Below are positions 1-64,000 of a stretch of DNA of 64,000 nucleotides, one piece after another (within the stretch, counting starts at the first letter, position 1; every line of letters begins with the position of its first letter). The stretch lies in assembly GCF_901538355.1 (NCBI RefSeq), contig NZ_LR593887.1, forward strand, positions 4,440,920 through 4,504,919, written 5' to 3'. The DNA is from Tuwongella immobilis (GTDB lineage Bacteria; Planctomycetota; Planctomycetia; Gemmatales; Gemmataceae). The translations under genes were made by a program, and so were the position numbers. Below the pieces are notes generated by a model. It did not search any database and was not told the DNA's origin. It saw only the letters and a list, made by a program, of their open reading frames with translations.

Positions 1-744
1 GGCATTCCCAATGGCGATGGCGGGTTCAATCCCAATGCGGTGCTTGGCCCGCCGCAGGTGCTCAAGAAAACGGCAACGGAACAGGGCGAACCACGACTGT
101 GGATGGGGGGCGTGGAATTCGGGTTGAATGGCAGTGAGGGGAACAGCCAGATTCTCAAGATTCGCTTTGGCGCGAATGCCACCCGCAAGTCGCAAACCAA
201 TTTGCTGGCAGCGGATCTGTTCTACGGCTTCTCGACGCAGAACAGCGAACGGAACGAGAACAAAATGCTGCTCTCGGTGCGGGATGAAATTCTGCTGGCC
301 GGTACGCAGTGGAGCCCGTTCTTAGCCGGGACGACCGAATACGACGAATTCCGGGATTACGAATTTCGCTACGCCAGCCACGCGGGGTTGAGTTATCTAT
401 TCTGGAAAACGGAGAAATCGCTGTTCAAAGGGCGATTTGGCGTGGGGACATCGGTGGAAGTGAGTCCGGAAGATACGCGGTACAACCCCGAAGGGATGTT
501 GGGGTACGATTTCAATTGGCGATTCACCGATCGGCAGCGATTTGTGACCTCGGCCGACTTCTTTCAGGATTTGGGCAATCTGGAACGGCAGCGCGTGCGG
601 GTCCGGGGTGCGTATGAAATCTTGGTCGATCCCGAATCGAATCTCACGCTCCGACTCGGGATTCAAGAGCGGTACGATAGCCAGCCCGGGAATGCGAAGC
701 CGAACGACCTCGACTTTTTCGCCACGCTGATGTTCCGATTTTGA
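1..744 (+). CDS. DUF481-type outer-membrane beta-barrel protein (5' partial)
   Basis: The reading frame is open from base 1, so the start lies outside the window; 247 residues are visible. The sequence has alternating aromatic/polar strands typical of a beta-barrel, for example the YGFSTQ, AGLSYLF, GYDFNWRF and ATLMFRF stretches. It ends in Phe, as outer-membrane barrels usually do. Spacing and composition resemble the DUF481 (YdiY-like) family, whose role is unknown beyond sitting in the outer membrane. No signal peptide can be judged because the N-terminus is missing. It converges on the tiny basic gene at 753-854, only 8 bases away. The barrel is well supported; the family name is moderately sure. 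Confidence 0.6.
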   Translation, partial: GIPNGDGGFNPNAVLGPPQVLKKTATEQGEPRLWMGGVEFGLNGSEGNSQILKIRFGANATRKSQTNLLAADLFYGFSTQNSERNENKMLLSVRDEILLAGTQWSPFLAGTTEYDEFRDYEFRYASHAGLSYLFWKTEKSLFKGRFGVGTSVEVSPEDTRYNPEGMLGYDFNWRFTDRQRFVTSADFFQDLGNLERQRVRVRGAYEILVDPESNLTLRLGIQERYDSQPGNAKPNDLDFFATLMFRF

Positions 745-752
745 CAATCGGA

Positions 753-854
753 TTACTTCTTGTACTTCTTGGTGCTTCGCAGCTTGTGCTTGCGGTTCTT
801 CCGCAGTCGCTTGGCGAGAGTCCGCATGCTCTTGGAACGATGTTGAATGCCCAT
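753..854 (-). CDS. Very small basic protein, 33 residues
   Basis: Translation gives a 33-residue protein beginning MGIQHRSKSMRT and ending KKYKK; about half of the residues are Lys or Arg, and there are no acidic residues. A strong ribosome binding site (AGGAG, about 9 bases upstream of the ATG) supports translation. The composition fits a ribosome-associated or RNA-binding peptide. The core KRLRKNRKHKL loosely resembles the KRxRKxKHRKLxR core of the bacterial AURKAIP1/COX24 (mS38-like) mini-proteins, but I cannot prove homology. It lies alone between the DUF481 gene and the VWA gene. The reading frame and RBS are seen directly; the function is a guess. Confidence 0.65.
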   Translation of the reverse strand: MGIQHRSKSMRTLAKRLRKNRKHKLRSTKKYKK

Positions 855-935
855 TCCGATCACTCCTAACGAGTCCACCAACCAAATCCGAGGAACGGGC
901 ATTATAGCAGGCCGCCTTCGAATCGGCAGGGGGAA

Positions 936-2357
936 TTAAGGCTTGCTCATGCCCACAAAACTGCCGTCGTTTTCTCGGGAGAGTGCCCAAAGAAAGGCTC
1001 CCACCGCGGGATTCTCGAAGAAAAAGCCGATGGAATTGATTCGGACTCGCGGCGCATTCGCCCGGAACCCGTTCCAACTTTGCTGCATTTTTTGCCGGAC
1101 GTAGCGTGCCAGAATATCCGACTTCTCCGCCTCGGGAAGATTCGTGCCCAATGCTTGCTGGGCAATCGTTAATCCCGGTCCGCTGGTCGGCAGACCATCC
1201 GAGAACAGATATAGCGTATCCATCCCTTGATCGCGCATGCCAAAGGCCGCCTCGAAGCCATCGTAGAGATTCGTGTCGCCCTTGGGGGTGAAGTTCATCA
1301 GCGTACGCTTGACCAGATCGAGCGTGGTATTCCCCTCAAAGCGAATCCAGCGCCCGCGCTGCCCCAAAGGATGTTGCACCTGATCGGAGAACAACACCAG
1401 TTGGAATTGTTCCATTTGCGGAATACTCCGCATCACTTTCACGATCGTCTCCACGACAATCGGCCACTTGGTCAGATCGTCGGTTTCTTTGTCCCGCATC
1501 ATCATGCTGCCCGAGACATCGACCAGAAACACGACCGAGCGGCCCGACATGGCGATGCCGGCGAAGCGCGTCTCCTCATCGGCTTTGGCCTGCTTGAGTT
1601 GCACATCCATCGATTTGATCTGTCCCTGAAGATCGATGATGTTCTTGCGATAATCTTCGGTGGTTTCCGAGCTGGCTTGCAGCTTGCGTTCCAACCCGGC
1701 GATTTGTCGCAGCAATCGGGCCATATCGTCGGTTTGCGTTTTGGTTTTGGCGTCGGATTTCTCGTTCATCGCCAGCAAGTCGCGGATTTGCAGCGTGGCG
1801 GTGGCATACGCCTTTTCGGATGCGGTCAATTTGGCCTGCATCGCGGCCATCTCGGTCCGCAGGGACGCCAATTCCGTGCGGGTCGCCAGCAATTGCGCTT
1901 GGATGGAGTCGCGTTCGCGGGTGCGGGTGGCGGTCAGGGCTTTCTCGTCCGAAAGCAAGCCGGTCAGCCGTTTTTGCTCGGTTTTGAGATCGACAATATT
2001 GGCGGCTAAGCCCAATTCTCGCTTTTCGCTGCCATCGAGAATCGCGGACAAGGCGGCGATGGTATTGCCGCTTTCCAATAGCGAAATGCGCAGCCGTTCG
2101 CCCTCCGCCTCCAGCAGGCGAATGCGTTCTTGCAGCAATAATTCTTGTTGGCTGGCCGTGGTGAGACGCTGCTGGGATTGATCCAGCTTCTCCCGGCTTT
2201 CGGCGAGCTGGGCCTTCTGGCTGGCCAAATCGACAGCCACCATTTTGGCTTGCCGCGTGTTCAACAGCCATAACAGTGTCACACAGCCCAACGCGCAGCA
2301 AAACACGTCGAGCATCCACATGCTAACCAAGGATGGTGGGCGAACGCGCGATTTCAT
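936..2357 (-). CDS. Membrane-anchored coiled-coil protein with VWA domain
   Basis: 473 residues. One hydrophobic segment lies near the N-terminus (about 12-32, after MKSRVRPPSL), then a long coiled coil (about 38-260, rich in Gln, Glu, Leu and Arg), then a von Willebrand A domain from about 275. The metal-site motif is intact: DVSGSM with D280, a Thr in KGDTNLYDG, and Asp in LFSDGLP. The start at 2357 follows GAGGAAC; an upstream extension would run into the preceding gene. It is the last gene of a set with an Hsp70-fold protein and a TolQ/MotA-like channel. The N-terminal anchor is like that of ExbD/MotB partners, but a VWA domain takes the place of the usual periplasmic domain. Role unknown; possibly a force- or envelope-linked complex. 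Confidence 0.85.
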   Translation of the reverse strand: MKSRVRPPSLVSMWMLDVFCCALGCVTLLWLLNTRQAKMVAVDLASQKAQLAESREKLDQSQQRLTTASQQELLLQERIRLLEAEGERLRISLLESGNTIAALSAILDGSEKRELGLAANIVDLKTEQKRLTGLLSDEKALTATRTRERDSIQAQLLATRTELASLRTEMAAMQAKLTASEKAYATATLQIRDLLAMNEKSDAKTKTQTDDMARLLRQIAGLERKLQASSETTEDYRKNIIDLQGQIKSMDVQLKQAKADEETRFAGIAMSGRSVVFLVDVSGSMMMRDKETDDLTKWPIVVETIVKVMRSIPQMEQFQLVLFSDQVQHPLGQRGRWIRFEGNTTLDLVKRTLMNFTPKGDTNLYDGFEAAFGMRDQGMDTLYLFSDGLPTSGPGLTIAQQALGTNLPEAEKSDILARYVRQKMQQSWNGFRANAPRVRINSIGFFFENPAVGAFLWALSRENDGSFVGMSKP

Positions 2358-2410
2358 GCCAAGTTCCTCAATCGCCGAATCATCAACCATCGACCGCAGA
2401 CAACCCGCGG

Positions 2411-3598
2411 TTAGCTCCCAATGAGCCGAATCGTGCGGTCCACGTGGGTGCGAGGCAGTTGCCCCGATCGCCAGGCTTCCAACAATAAGCAGGTAGAGCG
2501 TGCCACCGCGTGTGCGGGCATCCAGCGACACTCGGCCTCGGGTGCCAAGCGGTGGAGTAACGCCGTGGCCAAGCCCGGCAATCGCCCGGCGGCGTGGGTC
2601 ATCCAGATGGAATGGACCGCCCCCCGACCGCTACTGGATTGCAGCAGATCCCGCACGGAATCGACCGCGTGCGTTTGCAACCCCGGACAGGTGCCATCCA
2701 TCTCTTCCGGCTGATAGATCAAATCCTGATACCAGCGTTCGGAACGTACCGTGAGACAAACCCGATTCCCTTGCCGAACCTGATCGAGCTTTTCATCGAA
2801 TTGATCGACCAACAACTGTTCGGCATTGGCATCTTCACGGGGATCGCGACGACAAACCCGGATGCAACGATCCGCCAAACTATTGAGCATGCGATCGATC
2901 CAGACGCGCTTGCTCAACGCCGGCAGATGCAGATGCCCCAACAGCGTGGCCTCGTCGCGTTCCACTTGCAGCAGCACGAAACTCATGGCGCAATCGTCGA
3001 CATCCACCAGCAACATCCGTCCGGGCATCATGCCACGCTCGGCGGTCATCTCGACTCGGGCATGCCGACTGGAAAGGAGCGGCGATTCCGCTTGCACCGT
3101 GGGGGCCGACGCCAGAAGTGCCAGCGGCCAAGTGATGGTGCCGTTGATGGACAATTTCGCACGGGTGGCCACGGTCGTGAGCATTTCGACTTGAACATTC
3201 GTCAGATACACAGGCAACGCGATGGCCAATTGTGTGGCAACTTCCAGATGCGGTTGGAGTTTCTCGAACACCAACTGGAGTGCCCCCAAGGCATCGAAGC
3301 GGACTTTTCCGGCCCGCCACTCGGTGGGATCGCCCAACTGCCCTAAAAATCCCTGGCAGCAGAAATGGGGCATTTTGCGCGATAATGCCAGGGCCGATCG
3401 ACCGACTTCCGGAACGCGGCGTTCCAAATTGATCGCCAACGGTAAGTCATCGTGCGAATCATCCAGCAGCAAGGGACGCAACTGAGGAAGTCGCCCCGCG
3501 ACCGCTCGAGCCGAGGAAGCGGTCAGATCCAATCCGGTCGGTTCGCCGGTTCGAATCGGACCACTTTGCGGTTTGCGAGAAAAATTCGGCCAAGCCAT
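2411..3598 (-). CDS. Hsp70/actin-like ATPase-fold protein, divergent
   Basis: 395 residues. The order of elements matches the Hsp70/actin fold: a phosphate-1-like segment LDLTASSARAV near residue 23, a PVYLTNVQVEMLTTVA helix like the DnaK phosphate-binding helix region, and a phosphate-2-like strand LLVDVDDCAMSFVLL where DnaK has DxGGGTxD. The Gly-rich phosphate-2 loop is degraded, so ATP hydrolysis is doubtful. There is no substrate-binding domain of the DnaK kind. It lies between the TolQ-like gene (72 bases upstream) and the VWA gene on the same strand. The start at 3598 follows GAGG with good spacing. Fold assignment is by pattern only; the function is unknown. Confidence 0.65.
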   Translation of the reverse strand: MAWPNFSRKPQSGPIRTGEPTGLDLTASSARAVAGRLPQLRPLLLDDSHDDLPLAINLERRVPEVGRSALALSRKMPHFCCQGFLGQLGDPTEWRAGKVRFDALGALQLVFEKLQPHLEVATQLAIALPVYLTNVQVEMLTTVATRAKLSINGTITWPLALLASAPTVQAESPLLSSRHARVEMTAERGMMPGRMLLVDVDDCAMSFVLLQVERDEATLLGHLHLPALSKRVWIDRMLNSLADRCIRVCRRDPREDANAEQLLVDQFDEKLDQVRQGNRVCLTVRSERWYQDLIYQPEEMDGTCPGLQTHAVDSVRDLLQSSSGRGAVHSIWMTHAAGRLPGLATALLHRLAPEAECRWMPAHAVARSTCLLLEAWRSGQLPRTHVDRTIRLIGS

Positions 3599-3670
3599 AA
3601 GCGTGCCTCAATGGCGATGCAAAAGCGAGTGGGAGCCAATTGCGACCGGTTCCAACCCGCGCACCGGGAC

Positions 3671-4474
3671 TTACGCGGATTGTGTTTCCGGATTCGGATC
3701 ATACAGCCGCAACAGAAGCTGATCCTGGCAATAACTTTGCGCATCGATAATCAGCATTTCTTCACCTTTTTGCACCGAGAGCAAGAGGTACATGAGTACC
3801 ACGCTCAAGAACAACGCAACGAATGTGCAATCGAATGCCGTTCCGAGTTGATCGGTGGCGGCCTTCAAGAATCGCTGGAGATTGTCTTCATCGACCCCGG
3901 CCATGCTCATGCCCCCCGCAAGGCCACGAACGGTGCCCAAGAATCCAATCGCAGGAATGGCCCAGACCAGGTAGTTCACGGTGCCCATACTGGTGGTCAT
4001 GCGGCCTTGTTCGACTTCCGCTTGGGTGCGAACCACTTCGGAAACATCGGCGGCAGAACGAGTAATGGCGTATTTGGTCAGCGCTTGCCGAAGCATGGTG
4101 GTCAAGATGAATGGGCCGCCACGCTGAGATGCCTGATCGATTTTGCGAGCATACGGTCGCGCATCTTCGGGCAAAATGCGCGTCGCTTCATCGAGTGGCA
4201 GCAGATCCAGATAGAACGCTTGCCGTTGACGGACGACCTCGCGGTATCGGCTCAAGAGAATCAACCCCGCCCAGATGCAGCAAAAGTAGCAGCCGATTTG
4301 TTCCGGCCCCAGGAGCAATCGGCGGAGTCGTTCGGGGGTCCATTTGGACCATTCCTCTTCGGTGAATCCCCCCGAATAGGTGTGCCAGACAAAGCCGATT
4401 CCCCCCACTGCGAGCATCGCCAGGATCAAATGCAGCCATTCTCGCGGCATGCGTTGCGAAACCGAGATCGACAT
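3671..4474 (-). CDS. MotA/TolQ/ExbB-family proton channel-like protein
   Basis: 267 residues with a hydrophobic segment near residues 14-32, a second around 65-80, and two long helices in the C-terminal half. The segment MGTVNYLVWAIPAIGFLGTV followed by GLAGGMS is the typical TolQ/MotA signature region (membrane helix with Pro-x-x-Gly-xx-GTV-x-G). In this family the protein forms a proton channel in the inner membrane with a single-helix partner. Here the likely partner is the VWA protein two genes downstream. First gene of the three-gene minus-strand set; the divergent neighbour is the kinase-phosphatase at 4921. The substrate or load it drives is not evident. Confidence 0.8.
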   Translation of the reverse strand: MSISVSQRMPREWLHLILAMLAVGGIGFVWHTYSGGFTEEEWSKWTPERLRRLLLGPEQIGCYFCCIWAGLILLSRYREVVRQRQAFYLDLLPLDEATRILPEDARPYARKIDQASQRGGPFILTTMLRQALTKYAITRSAADVSEVVRTQAEVEQGRMTTSMGTVNYLVWAIPAIGFLGTVRGLAGGMSMAGVDEDNLQRFLKAATDQLGTAFDCTFVALFLSVVLMYLLLSVQKGEEMLIIDAQSYCQDQLLLRLYDPNPETQSA

Positions 4475-4920
4475 CGGGGTTGGACTCCGTCAAGTTTTCG
4501 ACCAGCGTCTGCACGGTATTTCGCGGCCCAGGCTTCGTTATTGTAGGACCAGCCGGGCGATTCTCCCATTGGAGCGAATCGTGATTTTTCTTGTCAACCG
4601 GATAATCCCCCCGTCAAGGGGAGATTCCCGAGAAACCCGCTCACTCCCGGCGAGGCATCTGGGCAAACCGTCTGGACTCTGGTATGCTACGATAGTGAAT
4701 ACGGTGGAAGCATTGAGAACTTCTTCCCCATCTGACGGTTTCTCGGTTGCCTACCGGGAAGATCGGTGCGGGAGAGGATCGCAGGAGGTGGGAATCGCCG
4801 ATCCAATTGGTGGTTGTGTGTCCCCCAGCGGTGGCATCCCACCCGCTTGGCAACCCGCCAACCTCCCCCCTTCTCCTTCACTCGGCTACCTCTTCGGACT
4901 TGGAACGGGACTCTGCGACG
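4475..4920. other. Divergent intergenic region, 446 bases
   Basis: Separates the TolQ-like gene (minus) from the kinase-phosphatase gene (plus). It is less GC-rich than the genes and holds a short inverted repeat around AATCCCC/GGGGAtT near 4602-4626. I find no convincing -35/-10 pair and no small reading frame with a ribosome binding site. Both promoters should lie here. Confidence 0.5.
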
Positions 4921-6261
4921 ATGCGATTGGCGATCCCGGAACTCGCGCTCGTTCTCCTCGTAGGGCCCTCTGGCGCGGGGAAATCGACCTTCTCGCGGAA
5001 GCATTTCCGACCTACGGAAATTCTCTCCTCCGATTTTTTTCGGGCAATCGTCTGCGATGATGAAACCAACCAATCCGCCGGACGCGATGCGTTCGATGTC
5101 CTGCATCTGGTCGCCAGCAAGCGATTGGGCCGTGGCAGACTCACCGTCATTGATGCCACCAATGTCCAAACCGAGGCCCGGCGACCGCTGATCGCCATGG
5201 CGCGACGCTTCCACGTTCAATCCGCTGCAATCGTATTCGATCTTCCCGAGAGCGATTTTCTCGCCCACAATCGCATGCGACCGGGTCGCCAGGTCGAGCC
5301 GCACATCATTCAGCATCAAATGCGACAGATGCAATCCGCCATCAATCGACTGCCCGAAGAAGGCTTCTCGGTCATTCACACCCTGCGCACGGTCGATGAA
5401 GTCAACCAAGCCTTTCTCGTCCGCGAGCGCTTACCGGTGAATCGTCGGCACGATTTTGGCCCGTTCGACATTATCGGCGACATTCACGGTTGCTTGGATG
5501 AACTGCGGCAACTGCTCGAAAAACTCGGCTACGCGCCGCACGAAACCACCGACGACGATGGCCGCCCCGTCTGGGCTGTCACCCCGCCAACCGACCGCAA
5601 ACTGATTTTCCTAGGCGATTTAGTCGATCGCGGGCCAGATTCCGTTGGTGTCCTGCGACTGGTCATGCGAGCCGTCCGCGAAGGGGCTGCGCTGTGTGTG
5701 GCGGGGAATCACGATCACAAACTGCTGCGAGCGTTGCGTGGTCGCGTGAGTAATTTTTCGCACGGATTGGCCGAAACCCTGGAGCAAGTGCGCGGCGAGC
5801 CAGACGGATTCATCGAACGAATCGACTTATTCCTGGCCGATTTGCCCAGTCACCTGATGCTGGATCGAGGCCGATTGGTGGTAGCCCATGCGGGGTTGAA
5901 GCAGGGGCTGCAAGGTCGCGTCTCGGATCGGGTGCGGGATTTTGCCCTGTATGGCGAAACCACCGGGGATATGGACGAATCCGGGTTGCCCGTGCGCATC
6001 AACTGGGCGGCGGGCTATCGCGGTCGGGCAGCAGTCATTTATGGGCATACGCCCGTGGTCACACCCACTTGGCAGAACGAAACCCTTTGCATCGACACCG
6101 GTTGCGTCTACGGCGGATCGCTGACGGCGTTACGCTATCCGGAACGGGAGTTGGTGGATGTCCCCGCGGCGAAAATGTACAAGCCGCCGAAACGGGCATT
6201 CGCAGACGGCATTCCTGGGGTGTTGCCCCCGCCGCCGGATGCCGATCATCCGCACGATTAA
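4921..6261 (+). CDS. Polynucleotide kinase-phosphatase (Pnkp-type, without ligase domain)
   Basis: 446 residues. The N-terminal P-loop kinase has GPSGAGKST (K21, S22), D38 and an NRMRPGR lid (R118-R123). The central calcineurin-type phosphatase domain carries D187 and H189 in GDIHG, D233 and R237 in GDLVDRG, N263 and H264 in GNHD, H323 in AHAG, H376 in GHTP and D392. These positions coincide with the numbering I recall for Clostridium thermocellum Pnkp, so both activities are probably intact: 5'-OH kinase and 2',3'-phosphatase healing of broken RNA. The usual C-terminal adenylyltransferase/ligase half (about 390 residues) is absent; the gene stops cleanly and no ligase gene follows. The start at 4921 places the P-loop at the family position. 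Confidence 0.9.
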   Translation: MRLAIPELALVLLVGPSGAGKSTFSRKHFRPTEILSSDFFRAIVCDDETNQSAGRDAFDVLHLVASKRLGRGRLTVIDATNVQTEARRPLIAMARRFHVQSAAIVFDLPESDFLAHNRMRPGRQVEPHIIQHQMRQMQSAINRLPEEGFSVIHTLRTVDEVNQAFLVRERLPVNRRHDFGPFDIIGDIHGCLDELRQLLEKLGYAPHETTDDDGRPVWAVTPPTDRKLIFLGDLVDRGPDSVGVLRLVMRAVREGAALCVAGNHDHKLLRALRGRVSNFSHGLAETLEQVRGEPDGFIERIDLFLADLPSHLMLDRGRLVVAHAGLKQGLQGRVSDRVRDFALYGETTGDMDESGLPVRINWAAGYRGRAAVIYGHTPVVTPTWQNETLCIDTGCVYGGSLTALRYPERELVDVPAAKMYKPPKRAFADGIPGVLPPPPDADHPHD

Positions 6262-6287
6262 TCGAGCGATTCAATCGGGTGCAACAA

Positions 6288-6316
6288 CCGGGATCTTCCC
6301 GAAGGAAGAATCCCGG
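6288..6316. terminator. Hairpin between convergent genes
   Basis: Arms CCGGGATCTTCC and GGAAGAATCCCGG pair with one bulged base around a CGAA loop. It sits between the converging kinase-phosphatase and peroxiredoxin genes, so it may end transcription both ways. There is no T-tract. Confidence 0.5.
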
Positions 6317-6340
6317 AAGAAGCCGCGGACCGGAACCGGA

Positions 6341-6931
6341 TCAATGATTGGCTTTGCTGAAGTAGGCCTTCGATTCCGAGACGGTCGGCTTGATCGTCAA
6401 CGAACCGGGCTTCCAGTTCGCCGGGCAAACTTCGCCGTTGGCTTCGAAGAATTGCAGCGCATCCAACAGGCGGATCGCTTCATCGACGCTGCGTCCCAAC
6501 GGCAGATCGTTGATGAGCGCATGGCGGACGATGCCTTCTTTGTCGATCAGGAACAAGCCGCGCAACGCCACGCCAGCTTCTTCGATCAACACGCCGTAAT
6601 CGCTGCTGATTTTCTTGGTCAAATCGGCGATCAGCGGGTACTTCAAACCACCCAATCCGCCTTCGGCGCGGGATTGCTTGATGAACGCCAGGTGGGTGAA
6701 TTCGCTATCCACCGAGACGCCCAACACTTGGCAGTTCCGCTTTTCAAATTCTTCGACGGCATCGCTGAACGCGATGATTTCCGTCGGGCAGACAAACGTG
6801 AAGTCCAACGGATAAAAGAACAGCAAAACGTACTTGCCCTTGTAATCGGCCAAGCTGACGGTCTTGAATTCTTCGTTCACCACGGCTTTGGCGGTGAATT
6901 CCGGTGCGGGCTTTTGCACAACAACGGCCAT
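6341..6931 (-). CDS. Typical 2-Cys peroxiredoxin (AhpC/Prx1 type)
   Basis: 196 residues. Peroxidatic Cys48 lies in FTFVCPTE and resolving Cys169 in GEVCPANW, so it should reduce hydrogen peroxide and organic hydroperoxides as a cytosolic homodimer or decamer. The chain also has a GGLG loop (residues 91-94) and ends in AYFSKANH, the YF-motif C-terminal helix known from eukaryotic peroxiredoxins that are easily over-oxidised. The start at 6931 follows GGGAGAA with good spacing; an upstream in-frame ATG at 6979 would add 16 residues not seen in the family. It is divergent from the ROK kinase gene. No reductase gene is nearby. Confidence 0.95.
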
Positions 6932-7145
6932 TCGAACATTCTCCCAATTGATCCGATCCGGCCCACCAGCACGGTGCATTGTGAGCTATTCTATTTGTAG
7001 GCATTTGTCGTGATGCTGGGGAGAGATTTCGCGGATTCCACGATCGGGGATTTTTTCCGACTCGCAGGAATTGACGATCGGGCGGGAAACAGCCATCTTG
7101 GTAAGGCATCCCGATTTCCGAATTTTCCGAAGGGTGATTGCAAGT

Positions 7146-8135
7146 ATGGCATCCGAATCACGCGATGGATACTGGCTGGGAGTCGATCTGGGCGGCACGA
7201 AAATTCTTGCCGGTCTCTTCGATTCGAATCTGAAACTCATCGCTCGCACCAAGCAAGCGACCGCAGCCGACCAAGGTGGCGATGCCGTCGTCAGCCGCAT
7301 TAGCCGCGCGGTGGAAGAAGTCATCGAGAATGGCCGCATCGAGCGATCGGAAATCCGGGGGCTCGCACTCGGGGTGCCCGGCCAAATCGAACCCAAGACA
7401 CGAATCGTCCGCTATGCTCCGAATCTCGCCTGGCGCGATTTCGCCGTCTTGCCCGCCCTGCCCGAGACATGGCATTGGCCGATTTATCTCGAAAACGATG
7501 TTCGCATGGGCACTTACGGCGAATATGCCTGCGGTGTCGCCAAAGGATCTGACAATGTTTTGGGAATCTTTGCGGGCACCGGCGTGGGTGGCTGTTTGAT
7601 TCTCAACGGCAAGCTGCACACCGGCTTCCTCGGTCACGGCGGCGAAATCGGCCACCTCATCATCCATTACCGCAAGGGGCATTCGCTCGAAGGAATCGCC
7701 GGACGGAAATCGCTGATGAAACGAATCGGCGACCTGCTTGCCGACTCGCCCAAACGGGTCCGCAAGGAATGGAAGAACATCGATCTCGCCTCCGTCAAAT
7801 CGTCATTACTGGCCGAATTCTACCAGAAAGATGATCCAATCGCCGTCACGATCATTGATGAAGCCGCCAAAGCACTCGGCGCGGCGGTGGGCGGCTGCAT
7901 CAATCTGCTAAGCCCCGAAGTGATCGTCATCGGTGGCGGAGTCGCGGGCGCACTCGGCGAAAGCTACCTGGAACGCATTCGGGAAATCGCCATGCGATAT
8001 GTGCTGCCCGGTGCCGCCGATGGGGTGCGGATTGTGCCCGCGTCGCTGGGAGATGATGCGGGGATTGTCGGCTGTGCCGCTTACGCTCAGGCGAATGTCG
8101 CAGCTGGCCTGCCCGGTCAGCGAGTCAAGCCGTAA
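7146..8135 (+). CDS. ROK-family sugar kinase (glucokinase-like)
   Basis: 329 residues. The ATP-binding start GVDLGGTK (phosphate-1) and FAGTGVGGC (phosphate-2) are clear, the catalytic base Asp is in LENDVRMG, and an adenosine-type segment VIGGGVAG follows. It probably phosphorylates glucose or a related hexose with ATP. Unlike most ROK proteins, the Cys-rich zinc motif (CxCGxxGC) after GGEIGH is missing: the region reads GHLIIHYRKGHSLEGIAGRKS with no cysteines. The start at 7146 was chosen because family members begin close to the DLGGTK motif. It converges on the hybrid kinase gene 33 bases away. Confidence 0.88.
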   Translation: MASESRDGYWLGVDLGGTKILAGLFDSNLKLIARTKQATAADQGGDAVVSRISRAVEEVIENGRIERSEIRGLALGVPGQIEPKTRIVRYAPNLAWRDFAVLPALPETWHWPIYLENDVRMGTYGEYACGVAKGSDNVLGIFAGTGVGGCLILNGKLHTGFLGHGGEIGHLIIHYRKGHSLEGIAGRKSLMKRIGDLLADSPKRVRKEWKNIDLASVKSSLLAEFYQKDDPIAVTIIDEAAKALGAAVGGCINLLSPEVIVIGGGVAGALGESYLERIREIAMRYVLPGAADGVRIVPASLGDDAGIVGCAAYAQANVAAGLPGQRVKP

Positions 8136-8167
8136 CCCCTGATCCAATCGAATCTTCGGGAAACGCC

Positions 8168-10222
8168 TTATCCGACTTCGATGGGCCAATTGGCAAGCAC
8201 CGCTTCCAGTTGGCCCAAGTCGATCGGCTTGACCCAATGCCGATCAAACCCCGCCGCTTGCGACAACGCCTGCTCCGTCGCCACACCATAGCCGGTCATG
8301 GCGATGAGTTCGATGCGAGCTTCTCCAAGCCCGGCTTCCGCTTCCCATTGGCGAATCCGCTTGGCCAATTCATACCCGCTGAAATCCGGCAACCCGATGT
8401 CGATCAAGGCGATGTCGGGCCGCACGCGCTGAATCAGCGTCAACCCATCTCGAGCAAGCCCGGCGGATTCCACCGTGTGCCCCCAAATTTGCACCAACGA
8501 TTGCAGCATCTTCCGACCATCGGCATGATCTTCCACCAAGACGACTCGCACCGGTCTGGGCACTTTCGGCAGCATCGCCGGCTTGACTGTCGCATTTGCA
8601 ACCACTTCTGGGACAACAGGTTGAGTTGGGGCAGCGATGCGCGGCAACCGCACCGAGAAGCGACTGCCCTGCCCCAGACCAGCGCTCCAGGCATGGAGTT
8701 CGCCGCGATGCAATTCGGTTAACTGTTTCGCCAATGTCAGACCGATTCCGAGTCCGCCGCGCTCCCGAGCGGTGGCCGAAATCTCCACACCAATGCCCGC
8801 AAAGAGTTGCTGCAATTGCACTTCGGACATACCGATGCCAAAATCGATCACCTCCACCGTCACGACATCCGACCTGGGGTGAACCACCAGACGAATCGAC
8901 TGTCCCGAATCGCTAAATTTCGCCGCGTTGTGCAGCAAATTGCCGAACACTTGCTCCAATCGCCCGGCATCCGCATCAACCCAAATCGGCTCCATGGGCG
9001 GCGAATAGTCCAACGATTGTTGCCGCGACTGCCAATCCGACTGGCTGGTCTGAATCGCATGTTCCAAGATCGGCTGGAGCATGGTGGGCTGGCATTCCAA
9101 GCGGATTTGCCCACGGGTCAGCCGCGACGCTTCCAGCAAATCATCCACCAAGCGGGCCATTTGCTGCATTTGTCGTTCGGCAATCTGCACACTCATCGGC
9201 GGGGAGGCGGCGGGAAATTCGCTGCGATGCAATTCCAAGGCATGGCGGGCGGCGGACAGCGGATTGCGGAGTTCGTGCCCCAGCATCGCCAAAAATTCCA
9301 ACCGACGTTGATTCAATTCCTGCGATTGTCGATATAATTCGGCGTTGTGGAGCGATGCCGCAACCCGTTGAACGAAATTTTCGATTAACGAACCATCCGC
9401 TTCTGGAAATCGGGCACCACTCACTCGAAAGATCGTCATCACGCCGAAGATTCGCCCGGCCTCGCGCAGTGGCAAGCAACAGGCGAGACATTCCGGGTCT
9501 GGTCCCCAATCGCCGGCTCGTCGCAACAGCGGTTGTGGACTGCCGAGCGCATCTGCAATCCAGGATAAGGTTTGCGATGAATAGTCGAAGTCGCTCGCCG
9601 CGCGGGATTGCCAAGCGGCTTGGCGATCAGGTCGGGAATCGAGCCGCAGCACATTCCGCCATTTGGAATCAACCAAGCGATCCGCGATGGATTCGGTTCG
9701 CGTGATTGGCATATCCACCCGCACGGCGATGCCCAGAAATTCGATTGCCAATTGGGCCGCGGTCGTCAGGATCGTCTGTTCGTCTAAACTTTGCGAGAGA
9801 ACCCGACTCGCCTCCGCCAAAAATCGCAAACTCTCTTCCAATTGTTTGCGGACAGTGATTTCGCGGAGCGAAACGAGAATTGCGGGGGCGGCTTCCCAGA
9901 TGATGCCGACCGAGCGAAGTTCCGCCGTGCGAATCTGCCCCGATCCGCGTTGCGGCAGCAGGTCGATTTCGCTGGTTTCCCCCGGTGCCACGGGCCGTCC
10001 GAACGGTAGATTCTCCAGTTGATCGATCGGGAACCCCAACAATTCGGCAGCCGCAGGATTCGCAAATCGAATCATTCCCTCGCTACAGAGGACGAGCACA
10101 CCATCGGCGATGCGCTCGACCAGCGAGCGGAAAACCGATGCGCTCGCTTCCAAGGCCAATCGAAACTGTTCGACCGTTTGGAGTTTCGATTGCTCAGCCG
10201 ACTGTCGTTCCGGTAGGGCCAT
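8168..10222 (-). CDS. PAS-GAF hybrid histidine kinase with receiver domain
   Basis: 684 residues, no membrane segment. Order: PAS domain (about 25-125), GAF-like domain (about 150-290), H-box GHELRNPLSAARHA with H316, HATPase domain with N, G1 (DFGIGM) and G2 (GGLGIGLTLAKQL) boxes, and a C-terminal receiver with acidic pair VEDH, phospho-acceptor D608 in LIDIGLPD, and Lys in VKPID. It is probably a cytosolic sensor that autophosphorylates and relays to its own receiver. The start at 10222 follows GAGG by 9 bases and overlaps the end of kaiC by 29 bases, so the two are translationally coupled. Last gene of the Kai-type set, so probably the output or input kinase of that system. Confidence 0.92.
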   Translation of the reverse strand: MALPERQSAEQSKLQTVEQFRLALEASASVFRSLVERIADGVLVLCSEGMIRFANPAAAELLGFPIDQLENLPFGRPVAPGETSEIDLLPQRGSGQIRTAELRSVGIIWEAAPAILVSLREITVRKQLEESLRFLAEASRVLSQSLDEQTILTTAAQLAIEFLGIAVRVDMPITRTESIADRLVDSKWRNVLRLDSRPDRQAAWQSRAASDFDYSSQTLSWIADALGSPQPLLRRAGDWGPDPECLACCLPLREAGRIFGVMTIFRVSGARFPEADGSLIENFVQRVAASLHNAELYRQSQELNQRRLEFLAMLGHELRNPLSAARHALELHRSEFPAASPPMSVQIAERQMQQMARLVDDLLEASRLTRGQIRLECQPTMLQPILEHAIQTSQSDWQSRQQSLDYSPPMEPIWVDADAGRLEQVFGNLLHNAAKFSDSGQSIRLVVHPRSDVVTVEVIDFGIGMSEVQLQQLFAGIGVEISATARERGGLGIGLTLAKQLTELHRGELHAWSAGLGQGSRFSVRLPRIAAPTQPVVPEVVANATVKPAMLPKVPRPVRVVLVEDHADGRKMLQSLVQIWGHTVESAGLARDGLTLIQRVRPDIALIDIGLPDFSGYELAKRIRQWEAEAGLGEARIELIAMTGYGVATEQALSQAAGFDRHWVKPIDLGQLEAVLANWPIEVG

Positions 10223-11723
10223 TCGTGTCATCCTCGCGGAACATTCCTTGAATCCGCTCGATCTCGGGAGGTGGCCCGACGTGCGCAAATGTCCCAGCGA
10301 GAATGCCGGTGACGTTGCGGAACGGCTTGCCAATGTGCATGCCACGATGATCGATGGTCAACTCGCGGATATCCTTATCATGCATCGAGCCGCGCATTTT
10401 CAGGACCGTCAACCCCCGCCGCATCTCGCCAAACACCTCCACATACCGCAGTAAAATGATCGAATCGGTAATGGTGGAGATATGCGATTCCGTCACCGAC
10501 GTGCCCCCCAGCAGGCTGGCAGTGGTGGCGGTAAACATACCGACAATCTCTTGCTGCTTCACGAATGCAGTCACACCAATGACGAATTCGCGGAAGGTTT
10601 TTGAAGTGGAGACGCGTTCCAATGCCGTCAGGCTATCGACCGCAACCCGTTGTGGGCGATAGCGTTCGATCTCCGTCTTCAACTCGATGAGGTGGTCTTC
10701 GAGTGTGCGGGCTTCGGGATACAAGCAGATGATTTTGAGTAACCCGCGCCGCTCCATCGCCTCGAAATCCATCCCCCAACCGGCGGCGTTGCGAAACAAC
10801 TGGTCGCGACTCTCTTCGAAGGCAAACAGCAGACAGCGATCGCCGGCTTCGACTCCGCCGGTGACAAAGTGCGATGTCAGAAGCGTTTTGCCAGTGCCCG
10901 TTGGCCCCGAAACGAGAATGATCGAATCTCGATAGAATCCACCTCCGCACATGAGGTCGATTTCCGGGGAACCGGAGCTGAGTCGTGCATTCGAGGAGCG
11001 TTGCCGGAGTTCCATCGCCGACAATGGCAGAACAATGATCCCATTGTTGGAGGTGATGGTAAACGGAAACTCGCCTTTTTGATGCGAGGTTCCGCGGAGT
11101 TTGAGAATTTCGATCGTGCGGCGGCGTTTTTCCATCTCCAATACATTACGCAGCAGCACGACATTGTCGGCCACGAATTCTTCGATTCCGTACCGCGAAA
11201 GCGAGCCGTTTTCCTCGACGCGCTCGGAGGTAATCACCGTCGTCACGCCCAGTGCTTTGAACGTGTGGATCACGCGAAAGAGTGCCTGGCGGATCATCTG
11301 CGGATTGTGAAATTGGGCGAAAATGCCCGACAGCGAATCGATGGCGACTCGTTTGGCCCCGATTCGGGTGACGGCGTATTCGATTCGGGACAGCAACCCG
11401 CCCAAATCGTAGTCGCCGGATTCGATCGGTTCATCATCGACGGCGGGCGAGGCATCCACGAACAACCATTGTTGCGATTGTTCCCAGGCCTCGATTTCCC
11501 AGCCGAATCCTTGCATGTTCATCCGCACATCGTGTGGGGATTCCTCGAAGGTGATGAAGACGCCGGGTTGTTGATGCCGGAGGATTCCTTCGGCCAGAAA
11601 TTGGCAGGCGAAGACGGTTTTCGCACTGCCTGCGGTTCCGGAAATCAGCGTCGCTCGCCCACGGGGCAGTCCACCTTCACTAATCAGGTCAAAGCCCGAG
11701 ATTCCGGTTGCAATCTTCTCCAT
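10194..11723 (-). CDS. kaiC: KaiC-type double-domain RecA ATPase
   Basis: 509 residues, close to the 519 of Synechococcus KaiC. Two RecA-like halves: CI with GTAGSAKT (29-36) and catalytic pair FEES; CII with GPTGTGKT (K279, T280) and FEES. The CII autophosphorylation segment SVTESHISTITDS is preserved: T411, S416 and T417 have the same spacing as T426, S431 and T432 of cyanobacterial KaiC. It is therefore expected to autophosphorylate and autodephosphorylate and to bind KaiB through CI. The C-terminal tail after HIGKPFRNV differs from the cyanobacterial A-loop region. It lies 39 bases after kaiB on the same strand. Confidence 0.95.
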   Translation of the reverse strand: MEKIATGISGFDLISEGGLPRGRATLISGTAGSAKTVFACQFLAEGILRHQQPGVFITFEESPHDVRMNMQGFGWEIEAWEQSQQWLFVDASPAVDDEPIESGDYDLGGLLSRIEYAVTRIGAKRVAIDSLSGIFAQFHNPQMIRQALFRVIHTFKALGVTTVITSERVEENGSLSRYGIEEFVADNVVLLRNVLEMEKRRRTIEILKLRGTSHQKGEFPFTITSNNGIIVLPLSAMELRQRSSNARLSSGSPEIDLMCGGGFYRDSIILVSGPTGTGKTLLTSHFVTGGVEAGDRCLLFAFEESRDQLFRNAAGWGMDFEAMERRGLLKIICLYPEARTLEDHLIELKTEIERYRPQRVAVDSLTALERVSTSKTFREFVIGVTAFVKQQEIVGMFTATTASLLGGTSVTESHISTITDSIILLRYVEVFGEMRRGLTVLKMRGSMHDKDIRELTIDHRGMHIGKPFRNVTGILAGTFAHVGPPPEIERIQGMFREDDTNGPTGTTVG

Positions 11724-11762
11724 GGTGTTCGTCCCGAACAGGTGGTTCCGCGCGGCTCACCC

Positions 11763-12062
11763 TCATCCCGAGGGCGATTGCGAATCATCCAACGGCTTCA
11801 AATCCAATCCCAATAACACTTGTTCGACATCGGAAAGATCACCGATGATGCGGCGGATCGGCTGCGGTAATTCTTTAATGAGCGTGGGGGTGGCCAAGAT
11901 GCGTTCGAGTTCCGCCACTTGCGGCCGTTCGAGAACATCGATGATTTCAATTGTGTAATCGGGCAGCGCGGTCGATTCACAAATCCGCTTCAGATTCGCA
12001 ATGGCTCGATGCGAACGAGGCGATTGGCCAGTGACGTACAACTTGAGCAGATACTTACTCAT
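11763..12062 (-). CDS. kaiB: KaiB-type protein
   Basis: 99 residues, nearly the length of cyanobacterial KaiB (102). The thioredoxin-like start YLLKLYVTGQSPRSHRA and the later DVLERPQ and ATPTLIK segments are characteristic of the family. KaiB is a fold-switching protein that binds the KaiC CI ring and, in cyanobacteria, sequesters KaiA. The ATG at 12062 overlaps the stop of the upstream PAS protein by 8 bases, which fixes the start and implies co-translation. It is followed by kaiC. The family assignment is firm; whether the pair runs a rhythm is unknown. Confidence 0.95.
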   Translation of the reverse strand: MSKYLLKLYVTGQSPRSHRAIANLKRICESTALPDYTIEIIDVLERPQVAELERILATPTLIKELPQPIRRIIGDLSDVEQVLLGLDLKPLDDSQSPSG

Positions 12063-13020
12063 CCGCCGACTCCCGGGTACGGTTCCAATCGGTCCCGACC
12101 GACTGCGAGGGGGACGGGAGTAGGGGCTTATCCCGTGGAGCCTGGGCATCGCGCGCCTGAGAATACGCCGTCGATGGACGCGGTGACTGCATCTGTCTCC
12201 GATAATAAGATACCATATTCCCCATTAATTCCAGCAGGACGAACCGTGATTCTTCGACAAACGCCTTCATTCGCACCACGGTCAAAATGGGGCGTTTCAA
12301 TTCCAAGACGGCGGCATGCAACTCAATGACATCGCGTGGCCCGGCATGGAGTTGTCCCAATCGCTCGGCCAATTCACGCAGTGATTCCGACACCCGGTGC
12401 GACACGCGAAAAGACTGTTGCTCCAACGCCCGATCGACCATCGCCGCGTATGCCAGCCGCAATTCCGCGAGTTCCGCCACCGACTCGCTTCGCCGATCGG
12501 CTTCGACTGGCTCGCGGCTGGCCATGACGCGTCCGGGAGCGGTCGCCAATTCGGTCAGTTGATCGAGTTCGAGACGTAACTGCTGCACCATCAATTCGTT
12601 ACTGCGAGCGGTTTGTTCGGCTCGTTCGGCGCGGCGGATGGGTCGCAGATCGTACACCACAATGACTAAACCGGCGCTGATCCCCTGCTCTAACAGCGGA
12701 CTGCAACAATATCCCACCGGAATCGGCCAGCCGTTTCGGGGTGTCAAAAATCCGTTGGAACCGCGTCGCACCGATTGTCGGCTAAGCGTCTCTGCAACCA
12801 ATTCACGGAGCGTGATGGGGCTTTGCGAATCGACAATCTGAAACGGGAAGCAATCGACGAGCGGTTTGCCGAGCAGCTGTTGATTGGACAGATCGAGAAG
12901 GGCTTCGGCGGCTGGGTTGACCAGACGGACGATTCCAGCCGCATCCGCAGCACAGATGCCCTCGCCAAGATAGCGGGTAATCGATTCAACCCAGGAAGTG
13001 GACGGTTCTGAATCGTTCAC
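12055..13020 (-). CDS. PAS protein with C-terminal KaiA/RsbU-like helical domain
   Basis: 321 residues with the GTG start chosen here. A PAS domain fills about 15-125 (GEGICAADAAGIVRLVNPAAEALL is its opening), a short coiled coil follows, and residues about 187-277 form a four-helix module (LAYAAMVDRALEQQ to VSYYRRQM, with DVIELHAAVLE in the middle) whose pattern recalls the RsbU N-terminal/KaiA C-terminal domain fold. A Pro/Arg-rich tail ends the protein. It sits directly upstream of kaiB with an 8-base overlap, where a KaiA-like activator might be expected. The start is uncertain: an ATG at 13200 would add 60 low-complexity residues across a hairpin. PAS is sure, the KaiA/RsbU relation is inference. 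Confidence 0.75.
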   Translation of the reverse strand: MNDSEPSTSWVESITRYLGEGICAADAAGIVRLVNPAAEALLDLSNQQLLGKPLVDCFPFQIVDSQSPITLRELVAETLSRQSVRRGSNGFLTPRNGWPIPVGYCCSPLLEQGISAGLVIVVYDLRPIRRAERAEQTARSNELMVQQLRLELDQLTELATAPGRVMASREPVEADRRSESVAELAELRLAYAAMVDRALEQQSFRVSHRVSESLRELAERLGQLHAGPRDVIELHAAVLELKRPILTVVRMKAFVEESRFVLLELMGNMVSYYRRQMQSPRPSTAYSQARDAQAPRDKPLLPSPSQSVGTDWNRTRESADE

Positions 13021-13074
13021 AGGACGATTCCGGGGGATGAAAGCCGCAACATGGGGAATGGGTGGATGAAATCT

Positions 13075-13103
13075 GGGATTGGGAGGAAACTCCCCCCAAT
13101 CCC
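13075..13103. other. Hairpin in the leader of the PAS gene
   Basis: GGGATTGGG and CCCAATCCC arms flank a short loop. It lies between the CsrA-receiver gene and the GTG start at 13020 of the PAS gene. It could be an attenuator or processing site inside the five-gene transcript, or partial termination after the first gene. It also argues against the long upstream start of the PAS gene. Confidence 0.45.
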
Positions 13104-13230
13104 TCACCAACCTGGGAGGGGACCGCCGCGAATACTGCCCTGTCCTTGGGTCGTCGGTAGTCGAACCACCGATTCGCGGAACGATATCCCCCCACTCCAT
13201 CGCACCGGTGGACGGTTTGCAGGCCTGGCA

Positions 13231-14013
13231 TCAGCCAGCCAGCACGAGATTCAAATCTTGCAACAACGATTGCGGATCGAGCGGTTTGCGATACCAGCGA
13301 TCAATTGGCGTCATCGCCAACGACGGCTGGAAGCGTTCGCGATCGTGCCCGGTCATGGCACAAATTTTGACGCGATTCCAATCGGGGTGCTGCCGAATGG
13401 CTCGAATGGTACTCGGACCATCATATCGCGGCAGAATCATATCGATTAGCACCACATCGGGCTGTCCGACCCGCTTGAGGCACTCCAGCGCATCTTGCCC
13501 ATCTCTCGCAGTCAGCACATCGAACCCGGCGAGCCGAAGAAAGCCCGCCAGCAGTTCGCGCTCGTTGGAATCATCTTCCACAATCAGCGCCCGAGTTGGC
13601 TTGGTATGGGCCGCCTGGGATGGAACGGGCGTTGGCCGCTGATCGAGGCTATCCCGCATGGCACGCAATTCGAATTCGAGCCGATCCAGGGTATCTCGCG
13701 TCGAATCGTATTGACCGATTTCGATTTGTTTTCGCAACAGTGCCAGTCCCACGGTCGTGGCATTGAGTCGGTTGCGGAGATCGTGACGGAGTTCACGATC
13801 CATCGCCAGTTCCGCACGTTGGGCGGCGATTTCGGTTGCAATCCGTTGAGCAATCGCGGGTTGCTGCAACACTTCTTCTCGGAAAACCGCCACATCCGGA
13901 GGGGCATCAATCCCGATTCGAACCACGCCCGGCTTGATTGCGACAATCTGAATCGACGTGTTGATAATGGGCAGCACGAGGCGCTGATTCGGTCGTCGTG
14001 ACAGCACTAACAT
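13231..14013 (-). CDS. CsrA domain fused to H-box region and response-regulator receiver
   Basis: 260 residues. Residues 1-55 are a CsrA domain: MLVLSRRPNQRL start, a VRIGIDAP core and the FREEV end with the RNA-contacting Arg. Residues about 56-130 are helical with an H-box-like segment LRHDLRNRLNATTVG (H77), like a histidine kinase dimerisation helix but without an ATPase domain. Residues about 148-260 are a complete receiver: VEDD, phospho-acceptor D191 in LIDMILPR, Thr in AMTGH, Lys in RKPLD. CsrA normally binds GGA motifs in mRNA leaders, so this may be a phosphorylation-controlled translational regulator. AGGAAG, 8 bases upstream, fixes the start at 14013. First gene of the Kai-type set. 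Confidence 0.9.
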   Translation of the reverse strand: MLVLSRRPNQRLVLPIINTSIQIVAIKPGVVRIGIDAPPDVAVFREEVLQQPAIAQRIATEIAAQRAELAMDRELRHDLRNRLNATTVGLALLRKQIEIGQYDSTRDTLDRLEFELRAMRDSLDQRPTPVPSQAAHTKPTRALIVEDDSNERELLAGFLRLAGFDVLTARDGQDALECLKRVGQPDVVLIDMILPRYDGPSTIRAIRQHPDWNRVKICAMTGHDRERFQPSLAMTPIDRWYRKPLDPQSLLQDLNLVLAG

Positions 14014-14458
14014 GAGTATCGCTTCCTGTTCGCCCCATGTTGAAGGCAAGCACGGAGGTGTGAGCGGGCTATTTCGAACGCCGGTTTGCAGTTGCTCGAT
14101 GATCGACCCGAACTCACCCCCTTCACCTCAAGTTTCGGGTGAAGTCGGGAATCCGTTGCCACGAGATTTTGCCGATCGCTTTGATCCATTTCTACATTCA
14201 AGGTTACTCGGTTTCCTCCCTGATTCAAGCAAAAATCCGCTTATGGGATCGATTTGGGACCAGGCATTCCCCCCTATTCCCCCGATGATTCGACTTCCGA
14301 ACCAGTCAACAGCAACAATCGCCAATACTTCTGAGCATCGAAATCGCCTGCATTGTGGCGGTGGTGGTCAATTCGTGTCGTGATCGCTACGTTACCGGCA
14401 GCGGCAGGATTGGCCACCGCCCACGCACCCGCCTGCGGCGTTGTCAAGGATCGAGCGA
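14014..14458. other. Divergent intergenic region, 445 bases
   Basis: Lies between the CsrA-receiver gene (minus) and the GH57 gene (plus) and must hold the promoter of the Kai-type set. A hairpin with 7-base arms CTTCACC/GGTGAAG lies at 14121-14144. I find no clear -35/-10 pair and no supported small gene. Confidence 0.5.
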
Positions 14459-16978
14459 ATGACGCGATTCATCTGCATTCATGGGCACTTTTATCAACCG
14501 CCTCGGGAAAATCCCTGGTTGGATGAGATTGAACTCCAAGACTCGGCCCATCCGTTCCATGATTGGAACGAGCGCATTTCCACGGAATGCTATGCCCCGA
14601 ATGCGGTTGCGCGGATTCTCAATCCGGCTGGCAAGATTGTCCAGTTGAGCAACAACTACTCAAAAATTAGCTTCAATTTCGGACCAACGCTGCTGTCCTG
14701 GATGGAACAGCACGCGCCGGATGTCTACGCGGCGATTCTCGAAGCCGATCGATTGAGCATCGAACGATTCGGCGGCCATGGCTCCGCAATGGCGCAAGTG
14801 TATAATCACATGATTATGCCGCTTGCCAATCGCCGCGACAAAATCACGCAGATCGTCTGGGGCATTCGCGATTTCGAGCATCGCTTTGGCCGCATGCCGG
14901 AAGGGATGTGGCTGGCCGAAACCGCCGTCGATCTGGAGACGCTCGATCTGCTGGCCGAACATGGCATCCGCTTCACGGTATTATCTCCGTATCAGGCTCA
15001 TTGCATTCGACCGCTGGCCGGAGTCGCCCCGCTCGCCGGTCCATCGGCGGAAGATCCAGACCGAACCACGGGTGCCCTTCCCATTGACCTGATGTGGCGC
15101 GAAGTGACCGGGGCGCGAATCGATCCCAAGGAACCGTATCTGCAACGGCTCCCCTCGGGTCGCACGATTGCGATTTTCTTCTACGATGCGCCAGTGTCGC
15201 AAGCGGTTGCCTTTGAACGACTTCTGGCCAAAGGCGAATACCTCGTTCAACGTCTGATGGGGGCATTTTTGCCGGATCGGGCCGCGCCGCAACTGGTGCA
15301 TATCGCCACCGACGGAGAATCCTACGGGCACCACTCCGCGCATGGCGATATGGCGCTGGCCTATGCGCTGCATTCGATCGAGACACAAGGCGTGGCCCAA
15401 CTGACGAATTATGGCCAATATCTGGAGATGTTCCCACCCACGATGGAAGTGGACATTCTCGAACGAACCGCCTGGAGTTGTGCCCATGGCGTGGACCGTT
15501 GGCGGGCCGATTGCGGCTGCAATTCGGGGCGTCCGGTCTGGCGGCAGCAGTGGCGAGGGCCGTTGCGAGCGGCATTGGATGGGCTGCGCGATCATGTCGG
15601 GGCCGCGTTTGAGCGCGAGGCGGGAAAGATTCTGCGCGATCCATGGGCCGCGCGCGATGATGCCATTTCGCTGCGATTGCTCGGCACGCCGGAAGAACGT
15701 GCGGCATTTGTTCAACGACATGCCCGCAGCGGATGGACCAGCCACGACCGCGTGCGAGTCATGCAATGGATGGAACTCCAACGCAATGCCCTGCTCATGT
15801 ATACCTCGTGCGGCTGGTTCTTCGACGATATTTCCGGCATCGAAACGGTGCAGATTCTCATGTACGCCGGTCGCGTGCTGCAACTCGCCCGGGAACTCGG
15901 CGTCGCCGACTACGAACCGACATTTCTGCAACAGCTGGAGTTGGCCCCTAGCAATGTCCCCGAACATCGCAATGGCCGAGTGGTGTACGAAAAATTCGTC
16001 GCCACCGCGCCGCTGACCTGGGAGAAAATCGCGGCCCACTATGCAATCTCGTCGCTATTTGAAGAGTACGGCCCAGTCACGCAGTTGTTCGGGTATCTCG
16101 CGGAAATCGCCGACTACGAATCACTCGAAGTCGGAAAAGTCCGATTGGTTCTAGGTCGGGTGCGACTGACCGAGGAAACCACGGCGGAATGCGCACAATT
16201 GATGTTCGGCGTGTTGTACTTTGGCGATCATAATTTGAACTGCGGCGTGAAACTCGATCCCGGCGATGCCGCCTATCAACGCATCCGCCAACAGCTTGGC
16301 GAATGCTGGTCCCGATTGGATTATCCGCAGATTATCCGCTTGATGGACCGCGAATTTGGCCAAGCCGCGTATTCGCTCGCATCGCTGTTTCGAGACGAAC
16401 AACGGCATGTGCTGCGCCGTCTGCTCAAGGCCAATCTCGCGGAAACCGAAGCGACATATGCCCGCATCGTGCATGAACATCAGCCGTTGATGCGGTTTTT
16501 GCAGCAACTCAACGCCCCGCTGCCTCGAGCGTTTATGCTCGCGGCAGAGCATTGGCTGCATAGCAATTTGCGCCAGGCAATGGATCACGAATCGCCCGAT
16601 TTTGACACGATTCAAGCACTGATTCGCGACGCGGTTCAGTGGGGAATCCACTTGGAACAAGCGGAATTGGCCTACCGATTCGGGAAGCTGTTGGCCCGTG
16701 TCGCGGAGCATTGGCATGCCGATCCCACGGCGGTTGACCGCATGCAATTGCTGGGGCGCGGAGTTTCGTTGGCCCGCAGTTTGCCGTTTGTGGTCGATTT
16801 GTGGAAGGTGCAGAATCTCGTCTTTCGGAAGATTCAAAGCCTGTTCCCACGCATTGCCTTGCAAGCCGCCGGGCATCGTGAGTCAGCCCAACAATGGGTG
16901 CAGGAGTTCACGCAATTGGCGGAGCGTCTCAATCTGGATATCGAATTTGCTCGAGAAATTGGGGGGATTGCCCGTTGA
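14459..16978 (+). CDS. GH57-family glycoside hydrolase with DUF3536 C-terminus
   Basis: 839 residues. The family 57 regions are visible: HGHFYQPPRENPW (7-19), a GMWLAETAVD segment with the likely nucleophile E154, and an ATDGESYGHH segment with the likely acid/base D285. The C-terminal half matches the DUF3536 type of GH57 protein, including the MLYTSCGWFFDDISG segment. GH57 enzymes act on alpha-1,4 or alpha-1,6 glucans; this one is probably an intracellular glycogen/starch-active enzyme, though the exact reaction is not shown. There is no signal peptide. The ATG at 14459 follows AAGGA; a TTG 18 bases upstream is less likely. Confidence 0.9.
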   Translation: MTRFICIHGHFYQPPRENPWLDEIELQDSAHPFHDWNERISTECYAPNAVARILNPAGKIVQLSNNYSKISFNFGPTLLSWMEQHAPDVYAAILEADRLSIERFGGHGSAMAQVYNHMIMPLANRRDKITQIVWGIRDFEHRFGRMPEGMWLAETAVDLETLDLLAEHGIRFTVLSPYQAHCIRPLAGVAPLAGPSAEDPDRTTGALPIDLMWREVTGARIDPKEPYLQRLPSGRTIAIFFYDAPVSQAVAFERLLAKGEYLVQRLMGAFLPDRAAPQLVHIATDGESYGHHSAHGDMALAYALHSIETQGVAQLTNYGQYLEMFPPTMEVDILERTAWSCAHGVDRWRADCGCNSGRPVWRQQWRGPLRAALDGLRDHVGAAFEREAGKILRDPWAARDDAISLRLLGTPEERAAFVQRHARSGWTSHDRVRVMQWMELQRNALLMYTSCGWFFDDISGIETVQILMYAGRVLQLARELGVADYEPTFLQQLELAPSNVPEHRNGRVVYEKFVATAPLTWEKIAAHYAISSLFEEYGPVTQLFGYLAEIADYESLEVGKVRLVLGRVRLTEETTAECAQLMFGVLYFGDHNLNCGVKLDPGDAAYQRIRQQLGECWSRLDYPQIIRLMDREFGQAAYSLASLFRDEQRHVLRRLLKANLAETEATYARIVHEHQPLMRFLQQLNAPLPRAFMLAAEHWLHSNLRQAMDHESPDFDTIQALIRDAVQWGIHLEQAELAYRFGKLLARVAEHWHADPTAVDRMQLLGRGVSLARSLPFVVDLWKVQNLVFRKIQSLFPRIALQAAGHRESAQQWVQEFTQLAERLNLDIEFAREIGGIAR

Positions 16979-17050
16979 CAGAAATCGCTTCCGCCGGTAT
17001 CAGACCGCCACTCTCGCGGATGCTCTTGGTGCCTGTTTGGAAGGACCGTC

Positions 17051-17953
17051 ATGCGGCTTGTATTCCGCTGCTTGGGCGTGCTTACCGTCTTGACGCTTTC
17101 GGGCTGCTTTTTCGGGTCGAAGGATTCATCGTCGGGGTGGCTCCGTCGATTTCGCCCGGCTCCGGCCCCGGCGAGCGCGACCGAAAATGTCGTGTTCGTG
17201 GACGTCGCTCAACTCGAACGCGCTTGGGGCGATCCGATCATGGATGGCCCGGTTTGGTCCGGCATCGACGAGCAGGTTCTGCCCAGCGAACGCAAAGCCC
17301 TTATGGAAGAAAACGGGTTGCGTGTCGGCCTGGTGACAGGATTGGTGCCGCCGGAATTGCAGCAAATGCTGACCTCCGAACGCTTTAGCATCAACCCACG
17401 CCGCATGCACCTGCGAATGGGCAACACCGGACAGATTACGCTGGGGGATCCGCGCCCCACCGCCAGCATGAAAGTGCTCCTGCACTTGGATCAAGAGCCA
17501 AAAGTCCGCACCTTTCAATCTGCCCAGATCGGCCTGAAAATTCAGCCCAGCGTGCAATCCGATGGCCGCATTCGCCTGAAGTTGATTCCGCAGGTGCAAC
17601 ACGGCGAAAAAGCCCACTGGGCATCCGTCAATGTGGCAGGAAATCACTCGTGGACGTTGGCCAACGATCGGCCCACGGAATTGTTTGAAGACCTCGCCAT
17701 CGAAGCGACCGTCGGCGCGAATGAATATCTGGTGATCGGCACCCGACGCCAGCGGCAAGATACCTTCGGTTTCTACGGTTTTGCCGAGCCGAAACGCGAA
17801 AAACCGATTCAACGGCTGCTGGTCTTGCGGGTCGGACAGACACAACCCGAAGCGGCGGAACTCTCGAAAATCGCCGCCCCGGATCGGACGATCATCGCTC
17901 AGCCGCTCGCATCGCAGGCCAGCCATTCCAGTTATCGGGGGCAAAAGCCATAA
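17051..17953 (+). CDS. Putative lipoprotein of unknown function
   Basis: 300 residues. The signal peptide ends in a lipobox LSGC with C19, so it should be anchored as a lipoprotein in the planctomycete envelope. The middle part (LKIQPSVQSDGRIRLKLIPQV) recalls the strand pattern of secretin domains, but no pore-forming signature is present. GGAAGGA lies 6 bases upstream of the ATG. It follows the GH57 gene by 72 bases and ends before a strong hairpin. I do not recognise a family; the localisation is the only solid statement. Confidence 0.75.
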   Translation: MRLVFRCLGVLTVLTLSGCFFGSKDSSSGWLRRFRPAPAPASATENVVFVDVAQLERAWGDPIMDGPVWSGIDEQVLPSERKALMEENGLRVGLVTGLVPPELQQMLTSERFSINPRRMHLRMGNTGQITLGDPRPTASMKVLLHLDQEPKVRTFQSAQIGLKIQPSVQSDGRIRLKLIPQVQHGEKAHWASVNVAGNHSWTLANDRPTELFEDLAIEATVGANEYLVIGTRRQRQDTFGFYGFAEPKREKPIQRLLVLRVGQTQPEAAELSKIAAPDRTIIAQPLASQASHSSYRGQKP

Positions 17954-17991
17954 ATTTTGCCGCAATCGGTCGATCGGATGGATGATTCCCA

Positions 17992-18027
17992 CATTGCCGA
18001 TGTCCTACAATGGGACTATCGGCAATG
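17992..18027 (+). terminator. Strong hairpin after the lipoprotein gene
   Basis: Perfect 10-base arms CATTGCCGAT and ATCGGCAATG, extended inside by GTCC/GGAC with one bulge. It lies 39 bases after the lipoprotein stop and 39 bases before the amidohydrolase start. The loop contains TACAAT, which could also serve as a -10 element for the next gene. Confidence 0.6.
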
Positions 18028-18065
18028 CTGCGTTTCCGGGAATCCTTGGCACGGGACGTGTCCGT

Positions 18066-18917
18066 ATGATCGACATGCACATTCACGTTGTCCCCCCCAA
18101 TCTTCCCGGCACCGGGCCGCTGCACGAGCTGCTTCGCAAGCCGGTGGATGAAGTTGCCGCCGCCCTACAAGCGGAAATGACCGCCGCAGGAGTCACCAAG
18201 TGCCTGGCGATGGGGAGTTGGAACACGGGGGACCATGACCCGTTGGGCATCGAGCGGACTCTGGAAATTGCCCAGCGAGTGCCGGGCCTCTCCGCCATCG
18301 GCATTGCTGATCCCACCCGCACCGACACCGACCACCTCCGCCGAGTCGAAACGCAAATCCTCACCGGGCGCGTTGCCGCACTCAAAGGCTATCTGGGCTA
18401 TTTGCACTATGCCCCGTCGCATCCGGGCTATGTTCCGTACTACGAACTCGCGGCCCGATTCCGACTGCCGTTCATTTTCCATACCGGCGACACCTATTCC
18501 CCATTTGCCAAGCTGAAATACGCGCATCCGCTCGGGGTGGATGAAGTGGCCGTCGATTTCCGCGAAGTCCGATTTGTCATCGCCCACATCGGCAATCCCT
18601 GGGTGCAAGATTGTGCCGAGGTGGTCTACAAAAATATGAACGTCTGGGCCGATCTATCCGGGCTGCTGGTCGGTGATACCGAAACGCTCACGAATCCCGA
18701 TCTGGCGCAATCGCGGCAAGATGTGATCGATCGCATTCGACTGGTGATGCGCTATGCCGAGCGACCCAATCGATTTCTGTACGGCACCGATTGGCCATTG
18801 GCACCGATGCCCGCCTATCGCGATTTCATGCGCGAAGCCGTGCTGCCGGAATTTCACGATCAAGTGTTCATCGAAAACGCGCAACTACTGTTCTTCAATC
18901 CCCGTCGCGGCGGGTGA
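18066..18917 (+). CDS. Amidohydrolase-2-type TIM-barrel metal-dependent hydrolase
   Basis: 283 residues. The family metal ligands are all in place: MIDMHIH at the N-terminus (HxH), a His in IFHTGD, a His in IAHIGNPW, and Asp in YGTDWPLAP near the end. Proteins of this group hydrolyse or decarboxylate small cyclic or aromatic acids; the substrate cannot be told from sequence. No signal peptide, so cytosolic. The start at 18066 is 6 residues before the HxH motif, normal for the family. It ends in a hairpin shared with the converging small membrane gene. Confidence 0.9.
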   Translation: MIDMHIHVVPPNLPGTGPLHELLRKPVDEVAAALQAEMTAAGVTKCLAMGSWNTGDHDPLGIERTLEIAQRVPGLSAIGIADPTRTDTDHLRRVETQILTGRVAALKGYLGYLHYAPSHPGYVPYYELAARFRLPFIFHTGDTYSPFAKLKYAHPLGVDEVAVDFREVRFVIAHIGNPWVQDCAEVVYKNMNVWADLSGLLVGDTETLTNPDLAQSRQDVIDRIRLVMRYAERPNRFLYGTDWPLAPMPAYRDFMREAVLPEFHDQVFIENAQLLFFNPRRGG

Positions 18918-18949
18918 TCCGCCTCGAACATCCGTCGATCCGCCGCCCC

Positions 18950-18967
18950 ATGTCCCGAAGGGGACAT
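18950..18967. terminator. Small hairpin between convergent genes
   Basis: ATGTCCC and GGGACAT form a perfect 7-base stem with a GAAG tetraloop between the amidohydrolase stop and the end of the small membrane protein gene. There is no T-tract. Confidence 0.5.
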
Positions 18968-19001
18968 CCCCAGCGCCGAATCCACAGGGGCAATAGTTGG
19001 C

Positions 19002-19256
19002 TCATTCGCGACAGCGCGACCAGACGCAGAGTTGCGACAACGCAAAGATCCCCAACACACCCAGCGACGCATTGATCGCCAAGGCTTGCAGATCGAACAA
19101 CACCAACTCCCCCCGCACCCACATGGCGAATGGGAACGGCCACCCCGCGCTGATCCAGACCGTCTTCAGCGATCCCTTCAGATGCGGGCGATTCAACACC
19201 ACCCAGACAATCGACAGCACAATCATCCAAACCTGAAACACTTGTTTGGGATACAC
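19002..19256 (-). CDS. Small membrane protein, 84 residues
   Basis: GTG start with a GGGGAT-like ribosome binding site. Two hydrophobic stretches are clear: VFQVWMIVLSIVWVVL near residues 6-21 and LALGVLGIFAL-type sequence near 59-73. Between them are aromatic, mildly basic residues (KTVWISAGWPFPFAMW). I do not recognise a family. The frame is preferred over a longer overlapping minus-strand frame (to 19323) because that one has a composition typical of a shadow frame. It is divergent from the aminotransferase gene across an AT-rich region. Confidence 0.55.
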   Translation of the reverse strand: MYPKQVFQVWMIVLSIVWVVLNRPHLKGSLKTVWISAGWPFPFAMWVRGELVLFDLQALAINASLGVLGIFALSQLCVWSRCRE

Positions 19257-19565
19257 AGCGAATCCCCAGAAATGCGGGCGAAGGCGACAGTTGAAATGTA
19301 GCTATCTTTTTTCCAACTGACAAAGTTGATTCCAGCTATTTCGATCCATATTCGCCTGATTTTTTGTGCTATGCCGATAGTTTTTTGCCACTGGCGATAG
19401 TCTCCCGGTTTTGACCCGATTCGGGGACCGATCCGACGGAAGATTCCGGGGCGACGAATCCCCATCGCAGGAATTGCAAACCGCCGCGAATGGAGGTGGA
19501 TGCCGATGCGCTCGCCGGGTCGCACAATAGCCAGCAGCGATTTTTTCTGGCAAGGAACTACCGGA
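19257..19565. other. AT-rich divergent intergenic region, 309 bases
   Basis: Clearly lower in GC than its surroundings, with three T-runs of six or so (near 19307, 19371 and 19381) and several CTAT/ATAG words, including GCTATGCCGATAG near 19369-19381 and a second GCGATAG nearby. It probably holds both divergent promoters. No supported gene. Confidence 0.5.
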
Positions 19566-20759
19566 ATGACCACTCCCGATTGGCGGCTTGCACGTCAGCA
19601 AATGCTGCTCGATCCCACGATTATCAATCTGAATACCGGCTCGTTTGGTCCGGTCCCGCGTGCGATTTTTGACCGGGTCACAGAATTGCGCCGTCAACTC
19701 GCCGCGGAGCCAACGGATTTCTACGTCCGCTGGGTGCCGCCGCTGCTCTGGAAGGCCCGATGTCGCCTGGCGGAATTCCTGAATGTCCCCCCGCACCGGC
19801 TCATTTTCCGGGCGAACGTCTCTTCCGCAATCAATGTCGTTGCCAGCAGTTTGCGATTGAATCGACCCGGGGAAATTCTGCTGAGCGATCACGAATATGG
19901 AGCCATGCATTGGTGTTGGGAACGCGCCGCACAGCGCGGCGGCCTGACGCTCAAGACCTTCCCGTTGGACACACTCGCCGAGTCACCCGACGCGATTCTG
20001 AACGCCTTTGAAGCGGCGATTTCTCACCGCACCCGGTTGGCCTTTTTCAGTCATGTGCTGTCGCCAACGGGGTTGGTGCTTCCGGTCAAGGAAATGGTGG
20101 CCATCGCCAAACGTCGCGGCGTGCTGACGGTGATTGATGGTGCCCATGCGCCGGGGATGCTGCCGTTGGACATCTCCGACATTGGAGCGGATTTCTACGG
20201 CGCGAATTGTCACAAATGGATGCTCGCCCCCAGCGGATCAGGATTTCTGGCGATTGGGCCGGGGATGGAAGATCGGCTGGAGCCGCTGGAAGTGAGTTGG
20301 GGCTATCATTACCCCCGCACCGATCTGGATGCACCGGACGAATTCGGCAGCACGCGACGCATCCGCGCCTTGGAATTCGAGGGCACGCGCGAAGTCAATC
20401 CGTGGCTGGTGACACCGGAAGTGATTGATTTTCAGAGCATGTTGGGCTGGCAGGCGATTCGGCAGCGCATGCACGAATTATCGCAGATTTCGCGGGAAAT
20501 GCTGGTGCCGTTGGGCCTGCCGGAAGCCACGCCGCGCAATCCCGCCATGCACGGCGCACTGACCGCGTTCCGCATTCCCGATGCGACCGATCCGGTGAAA
20601 CTTCGGACGGCGATTTGGAAGCACCGCATCGAAATTCCAGTCATCGAACGACCGGATCGCCGAATGATTCGCGTCAGCGGACACTTTTATACGCTGCCGG
20701 AAGAAATTCAGAAATTGGCCGAAATTCTCCCGGCAGCGATTCGTGAAGCGACCCCGTAA
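19566..20759 (+). CDS. Class V aminotransferase (isopenicillin N epimerase/cysteine desulfurase-like)
   Basis: 397 residues, PLP-dependent fold type I. The Schiff-base lysine is K217 in GANCHKWMLAPSGSG, preceded by the PLP-binding Asp in VIDGAHAPG. The closest pattern is the isopenicillin N epimerase-like branch (HKW instead of the HK of cysteine desulfurases), whose bacterial members are mostly of unknown substrate. The N-terminal start NLNTGSFGPVP is typical. The ATG at 19566 follows AAGGA by 9 bases. No pathway partners are next to it: the upstream neighbour is a small membrane gene and downstream is a converging DUF1080 gene. Confidence 0.88.
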   Translation: MTTPDWRLARQQMLLDPTIINLNTGSFGPVPRAIFDRVTELRRQLAAEPTDFYVRWVPPLLWKARCRLAEFLNVPPHRLIFRANVSSAINVVASSLRLNRPGEILLSDHEYGAMHWCWERAAQRGGLTLKTFPLDTLAESPDAILNAFEAAISHRTRLAFFSHVLSPTGLVLPVKEMVAIAKRRGVLTVIDGAHAPGMLPLDISDIGADFYGANCHKWMLAPSGSGFLAIGPGMEDRLEPLEVSWGYHYPRTDLDAPDEFGSTRRIRALEFEGTREVNPWLVTPEVIDFQSMLGWQAIRQRMHELSQISREMLVPLGLPEATPRNPAMHGALTAFRIPDATDPVKLRTAIWKHRIEIPVIERPDRRMIRVSGHFYTLPEEIQKLAEILPAAIREATP

Positions 20760-20813
20760 CCGATGATTGGCAAATGACTTCGGTCGATTCGCGTCTCTCC
20801 CGCGATTCGCCGA

Positions 20814-21599
20814 TTACTCGTTGGCCTTCGGTGCTGTCCACGCTCGCACCTCAATGGCACGAAACGCCACCGGCCCATGATCGCCCTGGAACAACAGCGG
20901 GCCTTTGGGCTTCTCCGGATTCACCCAGGCATGGCCAGTCGGATGGGCCACTTCGACATTCTCATGAATGGTTTCGCCATTCAGCACCACCTTGACGAAT
21001 TTGGCGTTGGCAATTTTCTTGCCAGCGGCATCGAATCGCGGCGATTGAAAAATCACATGCAGCGATTGCCACTCCCCCGCAGGCTTGGCGACATTCGCCT
21101 TCGGAGCCACGCCCTCATCAATGTGATGGTACTTGGGCTTCTGCTCCGCTCGCGGATAAATTCCGCCGCAGGAATCGCCGGTGAGCTTCTTCTCGCTGGC
21201 GGTGTCGCGGATCTGGATTTCATACTGTCCGTTGAATTTCACGCCGGAATTCGAGCCTTTGGCCACCAAGAATTCGCAGCGAAGTTCCACATCCTGGAAT
21301 TGCTCGCGGGTGATCAGATCGGCGACTCGCCCTTGATCGCCGTTCACCAAGATCGGCTGCCCCGCATCGCCCGGTTTGCCCTGAAGCCGTCGCGGATTGG
21401 TGGAGACGAGCGCAACCTGATCGGTGGCATACCATTTCCCCGCTTTGGCGAACACTTCCGGAAGTGGCCTCGCGGATAGTCGTGACCACTCGGTTTCGGC
21501 GGCTCGCGCGACCAACGAAATCGCCCCAGTTGTCGTCAGAATTGTCGCCACCACGCCCAGGATGACGGCCACCCGCCACCCATGCCATTTGCCGGACAT
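20814..21599 (-). CDS. Secreted DUF1080 (3-keto-disaccharide hydrolase-like) protein
   Basis: 261 residues with an N-terminal hydrophobic segment (about 8-30) that is a signal peptide or anchor. The rest is a concanavalin-like DUF1080 domain: a GRVADLITREQFQDVELRCEF-type opening, a GSNSGVKFNGQYEIQI core, and a VVLNGETIHENVEV then PLLFQGDHGPVAFRAIEV ending. This domain is greatly expanded in planctomycetes and is linked to sugar binding or hydrolysis. Last gene of the minus-strand set that begins with the BlaI-type repressor. Substrate unknown. Confidence 0.9.
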   Translation of the reverse strand: MSGKWHGWRVAVILGVVATILTTTGAISLVARAAETEWSRLSARPLPEVFAKAGKWYATDQVALVSTNPRRLQGKPGDAGQPILVNGDQGRVADLITREQFQDVELRCEFLVAKGSNSGVKFNGQYEIQIRDTASEKKLTGDSCGGIYPRAEQKPKYHHIDEGVAPKANVAKPAGEWQSLHVIFQSPRFDAAGKKIANAKFVKVVLNGETIHENVEVAHPTGHAWVNPEKPKGPLLFQGDHGPVAFRAIEVRAWTAPKANE

Positions 21600-21644
21600 G
21601 CGTTACTCGCTTTCGGAGAGATTGGAGGAATTACGCTCCCCAGT

Positions 21645-22883
21645 CTATCGTGCGGCGTGCGTCGATGCAAATGGTTGTGCAACGGTGATGAGTCGCCCCT
21701 CTCCGCCCGGCCCGGCAAGCAGCGAAAGTCCGATGGGCACGCCATCGACCTGCCCGACGGGGAGCGTGAGTTGCGGAAGTCCCGCGAGTCCGGCAATCGC
21801 GGTCACGCCGAGCGTGCGCGGGTAATAGCCCATTGGCCCGGCATCGCGGCGGACATCGTCGCCGATTCGCGGTGCCAAAGTCGGCGTGGTCGGGAAGATC
21901 AGCACGCCATCTTCGCCAAGAAATCCGGTCAGCGCGTGTCGAATCGCCTCCCGACGGGCCAACGCAGTCGGCAGCTGAGTACGATCCCGATCCCGCCATG
22001 CCCAGACGCCTGGCCCGATCTTCGGCCCCAACTCCGGCTGATGGGTGGTCAACCAGTCGCCCAGCGCATCCCACGATTCCACACCTTGCAACAGGCGGTA
22101 CAGGTCGCAACCTTCCGCAAGTGTCAATCCTGCAGCGATTTCGGATAATTCGACCGAATCGCCCTTGGGATGCAAGGCGGTTGTAAAGGGCAATAGCGCG
22201 GCGGTGATTGCCGGATCGGTCGCGTCCCAGATTGTCGCCAATCGCAGCAATCGCGGCGCGGCCTGTGCCACGCCCAACATTCTCCCGCCGAGCAGACATT
22301 CCGCCGCAGTCGCCAAGTGCGTCAAGCGTCGTGCGAACAGGCCGACCGTGTCGAAACTCGGGGCCAACGGCATCACTCCGCGAGACGAAATGCGGCCATG
22401 AGTTGGGCGAAGGCCGAACAATCCGCAGTTGGATGCAGGCACCCGCACCGATCCGCCGGTATCGGTCCCCAGTGCCAACTCCGCGCAGCCGCACGCGACT
22501 GCCGACGCCGAGCCGCTCGACGATCCGCCCGGCAATCGATCCGGTGCCAACGGATTGAGCGGAATCCCGTAGAAATGATTTTCACCCAACAGGGAAAACG
22601 CCAGCTCATCGGTAATGGTTTTGCCGACGACATCCGCACCGGCGGCCAGCATTTTCGCCACACAATCGGCGTGGCTACTTGCCGGTTCGTGCGTCGCTTC
22701 CCAGGTGGGATTGCCCCCGCCGGTAACTTGCCCGGCAACATCGATCAAGTCTTTCACCGCCAATCGCAAGCCGAGCAGCGGCCCGCTTCCAGTGTGCGGA
22801 ATCGCCTGCGTGTTGCGAAAGGCCCGCGAGGCTTCGGGGGTGAGAAGTTGTTCGCTTTGATACAGCATGCCACACCGATTCAT
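21645..22883 (-). CDS. Amidase signature-family hydrolase
   Basis: 412 residues. The Ser-cisSer-Lys triad is visible: K44 in LAVKDLID, the GGSSSGSAS loop (118-126), and the nucleophile in DTGGSVRVPAS (S144). The overall form fits stand-alone amidases such as allophanate or aryl-acylamide hydrolases rather than GatA, being shorter and lacking a tRNA amidotransferase operon. The ATG overlaps the stop of the MoxR gene (ATGA), which fixes the start and couples translation. It is followed 45 bases later by the DUF1080 gene. Substrate unknown. Confidence 0.9.
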   Translation of the reverse strand: MNRCGMLYQSEQLLTPEASRAFRNTQAIPHTGSGPLLGLRLAVKDLIDVAGQVTGGGNPTWEATHEPASSHADCVAKMLAAGADVVGKTITDELAFSLLGENHFYGIPLNPLAPDRLPGGSSSGSASAVACGCAELALGTDTGGSVRVPASNCGLFGLRPTHGRISSRGVMPLAPSFDTVGLFARRLTHLATAAECLLGGRMLGVAQAAPRLLRLATIWDATDPAITAALLPFTTALHPKGDSVELSEIAAGLTLAEGCDLYRLLQGVESWDALGDWLTTHQPELGPKIGPGVWAWRDRDRTQLPTALARREAIRHALTGFLGEDGVLIFPTTPTLAPRIGDDVRRDAGPMGYYPRTLGVTAIAGLAGLPQLTLPVGQVDGVPIGLSLLAGPGGEGRLITVAQPFASTHAAR

Positions 22884-23863
22884 TGAAAATGATCGACCGC
22901 TTCGGCGATTTGCCGATCGATTAACGGCACTCGGGAATCGACCAGCACCGATTGTACCACTTGAGCGGTGGTCCGTCGCCGCAATCGGCTTTCGGGCTTC
23001 AAAATCAGTCGGTGATTCAGCACATGCTGGGCCATTTTCTTGACATCGTCGGGCAGAACGTAGTCGCGTCCCTGAATGGCCGCCAGCGCTTGGGAGATTC
23101 GGAACAGCGCGATGGATGCCCGCGGACTGCCGCCCATGGCGATATCTTCATGCTCCCGAGTCGCGTGGATCACCTCGACAATATACCGCCGCACTTTGTC
23201 ATCCACATGCACGTCCCGCACGGCCTCCTGGGCGGCAATCACTTCGTTGGCGTTGCTAACAATGCCAAGATCGTCGATGGGATGCACCTTCTGCATCCGG
23301 CTGAGCATCTTGGATTCATCGTCCAACGTCGGGTAGCCCAGCGTCAGCCGCACCAGAAAGCGATCCAACTGCGCTTCGGGCAGCGGAAAGGTGCCTTCGT
23401 GATCGACGGGGTTTTGCGTGGCAATCACCAGAAACGGCTGCTTGAGACTGTACGTGTTGCCATCGACGCTGACGCGCCGTTCCGCCATGGCTTCCAGCAG
23501 GGCCGATTGCGCTCGCGGGGTGGCGCGGTTGATTTCGTCGGCGAGCAGCGTTTGCGTGAAGATGGGGCCCGCACGGAATTCAAATTCGGTTGTTTTCTGA
23601 TTGAAAATCGAGACGCCGGTAATGTCGGTGGGCAATAAGTCGGGCGTACATTGGAGCCGCTTGAAGGTGCAGCCCACGGAGCGCGACAGCGCCCGCGCGA
23701 ACATGGTTTTCGCCACTCCCGGCACATCCTCCAACAGGATATGCCCTTCCGAAAAATAGGCCGCCAACGCAATCACCAGTTGCGGTCGCTTGCCAACAAT
23801 CACCTTTTCCATGTTGGTGATGATTTTGCTTGCAAGTGCCGCCACATCGACCGAGCCAGCCAT
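22880..23863 (-). CDS. MoxR-type AAA+ ATPase
   Basis: 327 residues. Walker A is VPGVAKT (K52, T53), Walker B LLADEINRA, sensor 1 ATQNPVDHEGTF, and the lid ends with an arginine-rich RLRRRTTAQVV. MoxR ATPases act as chaperones that help mature enzyme complexes, usually beside DUF58 and VWA genes. Here those partners are absent and the neighbour is an amidase, which overlaps it by 4 bases. GGAGA, 8 bases before the ATG at 23863, supports the start; an upstream ATG at 23938 has no such site. Confidence 0.93.
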   Translation of the reverse strand: MAGSVDVAALASKIITNMEKVIVGKRPQLVIALAAYFSEGHILLEDVPGVAKTMFARALSRSVGCTFKRLQCTPDLLPTDITGVSIFNQKTTEFEFRAGPIFTQTLLADEINRATPRAQSALLEAMAERRVSVDGNTYSLKQPFLVIATQNPVDHEGTFPLPEAQLDRFLVRLTLGYPTLDDESKMLSRMQKVHPIDDLGIVSNANEVIAAQEAVRDVHVDDKVRRYIVEVIHATREHEDIAMGGSPRASIALFRISQALAAIQGRDYVLPDDVKKMAQHVLNHRLILKPESRLRRRTTAQVVQSVLVDSRVPLIDRQIAEAVDHFQ

Positions 23864-23913
23864 AGTGCATTCTCCGGAAAGCTGCTTCCTGGTGCGGACG
23901 TCAAATGATAGCA

Positions 23914-23948
23914 CCTCCCGACTCTGGCGGACAGCCAAAATCGGGAGG
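23914..23948 (-). terminator. Hairpin between the M56 protease and MoxR genes
   Basis: Perfect 8-base arms CCTCCCGA/TCGGGAGG with an inner TGGC/GCCA pairing. On the minus strand it lies 38 bases after the protease stop. Just beyond it a TATCAT (23905-23910) could be the -10 element of a separate MoxR promoter. Confidence 0.5.
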
Positions 23949-23985
23949 CGAGCCTTGCATTTCCTTCGGCAGAATCATCGACTCG

Positions 23986-26922
23986 TCATTCCGAGCGTTG
24001 AATCCCCTTCAATAACGATTCCACGCGATTGCGGAGTGACTCGGGCAGTTGATCCAAGCCGGAGAGTTTCTTGGTCGATTTGCCTTCGATCAACTCCACC
24101 GATTCCGGCTTCGGCTTGCCATTCGAGAACACGCCGGACACACGCACTTTTTGGCCATCGCGTTGGTATTCGAGTTGGAATCCCTTGTCGTTCACCGAAA
24201 CCGAGCTGGCTTCGCTGCTGGATTGCTCGATGTTCTTCGCGTTCATTGCCGCTTTCTTGGCGTCTTCAGCGGCCTTGCTTGCGAGGCGTGCGGCTTCTTC
24301 TAACTCTTTGGCCACTTGTTTTTGCACTTCGGCTTCGAGTGTGCGAATGCGCTTCTCGATCTCGGCGGCATTCTTCGCGGTATCGGGTTCGGCCCGGAAT
24401 TCAAGCCCGCGTTTCCACAACTCCGCGACCTTCTTCGCTTTTTCGCCCTCGAGACCGAAGACTTCCACTCCCCCAACCGCCGGGACTTGCAACACGGCCT
24501 TGGCCACCTTCGGCAGCTTCAGCCCGCTCAGGGTTTCCTTGCGACCTTTGCGGAGCAGCACCACCTTCAATTCCGAATCGGTGGGCAGTTCGCTGAGCAT
24601 CTTCGAGAACGCGGCGGCATCGCTCATGACGGACTTTCCGCCGATCTCCAGGAGCACATCGCTGGTCTTCAGGCCGATTTTCGCCGCGGCGGTTTCCGGC
24701 AGCACTCCCTGAACGACGATCCCTTGATTTTCCGGCAGATCGAGTTGATCGCGGAGCGTTTGCGACGGCACTTCGTAGTTAATTCCCAATCGCGGAGTGG
24801 GAGTCGTGGTGGCAAAGCCTTGGAACATGATTCCCGGCTGAATTCCAACTCCCGGAATCGGGGGCTGGGGCGGAATCGGTGCAATCGGCGGCACGGGGGC
24901 ACCCGGCACCACCGGCAGGGCACGAAACAGCGGAGCAGCCGGCATTGCGGGAACCATCGGCGGCATCGCCAGTCCACGAGCGACCAACTTCCGACGCAGC
25001 TCGTCCATTTCTTGCTGCAATCGCTTCAGATCGGCTTCCACATCCGCGGCTTGACCGGCCATCGGATTCACCAGATACAGCATATTTCCTTTGCCGGCAG
25101 CCTTCATCTGTTGGATGGTCTTTTCGATGATTGCCGCAGGGATTTTCGCTTCCGTCATCGCCTTGCGAACTTGGTCGATCTGTTCCTGCGACAACCCTGT
25201 TCCGTCTGCAACCAGGGTCAATTGGATATTTTGGGCCGGTTTGCCAGCCGCCGGCTTTTTCGCGTCGCCGACCTTCTTCAGGACATTCCCCGTTGCGTCG
25301 ATTTCGAGCACTTGCACTTCGATCGCATTTTGCCCTTCCGCTGGCATGGCCAGCAGCAGTTTCTCGGAGTTGAGTCGGCTGAGCGCTTCGACCTTGTCGG
25401 CTTCGAGCTTGCGCAGTCGGGCCAGTTCCTCAACCGCTTCCTTCAGACGGGCATCGGTCTTGGCCGCTTCTTCCAGAACCGCATTTTCCTTTTTCGCACG
25501 TTCGGCCAGTTGCTTGGCTTGCAGCTTCAGGGCTTCAATCTTGGCCTTCTGCGCATCGACCGCGGCCTTCACGATTTCCGCTTTGCCCAGGACGACGGTC
25601 GGCTGTCCGGTAACTTCGATCGTTGCAGCCGGAGCAACAACGGTCGCCGTGATTTCTTTCTTCTTGGCGGGAGTCGTGGCTACCGCCGGCTTGGTTTCTT
25701 CGGTTTTCTTGGCTTCTTCCGCTCGCAGGGTGATGCCCGAGACGACGAGGGCCATGCCGACAAAACCACCTGCCGCCACAATTTTCCAACGCCGGGAAAG
25801 CGATTGCATTTTCATCGGATCTCCAATCAGAATCGTTTGGACGCGTTGCGAAAGTTCCGAAGGGACGGCCTTGACGCCGGTTGCACCCAATGGCGCGGCC
25901 CGTCTGGCTCGTCGTCCCACACCATAGCGCGACAATTCGATGAGGAATGCCGCATATTCATCCACTTCAACGGTGTCCGACGTGACAGCGGCATCGGCCA
26001 GATATTCCTGGGCCAAGCGCAATTCCCGTCGAAACGACCAAAACCAGGGCAGCCAACCAAACACCGGTTGAGCGGCCCCCAACCAAAAGCAAGTCCATGG
26101 ATCGCCTCGCCGAAGGTGTCCCGCTTCGTGAGCGAGCACCCATTTGAGCCGCCGGGCATCCGCCGTCGCGACCAGCGACACCGGCAACAGAATCACGGGA
26201 CGAAACAATCCATAACAGATGGGTGTTTCCACGCGGGTAGTCTGAAGGATGCGAACGCCCGCTGGTCGGTGGATGATCTGCTGCCAGATCGCCGATACCG
26301 ACTCAGGGACCGACTTTGCACTCCAAGTCAGACGCTGTAACCCGATTAAAGCAATTCCAAATCGCGCCAGGCCGATCGCGGCGACTCCGGCGTAGATCAA
26401 CAATCCCAGTTTCAGAATGCGAGCGAGGAGCGGCTCCGACTCCATCGCAGACGATTCCCGAGTCGCGGTGGATGCCGTCGCTGTCGCTGTCGCTTGAAAC
26501 GATTGATCTGGATCAATCGAACTCCCCGTGGCGGGCATCGTCGTGGCCACCGCTGTCAAGTCGGTGGAGGGAGTCCCGCCATCCAGGGGGATCATCTCCA
26601 CCCATTGCACGGTGCGGGCCGCCGGATCGCGGCTTTCCAGGGGCAAGCCCATCGGCGTGGCATCGTTCCACCCCTCAGTCGCCTGCCAAGGGGCGGGCTC
26701 CCGCTGAATTCGCGGCAGTTGCCAGGTCATCAGCGTCCAGCCGGGGACCATCGCCAAAACTGCCACCAATAACGTCGCGCGGATACTCCACGCACCCACC
26801 ATCGAGCGCAACGCAGGATGTCCAATGCGGCGCATCAACCACCAACCGATTCCCAGCAAGATGGCTCCGCCGAGCATGCTGGTCAGCCACCATCGCCCAA
26901 CCAATCCCCAAGGGTCGATCAT
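23986..26922 (-). CDS. BlaR1-like M56 membrane metalloprotease with coiled coil and PDZ domain
   Basis: 978 residues. The first third is an M56 protease: several membrane helices (about 13-30, 47-64, 168-190), an HEAGH zinc motif at 265-269 and an EYLADAAV segment with the third ligand. A further helix near residue 390 is followed by an Ala/Lys/Glu coiled coil (about 440-530), a Pro/Ala-rich stretch, a PDZ domain (about 708-790, RLGINYEV to LLRKGRKE) and a second coiled coil. BlaR1-type proteins sense a signal outside and cut the paired BlaI repressor; the penicillin-binding sensor domain is replaced here. It lies 21 bases after the BlaI-type gene. Start supported by GGGAG 9 bases upstream. 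Confidence 0.88.
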   Translation of the reverse strand: MIDPWGLVGRWWLTSMLGGAILLGIGWWLMRRIGHPALRSMVGAWSIRATLLVAVLAMVPGWTLMTWQLPRIQREPAPWQATEGWNDATPMGLPLESRDPAARTVQWVEMIPLDGGTPSTDLTAVATTMPATGSSIDPDQSFQATATATASTATRESSAMESEPLLARILKLGLLIYAGVAAIGLARFGIALIGLQRLTWSAKSVPESVSAIWQQIIHRPAGVRILQTTRVETPICYGLFRPVILLPVSLVATADARRLKWVLAHEAGHLRRGDPWTCFWLGAAQPVFGWLPWFWSFRRELRLAQEYLADAAVTSDTVEVDEYAAFLIELSRYGVGRRARRAAPLGATGVKAVPSELSQRVQTILIGDPMKMQSLSRRWKIVAAGGFVGMALVVSGITLRAEEAKKTEETKPAVATTPAKKKEITATVVAPAATIEVTGQPTVVLGKAEIVKAAVDAQKAKIEALKLQAKQLAERAKKENAVLEEAAKTDARLKEAVEELARLRKLEADKVEALSRLNSEKLLLAMPAEGQNAIEVQVLEIDATGNVLKKVGDAKKPAAGKPAQNIQLTLVADGTGLSQEQIDQVRKAMTEAKIPAAIIEKTIQQMKAAGKGNMLYLVNPMAGQAADVEADLKRLQQEMDELRRKLVARGLAMPPMVPAMPAAPLFRALPVVPGAPVPPIAPIPPQPPIPGVGIQPGIMFQGFATTTPTPRLGINYEVPSQTLRDQLDLPENQGIVVQGVLPETAAAKIGLKTSDVLLEIGGKSVMSDAAAFSKMLSELPTDSELKVVLLRKGRKETLSGLKLPKVAKAVLQVPAVGGVEVFGLEGEKAKKVAELWKRGLEFRAEPDTAKNAAEIEKRIRTLEAEVQKQVAKELEEAARLASKAAEDAKKAAMNAKNIEQSSSEASSVSVNDKGFQLEYQRDGQKVRVSGVFSNGKPKPESVELIEGKSTKKLSGLDQLPESLRNRVESLLKGIQRSE

Positions 26923-26943
26923 GGGAAGACACTCCCGGTGTGG

Positions 26944-27327
26944 TTACGAACCCAGACGACGCCGACGCGCTTCATCGATCAATCGTTGCATCTGCTCTAA
27001 TTCGCCGGCGGAAAGTTGCTCGTTTTGCAGCAACGTCATCACCAGTTGGGATGCCGCCCCGTCAAACACGCGATTCACGAACCGGGTCGTGCTTTCCTCA
27101 CGGGTGAATTCCGCCCGGTAGATGAACGTCCGCCCTTCCACCGTGTGGCTGACCAATCCCTTGGTTTCCATGATGCGGATTAACGTCTGCACGGTGTTCG
27201 GTGCCAACGTCTCGCCATCCGCTGGCTGCAATCGCTGATGCACTTCCCGCACGCTACATGGGCCAACCTCCCAAAGAACTTTGAGAATTTCCAATTCGCG
27301 TGCTGTCGGTGTGGGTAGTTGTTCCAC
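26944..27327 (-). CDS. BlaI/MecI-type winged-helix repressor
   Basis: 127 residues with the GTG start chosen, equal to the usual BlaI/MecI length. The N-terminal winged helix reads LPTPTARELEILKVLWEVG, with the recognition helix near APNTVQTLIRIMETKGL and the wing HTVEGRTFIYRA; the C-terminal dimerisation helices follow. It should repress its own gene and the protease gene behind it until cleaved. The frame is open upstream to 27516 without a better start; GGGGG, 4 bases before this GTG, is a weak ribosome site, and a GTG at 27381 is possible. A palindrome lies upstream at 27394-27409. Confidence 0.85.
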   Translation of the reverse strand: MEQLPTPTARELEILKVLWEVGPCSVREVHQRLQPADGETLAPNTVQTLIRIMETKGLVSHTVEGRTFIYRAEFTREESTTRFVNRVFDGAASQLVMTLLQNEQLSAGELEQMQRLIDEARRRRLGS

Positions 27328-27393
27328 AAAGCCCCCTTGGTTGGGCTGCTCGATTCGGTCACCTGGCCGGAACCATGTCACCGAATTCCTTAA

Positions 27394-27409
27394 ACCTAAA
27401 ACTTTAGGT
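27394..27409. promoter_or_regulatory. Palindromic operator candidate upstream of the BlaI-type gene
   Basis: ACCTAAAACTTTAGGT is an inverted repeat with 7-base arms around AC, in an AT-rich patch 67 bases upstream of the chosen repressor start. Position and form fit a BlaI/MecI-type operator, although the arms differ from the staphylococcal TACA/TGTA core. Confidence 0.6.
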
Positions 27410-27555
27410 ATTGTGCCTCGCAATCGCCTCCCCGTCAAGACCGGAATTTCTCGGAGTTGCATTTCCGCAGAATCCCCGCAGCTTGCTTGACTTACCAATT
27501 CGGAATCGGTTACCAACGAGGATGTGAAATCCCCCGGCGACTCCGGAGAATCCCC

Positions 27556-28767
27556 ATGACCGGTTGGTTCAAGCGATTGTTGGCCTCACCTGCACCGAAA
27601 TCCGTGTCGAGTTCCGCTCGACGAAATCAACCGTTGCGATTGGAACGACTCGAAGGGCGCGAGGTTCCCGCGGCGTTGGGCGTGTACGCGCTCGCCGGCG
27701 GCGAAGGAACCACGCCACGCGTGCAGATCTACGATGCGGCGACCAATTTTGTGATCGCCGACTTTCAGCCGTTCGAGGCGACCTTCACCGGCGGCGTCAA
27801 TGTGGCATTGGGCGACATCAACCAGGACGGCTTCCCGGATGTGATCGTTGGCGCGGGGCCGGGTGGCGGGCCACGCATTCGGGTGTTTGAAGGTTCCGCC
27901 GTGCGGAATCAGGGGCGGGGATTCAATCCAAATCTGACCAGCAACGTGCTGGCGGACTTTTTCGCGTATGAATCCAGCCAACGCGGGGGCGTGTATGTGG
28001 CCGCGGGGAATTTCTTCGGCCTGAGCAACGAAGAACTCGTCGTGGGAGCGGGGCCGGGAGGTGGGCCGCGCGTGCGCGTGTTGGACGGACTGCGAATCAG
28101 CCTGCAAGGTCGCAACTTCACCAGCGAAACGCCAGGAGACACCGTCGCCAATTTCTTTGCGTTTGAATCCACCTTCCGAAACGGCGTGACCGTGGCGGCC
28201 AACTCGGTCAGCGTGGGATTCTCCAATTTGGTGGTCGCCCCCGGCTTGGGCGGCGCTCCGCGAGTGCGCCTGCTGAGTGGAGCGGTCATTGGCACCAAGT
28301 TGGAGCAGTTCACCAGCCTGGAAGTGGGCGACACGATTGCCGATTTCTTTGCCGACAATTCCAACAATCGAACCGGATTGTTCGTCACCTATGCAGATAT
28401 GAATGTGGATGCGCAGCCGGATATCATTGTGGCCCCGGCAACGGGAACGGCCCGAATCCAAATCTTCTCGGGACTGGCGATCCAAACCCAACGCACTCAG
28501 TTCAACGGTGCCCGCACGGGTGACAAAATCGACGATTTCACCATCGCCCCAGTCGCGGGTTACGCCAACGGTGCTACCGTTGGAGCGGCGCTGTCGAATG
28601 CCGGAGCCGATACGCTGCTGGTGGGCACGGGGGCGATTAATCCCGCCACTCCCGCCCAACTGCGAGGCTACCGCTACTCCTCCGGCGCAAATGGCTCGAC
28701 ACGCACGCAAACCTTTACGCTGAATCTGTTTCAGGAAACACCGAATCGCATCAACGCGGGGCCGTGA
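27556..28767 (+). CDS. FG-GAP/VCBS-like propeller surface protein
   Basis: 403 residues. After a basic start the segment LRLERLEGREVPAALG is the planctomycete Leu-Glu-x-Leu-Glu-x-Arg-x-Val-Pro tag, also present in the giant protein at 52570. The rest is made of about five repeats of the type GGVNVALGDINQDGFPDVIV, GAGPGGGPRIRVF and ADFFAYES, with Asp-rich calcium-type loops, so it probably folds as a beta-propeller. There is no classical signal peptide. GGAGAA precedes the ATG at 27556. It is divergent from the BlaI-type gene and ends in a hairpin. Probably an exported surface protein; ligand unknown. Confidence 0.85.
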   Translation: MTGWFKRLLASPAPKSVSSSARRNQPLRLERLEGREVPAALGVYALAGGEGTTPRVQIYDAATNFVIADFQPFEATFTGGVNVALGDINQDGFPDVIVGAGPGGGPRIRVFEGSAVRNQGRGFNPNLTSNVLADFFAYESSQRGGVYVAAGNFFGLSNEELVVGAGPGGGPRVRVLDGLRISLQGRNFTSETPGDTVANFFAFESTFRNGVTVAANSVSVGFSNLVVAPGLGGAPRVRLLSGAVIGTKLEQFTSLEVGDTIADFFADNSNNRTGLFVTYADMNVDAQPDIIVAPATGTARIQIFSGLAIQTQRTQFNGARTGDKIDDFTIAPVAGYANGATVGAALSNAGADTLLVGTGAINPATPAQLRGYRYSSGANGSTRTQTFTLNLFQETPNRINAGP

Positions 28768-28778
28768 GTCCGAACGGC

Positions 28779-28797
28779 CCGGGGATCACGTCCCCGG
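28779..28797. terminator. Hairpin between convergent genes
   Basis: CCGGGGA and TCCCCGG form a perfect 7-base stem around TCACG, between the propeller protein stop and the end of the SMR transporter gene. Confidence 0.5.
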
Positions 28798-28833
28798 ACT
28801 TGGCTGCGGTCGAATCCTGCGCGAAGTGGGATC

Positions 28834-29241
28834 TTACGATTCCATTTCGCGGCCATTTCCGGGCATCGGTTCAGAGAGCGCCGCTTCCGTGGCAGTGGGC
28901 GGCGGGGTATCAGCGTCGGTGGATGTGGCGGTGGCCACCTTCAGCCCGATGACGCCGAGGATAATCAACACGATCGAAAGAATCTTCAACGTCGTCGCGG
29001 GCTCTCGGAAGTAGAGAATGCCCACGGTGGCGATGAGTGCCGTTCCCACACCCGACCAGACCGCATACGCAAAGCCAATTTCCAACGTGCGCATCGCCAG
29101 CCCCATGCAGGCAAACGAGGCGGCATACCCCACCCCCATCAGAATCGACGGGCCGACTCGGGTGAAGCCTTGGGATAACTTCAGGTTCGTAGTCGCAAAT
29201 ACCTCGCAGACGATGGCGATCAGCAGTAAAATCAGGCTCAT
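28834..29241 (-). CDS. Small multidrug resistance (SMR) family transporter
   Basis: 135 residues: a standard SMR core of about 105 plus a 30-residue hydrophilic tail rich in Thr, Pro and Glu. Four membrane helices are visible and the essential acidic residue of helix 1 is E13 in AIVCEVFATTNLK. The GYAASFACMGLAMRTLEIGFAYA-type helix 2/3 region and AYAVWSGVGTALI are typical of QacE/EmrE/SugE proteins, which export cations or guanidinium in exchange for protons. Only one SMR gene is seen, so it may be a homodimer. AGGAGG, 8 bases before the ATG, fixes the start. Divergent from the DUF885 gene. Confidence 0.93.
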   Translation of the reverse strand: MSLILLLIAIVCEVFATTNLKLSQGFTRVGPSILMGVGYAASFACMGLAMRTLEIGFAYAVWSGVGTALIATVGILYFREPATTLKILSIVLIILGVIGLKVATATSTDADTPPPTATEAALSEPMPGNGREMES

Positions 29242-29269
29242 TCCCCGGCCTCCTGTCGTTTTGTGAAAG

Positions 29270-31051
29270 ATGCTGCACCCTATGATTGCCATGCGACTGC
29301 TGATTTCCACTGGAATCCTCACGCTGATGTTGGGAGGAGCCACGCCCGTGCATGCGAACGAAGAAGATGCCAAACTCGCGGCGTTTTTCGATCGATATTT
29401 TGAAGCGGAATGCGAAGCGCGGCCGTTGTATGCGACCATGCTCGGCGAACATCGCTTTGACGATCGCCTCGACGATCTCAGCAAAGCAGCGCGTGCCAAA
29501 GGTGTCGCCCGTACCCGTGCCACGCTCGATGCCCTGCCCAAGTCGGTCGATTATGCCAAGCTCACACGCGGCGGGCAGATCGATTTCGAGATTCTCAAGT
29601 TCAATCTGGAACGGGACTTATGGCTGAATGACAACGCGAATCCGTTCCAAGATGATCCCCGCGTTTACAGCGATTACATCAGCGATAGTGTGTTCCTGCT
29701 GTTCACGCAATCGACGCTGCCCAAGCCGCGAAACATTGCGAACGCCGCCCAGCGGATTCGGCAGATTCCCAAGATTGTCGCCGCCGCCAAGGAGAGCATT
29801 GGCAGCCCGGCCATTGAACTGACCGATGCGGCCATTCGACGCAATCAAGGGGCGATTTCGTTCTACGAAAAGGGGATTTACGAACTGGCTGGAATGACGC
29901 CCGGCATGGGCGAACTGGCCGAGCCGTGCACGCTGGCCGTGACCGCGCTCAAGGATTATCAGCACTTTTTGGAAACCGTCGTCAAACCGCGTTCGACCGG
30001 AAATTGGCGGATCGGCAAAGACAAGTTTGCAAAGAAAATTCAGTACGAACTCGATGCCGGTCTCACCGCGGATGAAGTGCTGGCACTCGCGGAAAAGGAA
30101 GCCGTGCGCGTCGAAGGCGAAATGGTGACGATTGCCCGACAATTGTGGCATCAATTCTATCCGAAACTGCCCCTGCCGCCGGATGATGCCAAGGGGCGAC
30201 GGGTGTTGATTCAGCGCGTGCTGGATGTGCTCAATCGCGATCATGGCAAAGTCGATGGCCTGGTGCGCGATGCTCAAGGGCATGTCGAGGCGATCAAAAA
30301 ATTCATCGCCGAGAAGGATCTGATGCGGCTGCCCAATCCGGATCGCTGCCAAATCATCGAGATGCCCGAATTCCAGCGTGGCTTCTCCGTGGCGTATCTC
30401 AATCCCGCGCCGCCGCTCGATGTCAAAGCCAATAGTTTCTATGCGATTGCGCCACCGCCCAGCGATTGGGATGATCGCAAAGTCGAAAGTTTCCTTCAGG
30501 AATACAATCGTGGCATGCTGCAAATTTTGACCATCCACGAAGCCTATCCCGGCCATTATGTGCAGTTGGAATATTCGAACCGTCACCCCTCCAAGCTGCG
30601 TCGGGTGCTCAGTTCTGGAGTCTTTGCCGAAGGTTGGGCCGTCTACACCGAACAGATGATGCTCGATCAGGGATTCTCCAATGGCGACCTGGGCATGCGG
30701 TTGCAGCAGTTGAAATGGTATCTGCGGGCCGTCACCAACGCGATTCTAGATCACCGCATGCATTGCACCAACATGACCGATGACGAAGCGATGCGGCTGC
30801 TGGTGGAAGGTGCCTACCAAACCGAAGGTGAAGCACGCGGCAAAGTGCTGCGCGCGAAGCAAAGTTCCTGCCAATTATCGACCTATTTCGTCGGTCGAAT
30901 GGCGTTCTACAATCTGCGACAATCGGTGAGCCGCGAACAAGGGGCGGAGTTCCACCTGGGCCGATTCCATGAGGCGGTCTTGGATCACGGGACGCTGCCG
31001 GTGAAGTATTTGCCGGAACTCGTGCGAACGCGATTGAAACAACCCCGCTAA
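29270..31051 (+). CDS. Secreted DUF885 metalloprotease-like protein
   Basis: 593 residues. A signal peptide covers about 1-30 and ends near GATPVHANE. The zinc-protease-like motif HEAYPGHYVQ (H423) and the downstream EGWAVYTEQMM are the hallmarks of the DUF885 family, which is related to M3-like peptidases but has no firmly known substrate. It should act outside the inner membrane. The start may be any of three ATGs (29270, 29282, 29291); none has a strong ribosome site. It is followed 91 bases later by the di-haem cytochrome gene. Confidence 0.9.
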   Translation: MLHPMIAMRLLISTGILTLMLGGATPVHANEEDAKLAAFFDRYFEAECEARPLYATMLGEHRFDDRLDDLSKAARAKGVARTRATLDALPKSVDYAKLTRGGQIDFEILKFNLERDLWLNDNANPFQDDPRVYSDYISDSVFLLFTQSTLPKPRNIANAAQRIRQIPKIVAAAKESIGSPAIELTDAAIRRNQGAISFYEKGIYELAGMTPGMGELAEPCTLAVTALKDYQHFLETVVKPRSTGNWRIGKDKFAKKIQYELDAGLTADEVLALAEKEAVRVEGEMVTIARQLWHQFYPKLPLPPDDAKGRRVLIQRVLDVLNRDHGKVDGLVRDAQGHVEAIKKFIAEKDLMRLPNPDRCQIIEMPEFQRGFSVAYLNPAPPLDVKANSFYAIAPPPSDWDDRKVESFLQEYNRGMLQILTIHEAYPGHYVQLEYSNRHPSKLRRVLSSGVFAEGWAVYTEQMMLDQGFSNGDLGMRLQQLKWYLRAVTNAILDHRMHCTNMTDDEAMRLLVEGAYQTEGEARGKVLRAKQSSCQLSTYFVGRMAFYNLRQSVSREQGAEFHLGRFHEAVLDHGTLPVKYLPELVRTRLKQPR

Positions 31052-31142
31052 GCCCGGCGAATTGTCGACAAGTCGCCGTTTTCTTTGCGAGCGAATCGTG
31101 ACTACAATAAGGGCATTCCTTGGATTGGGGAGGCTGCCTGAG

Positions 31143-32573
31143 ATGAGACGATTCGCTCGCGTGGGAATGTGCCTGGGATTGGGCATTTGTCTGGGAATTG
31201 GCATCACCGTGGCCGGTCGATTGGCCACCGCCGCCCCACCAGAGAAACGCACCGAGCCAGCCGCCGAGAACTCCGCGCCCCGTGCCAAATCCCCCGCCGC
31301 CGAGCGTGGCGAACAATTCCTGACGGAAACCGCTTACGTTCCGGCAATCTGGGGACGATCGGCCTACGAATCGCTGTGGAAGCATTGGCCGAACGCCCCC
31401 CGCGAAAAACCCGCAGACTATCTCGCCGCCATCTTCGACCAGTACGGATTGCCCCCCGCCCCGTATCCCAACCATGGACTGCCCATGGGGTTACGGCAAG
31501 CGAACTCGCTGCTGTATCGCCAAGGTGTCACGCTCGATTGCATGATCTGTCACGGTGGCTCGATTTTCGGGAAAAGCTATGTCGGATTGGGCAACACCAC
31601 GCTCGATCTGCAAGCGGTGATGGAAGACTTCAACCGGGCCGAAGGTCGTAACCCCAAGACACCGTATCAGTTCTGTCAAACGCGGGGCACCAATGAAGCG
31701 GGTGCCACCAGCGTCTATCTGCTGGGGTATCGCAATCCGGATCTCAGCCTGCGGAAATTCGTGAATCTCGACGTGAATGACAATCTTTGTGAAGATGTTC
31801 CCGCCTGGTGGCTGCTGAAGAAGAAATCGACGATGTACTATAACGGCGGTGCCGATGCTCGTTCGGTGCGCTCGATCATGCAATTCATGATGTCGCCGCT
31901 GAATAGTCGGCAAGCCTTCGAGAAAGCCGAGCCGCAATTCCGGGACATTCTGCAATTCATCAAATCGATAGAATCCCCGAAATATCCGCTTCCGGTGAAT
32001 CGGGAGCTGGCCGCACTCGGGGCGACGCTGTTTGCCCAAAATTGTGCCAGTTGCCATGGCACTTACGGGGATTCGCCCACGTATCCGAACAAAGTCATTT
32101 CGCTGGCCAAAATCGGCACCGATCCAACCCGATTCAACGGTGTCACACCAAAATTCGGCGAAGCGTACAATGCATCCTGGTTTGCCCAAGAAGCGACCGA
32201 TGGTGCGGGCAAAGGCTACCCGGCCATGGAGACCGCTGGCTATCAGGCTCCCCCGCTCGATGGCCTCTGGGCAACCGCGCCGTATCTGCACAATGGATCG
32301 TGCCCCACGGTGTATCATGTGCTGAATTCCGCCGCTCGCCCCGCTCGATTCACGCGATCGTTCCGCACAACGGAAGCGGATTATGATTCCGTGAAGCTCG
32401 GATGGAAGGTGCAAGTGCTTTCGACGCCGACTCCGAAGCAACTGCCCGACCGAGAACGGCGAAAAATCTACGACACCGCCCTGCCCGGTCGCAGCAATCA
32501 GGGGCATACTTACGGCGATGCCCTGACCGACGACGAACGATTTGCGATTATCGAATATCTCAAGACGCTGTAA
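31143..32573 (+). CDS. Secreted di-haem cytochrome c protein
   Basis: 476 residues with an N-terminal signal peptide/anchor (about 1-30). Two haem-binding motifs are present: CMICH (C133, C136, H137) and CASCH (C301, C304, H305). The second domain also has a late Tyr/Leu-rich APYLHNGSCPTVYHVL segment, typical of the di-haem oxidoreductase-like cytochromes of planctomycetes. It is likely an electron carrier or oxidase in the periplasmic space. A GGAGG site 9 bases upstream fixes the ATG. TACAAT at 31103-31108 may be its -10 element, but no matching -35 is seen. Confidence 0.88.
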   Translation: MRRFARVGMCLGLGICLGIGITVAGRLATAAPPEKRTEPAAENSAPRAKSPAAERGEQFLTETAYVPAIWGRSAYESLWKHWPNAPREKPADYLAAIFDQYGLPPAPYPNHGLPMGLRQANSLLYRQGVTLDCMICHGGSIFGKSYVGLGNTTLDLQAVMEDFNRAEGRNPKTPYQFCQTRGTNEAGATSVYLLGYRNPDLSLRKFVNLDVNDNLCEDVPAWWLLKKKSTMYYNGGADARSVRSIMQFMMSPLNSRQAFEKAEPQFRDILQFIKSIESPKYPLPVNRELAALGATLFAQNCASCHGTYGDSPTYPNKVISLAKIGTDPTRFNGVTPKFGEAYNASWFAQEATDGAGKGYPAMETAGYQAPPLDGLWATAPYLHNGSCPTVYHVLNSAARPARFTRSFRTTEADYDSVKLGWKVQVLSTPTPKQLPDRERRKIYDTALPGRSNQGHTYGDALTDDERFAIIEYLKTL

Positions 32574-32664
32574 CGATTTCGGCTACCGCGGCTTCGGCTC
32601 TTTCGCTACCATCGACGGGCAATCTCGTTTGGATTCGCCACGATTGGGCAAGGAGCCGAGACCG

Positions 32665-33984
32665 ATGGCCGAGACGACCTCGTCGGAAAATTCGCTGCAT
32701 ATTCGCGTTCTCGGTGGCCTCATCCTCGGGGCCATCGCGGGGACAATCATCAATTCGACCTTCCTCACTCCGGTGGATGGCGTCAAACCACCTCCCCCCG
32801 AGTGGCTCGTGTTCATCCAGAAATACATCACCGATCCGATCGGACAAGTATTTCTTCGCTTGCTGCTGATGACCGTCGTGCCGCTGGTATTTGCATCGCT
32901 GGCGCTGGGCGTCGCGCGATTGGGCGGCATGGGCTCCTTGGGCCGAATCGGGCTGAAGACCTTTGCTTATTTCTTCCTGACCATGACGGCGGCGGTCGTC
33001 ATCGGGTTGACCTTGGTGAATCTTGTCAAGCCGGGCGTCGGCCTCCCGCCGGCAATCCAAACGCAAATGGCCGAACAATTTGGTGGCAAACTCAACGATA
33101 CACTCAGCAAGCCCACGACGTTCGGCATTCAAACCTTCATCGATATTGTACCGCGAAATCCGCTGCAATCGATGGTCAACATGGAGATGCTGTCGGTCAT
33201 TTTCTTCGCGCTGCTGGTGGGCATCGGCATCACCCGACTGAAGGCCGAACACAACCAGCTGATGCAGAATTTCTTGGAATCCGTCGGCGAGTTGATGGTC
33301 TTCATCATCGGCCTGGCGATGAAATTCGCCCCGTTCGGAGTGTTCGCGCTGATCTTCAACACCACGGCCAACTTCGGGCTGGACCTGCTCAAAAATTTGG
33401 CCACTTACGTCATCGTGGTGATCGTCGGATTGGGCATTCAGATGTTCGTCGTCTTCCCAATTCTCCTGAGTTCGCTGGGCAAGATGAATCCTCTGACCTT
33501 CTTCAAGCTGACGCGGCCCGTGATTCTAACAGCGTTCTCCACCAGTTCCAGCAACGCGACGCTGCCGACGAGCATTCGCACCGCAGAACAAGACCTGAAG
33601 ATTCCGGCACCGATCGCCGGCTTCGTTCTGCCATTGGGTGCCACGATGAACATGAACGGCACCGCGCTGTTTGAAGGCGTGACCGCCGTGTTTCTGGCGC
33701 AAGTCTTCGGCATCGAACTCACACTCACCCAACAGATTATTGTGGTGGTGATGTGTGTGCTGACCGCCGTGGGCGCAGCCGGGGTGCCGGGCGGGTCGAT
33801 TCCACTCCTGGCGCTGGTGTTGACCACAGTCGGCGTGCAACCGGGGGCAATCGCCATCATTCTCGGGGTCGATCGATTGTTGGATATGTGCCGAACCACC
33901 CTGAATGTCCTGGGCGACATGACCGCCGCAGTATACATTAATCAAAGCGAAGGAGCCGCTCTCTCGAAATCACCGACATCGTGA
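32665..33984 (+). CDS. Dicarboxylate/amino acid:cation symporter (DAACS, GltP-like)
   Basis: 439 residues with the eight-helix, two-hairpin pattern of the family. The HP1 serine-rich motif SSSNATLPTS (about 293-302), the TM7 motif NMNGTALF (about 330-337; usually NMDGT), the HP2 region GAAGVPGGSI and the TM8 motif DRLLDMCRTTLNVLGD are all present. It should take up glutamate, aspartate or C4-dicarboxylates with sodium ions or protons. The Asn in NMNGT is a common variant. AAGGAG, 9 bases before the ATG at 32665, supports the start. The next gene begins at or just after its stop. Confidence 0.95.
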   Translation: MAETTSSENSLHIRVLGGLILGAIAGTIINSTFLTPVDGVKPPPPEWLVFIQKYITDPIGQVFLRLLLMTVVPLVFASLALGVARLGGMGSLGRIGLKTFAYFFLTMTAAVVIGLTLVNLVKPGVGLPPAIQTQMAEQFGGKLNDTLSKPTTFGIQTFIDIVPRNPLQSMVNMEMLSVIFFALLVGIGITRLKAEHNQLMQNFLESVGELMVFIIGLAMKFAPFGVFALIFNTTANFGLDLLKNLATYVIVVIVGLGIQMFVVFPILLSSLGKMNPLTFFKLTRPVILTAFSTSSSNATLPTSIRTAEQDLKIPAPIAGFVLPLGATMNMNGTALFEGVTAVFLAQVFGIELTLTQQIIVVVMCVLTAVGAAGVPGGSIPLLALVLTTVGVQPGAIAIILGVDRLLDMCRTTLNVLGDMTAAVYINQSEGAALSKSPTS

Positions 33985-33992
33985 GTTTTCCC

Positions 33993-34508
33993 ATGCCCGA
34001 CGACACCACCCCGAACGGCTCATCCACGCCGCAAGCGGCCTTCACCGGCTTGGCCATCATTTACGCTGCGTTGATGGGCGGCTTGCTGGTGATCTCGGGC
34101 ATGAGTCTGCTGCTGGTTTCGGCGGGCATCCTCCAGCCGGAACCGATGGAGCCGATGGTTCTTTGGATCATGCGAGGTGTCACCCTCATCGTCTCCATGG
34201 TGGGTGCGCTGGGGGTGTTCGTGCTGATTCCCATGCTGGTGCCCATTCGCCTCGACTTCGCCAAGCCAATGCCGCTGATCGATCAACTGGTTCCGCAAAT
34301 GCTGAACCAACGGATCATGATGGCGGCGCTGGTGGAGGCCGGAGGCGTGATCGGCGCGACGTTCCACATGGTCACCGGCGACCCCGCGTTGCTCGCCGCT
34401 CCCGTCGCATCGCTGCTGCTGCTTGCCTTGATTTTCCCCACGACAGACCGACTCGCCCGCCAAGCGGAAATCCTGGCCCGGCGCGCGGAGGAGCAATTGC
34501 CGGAATGA
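33993..34508 (+). CDS. Four-helix membrane protein of unknown function
   Basis: 171 residues, with hydrophobic segments near 17-44, 56-82 and 105-145. The C-terminus is charged (RLARQAEILARRAEEQLPE) and probably cytosolic. I do not recognise the family. A GTG at 33981 overlaps the symporter stop and would add four residues; neither start has a good ribosome site, so translation is probably coupled to the symporter. Its own stop overlaps the start of the RluA gene (ATGA), so three genes form one unit. Confidence 0.75.
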   Translation: MPDDTTPNGSSTPQAAFTGLAIIYAALMGGLLVISGMSLLLVSAGILQPEPMEPMVLWIMRGVTLIVSMVGALGVFVLIPMLVPIRLDFAKPMPLIDQLVPQMLNQRIMMAALVEAGGVIGATFHMVTGDPALLAAPVASLLLLALIFPTTDRLARQAEILARRAEEQLPE

Positions 34509-36622
34509 CTCTCCCGGAACCCTGGACCATCACCGACGAAACTGCCGGCGTAACCCTTGCTGCCGCCCTGCGCGCCCAACTTCCCGATCAATCGTGGAGC
34601 CAACTGAAACGGCTCATCGAAGGCCGCCGCGTCACCATCGACGATGCCCTGTGTATGGACCCCGCTCGCCGGGTCAAAACGGGCGAACAAATTGCCCTGC
34701 GCAACAAGCCGATCGAACTCGAACGCGAAGCCACCATCGATGGCCTGACCATCCGCTACTTCGATGAACATCTGATTGTCGTCGAAAAGCCGTCCGGCAT
34801 CAGCACCGTTCGCCACCCCGCCGAACTGGAATGGAACGAGCGGCGGCGCGGACTTTCTCCCACGCTCGACGATTTGACGCAAGGGGCGTTGGGCCAACGA
34901 CTTCGGCGCGATCCGTCCTCGCTTCAACGCCTGCGAATCGTGCAACGGCTGGACAAAGAAACCAGCGGCCTGGTCGTCTTCGCTCGTTCGATTGATGCCG
35001 AGCGCGAACTCGGTCGGCAATTCCGCGAGCATACCGTGCTGCGTCGCTATCTGGCGATTGTGCCGGGCCGCGTCGTGCCGCAAGTCTTTCGCTCGCATTT
35101 CGTTCGGGATCGCGGCGATGGTCGGCGTGGCAGCACCACCCTGCCGAATATCGGCAAACTGGCCATCACACACATTAGCATCTTTGAGCAACTGCCCAAC
35201 TACACGATCCTCGAATGTCGGCTGGAAACCGGCAAAACTCATCAAATTCGCATTCACTTATCCGAAGCGGGCCACCCCGTTTGCGGCGAGCCGGTGTACA
35301 ACCGCCGAATCAACGGCGATCCCATCCCCGATGCCAGCGATGCCCCGCGATTGGCACTGCACGCCCGCGAACTGGGATTCGTACACCCCATTTCCGGATT
35401 GGAAATGCGCTGGGAGATGCCGCTGCCGCCCGATTTGCAGGCGTTTGTCGAACGATTGCGGGGCGACACCCCGCTTTCGCAACCGCTGCCAACCACACGC
35501 ACCGAAGCGATTGTTCCGCCGCGTTCGGCAATGACCGAATCCGCCACAAATCCCGATAGCCGCCCGAATAACCGACCCAATCGCGGCGTGGATAACCGCC
35601 CGGATATTCGCCGTGAACCCCGCGCGGAAGCGTCGGAAATCGCACGGCCTAAGCCACGGCCCGCTGCCGGGAATCGTCCCGGAAATTCCGTCCGCCCCGT
35701 GCCGACGATTCGCCGGGCAGAAGCACCGCGTTCGCGCCCGTTGGATCAACCGCCGCGTGAGGATGGGAATGCCGCTCCCGCTCCGCGTCCGCGCGGTCCA
35801 CGCATCAACTCCGAACGGCCGCCGCGTGACCGACGCGATGCCCCACGCGATGACCCACGCGATGACCAAGCGACCGAACGCCCGCGCGGCCCGCGTCCGA
35901 ATCGTCGGGATCTCCCGCCGATTTCGCCCGACGAAACACCGCGTTCGGACCGTGCACCGCGACCGCCACGCGAGGAGCGAGGCGACCGGCCCCGCCGCAC
36001 CGATCGTCGCACAGAGAGTCGCACAGGGGAACGCACGGAGCGTTCTGGCGATGCCGCACGTGCCGATCGCCCCCGTTCGCAATCCCGGCCGCCGCGTCCG
36101 ACTCGCACCAGTGATCGTGAACGCGACCGCGACACGCCACCTGAGGTGATTCCGAGCGAAGCGCGTCGTCCACGTCCGCCCCGCGCTGACCGGCCGAACC
36201 GCGGTCAAGACGGGGAGCGTCCACGAACGGATCGACCAAGCGGGGAGCGTCGCACGAGCCGTCGCACCGACGATCGACCACCGCGCGGCGACCGCCCAAG
36301 CCGTGACAATCGGGAGAATCGCCCCCCGCGTGCCGACCGGCCTCGCGATGATCGCCCCCGTTCGGAACGACCCCGCACCGAACGGCCGCGTGCCGAACGA
36401 CCGAATTCCGACCGGCCCCCGACAGACCGCCCCCGCACCGAACGGCCTCGCGATGATCGCCCTCGCACCGAACGGCCGCGTGCCGAACGAACCGGAGATG
36501 CGAAGCCGCGTTCGGGAGACGTTCGCCGAGGGAAACCACCGCGTCCAAGTGGGGATGGCGCACCACCGACGCCGCGTCAAGGTCCACGGCCCACGCCGCG
36601 ACCGCGCAAACGCCCACAATAA
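34505..36622 (+). CDS. RluA-family rRNA/tRNA pseudouridine synthase with a very long Arg/Pro tail
   Basis: 705 residues, more than double the usual 300-330. An S4-like RNA-binding segment (about 15-75) is followed by the RluA catalytic domain with D150 in RIVQRLDKETSGLVV and a GKTHQIRIHL motif. From about residue 330 the chain becomes a disordered tail of some 375 residues made almost only of Arg, Pro, Asp, Glu, Ser, Thr and Gly in RPRxERPRxDRP-like repeats. Such tails in RNA enzymes usually bind RNA or drive condensates. The ATG overlaps the stop of the preceding gene, and GGAGGAG lies about 11 bases upstream. The frame stays open to the stop, so the tail is real. Confidence 0.9.
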   Translation: MTLPEPWTITDETAGVTLAAALRAQLPDQSWSQLKRLIEGRRVTIDDALCMDPARRVKTGEQIALRNKPIELEREATIDGLTIRYFDEHLIVVEKPSGISTVRHPAELEWNERRRGLSPTLDDLTQGALGQRLRRDPSSLQRLRIVQRLDKETSGLVVFARSIDAERELGRQFREHTVLRRYLAIVPGRVVPQVFRSHFVRDRGDGRRGSTTLPNIGKLAITHISIFEQLPNYTILECRLETGKTHQIRIHLSEAGHPVCGEPVYNRRINGDPIPDASDAPRLALHARELGFVHPISGLEMRWEMPLPPDLQAFVERLRGDTPLSQPLPTTRTEAIVPPRSAMTESATNPDSRPNNRPNRGVDNRPDIRREPRAEASEIARPKPRPAAGNRPGNSVRPVPTIRRAEAPRSRPLDQPPREDGNAAPAPRPRGPRINSERPPRDRRDAPRDDPRDDQATERPRGPRPNRRDLPPISPDETPRSDRAPRPPREERGDRPRRTDRRTESRTGERTERSGDAARADRPRSQSRPPRPTRTSDRERDRDTPPEVIPSEARRPRPPRADRPNRGQDGERPRTDRPSGERRTSRRTDDRPPRGDRPSRDNRENRPPRADRPRDDRPRSERPRTERPRAERPNSDRPPTDRPRTERPRDDRPRTERPRAERTGDAKPRSGDVRRGKPPRPSGDGAPPTPRQGPRPTPRPRKRPQ
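36339..36495 (+). repeat. Degenerate tandem repeats coding the RluA tail
   Basis: GGCCTCGCGATGATCGCCC occurs at 36339-36357 and again at 36444-36462, 105 bases apart, within a stretch of CGNACNGANCGNCC-type units. The repeats code for alternating RPR, TERP and DDRP words, suggesting growth by slippage or duplication. Confidence 0.6.
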
Positions 36623-36649
36623 TCGATGACATTGATGCACCATCCACAA

Positions 36650-36700
36650 ACCGCCGCGGAAGAGTCGATCCCCAACCAGGATCGGTTCCTCCGCGGCGGT
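36650..36700. terminator. Long hairpin between convergent RluA and WD40 genes
   Basis: 22-base arms, 18 of them paired (ACCGCCGCGGA against TCCGCGGCGGT plus an inner GATCC/GGATC), around a 7-base loop. A short TTTT follows on the plus strand. It is the strongest terminator candidate in the window and serves the RluA gene. Confidence 0.75.
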
Positions 36701-36737
36701 CGTGTTTTCGCAGCAGTCAGCGATTGTGTCGGTCGGC

Positions 36738-36761
36738 AAAAGTCGGCAATCTGTCCGACTT
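36738..36761 (-). terminator. Hairpin after the WD40 gene
   Basis: AAGTCGG and CCGACTT pair over an 8-base loop; on the minus strand the stem runs into four T residues. It lies 41 bases after the WD40 stop codon. Confidence 0.55.
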
Positions 36762-36801
36762 CAATGCGGTGATCACCGCTTTTGGCCGACTTGGAGCGAC
36801 T

Positions 36802-37842
36802 TTACACGCGATAAATCGCTACAGTACCGATTTCCGTACCGACTGCGACGCGGCGATCGTCTCCCGCCCAACTGATTTGCGTGATTGCCGGGCCAATGAC
36901 GTGTTGCCGAAGCAGTTGCGAGCCTTTGTTGGGCTGCCACAGGATGACCCGGCCATCGGTTGCACCGGACACCAGTTTCGGCCCGCGATGTTGAAATGCG
37001 AGCGCGGCGATCGAGGAGCGCGGATCGTGCCCCCGAAGTGCAAGCGGCTTGGTGCCTTCCGGCCCGCGACCCGAGCAGTCCCAAATCGTGATCTGATTGC
37101 TGCCGCCAGTCGCCAAGTAGCGGCTGGTCGGATCCCAACTGAGTTGAAGGACTTTGGTGGGGTAGCCCCACATCTGCAAATCTTCGCCGGTGGCGGCAAT
37201 CCAGAAATGAACCGTGGAATCCTGATCGCCAGTCGCCAGATAGTTTCCATCCGGCGACCAGGCGATTCGCAAGACCGAGCCTTTCCAGGCGTGCGATTGG
37301 ACCGGTTGCGCGAGTTTCGGCGAATACAGGCGAATCCCGCCGAAAGCGGCGGTGGCGACTTGCGTTTGATGCGGTCGCCAGGCGAGATCCGCGACCGTGC
37401 TGGCGTGATCATCGGCGGATTGCAGCAGTTCGCCGTGACGATTCCAAATGCGGAGTTGTCGCCCCGCACCGCTGGCAACGAATTGTCGGCAGCGACTCAC
37501 CGCCAGCCGTTCGACCCATTTCGCACCCCCATCCCACGATTGCACAGGGGAGTGGTTGCCGATTTCCCAGCGATGAATCTGGCCATCCTGCCCGGCACTG
37601 AGCCACGTTCGCTCATCGAGCCAATCGACAGCGGTGGTGCCGAAGCCGTGGCCGCGAACCCGCTCGACTTCGCGGCCTGTGGTGCCATCCAATACCGCAA
37701 TCGGTCCGCTGACGGTGGCTGCGGCCAGGTACGCCCCATTGGGCGACCATGCCAGGGCAATCACATGATCGGGCAACTCGGACGAGCCGAGCGGCTGCCA
37801 ATCAGCGGAACTCGATTGCAGCCATTGGCTTAGGCGAGACAT
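36802..37842 (-). CDS. WD40-repeat beta-propeller protein
   Basis: 346 residues, enough for one seven-bladed propeller. Blades are seen as ALAWSPNGAYLAAATVSGPIAV, VDWLDERTWLSAGQDGQIHRW, RLAVSRCRQFVASG, DLAWRPHQTQVATA, RIAWSPDGNYLATGDQDSTVHFW and two more near the C-terminus. No signal peptide, so cytosolic. The start overlaps the end of the CobW GTPase gene by 13 bases, implying a physical or functional link, perhaps as a scaffold or metal-site client of the GTPase. GAGGGA, about 9 bases upstream, supports the ATG. Confidence 0.88.
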   Translation of the reverse strand: MSRLSQWLQSSSADWQPLGSSELPDHVIALAWSPNGAYLAAATVSGPIAVLDGTTGREVERVRGHGFGTTAVDWLDERTWLSAGQDGQIHRWEIGNHSPVQSWDGGAKWVERLAVSRCRQFVASGAGRQLRIWNRHGELLQSADDHASTVADLAWRPHQTQVATAAFGGIRLYSPKLAQPVQSHAWKGSVLRIAWSPDGNYLATGDQDSTVHFWIAATGEDLQMWGYPTKVLQLSWDPTSRYLATGGSNQITIWDCSGRGPEGTKPLALRGHDPRSSIAALAFQHRGPKLVSGATDGRVILWQPNKGSQLLRQHVIGPAITQISWAGDDRRVAVGTEIGTVAIYRV

Positions 37843-39176
37843 GAACGGAATCCCTCGAGCAATTTTTCGCGGTCCAAATTCCGACCGATGAAGATCAGCT
37901 TGTTGGTGCGCGCATCGTTCCCCCAGGGGCGATCCGGGCGACCATCAAAGAGCATGTGAACGCCTTGGAAAACGAACCGGGTATCTTCCCCGGCAATCGA
38001 CAGCACGCCCTTCATGCGGAAGATGTCCGGCCCCATGGTTTGCAGCACTTCGCTTAGCCAAGCGTTCAGCTTTTCGCCGTTGAGATCGCCGCCCATGGTG
38101 ATCCCCACGGAGCCAACTTCCTCGTCGTGATGGTGATGTTCGCCCATCTCCAGCACGCGCACCGGCTGCAGCGTGTCGCCGGTGGCCGATTGCAGCGTCG
38201 CCTCGAATTCATGCGGGTGATGCTGGGTGAACAGACCGAAGTAGCCCGATTTCGGCACCTGAATGCGGAATTCCGCCGCGCCGGGCAGTTCGACTTCGCT
38301 CAGTCGTGGGGCAATGGGCAACTCCGCGCCGGGGGCTACCGACACGGCTTCGCCAGCGAACAGCACCAAGGCTTTGTTCGCGGCGGTTTCCAGGGCGGAT
38401 TCGCTATTTTCTGGCACCGGCATCAGCACGGTTTGCATGCTGGGATCGGGGCCAGCGTCGAGTTTCCAGGTGTATTCGCCGGCGGGCAACTCGTACAATC
38501 CGCCGAATTCAAACGGATATTCCGGTTTGAGAAATTCCGGATCGATGTCCAGCGCTCGATCCAAATTGAATCCGCCAATGTTCAATACCCGATCCAGATC
38601 CACGACCGATTGCTGCGTGCGCACGATCTTGGCGACGGCGTTCATGCCGTGAATGCGGGATTCGAGTTCGTCCAATTCTGCGGGGGTCACCAGGTCGATT
38701 TTGTTGAGCAGAATCACGTCCGCAAAGGCAATCTGTTCTTGGACTTCGTCGCTGTCCCAGTGTTGATGAACATGCTTGGCATCGACCAGCGTGACGATTC
38801 CATCGAGATCGAGCTTGTCTTTCATTTCATCATCGACGAAGAACGTCTGCGCCACGGGACCGGGATCGGCCATGCCAGTGGTTTCGATGACGATGAAATC
38901 GAACTTGTCCCGCCGCTTCATCAGGTTGCCGAGGATGCGGATGAGATCGCCGCGCACGGTGCAGCAAATGCAGCCGTTGTTCATCTCGAAGATTTCTTCT
39001 TCGGCATTGATGACGATGTCTTGATCGACACCGACTTCGCCGAACTCATTCTCGATGACCGCCACGCGTTTGCCGTGGTTGGCCGACAAAATATGGTTGA
39101 GCAACGTCGTTTTTCCCGATCCCAGAAAGCCGGTCAACACGGTGACAGGGACTTTCGTTCGCGCTGCGGTCGCCAT
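37830..39176 (-). CDS. CobW/COG0523-family GTPase (putative zinc metallochaperone)
   Basis: 448 residues. G1 loop GFLGSGKTT (K22, T23), the metal-binding CxCC motif GCICC (C69, C71, C72), a Walker B-like IVIETTGMADP and an NKID guanine site are present. Between the GTPase core and the C-terminal CobW_C domain lies an extra region of about 100 residues, and the C-domain has a HHHHDEE metal-binding run (about 346-352). COG0523 GTPases deliver zinc, cobalt or other metals to client proteins. The neighbours DUF1826 and a ferredoxin-like gene are known companions of this family. AGGAG, 8 to 9 bases before the ATG at 39176, fixes the start; a GTG lies three codons upstream. Confidence 0.92.
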   Translation of the reverse strand: MATAARTKVPVTVLTGFLGSGKTTLLNHILSANHGKRVAVIENEFGEVGVDQDIVINAEEEIFEMNNGCICCTVRGDLIRILGNLMKRRDKFDFIVIETTGMADPGPVAQTFFVDDEMKDKLDLDGIVTLVDAKHVHQHWDSDEVQEQIAFADVILLNKIDLVTPAELDELESRIHGMNAVAKIVRTQQSVVDLDRVLNIGGFNLDRALDIDPEFLKPEYPFEFGGLYELPAGEYTWKLDAGPDPSMQTVLMPVPENSESALETAANKALVLFAGEAVSVAPGAELPIAPRLSEVELPGAAEFRIQVPKSGYFGLFTQHHPHEFEATLQSATGDTLQPVRVLEMGEHHHHDEEVGSVGITMGGDLNGEKLNAWLSEVLQTMGPDIFRMKGVLSIAGEDTRFVFQGVHMLFDGRPDRPWGNDARTNKLIFIGRNLDREKLLEGFRSCLA

Positions 39177-39191
39177 ACTCGACACTCCTGC

Positions 39192-39452
39192 TCATTCCCG
39201 GAGACGGGCGGCAATCTGCTCGCGCGTCACCTCGTCCATCGGCTGAAACACCTTGATGACCCGCTGATTCCCGGCGGCCAGCATGACTGCAATCACCGTT
39301 TCAACATCGGGGCAGTCATCTTCCTGGCAGCGAAGTTCGGAAACGAGAATCACGGTTGATTCCTCGAGTCCCAGCAATTCGCGGGTCCATTCTTTGATTT
39401 GTAGGACTCGCTCGGGATCCTTACGAGATCGATTCTGGGAAAACAAATTCAT
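39192..39452 (-). CDS. Small conserved protein with Cys pair
   Basis: 86 residues, no signal peptide. A recognisable core is VSELRCQEDDCPDVETVIAVM, followed by VFQPMDEVTREQI. Similar short proteins with a Cys-x4/5-Cys-Pro-x-x-Glu-Thr segment occur in other bacteria without known function. It stands 16 bases upstream of the CobW gene on the same strand, so a metal-related role is possible. AAGGA before the ATG at 39452 supports the start, which is preferred to an ATG at 39500 lacking a ribosome site. Confidence 0.75.
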   Translation of the reverse strand: MNLFSQNRSRKDPERVLQIKEWTRELLGLEESTVILVSELRCQEDDCPDVETVIAVMLAAGNQRVIKVFQPMDEVTREQIAARLRE

Positions 39453-39503
39453 GCGAGCGTTCCTTTTCTGATCTGCTTGAAGCATGGGATCAACCAGCAT
39501 TGC

Positions 39504-40073
39504 CTAGAAATCCAGCACCAAGCAGAGGCGACGCTCCCCAGCCGTCAATTGCGGCGAGCGATGCCGCACCGCATCGGAATGTCGCGGATGCTGATGCCCC
39601 TTCAGCATCAGAATCGCTCCCGTTGGCGCGTGCTGGATCTCATCCGGTGCGGAAGCCCAAATCCACTCGGTTCCCGGTCCGGAATAGGTCTTGATGAGTC
39701 GCACGTAGACATTGTCGATGTGGAATTTCGGGCAGGTGGCGCGATCCACGATTTCGAGTCGCAAGGCAATCTTGTCCCGGCCAAATTGCCGGAGAAAGCC
39801 ATGGACCACCCGGACGAGATCTTCCGCAAGCCCGTCGCAGCGCAACCCCAGAGCCGACATCGCTTGTTGGGCAACCTGCGGGGCTTGCTCGGCAGTCACG
39901 CGGCTGCGGAAATCGGTCACTCGCGCCTGACGAACCGCCGCATCAATCGCCTTCAGTTGCGGATGCGGGATCAGGCAATGATCTGCGACGGAATCATCGA
40001 ATTCACGCACCACATCTTCGGGCCAAGTCGTGTCGGGCAACACGGCTTCCGTGCCGGAACTACGCCACAACAT
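39504..40073 (-). CDS. DUF1826-family protein
   Basis: 189 residues. The characteristic C-terminal block is present: CPKFHIDNVYVRLIKTYSGPGTEW, a LMLKGHQHP segment, and HRSPQ before a RRLCLVLDF end. The conserved His/Asp pattern (HxD then H) resembles a cupin or 2-oxoglutarate oxygenase-like metal site, but no activity is established. DUF1826 genes are frequently found with COG0523 GTPases under the zinc regulator Zur; here the CobW gene is two genes downstream. The ATG at 40073 follows GGAGAA and overlaps the end of the ferredoxin-like gene by 14 bases. Confidence 0.88.
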   Translation of the reverse strand: MLWRSSGTEAVLPDTTWPEDVVREFDDSVADHCLIPHPQLKAIDAAVRQARVTDFRSRVTAEQAPQVAQQAMSALGLRCDGLAEDLVRVVHGFLRQFGRDKIALRLEIVDRATCPKFHIDNVYVRLIKTYSGPGTEWIWASAPDEIQHAPTGAILMLKGHQHPRHSDAVRHRSPQLTAGERRLCLVLDF

Positions 40074-40461
40074 GAGAATTCTCCGCAATTGCCGGGGAAA
40101 ATCGATCGAATTGATGGGCCAACAGTGTCTCCGGCAGCGGCAGAACATCCCCATGCGCGGCACATTCCCGGGCCCACTGAATCAGGGCGTCGTACACCGC
40201 ATCGCCGGCCAATTTGCCCAGCCAAACTTGGCCTTCGCGGCCCATCACCAGCGTCACGTTGGTCAGGTCACACGGCCCCAGGCAGCCAGAAATGGTCAAC
40301 TGCACCACCCGATTGAGTTTTTCTTCGCGCCAGATCGACTTGAGCCGCTCGACGGGCAACTCGGGTCGGCCCCGATCCACGCGCCCGCAGCAACATCCCT
40401 GACAGAACACCAATTGCGCCATGGCTTGTCGCTTGGTGCTGATGGTGGTGAGAGCAGTCAT
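40060..40461 (-). CDS. Thioredoxin-like [2Fe-2S] ferredoxin-domain protein
   Basis: 133 residues. The Cys-rich start LVFCQGCCCGRVDRGRPELP and a later GCLGPCDLTNV match the cobalamin-operon/CobW-associated ferredoxin-like proteins that bind a [2Fe-2S] cluster or metal. It is the first gene of the minus-strand set. The start is uncertain: the ATG at 40461 has a weak GGTGGGA site, one at 40422 would begin just before the first Cys, and one at 40509 would sit inside an upstream palindrome. A metal-handling or redox role with the GTPase is inferred from context. Confidence 0.78.
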   Translation of the reverse strand: MTALTTISTKRQAMAQLVFCQGCCCGRVDRGRPELPVERLKSIWREEKLNRVVQLTISGCLGPCDLTNVTLVMGREGQVWLGKLAGDAVYDALIQWARECAAHGDVLPLPETLLAHQFDRFSPAIAENSHVVA

Positions 40462-40506
40462 GAATCCCACCCATGAACCCCACGCAGGAATCTCCCGAAG
40501 GAATCC

Positions 40507-40532
40507 CATACGTCGTATGATTATGTATAACA
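40507..40532. promoter_or_regulatory. Zur-box-like operator region
   Basis: Two inverted repeats adjoin: CATACGTCGTATG (40507-40519, perfect 6-base arms) and TGATTATGTATAACA (40518-40532), which resembles the Zur box TGTTATANTATAACA. They lie 46 bases upstream of the ferredoxin-like start in an AT-rich patch, where a promoter for the five-gene set is expected. Confidence 0.45.
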
Positions 40533-40692
40533 CGGTATCAAATGGTAGCCCGCACTGATTGGGCTTGCAAGTGACATCGTGGGGAATTGCGAAAAAATCT
40601 TGGCGGCCACTCGCTCGGGGAAACCGCTTGACCTGGTTTCGGGAGGCCCAGACAATCGGAGGCGATGACTTCCCTCTCCAGGAGATATGACG

Positions 40693-41580
40693 ATGCAATC
40701 GCAATTGGGGCGATGGGTTGGGGTGCTGGCGGTGGCTGTTTTGCTGCCGAGCATGGGACAATCACAAGCGCCGAAGATTCCGGATTCGGTCGATTTCCAG
40801 GCGGGAATCGAATACAGCAATCCGGACGATCAGCATTTGCAACTGAATTTGGTGCGTCCGAAATCGAGCAAAGGCCCGCTGCCGGTGGTGATCTGCATTC
40901 ATGGCGGAGGATTCCGTGCGGGGAAACGCGAAAGTTACGATGCGCTGATTGTGAAACTCGCGCAGCAAGGCTTCGCCGCACTGACGATCACCTATCGATT
41001 GGCCCCGAAATATCCCTTCCCCGCGGCGATTCATGACACGAAGGCGGCCGTTCGCTGGGTGCGGGCCAATGCCGAAAAATATGGATTCGATGGCACGCGA
41101 ATTGGGGTGACGGGTGGCTCGGCGGGTGGTCATTTGGCTCAATTTCTGGGCGTGACCGGCGGCGTGGCCGAATTCGAGGGAACGGGCGGAAATCCGCAGC
41201 AATCCTCGGCGGTGTCCTGTGTGGTGAATGTATATGGCCCCAGCGATTTCACGCAGTCGTATGGCAAAAGCGTGGATGCGGCGGTGGTGCTGCCGCTATT
41301 TCTGGGTGGCGATTTGCAGACGGCCCGCAAGCAGCATCTGCGAGCCAGCCCGCTGTACTGGGTGACTCCGAACGCGGTGCCGACGCTCTGCATCCACGGG
41401 ACGGAAGACAAATACGTGGCCCACGAACAAGCCGTCTGGTTGGTGGAGAAAATGAAAGCGGCCGGGGCAGAAGCGGAACTGCTGACGCTGCCGGGTGCGG
41501 GTCACGGATTTAAGGGCAAAGACGCGGAAACCGCAGAAGCCGCACTGATTGCGTTCTTCAAGAAACAGCTTCGTCCGTGA
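40693..41580 (+). CDS. Secreted alpha/beta hydrolase (HSL/BD-FAE-like esterase)
   Basis: 295 residues with an N-terminal signal peptide of about 25. Oxyanion motif IHGGGF, nucleophile GGSAGG, acid in HGTEDKYV and His in GAGHGFKG give a full catalytic triad. This type in planctomycetes acts as a carbohydrate or lipid esterase, often annotated as acetyl esterase; the substrate is not shown here. AGGAG lies 8 bases before the ATG at 40693, better than for the ATG two codons earlier. It is divergent from the ferredoxin-like gene. Confidence 0.9.
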   Translation: MQSQLGRWVGVLAVAVLLPSMGQSQAPKIPDSVDFQAGIEYSNPDDQHLQLNLVRPKSSKGPLPVVICIHGGGFRAGKRESYDALIVKLAQQGFAALTITYRLAPKYPFPAAIHDTKAAVRWVRANAEKYGFDGTRIGVTGGSAGGHLAQFLGVTGGVAEFEGTGGNPQQSSAVSCVVNVYGPSDFTQSYGKSVDAAVVLPLFLGGDLQTARKQHLRASPLYWVTPNAVPTLCIHGTEDKYVAHEQAVWLVEKMKAAGAEAELLTLPGAGHGFKGKDAETAEAALIAFFKKQLRP

Positions 41581-41691
41581 GCGCGAACGGATGCCCCGAG
41601 CGCGTCTGACGATCGAAACATGAAGCGAATCTCCCAACCGCTCCAATTCGCAAAGATTGTCAGACACTCGGATCGAAAATCGAAATGTTTC

Positions 41692-41720
41692 TTGTTTCCT
41701 CGAAAATCGCGGCATACGAT
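41692..41720 (+). promoter_or_regulatory. Sigma-70-like promoter candidate for the desaturase gene
   Basis: TTGTTT (41692-41697) and TACGAT (41715-41720) are separated by exactly 17 bases, 66 bases upstream of the desaturase start. Confidence 0.5.
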
Positions 41721-41785
41721 GGGAATTGTGGGCATCTCGAATCTCCCACGATTTCGTCGCTGTGCATCCGAGAACCAAACCCGGG

Positions 41786-42712
41786 ATGGCGTTTATGAAT
41801 TCTGCGGATCATGGGTCAGACGCGGTTGACCAACCCTCAACCTCGGCTGTTCCCACTCCAACCAATGGCGTGCATTCCCCCAATGGCTCGGTCTTGGGGG
41901 CACCATCGCGGGGACTGGACACTTCCGGTCTCGAAGAAGCGTATTACCGCTTGTATCGGGAGTTTTTCCGTCGGGCGGAACGTCGTCGCCGTTGGTCGGT
42001 CGATGAGGATATTCCTTGGGAATCGGCCAATCCCAATCTCGCGCCGGAAGTCGCGGATGTGGTGGAATCATTCTGCGCGGTGGAGCTGTATCTGCCGGAT
42101 TATATCGCCAAAGCGATTCCACTGGCGCGGTCGAGTCGTGGCCGGGTCTGGTTTCATGCCAACTGGGGCTATGAAGAGAGCAAGCACTCCATGGCGCTGG
42201 GCGACTGGCTGCTCAAGAGCGGTCAACGCAGCGAAGAACAACTCGCCGATTTAGAGTCGGGATTGTACCAGCATCAATGGAATCTCCCCCGCGAAAGCCC
42301 CCTGGGAATGGTCGTTTACGGCATGGCCCAGGAATTGGCCACATGGTTGCATTATCGCAATCTCCGCAATCGGCTTGACTCGTTGGGTGGAGATCCGGCG
42401 TTGGACAAATTGCTGGGGTTCATCGCCACCGATGAGCGAGCGCATTACGATTTCTACCGGCAGATTGTGCTGATGTACCTGGAACGGGACCGTGCCTCGA
42501 CCATTGCGGAACTCCGCCAGGTGCTGCACGATTTCAGCATGCCTGCGGTGTATCTGCTCACGCAGTCGCAGCAACGCCGGGCGAACATCCAATCGCTGAA
42601 TATCTTCGACGAGCAGATTTATTACCAGGAAGTCTATACGCCGTTGTTGGCGGCGCTGAAAATCGATCGGCAAGAAATGCGTAAGCCGCGAATCGTGCGG
42701 ACCAGCGTGTGA
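41786..42712 (+). CDS. Acyl-[acyl-carrier protein] desaturase-like diiron protein
   Basis: 308 residues with a ferritin-like four-helix core. The diiron ligands are recognisable: an early Glu in CAVELYLP, EExxH in YEESKHSMAL, a Glu in MAQELATWL, and DERAH in IATDERAHYDFY. These match the soluble acyl-ACP delta-9 desaturases (DesA-type) of actinobacteria and plants. It would introduce a double bond into acyl-ACP with a ferredoxin as electron donor. The N-terminal 45 residues are Ser/Pro-rich and unlike the family. The start may be 41786 or 41795; both lack a strong ribosome site. No fatty-acid genes adjoin. Confidence 0.85.
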   Translation: MAFMNSADHGSDAVDQPSTSAVPTPTNGVHSPNGSVLGAPSRGLDTSGLEEAYYRLYREFFRRAERRRRWSVDEDIPWESANPNLAPEVADVVESFCAVELYLPDYIAKAIPLARSSRGRVWFHANWGYEESKHSMALGDWLLKSGQRSEEQLADLESGLYQHQWNLPRESPLGMVVYGMAQELATWLHYRNLRNRLDSLGGDPALDKLLGFIATDERAHYDFYRQIVLMYLERDRASTIAELRQVLHDFSMPAVYLLTQSQQRRANIQSLNIFDEQIYYQEVYTPLLAALKIDRQEMRKPRIVRTSV

Positions 42713-42868
42713 GGTGGCAATCGGAATCCGTGAATCGGAATGCGGCGGGAAACTGGAAAATTTCTCGCCATGTTCCCAGAACTCCGTTACGCTGGGGAAC
42801 TGACGCGGCATCTCGGCATTTGGCCGAACGCATTACCCTCCGTTGATCTGTTCTGCGGAACTGTTCCC

Positions 42869-44113
42869 ATGCGCATCGTTCTCACCTTGCTCCTGATGAG
42901 TTGGCTTTCCCTTCCCGCCTGGTCGGCGGAAGATTGGCCGCAATTTCGTGGCCCATCCGGTGATGGTCACGCCGGGAATGCCAAGCCCCCCACCCAATGG
43001 AGCGAAAAATCCGCGAATATCCGCTGGAAAACTCCCATTCACGATAAAGGCTGGTCCTCGCCGGTCATTCTCGGCGATCAAGTGTGGCTGACCACCGCGC
43101 TAGCCAACGGAAAGACATTCTTCGCCGTCTGTGTGGACAAAGCGACGGGCAAAATCATTCATGATTTGCCGATTTTCACCGAAGAGAATCCCGCATTTTG
43201 CCACGCCTACAACAGCTATGCCACGCCGACGCCGGTAATCGAGCCGGGCCGCATCTACGTGCATTTCGGCAGTCACGGCACCGCCTGTCTGGATACGGCC
43301 ACCGGCAAAAAGTTATGGGAACGTCGCGACATCAAGTGCGATCACTTCCGCGGGCCGGGTTCGTCCCCGATTCTGTATGGCGATCTGCTGATTCTCACCT
43401 TCGATGGCTTTGATGTGCAATTTCTGGTGGCGCTCAACAAATCCACGGGCGAAACCGTTTGGAAAACCAATCGCGATCTCCGCTACAGCTCCAGCAACGG
43501 AGATTTGCACAAAGCCTATTCCACGCCGTCGGTGTTTCGCATCAACGGCAACGATCGCCTGTTTTCCCCAGCGGCGGAATCGACGGTCGCCTACGATCCG
43601 CTCACCGGCAAGGAATTGTGGAAGGTCAATCATGGTGGCATGAACGAAGCGGCCAAGCCCGTGATGGGCAATGGCTTGGTTTACCTGACCAGCGGGCACA
43701 CGGCTCAACTGCTCGCGGTTCGGCCCAATGGCGAAGGCGATGTCACCAAGTCGGATATTGTCTGGAAGTCGCCCAAGGGGGTGCCCACTCGGCCATCGCT
43801 GCTGCTCGATGGCGCGTATCTGTACATGGTCAGCGATAACGGAATCGCGTCGTGTCTGGACGCCAAGACCGGCAAGCAGCAATGGCAAGAACGCCTGGGC
43901 GGTGCCTTCTGCGCATCGCCGATTTTGGCCAACGGCAATCTGTATCTGTGCGACGAAGAAGGGAAAATCCACGTCATCGCCGCCAAGCCGGAATACGAAT
44001 CGCTTGCGGTGAACAAGCTGGCGGATGGCTGCATGGCCTCCCCTGCGGTCTCCGGAAATGCCCTGTTCATTCGCACCAAGACGCACCTGTACCGCATCGA
44101 AGACGGCAAGTAA
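42869..44113 (+). CDS. Secreted PQQ-like beta-propeller protein
   Basis: 414 residues. A signal peptide (about 1-21, ending near PAWSAED) is followed by the opening WPQFRGPSGDG that is standard in planctomycete outer-membrane-assembly-like (BamB-type) propellers. Blades follow as repeated ATGKxLWE, STGETVWK, LTGKELWK and KTGKQQWQ turns with Ser/Pro pairs between. PQQ binding residues of true alcohol dehydrogenases are absent, so it is probably a binding or scaffold protein. The ATG at 42869 follows a GGAAC-like site; it is placed by the signal peptide. It ends before a strong hairpin. Confidence 0.88.
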   Translation: MRIVLTLLLMSWLSLPAWSAEDWPQFRGPSGDGHAGNAKPPTQWSEKSANIRWKTPIHDKGWSSPVILGDQVWLTTALANGKTFFAVCVDKATGKIIHDLPIFTEENPAFCHAYNSYATPTPVIEPGRIYVHFGSHGTACLDTATGKKLWERRDIKCDHFRGPGSSPILYGDLLILTFDGFDVQFLVALNKSTGETVWKTNRDLRYSSSNGDLHKAYSTPSVFRINGNDRLFSPAAESTVAYDPLTGKELWKVNHGGMNEAAKPVMGNGLVYLTSGHTAQLLAVRPNGEGDVTKSDIVWKSPKGVPTRPSLLLDGAYLYMVSDNGIASCLDAKTGKQQWQERLGGAFCASPILANGNLYLCDEEGKIHVIAAKPEYESLAVNKLADGCMASPAVSGNALFIRTKTHLYRIEDGK

Positions 44114-44123
44114 TCGTCGCCGC

Positions 44124-44160
44124 TTCCTCCGAAGCATCCGCACGGAGCGCTTCGGAGGAA
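44124..44160 (+). terminator. Strong hairpin after the propeller gene
   Basis: TTCCTCCGAAGC and GCTTCGGAGGAA form a perfect 12-base stem over a 13-base loop, 10 bases after the propeller stop codon. Confidence 0.75.
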
Positions 44161-44324
44161 CTCCCCGCCGCATTCCGTGTGGCTGAATCTACTTCGAAGA
44201 TCGCACCAATCTCCGTTCATCGGAATCCACATCGAATTATCAAGTCAGCTTCATCGATCCCACTCATTTGATTCGTAAGCTATCGATCCGTCCTTGAATT
44301 CCTTCCTTTTTTCGAGGGGTGGAA

Positions 44325-45347
44325 ATGCAACCCATTTCAACTCGTCTCCGACGCATTGCCTTCACCTTGATCGAACTGCTGGTCGTCATTGCGATCATTG
44401 CGATTCTGATTGGTCTGTTGCTGCCGGCCGTTCAGAAAGTCCGCGAAGCAGCGGCGCGCATGTCGTGCCAAAACAACATCAAGCAACTTGGTCTGGCGCT
44501 GCACAATTATCACAGTGCGCTGGGCGTATTTCCTTCGGGAACGGTGAATCTCAGCCCGGCAAGCGGGTCGATTGCGGCGGGAGATGATCCCAACGGCCGC
44601 AACGGGGGCGGTGCCGTCGGCATTGGCGGTCCGTGGGTTTGCTACATTCTGCCGTACCTGGAACAGGAAGCGCTGTATCGCAACTTCGAGAAGATTCGCA
44701 GCGAACGCCCGGAAGTCGTCGATTGGTTCGGCAATGCGACTTATGCCGCCACGCCGGTGGGCGACCGTCGATTGAAAGCGATGGACTGCCCCGCGCATCC
44801 GCCGGTGGATGCCCAATTTGCCAACGGGACCGGTATGGAACATTTGGGCCGCGGGAACTACGCCGCATCCTACGGAAAGGGTGGCTACGGCACGGTTTAT
44901 GGCAACAATCCGGCCATCGGCGGCGTCTTTGGCAACAACTCCAAAACGCGAATCGAAGACATCACCGATGGCACATCCAGCACGCTGATGCTCAGCGAAT
45001 TGCGCTACCGTGTCGCCAACGGCCCAACCGATGTCGCCACGCAAGATAGCCGCGGCGTCTGGGGTTATGGCACCATGGGTGGGAACACCTTCAGCGCGCA
45101 GACGGGGCCGAATTCGTCGGTGCCGGATGGCGTCTGGGGATGTCGCAGCTCCACGGCCGAGCGCATGCCCTGTGTGCAAGTCGGCACACCCTATTCGGAA
45201 ATGTACGCAGCGGCCCGCAGTTACCACACCGGCGGCGTGAACACGGCCATGGCCGATGGCAGCGTCCGCTTCTTCTCGGATAATATCGCCCTACTGACCT
45301 GGCAAGCCTTTGGCAGTCGCGGGGGCGGGGAAGTCGTCTCGGAATAA
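44325..45347 (+). CDS. DUF1559 prepilin-like protein
   Basis: 340 residues. The type IV pilin-like N-terminus is clear: RRIAFTLIELLVVIAIIAIL with Glu at +5 of the mature helix, so a prepilin peptidase should process before Phe. The DUF1559 domain follows (RMSCQNNIKQLGLALHNYH, then GWxxYILPYLEQ-like and DGTSSTLML), ending in the HTGGVNTAMADGSVRFF motif typical of planctomycetes, where dozens of copies occur per genome. Role is presumed in surface or pseudopilus structures. A GTG two codons earlier is possible; GAGGGG precedes. It is followed by the typical small lipoprotein gene. Confidence 0.95.
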   Translation: MQPISTRLRRIAFTLIELLVVIAIIAILIGLLLPAVQKVREAAARMSCQNNIKQLGLALHNYHSALGVFPSGTVNLSPASGSIAAGDDPNGRNGGGAVGIGGPWVCYILPYLEQEALYRNFEKIRSERPEVVDWFGNATYAATPVGDRRLKAMDCPAHPPVDAQFANGTGMEHLGRGNYAASYGKGGYGTVYGNNPAIGGVFGNNSKTRIEDITDGTSSTLMLSELRYRVANGPTDVATQDSRGVWGYGTMGGNTFSAQTGPNSSVPDGVWGCRSSTAERMPCVQVGTPYSEMYAAARSYHTGGVNTAMADGSVRFFSDNIALLTWQAFGSRGGGEVVSE

Positions 45348-45439
45348 CCGTTCGTTCCCTCTCGAATTTCGTGCCGCGGATTCGTCACCTGCATCGGAAC
45401 GACTCCGCGGTTCGTCTCATTTGCTCAAGGATCGTCTGA

Positions 45440-45895
45440 ATGAAATTCCCTCGAATGATTCTGGGTGTGGCCGTTCTGTCGCTCGCCCTGCTGTCGGGAT
45501 GTAGCAGCGAAATTCCCGTATATCCCGTGAGCGGCAAAGTCACGCTGGAAGGCAAGCCGATGATGGGCGGCGGTTCGATCGCCTTCATTCCGCTGGACAA
45601 TCAACCGGGCAAAACCGCTGGTGGCGAAATTGCGGCCGATGGCACCTATTCGCTCACCACGAATGTGCCAAACGATGGCTGCATGACCGGCAAATTTCGT
45701 GTGGTCATCACGCAAGTCACCGAGCAAGAACCGGAATCGACTCCGGACGGCGAGAAACCGATCCGCAAAGCGCAAACCGTGGTGCCGATGAGCGAGCGAA
45801 TCGGCCGGATCTACGCCGATCACCGTCAATCGCCACTGACGGCGGAAGTGCAAGCTCAATCGGCCAACGAATTGAACTTTGATCTCAAACGCTGA
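45440..45895 (+). CDS. Small lipoprotein with Ig/transthyretin-like domain
   Basis: 151 residues. Lipobox LLSGC gives C21 as the lipidated residue. The mature part is a beta-sandwich: PVSGKVTLEGKPMMGGG, then GGEIAADGTYSLTTNV, then GKFRVVITQV, the pattern of planctomycete carboxypeptidase regulatory-like lipoproteins that follow DUF1559 genes. It lies 92 bases after the DUF1559 gene and probably forms a complex with it at the envelope. Function beyond that is unknown. Confidence 0.9.
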   Translation: MKFPRMILGVAVLSLALLSGCSSEIPVYPVSGKVTLEGKPMMGGGSIAFIPLDNQPGKTAGGEIAADGTYSLTTNVPNDGCMTGKFRVVITQVTEQEPESTPDGEKPIRKAQTVVPMSERIGRIYADHRQSPLTAEVQAQSANELNFDLKR

Positions 45896-45914
45896 TTCCG
45901 CTGTGCAGAATGGA

Positions 45915-46937
45915 ATGCCTGAAATGTCGTCTGCCGTGACTGCGCGTGATGTCGAAAGCCCGTCGAGTGCGCCCCCCTCCCCCTGGCTGTTCGGCCCCGC
46001 GCGGGATCTGCTCGTCATCGCCAATTGGCTCTGGGTGCCGCTGATGCTGGTGGTGCTCCTGCCAGCCAGCGACCGCCCCGAGCCATGGAAATTCTGGCAA
46101 ATCTACTTTCTGACCACCCCGCATCGATGGATTACGTTGCTGCTGGTATTCGGCGATCGCAAGCGCTTTCGCAGCACGCCGATGCGCTTCCTGAGCGTGG
46201 CCGCGCTCATCATCGCCGGGGTCATGGCCGTGCAATTGGGCACGGGGGCGCTCACCTGCTTGCTCGTTCTGGATTATGTGTGGAACGCCTGGCATTTCGC
46301 ATCGCAGCACCATGGAATCGACCGCGTCTATCGCCGACGATCGCCGGGAATCGAGCCGACGTGGGTGCCTGCTGTGGAAAAATGGGCAATGCGTGGCTTT
46401 CTGCTGTTCGCCATCGTTCGCATTGCGACCGCCACCTGGAGCGATCCGGTTTGGGAATCGCAAATCTCCCAACTCGATTGGCCGATGCTGCTGATTCCGA
46501 TTGGGCTGTTGGTGCTTCGATTGCGAACGCCACAGACCAGCGGCATGGGTCGATGGAGCTATTTTCTCAGCGTGATGCTGCTCTATTCCACCCTGCTGAT
46601 CGCGGTCCATTTCCGTTGGTTGGCCCTTGCATTCACACTCACATTCGCCTCCGCGTGGATGCATGCCTCGGAATATCTGGCGATCGTCACCTGGGCATCT
46701 CACGATCGCGTTTCCAGACACGGCACCGAAGTGGGATTCTTGGCAATCGCCGTTCGGCAATGGGCGTTGATGCTGGGGTCGTTTCTGCTGATTCTCGGCA
46801 TGCTCGGCTGGTGGATGGATCGCACCGCCCCCACCGAGTGGCTCGCGATCAACGTCGTAGTCGCATTCATGCATTATGCTTATGATGGGCTGATTTGGCG
46901 GAGTCGTCAAACAACCACATTAACAAGGAATGGCTAA
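45915..46937 (+). CDS. Polytopic membrane protein with conserved histidines
   Basis: 340 residues, about eight membrane helices. Several His-containing segments line the helices: WNAWHFASQHHGIDRVY (near residue 125), WMHASEYLAI and FMHYAYDGLIW near the C-terminus, which could bind a metal or haem. I do not recognise a named family. The start is 45915 or 45924; a TTG upstream would overlap the lipoprotein gene. Its stop overlaps the ATG of the next gene by 8 bases, so the two are translated together. Confidence 0.8.
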   Translation: MPEMSSAVTARDVESPSSAPPSPWLFGPARDLLVIANWLWVPLMLVVLLPASDRPEPWKFWQIYFLTTPHRWITLLLVFGDRKRFRSTPMRFLSVAALIIAGVMAVQLGTGALTCLLVLDYVWNAWHFASQHHGIDRVYRRRSPGIEPTWVPAVEKWAMRGFLLFAIVRIATATWSDPVWESQISQLDWPMLLIPIGLLVLRLRTPQTSGMGRWSYFLSVMLLYSTLLIAVHFRWLALAFTLTFASAWMHASEYLAIVTWASHDRVSRHGTEVGFLAIAVRQWALMLGSFLLILGMLGWWMDRTAPTEWLAINVVVAFMHYAYDGLIWRSRQTTTLTRNG

Positions 46938-48171
46938 CCAAAGCCGAGTCATCATGCCGATTCACAGCCAAGCGGTTCTGGTCAACATCCTGGCCATGTT
47001 GGCCGTCACGGGCGTCCTGATCGTTCCGGTCACGGAAACGGATCGCGGAATCGCCCCGTATTTTCATCTCGAAATCTGGTTGGTGTATCTGGTGGCGATG
47101 CTGCCGATCAGCAGCCTACTCGCCCTGGTTCTGCCGTTTCTGCGCCGCATCACTTATGGCATCGCGGTTCTGTCGATTCTGCTCACTGGGCTGGTGGTGA
47201 TTCCGGAAACTGCGGAAATCATCGCCATGTTTGAACGCACGAATTTCGTGATTGGCTGCCTGATTCGCGGGGGAATCGCATTTGTGTTCATGCTCGGGCT
47301 GATGTCGGCTCTGGGCGATTCGCTGCCACGCTGGACTTCGCCGCGCAATGTCGTCGCCTGGGTGATGGGGCTGCTGATGGCGACCGCATTGCCGACACTG
47401 TTGGTCATTCAACGCAGCGAGGAACTGGTTCGGGAATCGGTGGAGGCATCGCTGCAAAGTCGATGGGCCACCGCATACCGTTCGTTTGCAGAATATCGCC
47501 GATTGGCGGGTGACAACTCGGAAGCGGCCCAACGGCAAGAAATCAACTACAGCTCCCAAGTGAAAATCGTCAAGCAGATGCTCGAACAGCCGCTGCCGCC
47601 ACAGGCACCAGAATGGATTCGGATCGTGAACGCTCGAATGCTGGCCCAGCTCAACCGTACCGACGAAGCCCTGGCAATTCTTCAAAAAAACGAGAATCCC
47701 CAACAAGTCGGCGAGATCGAACAACTTCGCGGCACGATCGCCGAACAAACCGGCGATTGGGCCACCGCGAAAGTTGCGTTTGCGAAGGCCATCGAGTGGG
47801 CAGAAACGAATCCGGAAGCGGCGACATCCAAGATGGGGCTGCAACAAGGATTGACAGGATTGGCCTACGCCCAACGCAAATCCGGAGATTACGTCGCCGC
47901 TGAGCAAACCTATCGGCGATTGCTCGAAGCATCACCCACGCCGGAAACGTACTTTTTGCTGGCATTGTTTTACGAAGATTCGCAGCAAGCCGAACTGGCG
48001 GCGGAATTTGCGCAGAAAGCCAGCGATGCCAAACCCGACCGATTCCGTGACGCGGCACGGAAGCTGCAAGCCCGATTGCGAACGCAGCAAGTCGGCTGCT
48101 TGCTGGTGGAGCCGACTCCGGGCGGAGAATCGGCTCCATCATCGGATGGTTCCGCGACGCTGAAACGGTAA
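46930..48171 (+). CDS. Membrane protein with C-terminal TPR repeats
   Basis: 413 residues. Four to five hydrophobic helices occupy about 12-165; the rest is helical with tetratricopeptide-type repeats (NARMLAQLNRTDEALAIL, GTIAEQTGDWATAKVAFAKAI, GLAYAQRKSGDYVAAEQTYR, LALFYEDSQQAELAAEF). The TPR part probably binds a partner, perhaps the upstream membrane protein whose stop it overlaps by 8 bases. The ATG is immediately preceded by AAGGA; a second ATG at 46954 could be the actual start. It ends just before the converging phosphoesterase gene. Confidence 0.85.
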   Translation: MANQSRVIMPIHSQAVLVNILAMLAVTGVLIVPVTETDRGIAPYFHLEIWLVYLVAMLPISSLLALVLPFLRRITYGIAVLSILLTGLVVIPETAEIIAMFERTNFVIGCLIRGGIAFVFMLGLMSALGDSLPRWTSPRNVVAWVMGLLMATALPTLLVIQRSEELVRESVEASLQSRWATAYRSFAEYRRLAGDNSEAAQRQEINYSSQVKIVKQMLEQPLPPQAPEWIRIVNARMLAQLNRTDEALAILQKNENPQQVGEIEQLRGTIAEQTGDWATAKVAFAKAIEWAETNPEAATSKMGLQQGLTGLAYAQRKSGDYVAAEQTYRRLLEASPTPETYFLLALFYEDSQQAELAAEFAQKASDAKPDRFRDAARKLQARLRTQQVGCLLVEPTPGGESAPSSDGSATLKR

Positions 48172-48185
48172 TCGCCCCGAGTCAA

Positions 48186-49250
48186 TTACGCCTTGCGGAT
48201 CGGTGCCACCGAGAAGGTGAAGCGATTTTGCGCGGATTCGTTGCGTTGCTTGAGCGTCGGGGAATAATCGTAGACTTCCACCGTCGTGCCATCGGCCTGA
48301 AACTCAAGCAATCGCAACCAGCCATCTCCCCCCTTGGGCCGCATCTGGTAATTCACCAGAATCTGCGGCACCGCTCGGCCGCTCGGCGTCGAAGTCGTCA
48401 CCCGCCCCAACCCATCGCCCAGCACATGTCCATTGAGCGTGAGAATGACGTTCTCGTGCTTCGCAATCAGCTTGTTCCAAATCTCTTCGCCGTCGTTGAC
48501 ATCGTCTTTGGTCGTCTTGGCGACGGGGTAGGCATGCGGGTTCCAATTTTGCTTGGCGCCATATTTCGCAAAATTGTAGCGCGTATCATCAAAATAAATA
48601 AATGCGTGCGTGATCAGAATCGCTTCGCGGTCATGATATTTCGTGAGAATTTCATTAGCCCAACGAATTACATCGTTCCGCGGCCCGAATTCTAACGCCA
48701 AAATCACGAATTTCCGGCCCTTGACATCAAACAAATGATAGCTGTTTTCCATCCGCTTCGGTTCGCGGTCATAGGTGCCCCCGAAGGTCGGCGACCCGGA
48801 ATAGCGGCTGACCGGCAGGTAATCGTTCAGCAACGTCGTGCGGTCTTTGCAACCGCCCCCCGTGCTGTAGTCGTGATTCCCCGGACAGAACGCATAGGGA
48901 ATCTTCGCCTCATCCAACACGGTCAAAGCCCGTTGCGCATTCTGCCATTCGGGGACAGAATTCCGGTTGGTGATATCACCTAAGTGCAGCATCCATTGGA
49001 TGTTGCGTGCCGATTGATTCTCGGCAATCCACTTGGTTTGGGCCAGGAACGTCTCGGGGAATTTCTCGCTGTAGTTCTGCGTATCCGGCAGCACCGCCAC
49101 CGTAAACGATCCCGCCTTCGGCTTGGGCGGCTCACCGGCAATCAGTTTGCCATCGGCATACGGATCGGCCGCGAGCAGCAGATTCGACCACGGCGAGAAC
49201 GTCAACGCCGCAGTGGCTCCCAGCATGGTACGACGATCGGGATGAGACAT
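48186..49250 (-). CDS. Secreted calcineurin-like metallophosphoesterase
   Basis: 354 residues. An N-terminal DRRTMLGATAALTF segment looks like a twin-arginine signal (RR followed by a hydrophobic run) and ends near LLLAAD. The dimetal motifs follow: VLPDTQNY, LHLGDITN, PGNHDY, ITHAF and NGHVLG, giving the full calcineurin-type set. The substrate, a phosphoester, is not defined. GGAGAA, 9 bases before the ATG at 49250, supports that start. Converges on the TPR gene with 14 bases between. Confidence 0.9.
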   Translation of the reverse strand: MSHPDRRTMLGATAALTFSPWSNLLLAADPYADGKLIAGEPPKPKAGSFTVAVLPDTQNYSEKFPETFLAQTKWIAENQSARNIQWMLHLGDITNRNSVPEWQNAQRALTVLDEAKIPYAFCPGNHDYSTGGGCKDRTTLLNDYLPVSRYSGSPTFGGTYDREPKRMENSYHLFDVKGRKFVILALEFGPRNDVIRWANEILTKYHDREAILITHAFIYFDDTRYNFAKYGAKQNWNPHAYPVAKTTKDDVNDGEEIWNKLIAKHENVILTLNGHVLGDGLGRVTTSTPSGRAVPQILVNYQMRPKGGDGWLRLLEFQADGTTVEVYDYSPTLKQRNESAQNRFTFSVAPIRKA

Positions 49251-49514
49251 GAGGAGAGTTCTCCAGGTTGGAGGTCGAGGCACGAAGTCGGGGGAACCTT
49301 CGCGCCGGTGTTCCGATTCCGGCGGGCGGAAGTTATGCTACCCCGACGCAACTCGCTTGGCGACCAGCTTTTCGGCAAAATCCGATGAAGTTTCTGCGTA
49401 GGAATCCGGCCAATTCGCCGCGTGCGCGGTGCTTCGCGCTTGCGATTGGGCACCGATTCAGTAGGCTCAGGAATCCCCGATTCATCTCCCCCGGATTCTC
49501 ATGGAGATTCCAGC

Positions 49515-50591
49515 ATGCCACTTTCGCTGATGCTCGCTAGTTTGCTGATTCCCGCCGCGGAGCCGGTCGATTGGCCAGCCAAATTCCAACGCCCGTATGC
49601 ACAAGCTCCCCTGCCCGATCTCGGACTCCGCCCGTTGCTGGTGGATGATCGCGGCAATGCCATCCAGACCCCACAAGCCTGGCACGCGCAACGCGAACGC
49701 CTGCTCGAACCATGGCGAGCATTTCTCGGCCCGGCCCCTGCTCCAGCGAAATCACTCGATGTCCGAATCGAATCGACGGAAACGCTGGAAGGGAATGTGG
49801 TTCGGCAATTGCTGAGTTTCGCCAGCGAAGGTGATGATCGCATTCGGGCGTATCTGTTGTTGCCCGATCCCAAGCGGTTTCCCGGCAAGCGACCCGCCAT
49901 GGTGGTCTTCCACGAGACAACCCGCGACACCCTTCGACAACCCGTGGGTCTGGGCGGCAAAGGCGATTTGGCAATCGCGAGCCAACTGACCGACCGCGGT
50001 TACGTCACGCTCAGCCCGGAATGCTACATTCTGAAGGATCCCAAAGGATGGGTGACGGGCCAAACCGCCGCATTGGCCAAACGACACCCGCAATGGACCG
50101 GCATGGGCAAAATGACCTTCGATGCCTCGCGCTGTGTCGATTTCCTGGAGTCGATTCGGCAAGCGGATGCGCAACGCATTGGCTGCATTGGCTTTTCGCT
50201 CGGTGCCAAGGAAGTGCTCTATGCCATGGCGTTCGAACCGCGATACCAAATTGGCGTCTTCAACGAAGGCGGAATCGGCCTGCGGATGAGCAATTGGTTT
50301 GATGGCTGGTATCTGACCCGCAAAATGATGGAGCGGGTGCCGAAATGGGAGCATCATCAACTGATCGGCCTGATCGCTCCGCGTCCGTTTCTGGTGATGG
50401 GCGGCGATTCAGCGGATGGCGATGCCAGTTGGCCGTTTGTGCATGCCGCGTTGCCGGTCTATCGGCTTTTGAACGCGGAAGCGAACGTGGGGTTATTCAA
50501 TCACCGAGGCAAACATACATTCCCAGCGGCGGCTCGGGAATTGGCGTATCAATGGGTCGATGCCCATTTGCAGCCGCATCCCAAGCCGTAA
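49515..50591 (+). CDS. Secreted alpha/beta hydrolase (acetyl xylan esterase/dienelactone hydrolase-like)
   Basis: 358 residues with a short signal-like N-terminus (MPLSLMLASLLIPAAEP). The nucleophile is Ser in IGFSLGAKE, the acid in GGDSADGD and the His in HRGKHTFP; the family pattern with VVFHETT is that of large planctomycete esterases related to acetyl xylan esterase. It probably acts on acylated sugars outside the cytoplasm. A GGAGA site precedes the ATG at 49515. It converges on the small conserved gene 19 bases away. Confidence 0.88.
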   Translation: MPLSLMLASLLIPAAEPVDWPAKFQRPYAQAPLPDLGLRPLLVDDRGNAIQTPQAWHAQRERLLEPWRAFLGPAPAPAKSLDVRIESTETLEGNVVRQLLSFASEGDDRIRAYLLLPDPKRFPGKRPAMVVFHETTRDTLRQPVGLGGKGDLAIASQLTDRGYVTLSPECYILKDPKGWVTGQTAALAKRHPQWTGMGKMTFDASRCVDFLESIRQADAQRIGCIGFSLGAKEVLYAMAFEPRYQIGVFNEGGIGLRMSNWFDGWYLTRKMMERVPKWEHHQLIGLIAPRPFLVMGGDSADGDASWPFVHAALPVYRLLNAEANVGLFNHRGKHTFPAAARELAYQWVDAHLQPHPKP

Positions 50592-50610
50592 GTTGTTTCT
50601 TGGCTGTGAT

Positions 50611-50913
50611 TTACGACGGTAAACTCGAATCCGAAGTCGGGAACCGCCAAGCCCAAATGCGACGTTGCAACCAATTGGCACGTCGCAAGGCGGGATCGCT
50701 GCTGGAGAGGGTGCGTTGACGACCACGTTTGGTCCCGACCACCAGTCGGCCATCCGGCAGCACTTGCAGCACCCGATAATACTTCACCACGACATAGCTG
50801 TAGTTATCACCGCTTTCCGCCGGAGCGATTTCGGTGGCATTCGGTCCGGGATGATCCGAAAATTTGTGTTTTCGGTAGATCACACAATCACCCGGTTGAA
50901 GCAATCCGGACAT
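50611..50913 (-). CDS. Small conserved planctomycete protein
   Basis: 100 residues. GGAGG, 9 bases before the ATG at 50913, gives it a strong start. The core GDCVIYRKHKFSDHPGP, then PAESGDNYSYVVVKYYRV, then VGTKRGRQRTLSSSDPALRRANW reads as a small beta-rich domain with a charged C-terminus; similar proteins occur in other planctomycetes as far as I recall, without a known role. A TACAAT and a palindrome upstream (51040-51060) may be its promoter and operator. Confidence 0.82.
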   Translation of the reverse strand: MSGLLQPGDCVIYRKHKFSDHPGPNATEIAPAESGDNYSYVVVKYYRVLQVLPDGRLVVGTKRGRQRTLSSSDPALRRANWLQRRIWAWRFPTSDSSLPS

Positions 50914-51039
50914 GACCAAACCCTCCCAGAGAACGGTCACCTCCCAAGGGATGACAGAGGGAACAGGAGAAAAATCCCAAGGAGCATCATCAGCGCATCC
51001 AATCGCTCATGAAAGAGTCTGGTTCCCTGTGTTTGGTTC

Positions 51040-51060
51040 GAGACTCAGTCTCTTATTGTA
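51040..51060 (-). promoter_or_regulatory. Candidate -10 element with adjoining palindrome
   Basis: On the minus strand TACAAT (51060-51055) is followed two bases later by the perfect inverted repeat GAGACTGAGTCTC (51052-51040), which would cover the transcription start of the small gene at 50913. No good -35 is seen, so an activator or repressor may act here. Confidence 0.4.
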
Positions 51061-51073
51061 TCCAAATCCACGA

Positions 51074-52252
51074 TTATTTGGGATTTGCGCGCGGAATTTT
51101 TACCGTTTTTTCGACGTCCTTCGCGAAAATCGCCACGACAATCTCGCCCTCGCTGGTCACATAGCCACGATACATTCCATCTGTCAGCGGGGTCATGCCA
51201 AATTGATGTTCCCCACTGGGCGTCAGCGCGATCAGCCCACCGACGCCGCCCGGCTCATCTGGAAGCTGCGCAATGGTTTGCGACACGGCCTCTTTCAGAG
51301 TCGCCTTGCCGTAGAGCATTCGCGCCACCACATCATGGGCCACCGCGTGGCGGATGAACAACTCGCCGGTTCCGGTGCAAGAAACGCCGCACGCGCGATC
51401 ATCGGCATACGTCCCCGCCCCAATAATCGGACTATCGCCAATTCGCCCGGTCGCTTTCCCGGTCATTCCCCCGGTAGATGTGCCGGCGGCCAACTGTCCT
51501 TGCGTGTCGCGGGCGACGGCTCCTACCGTCCCAAACCGTTGCTTGGCTTCCGCTTGCGCGTGATCCGCTTCGGAATTCGCCGCGCCCATCGGTTTGCCTT
51601 CCGTTTCCCGACGATGGCGATTGCGGATCGTGGTCACTTGTCGATCCGTCCAAAAGTATAAATTACTAACCGCCTGAATGTCAAATCGAGTTCGCACAGC
51701 TTCGGAGAGCACATATTCTTCAGCACCCGCACCCGCCAAGAGCAGATGCCGCGAATCGGGCATTTCCATCACCGCACGGGCTGCCGAAATGGGATTCTTC
51801 ACATGCGTGACACCCGTGACCGCGCCGGCTCGCTTCCGCGGGTCACGCTTTCCCGGCCCGGTGCCGGTGGTTCGCCCTTCCATGATCGACGCATCCAACT
51901 CCGCCCGGCCATCCGCGGTCAGCACCGCTCCGCGACCAGCGTTGAATAATTCCGAATCTTCCAAGACCCGAATCGCCGATTCCACGATCTCGACACTGGT
52001 GCGTTTTTGCAAATATCGCTCGTATCCGGCGGCAAGTGATTGGGCCAACACGGCTTCAAATTCCGCACGCCCCAGCCCGGCAGCGGTCATTTCCGCTTCG
52101 CTCATCGGGCCAGCGCCGCCATGAATGACCAACACGGTCGATGCGCGTGCCTGTCGTGGTTCTGCCATGCTCAATCCCCACCCGCTGAGAATGCCGACCG
52201 AAATCACCGTCAATACCAGCCCTACCCGCCCGAACCGCTTGCGTGGTTTCAT
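51074..52252 (-). CDS. Secreted isoaspartyl peptidase/L-asparaginase (Ntn-hydrolase)
   Basis: 392 residues with a signal peptide (about 1-37). The proenzyme is expected to cut itself before T242 in RFGTVGAVARD, the nucleophile of class 2 (EcAIII-type) asparaginases; the preceding VIHGGAGP and later GTYADDRACGVSCTGTGE segments are typical of the family. It would hydrolyse isoaspartyl dipeptides, and perhaps asparagine, outside the cytoplasm. Divergent from the giant surface protein gene. The start follows a GAGAC site only weakly, but the signal peptide supports it. Confidence 0.92.
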   Translation of the reverse strand: MKPRKRFGRVGLVLTVISVGILSGWGLSMAEPRQARASTVLVIHGGAGPMSEAEMTAAGLGRAEFEAVLAQSLAAGYERYLQKRTSVEIVESAIRVLEDSELFNAGRGAVLTADGRAELDASIMEGRTTGTGPGKRDPRKRAGAVTGVTHVKNPISAARAVMEMPDSRHLLLAGAGAEEYVLSEAVRTRFDIQAVSNLYFWTDRQVTTIRNRHRRETEGKPMGAANSEADHAQAEAKQRFGTVGAVARDTQGQLAAGTSTGGMTGKATGRIGDSPIIGAGTYADDRACGVSCTGTGELFIRHAVAHDVVARMLYGKATLKEAVSQTIAQLPDEPGGVGGLIALTPSGEHQFGMTPLTDGMYRGYVTSEGEIVVAIFAKDVEKTVKIPRANPK

Positions 52253-52569
52253 GTTGCGTCTCGCCGATTGATGTCGAATCTGGCGTCGAAGTGACCAGTG
52301 CCGCAGCCCAGGCTACGGGCATCGGAGATCTTACGCAATCGCTCCCAATCTGCGTAGAGCCGTTCCGATCCGAGATGTGGCTGGGAGCGGAATTCACAGC
52401 GTCAGTGAGGCAACTGGTTTATTCATGAATTTCCTGTGAATCTTTGAAGTAGCTGAAATGATAATTCACCTGAAAGTTGCCCATCCTCTCACACTTTGTC
52501 CTGATCTCTGTAGTTATGGGTTATGTCATATTAGATTCTTTCGTGATGGTCCCTTTGAGAATACTCCCG
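52253..52569. other. AT-rich divergent intergenic region, 317 bases
   Basis: Lies between the asparaginase gene (minus) and the giant surface protein (plus). The right half is AT-rich with a GATAAT (52460-52465) and a TTGTCC, but I cannot make a full promoter with proper spacing. No supported gene. Confidence 0.5.
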
Positions 52570-55500
52570 ATGACTCGCCGCAATCCGCCCTCCCGAACGC
52601 CGTCGTTTGTGCGAATCGAACTTCTCGAAGATCGACTGGTTCCTGCCACCCCGCTGAACATCGCCGGGCCGGATCGATTCACTGTCAATTCCACCACCGC
52701 ACAAGTGCTGGATGTCTTGGCGAACGATCTTTCGCTGTATGGCGAGGCCGGGAATGTCAATGTCGTGCAAAACGACAAACTGAATAATGCAACATCCGTG
52801 TCCCTGACGGTCCCGCAGAGCACCCCGAACTTTCAGATCATCGGCGGTAACCGTGGCGACTACGATGTGCAGATCGGACCGGTGCGGACGGATGACGTTG
52901 CCAACGGGATCCTGATTACCTCGATTCGTGAACTCGGCGGACGGGATAACTCAGCAGGTGGAGACACAGCAGGCAAAAACTTTGCGATTGCCAGCGCAGA
53001 TGGGAACGGTACTTCTTATTTTATCCCCGTCAATGCCGTGGTAGGCAATCCTTCTGCCGCCGCGAATAGCGAACTGAATCACAACATCGCAGCAGGTTAT
53101 TTCCCGTATGCCAACGGCTGGATCGGCGGCGTGTTCGATAGCGGCACCAGCACGCTGCGGTCGTCTTCGGGGCTGACGGTTGGCACACACTTCATTGTCG
53201 CGGGTACCGGCACCTATACGGTGAATCTCTCCTCGCTGGGAATTAGCTCGCAAACGGGCGGGGTGCTCCTCACGGTCAGCGGCGATAACAACTCGAACTA
53301 CACGCAACAGCGTGCCAATGCGGACGGCACCTGGACTATTTTCAACGTCCTGGGTACGTCCGACGCTGGCGCGTTGGTCAACGGCGATGTCACATTCGTG
53401 TATGTGCCGAATAATCTGCCGAACTTCGCCTCGGGATTGGTATCCGAAGATGGCACGATTATCCAAGGAACGGGCTTCACCGCCGTCAACAGTGCCAACG
53501 GGGAAATTCGCCTGACGATTAATGGCTACACGCCAGCGGATGGGATTCTGCTGATCTCGCCGGAAGGCGACGGCGGCACCGACTTGGGTGATAACATCGT
53601 CACCTATGGCGTCGATGGCAATACGTTTGTCATTCAAACTTACGATCTCTCGTCGACTTCGCCCGCGACGCTGGTCGACACCAACCAGCGCATGTTCACC
53701 TTCGCATTCATCCCCAGTAGCAGCAAACTGAACACGCCGACCATCTCGAAGGTCGATGGCATGGCCATTTCGGTGGGTGGCAGTGTGACGCTGGCATCGG
53801 GTGCGAAAGTCACGCTCACCGCCGATGGCAAGCTCGATTACAATCCGAACGGGGCGTTCCTCAACAAGACCCCGAATAGTCCGGGGCTTTCATCGCCGCA
53901 GGACTTCTTCAGCTATACGGTGCAAGTCGCTGGCGGTGGCACGATCGATGGCAATGTGACCATCGATATCATTGCTGCCGAAGATGCCCCGACCGCCAAC
54001 AAGGATACCGTCACCGGCAAACTCGGCGACACCATCACAATTAATCCTCTGGCCAACGACACCGACCCGGATATTCGCTATATCGTCGAAGGGGCCAACC
54101 TCAAGGCGGTGCAGAACGATACGGCCAACAACTCCACGTCGGTCACCGTCACCGTCGAGCAAGGAACCCCGAACTTTTTAATTAATCCGGGCACGAATCG
54201 CGGTGATTACGAAATCACGATCGGCACGAATGTCTTGACCGATCGGGGAGATGATACTCGAGGTGGGGTGCTGATTTCGACCATCGCCTCCACGGGGGTC
54301 GATCACGGTCAAGGGCAAGGTGTGCAGTTCGGCCAGGCTGCACTGGCATCGGCTAGCAACATTGCCGGGTCGGCGAACTACTTCATCGCGCTGCACACGA
54401 CTGGCCCCGGTGATGAATACAACGACAACGTTTCTGCGGTCTACTTTCCGTATGCCAACGGTTGGATCGGCGGCCACTTCTCGACAACCGATGGTGCCAA
54501 CGGTGGTGCCAATACGCTGTTGGTGGGCAGCCCCGGTCTGGTGGTTGGCACGCATGTCATCAACAACGGCAGCGGTCGCACCACGATCGATCTCACATCC
54601 TTGGGAATCAATTCCCAGGAAGATGGGATTCTGCTGGTCAATCACGGCAAGAACGAAGATAACTACGGCCTTCAAGTGGCCAATGCCGATGGCACCTGGT
54701 CGGCATATGTGCGTGATACGGGCACATCCGGAAGCGGCGGCGGCGAACAAGATCCGGTTGCCTTTGTCTATGTTCCGCTGAACTCCCCAGGCGTGACCGT
54801 TGGGAAGTTCGATGGCAACGCGGGAATTCTGATGGGCTCCGGCTTTACCCTCACGAAAGTGACGGGTACGGTGGGCACCTACCGATTGAGCATTCCGGGA
54901 CAAACCCCGCGAAGCGGAGCCTTGTCGTTGACCATCGAAGCGGCATCGACAACAGCCGCCAATTTCGACAACATCATCATGTACCGCCCCGATGGCGATG
55001 ACTGGATCATCGAGATCCGCGACATTACCGGCAGCGGGGCGACCAATCTCCCGGTGCTGGAAGATATCGGCGCGGAAGTGGCGGCCGTCTTCGCATTCAT
55101 TCCGTTCCAAGTGGCGGATCAAGCCAATCTGCGAATCACGCAAATCAACGGCGTCAACATCACCGTTGGCACGCCGGTCACGCTGGCTTCCGGCTCGCAA
55201 GTGACGTTCAATGCCGATAACACGTTTAGCTATGTTTCCACCACGTTCGTGGGGACTGACACGTTTACGTACACGATCGTTGACCCCACTGGCCGCACCA
55301 GCACGGGTACGGTGGAAGTGGAAGTGACGGAAACCAACCTCGCCCCAGTCGCCAATGATGCCAGCTTTAGCGTGTTGGAGAATTCCGCTGCGGGGACGGT
55401 GGTGGGGACGGTGACGGCCAGCGATCCCAACATCGGCACTGCCAACCGCACGCTCACCTACGCAATCACGGCGGGCAACACCGGCAACGCCTTCGCCATC

Positions 55501-58500
55501 AATGCCAGCATCGGCGAAATCACCGTCGCGGCGGGTGCCAACATCGACCGCGAAACCCTTGCTTCGTATCTGTTGACCATCACCGTTACCGATGGTGGCT
55601 CCCCGTCGCTGAGTGCCAATGCCAGCGTCTCGATCCTTGTTACCGATGTCAACGAACCGCCCACGGCGGGGAATCCGACATTCAACCTGCCGGAAAACTC
55701 CCCGGCGAGCACTATTGTCGGCACGGTGGTGGCCAACGACCCCGATACCGGCACCAACGGCCTGCTGACCTTCAGCATCACCGGTGGCAATACCGACAAT
55801 GCGTTCGTCATCAACCCGCAGACCGGCGAAATCACTGTGGCGACGGGGGCAATCCTCGATTTCGAGACACTGCCCAGCTACACGCTCACGGTTACGGTGG
55901 TCGACGCCGCTGTCACACCGCTCAGCACCACGTCGACCGTCACCATCAACCTGACGGATGTCAACGAAGCCCCGATTGCGGTGGATCAATCGTTTGAGCT
56001 GCTCGAAAACGCGACGACCGGCACCACGGTTGGGACAATCGCCGCCAGCGACCCCGATGCCGGCAGCAACGGCACACTCAGCTACGCCATCACGGGTGGA
56101 AACACCGGGAATGTCTTCGCCATCAACGCCACAACGGGCGAAATCAGCGTCGTCGATCCCAGCACCATCAACATCAACACCACGCCCAGCTACAGCCTCA
56201 CCATTACCATCAGCGATGGTGGCTCGCCGTCGCTGAGTACGACAATCACTGCGACGATTACGATCACCGACAATAATGATCCGCCCACAATCGGCGATCA
56301 ATCGTTCAATGTGCTCGAAAACGCCGCCAATGGCACGGTGGTTGGCACCATCGTCGCCAATGACCCGGACAGCGGCACCAATGGCACGCTGACATTCACC
56401 GCGATCGGCGGTGACCTCGGCGGCATCTTCACCGTCAATGAATCGACCGGCGAAATCATCGCCGTCAATGCCGACCTGCTCGATTTCGAGACGACACCAA
56501 CCTACACCTTCACGGTGCGGGTCACTGACGGTGGCACGCCGGGGCTGACGGCCACCGCGACCATCACCATCAACGTGTTGGATGTCAACGAAGCACCCAC
56601 GCTCAACGACATCAGCTTCAGCATCCCCGAAAATAGCAGCGCGGGCACCACGGTCGGCACCATCACCGGAACCGATGTCGATGCGGGGGCCAACGGATCG
56701 CTCAGTTACAGCATCACCGGCGGCAACGAATCGGGTGCCTTTGCGATCAACCCGACAACCGGCGAAATCACGGTCATCGACCCTGCACCGCTCGATTTCG
56801 AGACCACGCCATCCTTCACGCTCACGGTTACGGTGAGCGATGCCGGCTCCCCCAGCCTGACCGCATCCGCGACGGTGACAATCACCCTCACCGATGTCAA
56901 CGAAGACCCGATTGCCAATTCGCCGCAAACCTTTACGGTGGAAGAGAATGCGAGCAACGGCACCTCACTCGGATCGATCGTCGCCAGCGATCCCGACACG
57001 GGAAGCAACGGCACACTCAGCTTTGCCATCACGGGTGGCAACGAGGCGGGCATCTTCGCCATCAACGCCAGCACCGGCGAAATCACCGTCGTCGATGGCA
57101 GCCAATTGGACTTTGAAACGACGCCAGCCTACACGCTGACGATTGCGATCACGGATGGTGGCAGCCTGGCAAACTTCATCACGATCACCGCTGAAATCTC
57201 GGTGATTGACGTGAATGAGGCACCCACCGGCAGCGACCTGTCGCTGAGTGTGGCGGAAAATAGCCCCGTTGGCACCGTCGTCGGCACGGTCACCGGCAGC
57301 GATCCCGATACCGGCACCACCGGCACACTGACCTACGAAATCATCAGCGGCGACCCGCTCGGCCTGTTTGCAATCGATCCTTCCACCGGCGAAATCACCG
57401 TCGCCCGCACTGCCGGATTGGATCACGAAGCCCTTTCGCAAGTCGTGCTTGTCGTGCAAATCGCCGATGGCGGCTCGCCAAGCCTGATTGCAACGGTCAA
57501 TGTCACCATCGCCATCACCGATGTCAACGAACCGGTCACGCTGGCGAATGCTTCCGTGACCGTCGCGCAAAATGCTCCGGCGGGTGCGATTCTCGCGGTC
57601 ATCGCGGGGGTCGATGAAGATTCCGCCGCCCCGAATAACACGCTCACTTACGCGATCACGGGTGGCAACACCGGCGGCGCGTTTGCGATCAATTCCACGA
57701 CTGGCCAACTCACGCTGGCGAATCCCGCCGCGTTAGGGGCCGCCGGAAATGTCTTCTCGCTCAGCGTCACGGTCACCGATAGCGGACGCCCGAGCTTCTC
57801 GGCAACCGCGACGATTCGCGTGGAAGTGACTCCGGTGAACAATGCCCCCAGCGGCACCGGATTCGCCACCTCGATTCTTGAAAACGCCAGCAACGGTACG
57901 GGAATCGGCACCGTCATCGGCAGCGATCCCGACAGCGGCAACGATGGCACCCTGCGCTACGCAATCACGGGTGGCAACATCGGCGGCGTCTTTGCGATTG
58001 ATGCAGCCACTGGCGTCATCTCGATCGTCAACGCTGCCGAGTTGGAATTCGACCGCGTTCCGGTGTACGAATTGACGATCACGGTATCCGATCAAGGCAA
58101 CCCCAGCCTGTCGGCCAGCACGGTTGTGCGAATCGATGTGATTCCGGTGATTCCGCCGGTTGAAACGCGACCCGGCGACCTCGTAATTGGTGCGGATGCC
58201 GGGGGTGCGCCGCGGGTGCAAATCCTGAATCCAGATGGATCGCTTCGCGCCGACTTCTTTGCCTACGATGTCAGCTACACTGGCGGGGTTCGGGTGGCGC
58301 TGGGCGACATCAACGGCGACGGAATCGCGGACATTATCACCGGCACTGGCATCGGTGGTGGCCCGCATATCCGCATCTTCGATGGCAAGACGTTGGCCGA
58401 TCTCGGCAGTTTCTTCGCCTACGATCCCAGCTACACCGGCGGTTTGTCGCTCGCGGTTGGCGATATTGACGGCGACAATCTGGCGGACATCATCACTGGC

Positions 58501-59220
58501 ACCGATGCCGGCGGTGGCCCGCATGTGAAAGTCTTCAGTGGCCGCGACTTCCGCGAATTGGCGTCGTTCATGGCCTACTCGACCGATTTCCGAGGCGGGG
58601 TGTCGGTCGCGTTCGGTGGCCAAGGGCGGATCATCACCGGGGCCGGGGCGGGTGGCGGACCGCACGTCAAGGTCTTCAACGGCCTGACGGGGACGGAGTT
58701 GGCGAGCTTCTTTGCCTACGAGCCGAACTTCCTGGGTGGCGTTGTGGTGGCGACCAATCGCCAGGGCGAAATCCTGACCACGCCGCGCACCGGCGAGACA
58801 CGCATTCGAGCCTTCGATGGCGCGACATTCGTGCTCCGCAACGAACTCACGCCGTATGTCCCGGCGATTGTCTCAGACCCCAACGATGGCCTGCTGGACG
58901 AATCGGAATTGGCGGAACTGACCGCGCAAGGCGGTGGGGTGTTCCTCAGCGGCACCCAACTGGCTGCACCGGTGATCCCGCCTGCTCCTCGCGTGTCGCG
59001 CATCTCGGCGACCGACATCAACGGCGACGGAATCGATGAATGGGTGGTGGCCAATGGACCGGGGAACGCGCAATCGGTGATCTCGATTTACGCGCGACCG
59101 GGACAAGGTTCCTTCGAGCTGGGCGAGACCGGCGATAATGTGGAAGGTGTGCTTGAACCGATCCGCACCATTGCACCGTTCGGCGAGTTCAACGGCGGCA
59201 TCTTTGTCGGCGGAAGCTAA
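52570..59220 (+). CDS. Giant cadherin-repeat surface protein with FG-GAP propeller
   Basis: 2,216 residues. The start region IELLEDRLVPATPLN carries the same tag as the protein at 27556 and no classical signal peptide. Two related blocks of about 440-450 residues follow (about 28-467 and 469-922), each with a VLANDxxxY/PLANDTDP word and a FPYANGWIGGxF motif, so they are an internal duplication. Residues about 925-1860 are nine cadherin-like domains of 104-105 residues with calcium-site DxNE and GxxDxDxGxN-type words. Residues about 1866-2216 are a propeller of GADAGGAPRVQI and ADFFAYD units like that of 27556. Probably a calcium-stiffened adhesin or cell-surface fibre. Start at 52570 with a weak GAGAA site. 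Confidence 0.92.
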   Translation: MTRRNPPSRTPSFVRIELLEDRLVPATPLNIAGPDRFTVNSTTAQVLDVLANDLSLYGEAGNVNVVQNDKLNNATSVSLTVPQSTPNFQIIGGNRGDYDVQIGPVRTDDVANGILITSIRELGGRDNSAGGDTAGKNFAIASADGNGTSYFIPVNAVVGNPSAAANSELNHNIAAGYFPYANGWIGGVFDSGTSTLRSSSGLTVGTHFIVAGTGTYTVNLSSLGISSQTGGVLLTVSGDNNSNYTQQRANADGTWTIFNVLGTSDAGALVNGDVTFVYVPNNLPNFASGLVSEDGTIIQGTGFTAVNSANGEIRLTINGYTPADGILLISPEGDGGTDLGDNIVTYGVDGNTFVIQTYDLSSTSPATLVDTNQRMFTFAFIPSSSKLNTPTISKVDGMAISVGGSVTLASGAKVTLTADGKLDYNPNGAFLNKTPNSPGLSSPQDFFSYTVQVAGGGTIDGNVTIDIIAAEDAPTANKDTVTGKLGDTITINPLANDTDPDIRYIVEGANLKAVQNDTANNSTSVTVTVEQGTPNFLINPGTNRGDYEITIGTNVLTDRGDDTRGGVLISTIASTGVDHGQGQGVQFGQAALASASNIAGSANYFIALHTTGPGDEYNDNVSAVYFPYANGWIGGHFSTTDGANGGANTLLVGSPGLVVGTHVINNGSGRTTIDLTSLGINSQEDGILLVNHGKNEDNYGLQVANADGTWSAYVRDTGTSGSGGGEQDPVAFVYVPLNSPGVTVGKFDGNAGILMGSGFTLTKVTGTVGTYRLSIPGQTPRSGALSLTIEAASTTAANFDNIIMYRPDGDDWIIEIRDITGSGATNLPVLEDIGAEVAAVFAFIPFQVADQANLRITQINGVNITVGTPVTLASGSQVTFNADNTFSYVSTTFVGTDTFTYTIVDPTGRTSTGTVEVEVTETNLAPVANDASFSVLENSAAGTVVGTVTASDPNIGTANRTLTYAITAGNTGNAFAINASIGEITVAAGANIDRETLASYLLTITVTDGGSPSLSANASVSILVTDVNEPPTAGNPTFNLPENSPASTIVGTVVANDPDTGTNGLLTFSITGGNTDNAFVINPQTGEITVATGAILDFETLPSYTLTVTVVDAAVTPLSTTSTVTINLTDVNEAPIAVDQSFELLENATTGTTVGTIAASDPDAGSNGTLSYAITGGNTGNVFAINATTGEISVVDPSTININTTPSYSLTITISDGGSPSLSTTITATITITDNNDPPTIGDQSFNVLENAANGTVVGTIVANDPDSGTNGTLTFTAIGGDLGGIFTVNESTGEIIAVNADLLDFETTPTYTFTVRVTDGGTPGLTATATITINVLDVNEAPTLNDISFSIPENSSAGTTVGTITGTDVDAGANGSLSYSITGGNESGAFAINPTTGEITVIDPAPLDFETTPSFTLTVTVSDAGSPSLTASATVTITLTDVNEDPIANSPQTFTVEENASNGTSLGSIVASDPDTGSNGTLSFAITGGNEAGIFAINASTGEITVVDGSQLDFETTPAYTLTIAITDGGSLANFITITAEISVIDVNEAPTGSDLSLSVAENSPVGTVVGTVTGSDPDTGTTGTLTYEIISGDPLGLFAIDPSTGEITVARTAGLDHEALSQVVLVVQIADGGSPSLIATVNVTIAITDVNEPVTLANASVTVAQNAPAGAILAVIAGVDEDSAAPNNTLTYAITGGNTGGAFAINSTTGQLTLANPAALGAAGNVFSLSVTVTDSGRPSFSATATIRVEVTPVNNAPSGTGFATSILENASNGTGIGTVIGSDPDSGNDGTLRYAITGGNIGGVFAIDAATGVISIVNAAELEFDRVPVYELTITVSDQGNPSLSASTVVRIDVIPVIPPVETRPGDLVIGADAGGAPRVQILNPDGSLRADFFAYDVSYTGGVRVALGDINGDGIADIITGTGIGGGPHIRIFDGKTLADLGSFFAYDPSYTGGLSLAVGDIDGDNLADIITGTDAGGGPHVKVFSGRDFRELASFMAYSTDFRGGVSVAFGGQGRIITGAGAGGGPHVKVFNGLTGTELASFFAYEPNFLGGVVVATNRQGEILTTPRTGETRIRAFDGATFVLRNELTPYVPAIVSDPNDGLLDESELAELTAQGGGVFLSGTQLAAPVIPPAPRVSRISATDINGDGIDEWVVANGPGNAQSVISIYARPGQGSFELGETGDNVEGVLEPIRTIAPFGEFNGGIFVGGS
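55342..58155 (+). repeat. Nine tandem cadherin-domain repeats (312-315 bases each)
   Basis: Boundaries begin near 55342, 55657, 55969, 56281, 56593, 56905, 57220, 57532 and 57844. The period is 312 or 315 bases; most units begin around an Ala/Pro-Pro/Pro-Thr word and end in a TDVNE-like calcium linker. The regular length suggests growth by unequal recombination. Confidence 0.85.
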
Positions 59221-59230
59221 CCCATGAGCA

Positions 59231-59265
59231 GACCGCGAGACGGACATTCATCCGATCTCGCGGTC
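59231..59265 (+). terminator. Strong hairpin after the giant gene
   Basis: GACCGCGAGA and TCTCGCGGTC form a perfect 10-base stem, with an inner CGGA/TCCG pair. It starts 11 bases after the giant gene's stop. There is no T-tract. Confidence 0.7.
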
Positions 59266-59292
59266 CTGGCAATCATCGCATCTATCGAACAA

Positions 59293-59362
59293 CAGGCACC
59301 AGTCGGCACTCCAACAGGTGGGTGGGAAACGCATCGGGGTTTGGGGTGAGTGTTGGTGCCTG
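59293..59362. other. Long-loop inverted repeat
   Basis: CAGGCACCA (59293-59301) and TGGTGCCTG (59354-59362) are perfect 9-base arms separated by 52 bases. It lies between the giant gene's terminator and the TerB-like gene. It could be a structured RNA or chance; no other evidence. Confidence 0.3.
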
Positions 59363-59409
59363 ATTTCCCCGCAATCGAACGCTGCTACGATCGACAATCG
59401 TCGTGACAA

Positions 59410-59787
59410 CTATGCCAAGATGCACTCGGCATAGAGTTGATCGAACTCGGGGGAGATGGCCTTGGCCTCGCCCTTGAGTTCCCGCAGCAGCTTCTTTTCG
59501 CGTTCATCGACCTTGCCATCGGCCAGAATCATCGACCGCAGCCAGGTCACTTCTTCTCGGTCAATCGCGCCATCCGTCAGAATGTGCGACTTAATCGCTT
59601 GATAGAAAAACCGCTCGAATGCCGGCGTGACCCGCTCGATTCGGCGATGCAATTCCAACAGAAACTCGGCCTCTTTGCGATCGATTTTGCCATCCGCGTA
59701 GAGAAACGCACGCAGTTCTTCGACTTCCTGAGCATCGATTTGCCCATCGGCCAACATCCGCTCCATCATCGCCCGAAACTGAGGCAT
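59410..59787 (-). CDS. TerB-like small acidic helical protein
   Basis: 125 residues with no signal peptide. Four copies of a xADGxIDxxExxxL word are spread through it: LADGQIDAQEVEEL, YADGKIDRKEAEFL, LTDGAIDREEVTWL and LADGKVDEREKKLL. The acidic helical pattern is that of TerB-type domains, which bind metal ions and occur with tellurite-resistance and stress systems; here no other ter gene is near. AAGGAG, 8 bases before the ATG, supports the start. Divergent from the NhaR-type regulator. Confidence 0.82.
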   Translation of the reverse strand: MPQFRAMMERMLADGQIDAQEVEELRAFLYADGKIDRKEAEFLLELHRRIERVTPAFERFFYQAIKSHILTDGAIDREEVTWLRSMILADGKVDEREKKLLRELKGEAKAISPEFDQLYAECILA

Positions 59788-59932
59788 GGTTGAACTCCTT
59801 GACTTTGGTGGCTGGAGCAGACATTCGGGAACGCTTTTGCCTGCTCACTGAAACGATACGCTGGACAATTCCCGCGGACAAATCGATAATTTAATGCAGA
59901 CGCATCGAAAAAACCGATCGGAGTCCCCCTCC

Positions 59933-60844
59933 ATGGATTGGCTCAATTACCACCATTTGCATTACTTCTGGATTGTTGCCAGAGAGGGGAGCATCACCCG
60001 TGCCTGCGAAGTCTTGCAATTGTCGCAACCCACGATCTCCGCACAGATTAAGGAATTGGAAAGCGCGCTGAAATCTTCCCTTTTTCAGCGACAGGGCCGC
60101 GGCTTGGCACTCACCGAAACCGGTCGCGTCGTGTTCCGATACGCGGAAGAAATCTTCTCGTTGGGTCGGGAATTGCAAAGCCAGATTCGCGGCAATCCCA
60201 GCGGACAACCGATGCGCCTGCGGGTCGGACTCGTGGATGTGATGCCCAAGTTGATCGCCGCCAAATTATTGGAACCGGCGTTGCAAATTCCGTTGGGCGT
60301 GCGAATGATCTGCACGGAGGGGAAACTCGACCGACTCGCCGCCGAGTTAAGCGTGCATCAACTCGATGTCGTGATCTCGGATGCCCCGCTGCCGCCGAGC
60401 TTTAAGGCCAAGGCGTTCAACCACTTACTCGGCGAATCCCCCGTGCTGATCGTCGGCACCGCCGCACTGCGGGCCCGCTATCAGAATGATTTTCCCCGAT
60501 CGTTGAATCATGCCCCGTTCCTCTTGCCGACTGAAGGAACATCATTGCGGCGATCATTGGATCAATGGTTCCAGTCGCAGAAAATTCACCCGGTGATTCG
60601 CGGCGAATTCGAAGACAGCGCACTCCTGAAAACCTTTGGCCAATCGGGGTTAGGGATGTTCGCCATCCCCGCCGCCACGGAGATGGAAACACAGCGCAAT
60701 TACCACGTGCAGCGAATCGGACAGATTGCCGGGGTGACCGAGCGATTCTACGCCATCTCGATCGAACGCAAGTTGAAACATCCAGCCGTCGTGGCGATTT
60801 CCGAACAGGCGAAGAGTCAGTTTGCCCGCGAATTCGCGGAGTGA
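59933..60844 (+). CDS. nhaR: LysR-type regulator, NhaR-like
   Basis: 303 residues. The N-terminal helix-turn-helix MDWLNYHHLHYFWIVAREGS followed by LQLSQPTISAQIKELE is strongly NhaR-like, and the effector domain begins LRVGLVDVMPKLIAAKLL. NhaR activates sodium/proton antiporter genes in other bacteria; none is visible here. CGGAG, 10 bases before the ATG at 59933, is preferred over an ATG at 59894. It lies directly after the divergent TerB-like gene and converges on kptA six bases later. Confidence 0.9.
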   Translation: MDWLNYHHLHYFWIVAREGSITRACEVLQLSQPTISAQIKELESALKSSLFQRQGRGLALTETGRVVFRYAEEIFSLGRELQSQIRGNPSGQPMRLRVGLVDVMPKLIAAKLLEPALQIPLGVRMICTEGKLDRLAAELSVHQLDVVISDAPLPPSFKAKAFNHLLGESPVLIVGTAALRARYQNDFPRSLNHAPFLLPTEGTSLRRSLDQWFQSQKIHPVIRGEFEDSALLKTFGQSGLGMFAIPAATEMETQRNYHVQRIGQIAGVTERFYAISIERKLKHPAVVAISEQAKSQFAREFAE

Positions 60845-60850
60845 TTGTCG

Positions 60851-61399
60851 TTATTCCGCCGGGAAGCTCAGGAATTGCGGTGGCACGGTATCGGTGAGCC
60901 AGACACCGTTGTCGGCCTGGAAAAAGGCGTGACCGGCGGCGTGCATTTCGGCAGCCGCCACGATCAACACCGCTGGCTTGCCGTGCCGTTTGCCCACGGC
61001 AATCGCCGTCGCCTCATCTGCGGAGAGATGCACCTGCTGGCGGCTTCTGGGGAGCAACCCTTGCGCTCGAATCGATGCCACAAACCGTGTCGCAGTCCCG
61101 TGATAGAGCAATTCGGGCGGCGTCTTCGGCGTCAATTCCAGATCGACCGACACCGAGTGCCCCTGGTTGGCACGAATGCGCGTGCGATCGTCATTGAAGG
61201 CGAATCGCTGCTTGTCGTTGTCGCGGACGATCGCTTCCAATAACTCGCGGCTGATCCGTTTGCCGTGTTGATTCGCTCGGGTCAGCAGTTCATCGACATC
61301 GGCCCAGCCATTCGCATCCAGGGATAGGCCAATGGTTTGCGGCTGATGACGCAGCACCAAACTGAGAAACTTACTCATCGAGACATGGGCATTGGACAT
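60851..61399 (-). CDS. kptA: RNA 2'-phosphotransferase (KptA/Tpt1 family)
   Basis: 182 residues. The opening SKFLSLVLRHQPQTIGL with R17-H18, the ANGWADVDELL segment and the QGHSVSVDLEL, LYHGT and RQQVHLS segments match the KptA/Tpt1 fold and catalytic Arg-His-Arg-Arg set. The enzyme removes a 2'-phosphate from RNA with NAD+, giving ADP-ribose 1''-2''-cyclic phosphate. With the kinase-phosphatase at 4921 this suggests RNA repair in this organism. GGAGT, 8 bases before the ATG at 61399, fixes the start; an ATG seven codons later is less likely. Confidence 0.93.
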   Translation of the reverse strand: MSNAHVSMSKFLSLVLRHQPQTIGLSLDANGWADVDELLTRANQHGKRISRELLEAIVRDNDKQRFAFNDDRTRIRANQGHSVSVDLELTPKTPPELLYHGTATRFVASIRAQGLLPRSRQQVHLSADEATAIAVGKRHGKPAVLIVAAAEMHAAGHAFFQADNGVWLTDTVPPQFLSFPAE

Positions 61400-61480
61400 G
61401 GACGGGACTCCGTGCGAATCGATCGATTTCCGCGAAGGACAATCGACCGATTCGCCAGGTTCGCCGAAATGCAAATCAGG

Positions 61481-64000
61481 TCACTCGCTGGATTTCAGCC
61501 CGGCGAGCGTCTCTTCCAGCAGAGCAATCTGCTTTTGGATCTCAACCACTTGCTCCCGTTGGGCTTGCACCACTTCCGGGGCAGCTCGACTGACGAAACC
61601 AGCGTTGTTCAGTCGGCCTTCGATGCCGCTGAGCTGCTTGCGTTTTTCGCCAAGTTGTTTCTCAGTGCGGACGATTTCCGCCGCCACGTCGATCAACCCC
61701 ACCAGCGAGATATACAGCTCGAATTCGGGCGTCACCTGGGCCGCAGCCTGGGGCGGCTTGCTCACCGTTGGCGCGGCCGTCAGCGTGCCCAATCCGCCCA
61801 GACTGATGATGAACGGAGCCAAGGCATCGAAATCCGCCGCGATCGATTCCGAGCAGCGGACCACCGCATCGAGTTGCCGCCGATTATCGACCATGTAGCG
61901 ATTGCGGACTTCGCGCACGGCCCGAATCAGCTCCTGCATGCGGGCAAATCGCAATTCGATTGCCGCATCGCGCGTCCCCGCCGGGAGCGTCGGCCACGCC
62001 GCCACCACCACCGATTCGGTCGGCGGAGTCACGCCGAACAGCCCTCGCTGCGGCACGCGCTCGTTCATGGCGTGCCAAATGGTTTCCGCCAGGAACGGCA
62101 TCACCGGCTGCACCAAGCGCACAATCGCGTCGAGCACCCCCACCAACACCGCTTGCACACCAGCTTTGGTCGATTCGTCCCGCAGACGATTCTTGCTCAA
62201 TTCGATGTACCAATCGCAGAATTCCGTCCAGACGAAGTCGTACAGCGTGCGGGAAACTTCGTTGAACCGGAATCCATCGAGTTGCTCGGTGACGGTGTCC
62301 ACCGCCGTTGCCAAGCGACTGAGAATCCAGCGATCCTCGATCGGCAGCGTGTTCGCATCCAACGGCTGCGGCGTGTATCCTTCCAGATTCATCAGAATGA
62401 ATCGCGAGGCGTTCCACAGCTTATTGGCGAAATTCCGGCCAATTTCAAAGACTTCGCTGGCTTGCTTCGCGGTCGGGTAATCCGGATCATCGCTCGTCCA
62501 CGGCCCACCCGGACGAAACGACTTCTTGCAACTGGGGCAATCGACCTTCCGCGTGCGGCCCGAAAGATGCTCCCGCTTCACCGGCACCAACGCATCGCAA
62601 TTCGGGCAGACATTCGCCACCGGCAGACGGCTATCTTGCGTCTCACCGGCAATCGACATCATCTGATACCGCAGCGCATCTGCACCGTAGCGCTCGATAA
62701 TGTCGAGCGGATCGACGCCGTTGCCCTTGGATTTCGACATCCCCTCGCCAAAGCCATCCAGCACTTTCGGCGTGATGTACACCTGCCGGAACGGAATGTT
62801 CCCCAGGTTATACAGCCCCATCATCACCATGCGAGCCACCCACAGCGTGATGATATCGCGGCTAGTCACGAGTGTGCTGGTCGGATAGTAGTACGCCAAT
62901 TCGGGTGTCGCCTCGGGCCAGCCGAAGGTAGAGTGCGGCCACAGCGCGGAGCTAAACCAGGTGTCCAGCACATCGTTGTCTTGTCGCAATTCGATGCCCG
63001 CGCCCAGTGCATCCATCGGCAGATCGGTCGTGGACGAAATCAGCCAGGAATCGCCGTCGCCGTTGCGTGTCCAGGCGACATCCTCTCGCCCCGCAAAGGC
63101 TTGCTGCAATTGGGCTTCCGTGCAGTTGGCGTACCAAATGGGGATGCGGTGGCCCCACCATAACTGGCGGCTAATGCACCAATCGCGTTTTTCCCCCAAC
63201 CAATCGAGATACGTCTTTGCATACCGTTCGGGGTAGAACGTGACTTGGCCGGATGTCACGGCATCCATGGCGAGTTGGGCCAACCCCGGCTTGCCATCCT
63301 CGCGGTCGCTCATTCGCACGAACCATTGATCCGACAGATACGGCTCAATCGGCGTCTTCGAGCGGTCGGAATACTTCAGCGGAATCTCGCGTTCTTCTTT
63401 CCCCTCGAAGAATCCGAGTTGATCCATCGCCGCCACCACCGCCTCACGGGCTTTGTAGCGATCCAGCCCGGCGAACTCGCCCCCGTTTTCATTGATCGAA
63501 CCATCGGGGTTCATGATGTTAATCATCGGCAACTGATTCCGCAGACCACACAGGTAGTCGTTGGGATCATGCGCCGGCGTCACCTTCACGCAGCCGGTGC
63601 CCAATTCCGGGTCGGCCAACTGACCATCCGCAATGATGGGGATTTCCCGCCCGTTGAGCGGAATCGTCACCAGCTTGCCAATCAGCGATTGATAGCGTGG
63701 ATCGTTCGGATGCACGCAAACCGCCGTGTCACCGAGCATCGTCTCGGGCCGCGTCGTGGAAAAGCGAATGAACGTATCCGGCTGATCCTTCACCGGATAT
63801 TTGAAGGTCCAGAAGCCACCCTTGGTGTCTTCGGTGTAGGTTTCATCATCGGCCACGCTGGTTTGCAGATGCGGATCCCAGTTGACCAACCGTTTGCCAC
63901 GATAGATGTAGCCATCGCGAAACATGCGAAAGAACGTCTCGCGGACCGCTCGCGCGCAGATCGGATCGAGCGTGAATCGGGTACGCTGCCAATCGGCGGA
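61481..64000 (-). CDS. valS: Valyl-tRNA synthetase (5' partial)
   Basis: The frame is open to the window edge, so roughly 100 or more N-terminal residues, including the HIGH motif, are outside; 839 residues are visible. Class Ia features: the DWQRTRFTLD catalytic segment at the edge, the editing domain with RFSTTRPETMLGDTAV, the GMSKSKGNGVDPLD (KMSKS-like) loop, and a C-terminal coiled coil (LVGLIDVAAEIVRTEKQLGEK to EETLAGLK) that is diagnostic of ValS. A CPNC ... CPSC zinc-ribbon-like insert of about 35 residues lies between the KMSKS loop and the anticodon domain. Upstream of kptA on the same strand. Confidence 0.97.
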   Translation of the reverse strand, partial: SADWQRTRFTLDPICARAVRETFFRMFRDGYIYRGKRLVNWDPHLQTSVADDETYTEDTKGGFWTFKYPVKDQPDTFIRFSTTRPETMLGDTAVCVHPNDPRYQSLIGKLVTIPLNGREIPIIADGQLADPELGTGCVKVTPAHDPNDYLCGLRNQLPMINIMNPDGSINENGGEFAGLDRYKAREAVVAAMDQLGFFEGKEEREIPLKYSDRSKTPIEPYLSDQWFVRMSDREDGKPGLAQLAMDAVTSGQVTFYPERYAKTYLDWLGEKRDWCISRQLWWGHRIPIWYANCTEAQLQQAFAGREDVAWTRNGDGDSWLISSTTDLPMDALGAGIELRQDNDVLDTWFSSALWPHSTFGWPEATPELAYYYPTSTLVTSRDIITLWVARMVMMGLYNLGNIPFRQVYITPKVLDGFGEGMSKSKGNGVDPLDIIERYGADALRYQMMSIAGETQDSRLPVANVCPNCDALVPVKREHLSGRTRKVDCPSCKKSFRPGGPWTSDDPDYPTAKQASEVFEIGRNFANKLWNASRFILMNLEGYTPQPLDANTLPIEDRWILSRLATAVDTVTEQLDGFRFNEVSRTLYDFVWTEFCDWYIELSKNRLRDESTKAGVQAVLVGVLDAIVRLVQPVMPFLAETIWHAMNERVPQRGLFGVTPPTESVVVAAWPTLPAGTRDAAIELRFARMQELIRAVREVRNRYMVDNRRQLDAVVRCSESIAADFDALAPFIISLGGLGTLTAAPTVSKPPQAAAQVTPEFELYISLVGLIDVAAEIVRTEKQLGEKRKQLSGIEGRLNNAGFVSRAAPEVVQAQREQVVEIQKQIALLEETLAGLKSSE

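Follow-up and report, generated by a model that had tools for sequence, protein, structure and literature searches.

Kai genes encoded in one run with a CsrA-DHp-REC gene in the planctomycete Tuwongella immobilis suggest a timer acting on mRNA

Described Kai systems and CsrA-output regulators

The best known Kai output, that of cyanobacteria, acts on transcription through SasA, a kinase of KaiB-like type, and RpaA. As of 2017, KaiA had been found only in Cyanobacteria (PMC5520375). For a record named as a planctomycete, Planctomycetaceae bacterium TMED241, KaiA is reported with a kaiABC operon called typical of cyanobacteria, in a passage that does not mention CsrA (PMC8113500). Outside Cyanobacteria, the order kaiA-like, kaiB, kaiC has been published as KaiA3-KaiB3-KaiC3 (PMC11372060). 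CsrA, for its part, is named in PMC2222644 as a response-regulator output domain.

The window analyzed here, a stretch of 64,000 nucleotides from the T. immobilis genome (a single contig of 6.69 Mb), holds Kai genes, a sensor kinase and an RNA-binding switch protein in one run, which suggests a timer acting directly on mRNA. Like the KaiA3-KaiB3-KaiC3 sets, the locus combines the same gene order with a C-terminal domain of KaiA type, preceded by an N-terminus that varies, and with the KaiC phosphosites; unlike those sets as described in PMC11372060, its KaiA-like protein has a PAS domain and no recognized receiver, the run includes a hybrid kinase and a CsrA-DHp-REC gene, and the host is a planctomycete. 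With the KaiABC system of Synechococcus elongatus the locus shares KaiC, KaiB and the KaiA C-terminal fold, whereas its KaiA-like protein lacks a recognized pseudo-receiver, its kinase is a PAS hybrid rather than of the SasA type, and there is no RpaA-type gene in the set. A CsrA domain and a receiver are common to the window protein and the CsrA-output regulators of PMC2222644; the window protein adds an H-box hairpin and the linkage to Kai genes. The first-pass annotation knew of no described planctomycete set of this kind, and the combination of a Kai set with a CsrA-receiver gene was indeed not found in the open-access literature, which is limited evidence of absence, but the CsrA-receiver class (listed in PMC2222644) and the Kai gene order (given in PMC11372060) were each already known. 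The unusual part of the set is its first gene, CsrA-DHp-REC, the Kai core itself being known.

The five genes and their products

Five tightly packed minus-strand open reading frames occupy positions 8168-14013 of the window. With starts at 13200, 12062, 11723 and 10222, the genes are separated by 30 bp at the first junction and by 39 bp at the third, and overlap by 8 bp at the second and by 29 bp at the fourth; two of the four junctions thus overlap, as had been noted at first pass; these figures depend on the chosen starts, and others are possible for the PAS gene (13020) and the kinase gene (10231).

The Kai core is well supported. KaiC (509 aa; 10194..11723, minus strand) matches its Pfam family at 6.9e-118 and scores above the two NCBIfam cut-offs for KaiC (709.5 vs 408 bits and 646.4 vs 546 bits). 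Walker A motifs at residues 29 and 273 give two intact P-loops, accompanied by the EE pairs TFEESP (58) and FAFEESR (300), and the stretch TESHISTITD from residue 411 supplies T411, S416 and T417 (10473..10493, minus strand), which we take to be T426, S431 and T432 of S. elongatus. Among solved structures in the PDB, 8zn5 gives the best match (4.7e-203), followed at some distance by S. elongatus KaiC 1tf7 (1.9e-173) and the 8db3/8fwi type (about 1e-101). KaiB (99 aa; 11763..12062, minus strand) is above the Pfam cut-off (7.1e-27) and clear by PDB search, and scores 105 bits against an NCBIfam cut-off of 110, slightly below it. The KaiB/KaiC pair with all KaiC phosphosites that the annotation had read from the DNA is thus borne out. 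Genome-wide, a single KaiB and a single double-domain KaiC are seen, together with three weak other KaiC-type matches. The locus therefore shows the features of a KaiABC-type module, in that the double-domain KaiC has P-loops and S/T phosphosites, kaiB adjoins kaiC, and a protein with a predicted KaiA C-terminal fold is encoded before kaiB.

That protein (381 aa; 12055..13200, minus strand) carries a Pfam PAS domain (1.9e-8) and a KaiA-like C-terminal domain at approximately residues 236-342 (12175..12495, minus strand). Over the last 100 residues of the protein, identity to the counterparts in seven other Gemmataceae sets is 38-45%. Single-sequence Pfam searches gave no KaiA match, and RsbU_N at 0.056 only. 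A 56-row profile (75 segments thinned to 60, of which 52 were taken with 4 others; alignment A6) placed KaiA chains in the top 8 of 13 PDB rows, with a best value of 7.3e-4 and RsbU next at 0.079; a small profile of 8 rows ranked KaiA (0.41) under an acetyltransferase (0.21), and when the 56 members were searched singly, 9 had a Pfam match to RsbU_N and 8 one to KaiA. The predicted structure of the domain has a mean pLDDT of 89. With this model, the top 4 Foldseek matches are KaiA at probabilities of 0.97-1.00, with weak E-values of 0.058-0.39, none below 0.001. Similarly, the top 7 VIA-align entries are KaiA with Z of 11.0-12.0, values that are not decisive for a helical bundle, followed by an unrelated fluorescent protein (9.7) and RsbR-type entries (9.3-9.6). 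Taking profile, fold and gene position together, we conclude that the middle protein of the window ends in a predicted KaiA-fold domain, in agreement with the KaiA/RsbU-like domain proposed at first pass. The N-terminus varies among relatives, being a short stretch in genus g16, a PAS domain in T. immobilis, a PAS domain without a Pfam-recognized receiver in G004 and REC-GAF-PAS in G006, while the G005 copy is cut by a contig end. The NarL-type N-terminal receiver of KaiA3 was not recognized in the window protein, in which Pfam and NCBIfam find PAS only, and the G006 relative does carry a receiver.

At the end of the run lies a hybrid histidine kinase (684 aa; 8168..10222, minus strand) with PAS, HisKA (H316), HATPase and receiver (D608) domains above Pfam cut-offs. 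The GAF domain of the annotated PAS-GAF hybrid kinase is marginal and falls under its cut-off.

The first gene encodes a protein of 260 aa (13231..14013, minus strand) with a CsrA domain (residues 1-51; Pfam 8.5e-14) and a receiver (140-259; Pfam Response_reg 1.7e-17) with an intact phosphoacceptor. It scores below the curated cut-offs of the NCBIfam CsrA equivalogs (41 vs 73 bits and 38.4 vs 70.1 bits). The annotated CsrA-receiver fusion stands as to both domains; what had been missed is the element between them. In the AF2 model the linker forms one helix over residues 52-98 and a second over 102-124 (13642..13860, minus strand). When a profile of 37 linkers was aligned by hhalign with HisKA segments from the same loci (58 distinct sequences), the probability was 96.4%, and H77 (codon 13783-13785) fell on the H-box histidine (RHDLRNRL vs GHELRNPL); with the linker reversed or its columns shuffled (eight shuffles) it was at most 0.9%, and with the KaiA-like domain 0.1%. 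The linker is thus a histidine-kinase-type phosphoacceptor hairpin, which makes the architecture CsrA-DHp-REC.

Across 39 aligned CsrA-REC proteins, H77 is kept in 36 and lost in 3, and with L83 (38/39) it is the best kept hairpin residue; N81 is found in 34, CsrA R45 in 37, the receiver phosphoacceptor D191 (13441..13443, minus strand) in all 39 and K243 in 38. Four copies without a matched CsrA start (L072, two in L217, and L220) were left out of these counts and kept in the CsrA-REC tree; in L072 (G004:C39) a CsrA start lies in another frame just upstream. Foldseek with the whole model returned receiver-type matches only among the 50 matches listed. Pfam gave no HATPase match in the protein, whose hairpin runs directly into the receiver, and an acidic residue next to the histidine, needed for autokinase activity, is not conserved. 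This variable position and the lack of an ATPase domain make self-phosphorylation unlikely, and the hairpin would instead fit a relay or phosphatase role. Spo0B and ChpT, DHp-based phosphotransferases in which a degenerate ATPase domain follows the hairpin, likewise bear a phosphoacceptor histidine on a HisKA-type hairpin without kinase activity; unlike them, the window protein has no degenerate ATPase domain after its hairpin, which is fused between CsrA and receiver. The other six CsrA matches in the T. immobilis genome are short frames of 73-117 aa.

Distribution of the Kai core, of CsrA-REC and of their linkage

To place the Kai core, we considered the best 80 KaiC relatives from a scan of species genomes, which are 60-69% identical to the window KaiC and come from Chloroflexota, Cyanobacteria, Nitrospirota, Pseudomonadota, Planctomycetota and others. 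A KaiA-like domain (E <1e-10) is encoded in 71 of these 80 loci, usually just before kaiB, and L104, a cyanobacterial member, has a NarL-type receiver match. The KaiA-like, KaiB, KaiC core is accordingly widespread, in the same arrangement as the published KaiA3-KaiB3-KaiC3 sets. Full-length matches to the CsrA-REC profile occur among the 80 loci only in L103, L118 and L142, apparently G038, G037 and G040 of genus g16. Two candidates for a CsrA-REC gene beside Kai genes in another phylum were rejected, since L106 lacks CsrA and joins its receiver to an ATPase, and L223 is a lone receiver.

The five-gene order is found in T. immobilis and in all four genomes of g16, and so in two of the eight genera of the class with a KaiA-like domain. 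The annotation had proposed comparing gene order across Gemmataceae; the order is kept in g16 but not in G004 and G006, which retain the KaiA-like, KaiB, KaiC, kinase order. The window type of KaiC occurs in eight genomes of the family (T. immobilis, G004, G005, G006 and G037-G040; in G006 it is split into two frames). CsrA-REC lies about 20 kb from the Kai genes on the opposite strand in G006, and on a different contig from the KaiA-like gene in G004, G005, G520, G534 and G585; in G005 no KaiA-like gene stands beside CsrA-REC, and the contig with the Kai genes ends inside the KaiA-like gene. Where comparable, the KaiC and CsrA-REC trees agree, pairing the window with G005 and G004 with g16 (for the KaiC tree, L067, the split KaiC of G006, and the duplicate records L103, L118, L142 and L171 were dropped, and 95 sequences were thinned to 70 rows).

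In the family, the CsrA-REC protein is found at E 1e-30 in 25 of 95 genomes and KaiB in 15 of 95. In a sample of 397 genomes of the class, 17 have the KaiA-like domain, 98 have a CsrA-REC match at E 1e-40 (including at least two partial matches, G033 at a contig end and G601 in the receiver part only) and 12 have both. Of the 17 genomes with a KaiA-like domain, 12 thus have a CsrA-REC match and five have none, vs 86 with a match among the 380 others (Fisher p 5.8e-5, with kinship not corrected); by genus the figures are 7 of 8 vs 56 of 177 (p 0.0024). Because 86 of the 98 CsrA-REC genomes have no KaiA-like match, CsrA-REC is not a dedicated clock part. Full-length matches in a phylum sample of 392 genomes are confined to T. 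immobilis and 15 others, all of the same class, and the other listed matches extend over the receiver part. Both sets are samples, and the searches scored a few candidates per genome (6 for CsrA-REC).

Moreover, a second assembly occurs in G310, from another planctomycete family of the same class, in which Kai genes and CsrA-REC lie on one strand within 10.3 kb, in the order CheB-CheR-PAS-kinase-REC, KaiA-like, KaiB, KaiC, PAS kinase, REC, REC-GerE, CsrA-REC; the receiver of its KaiA-like protein is just below its cut-off. The G310 KaiC groups with that of G208, away from Gemmataceae KaiC (SH-aLRT 90, quick tree), and its CsrA-REC stands apart from the Gemmataceae ones on a long branch of unsure placement. 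From these positions, Kai and CsrA-REC seem to have been joined at least twice, and the G310 cluster was apparently assembled separately from the Gemmataceae five-gene set.

CsrA-REC commonly keeps other company. In 27 of the 42 loci retrieved another histidine kinase adjoins it (longer than 1,150 aa in 21, shorter in 4, cut by a contig end in 2), the remainder being the four g16 Kai sets, G310 and ten loci with no labeled kinase. Many of the large kinases carry a CheB motif, and the two that were scanned (L206 and L210) are CheB-CheR-PAS-HisKA-HATPase-REC proteins. At 1e-30 no match to the CheB-CheR part is listed in the T. immobilis or g16 genomes, so that the usual partner of CsrA-REC seems to be missing there; one fragment was found in G005 (75% complete) and a 39% match in G006. 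It is plausible, by inference from this distribution, that the kai kinase substitutes as the partner in T. immobilis and g16. The core of the kai kinase is 35-39% identical to the CheB-CheR kinases adjoining CsrA-REC, but the kai kinases of G051 and G072, in which no CsrA-REC was found, are equally similar to it, and kinase relatedness is therefore not diagnostic of pairing.

A possible route from Kai to CsrA

We give roughly even odds to the reading of this locus as a Kai module, either a timer or a state switch, that acts post-transcriptionally through CsrA. The wiring from Kai to CsrA is inferred from the linkage, the architecture and the Hpt content of the genome. Hybrid kinases usually need a phosphotransfer histidine. 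Only two Hpt domains were found in T. immobilis, one within a CheA-type protein and one within the Hpt-STAS protein next to it. No free phosphotransfer partner of the kai hybrid kinase is therefore recognized, although divergent Hpt proteins could escape the search; in the g16 genomes, Hpt domains lie inside large frames. H77 could fill this vacant place. In the route we envisage, the PAS/KaiA-like protein would promote KaiC autophosphorylation, and KaiB would bind phosphorylated KaiC and sequester the KaiA-like protein. The PAS hybrid kinase would read the Kai state and/or its own input and autophosphorylate on H316, from which phosphate may pass to D608 of its receiver, then to H77 on the CsrA hairpin and finally to D191; the phosphorylated receiver would change the binding of CsrA to mRNAs. 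This fuller scheme, a Kai clock feeding a four-step phosphorelay in which CsrA-DHp-REC contributes the last His and the last Asp, with the linkage assembled at least twice in one planctomycete class, is a tentative one that we consider less probable than the general reading. If true, a Kai clock or timer would act on translation and mRNA stability outside Cyanobacteria. CsrA-DHp-REC is also of interest alone, because its phosphotransfer histidine may be built into the response regulator, and with so compact a relay the link could be tested using just the five proteins in purified form.

The annotation had joined these genes into one Kai set with a CsrA output. The KaiA-like, KaiB, KaiC, kinase and CsrA-receiver genes do form one run, but we advance their coupling conditionally because the order is confined to two of eight genera, most CsrA-REC genomes have no KaiA-like domain and 27 of 42 CsrA-REC loci adjoin another kinase. 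These same observations would be expected if the genes were neighbors by chance or through a common insertion place, the Kai module having another output and CsrA-REC answering its own kinase elsewhere; moreover, in g16 CsrA-REC ends 237-398 bp before the KaiA-like frame, leaving room for a separate promoter. We regard this as less likely, since the order is kept between T. immobilis and all four g16 genomes despite KaiC identities of 63-65%, the two gene groups also come together in G310, though arranged differently, and the CheB-CheR partner seems to be missing where the five-gene order occurs.

Even with the coupling granted, the module may keep no time. KaiC might follow ATP/ADP and PAS inputs, with no rhythm or count-down, and set CsrA activity by energy or stress state. 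The PAS domain of the kinase, like that of the KaiA-like protein, would suit such a sensor, as would a genome with a single KaiB and a single double-domain KaiC, and PMC11372060 describes hourglass and stress functions for Kai homologs outside Cyanobacteria. The presence of a KaiA-fold protein, unlike in KaiA-free hourglass systems, and the retention of all KaiC phosphosites argue against a sensor without a timer, which we consider possible though short of an even chance; for the module as a whole, an hourglass or energy-state switch is about as likely as a circadian function. A comparable, rather modest likelihood attaches to a different role for the hairpin, namely as a dimerization and phosphatase element for its own receiver, with phosphate coming directly from a kinase histidine and no relay. 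An Asn at H+4, a position tied to phosphatase activity in kinases, is kept in the 34 proteins noted above, and the loss of H77 in three is consistent with that role, whereas the strong retention of H77 beside a varying acidic neighbor, together with the unfilled phosphotransfer place of the hybrid kinase, points back to the relay.

The two genes flanking the set might seem tempting as parts of the system, given the name of CsrA, and were left out because neither had a match above 60 bits in the four g16 neighborhoods. One of these carbon genes (14441-16978) encodes a GH57/DUF3536 protein, the other (7071-8135) a ROK kinase.

Surroundings of the Kai set within and beyond the family

In the window, the Kai set is flanked by a ROK kinase (7071-8135) and a GH57/DUF3536 protein (14441-16978), neither of which was found next to the Kai set in g16, the related genus with the same five-gene order. 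Outside the family, genome G310 from the same class carries a Kai/CsrA-REC cluster (L206, G310:C41:470000-489000; 5648-15944) with all genes on the same strand, encoding a CheB-CheR-PAS kinase, KaiA-like protein, KaiB, KaiC, PAS kinase, REC, REC-GerE and CsrA-REC. In this cluster, one Kai set is adjoined by both DNA- and RNA-binding outputs.

A second Kai type

Five Gemmataceae genomes (G023, G027, G051, G072 and G089; loci L092, L093, L094, L095 and L096) encode a divergent second Kai type, whose KaiC shares 34-37% identity with that of the window. Each locus includes either a single KaiB-like gene or two, and most of them also encode a hybrid kinase; a search of G023 and G072 for the KaiA-like domain found none in either. 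In one Nitrospirota and one Calditrichota record (L132 and L145), two KaiA-like/KaiB/KaiC sets lie near each other.

CsrA-REC variants and a probable partner kinase

Two CsrA-REC copies deviate: one has its CsrA start in a different frame (L072 7200-8269, G004:C39), and the other has an altered CsrA part, without the conserved arginine and H77 (L097 6343-7101, G075:C195). In several planctomycete families, CsrA-REC is adjoined by a CheB-CheR-PAS hybrid kinase (L071, L074, L076, L207, L210, L215, L217, L220 and others), and the two appear to form a signalling pair that merits its own study.
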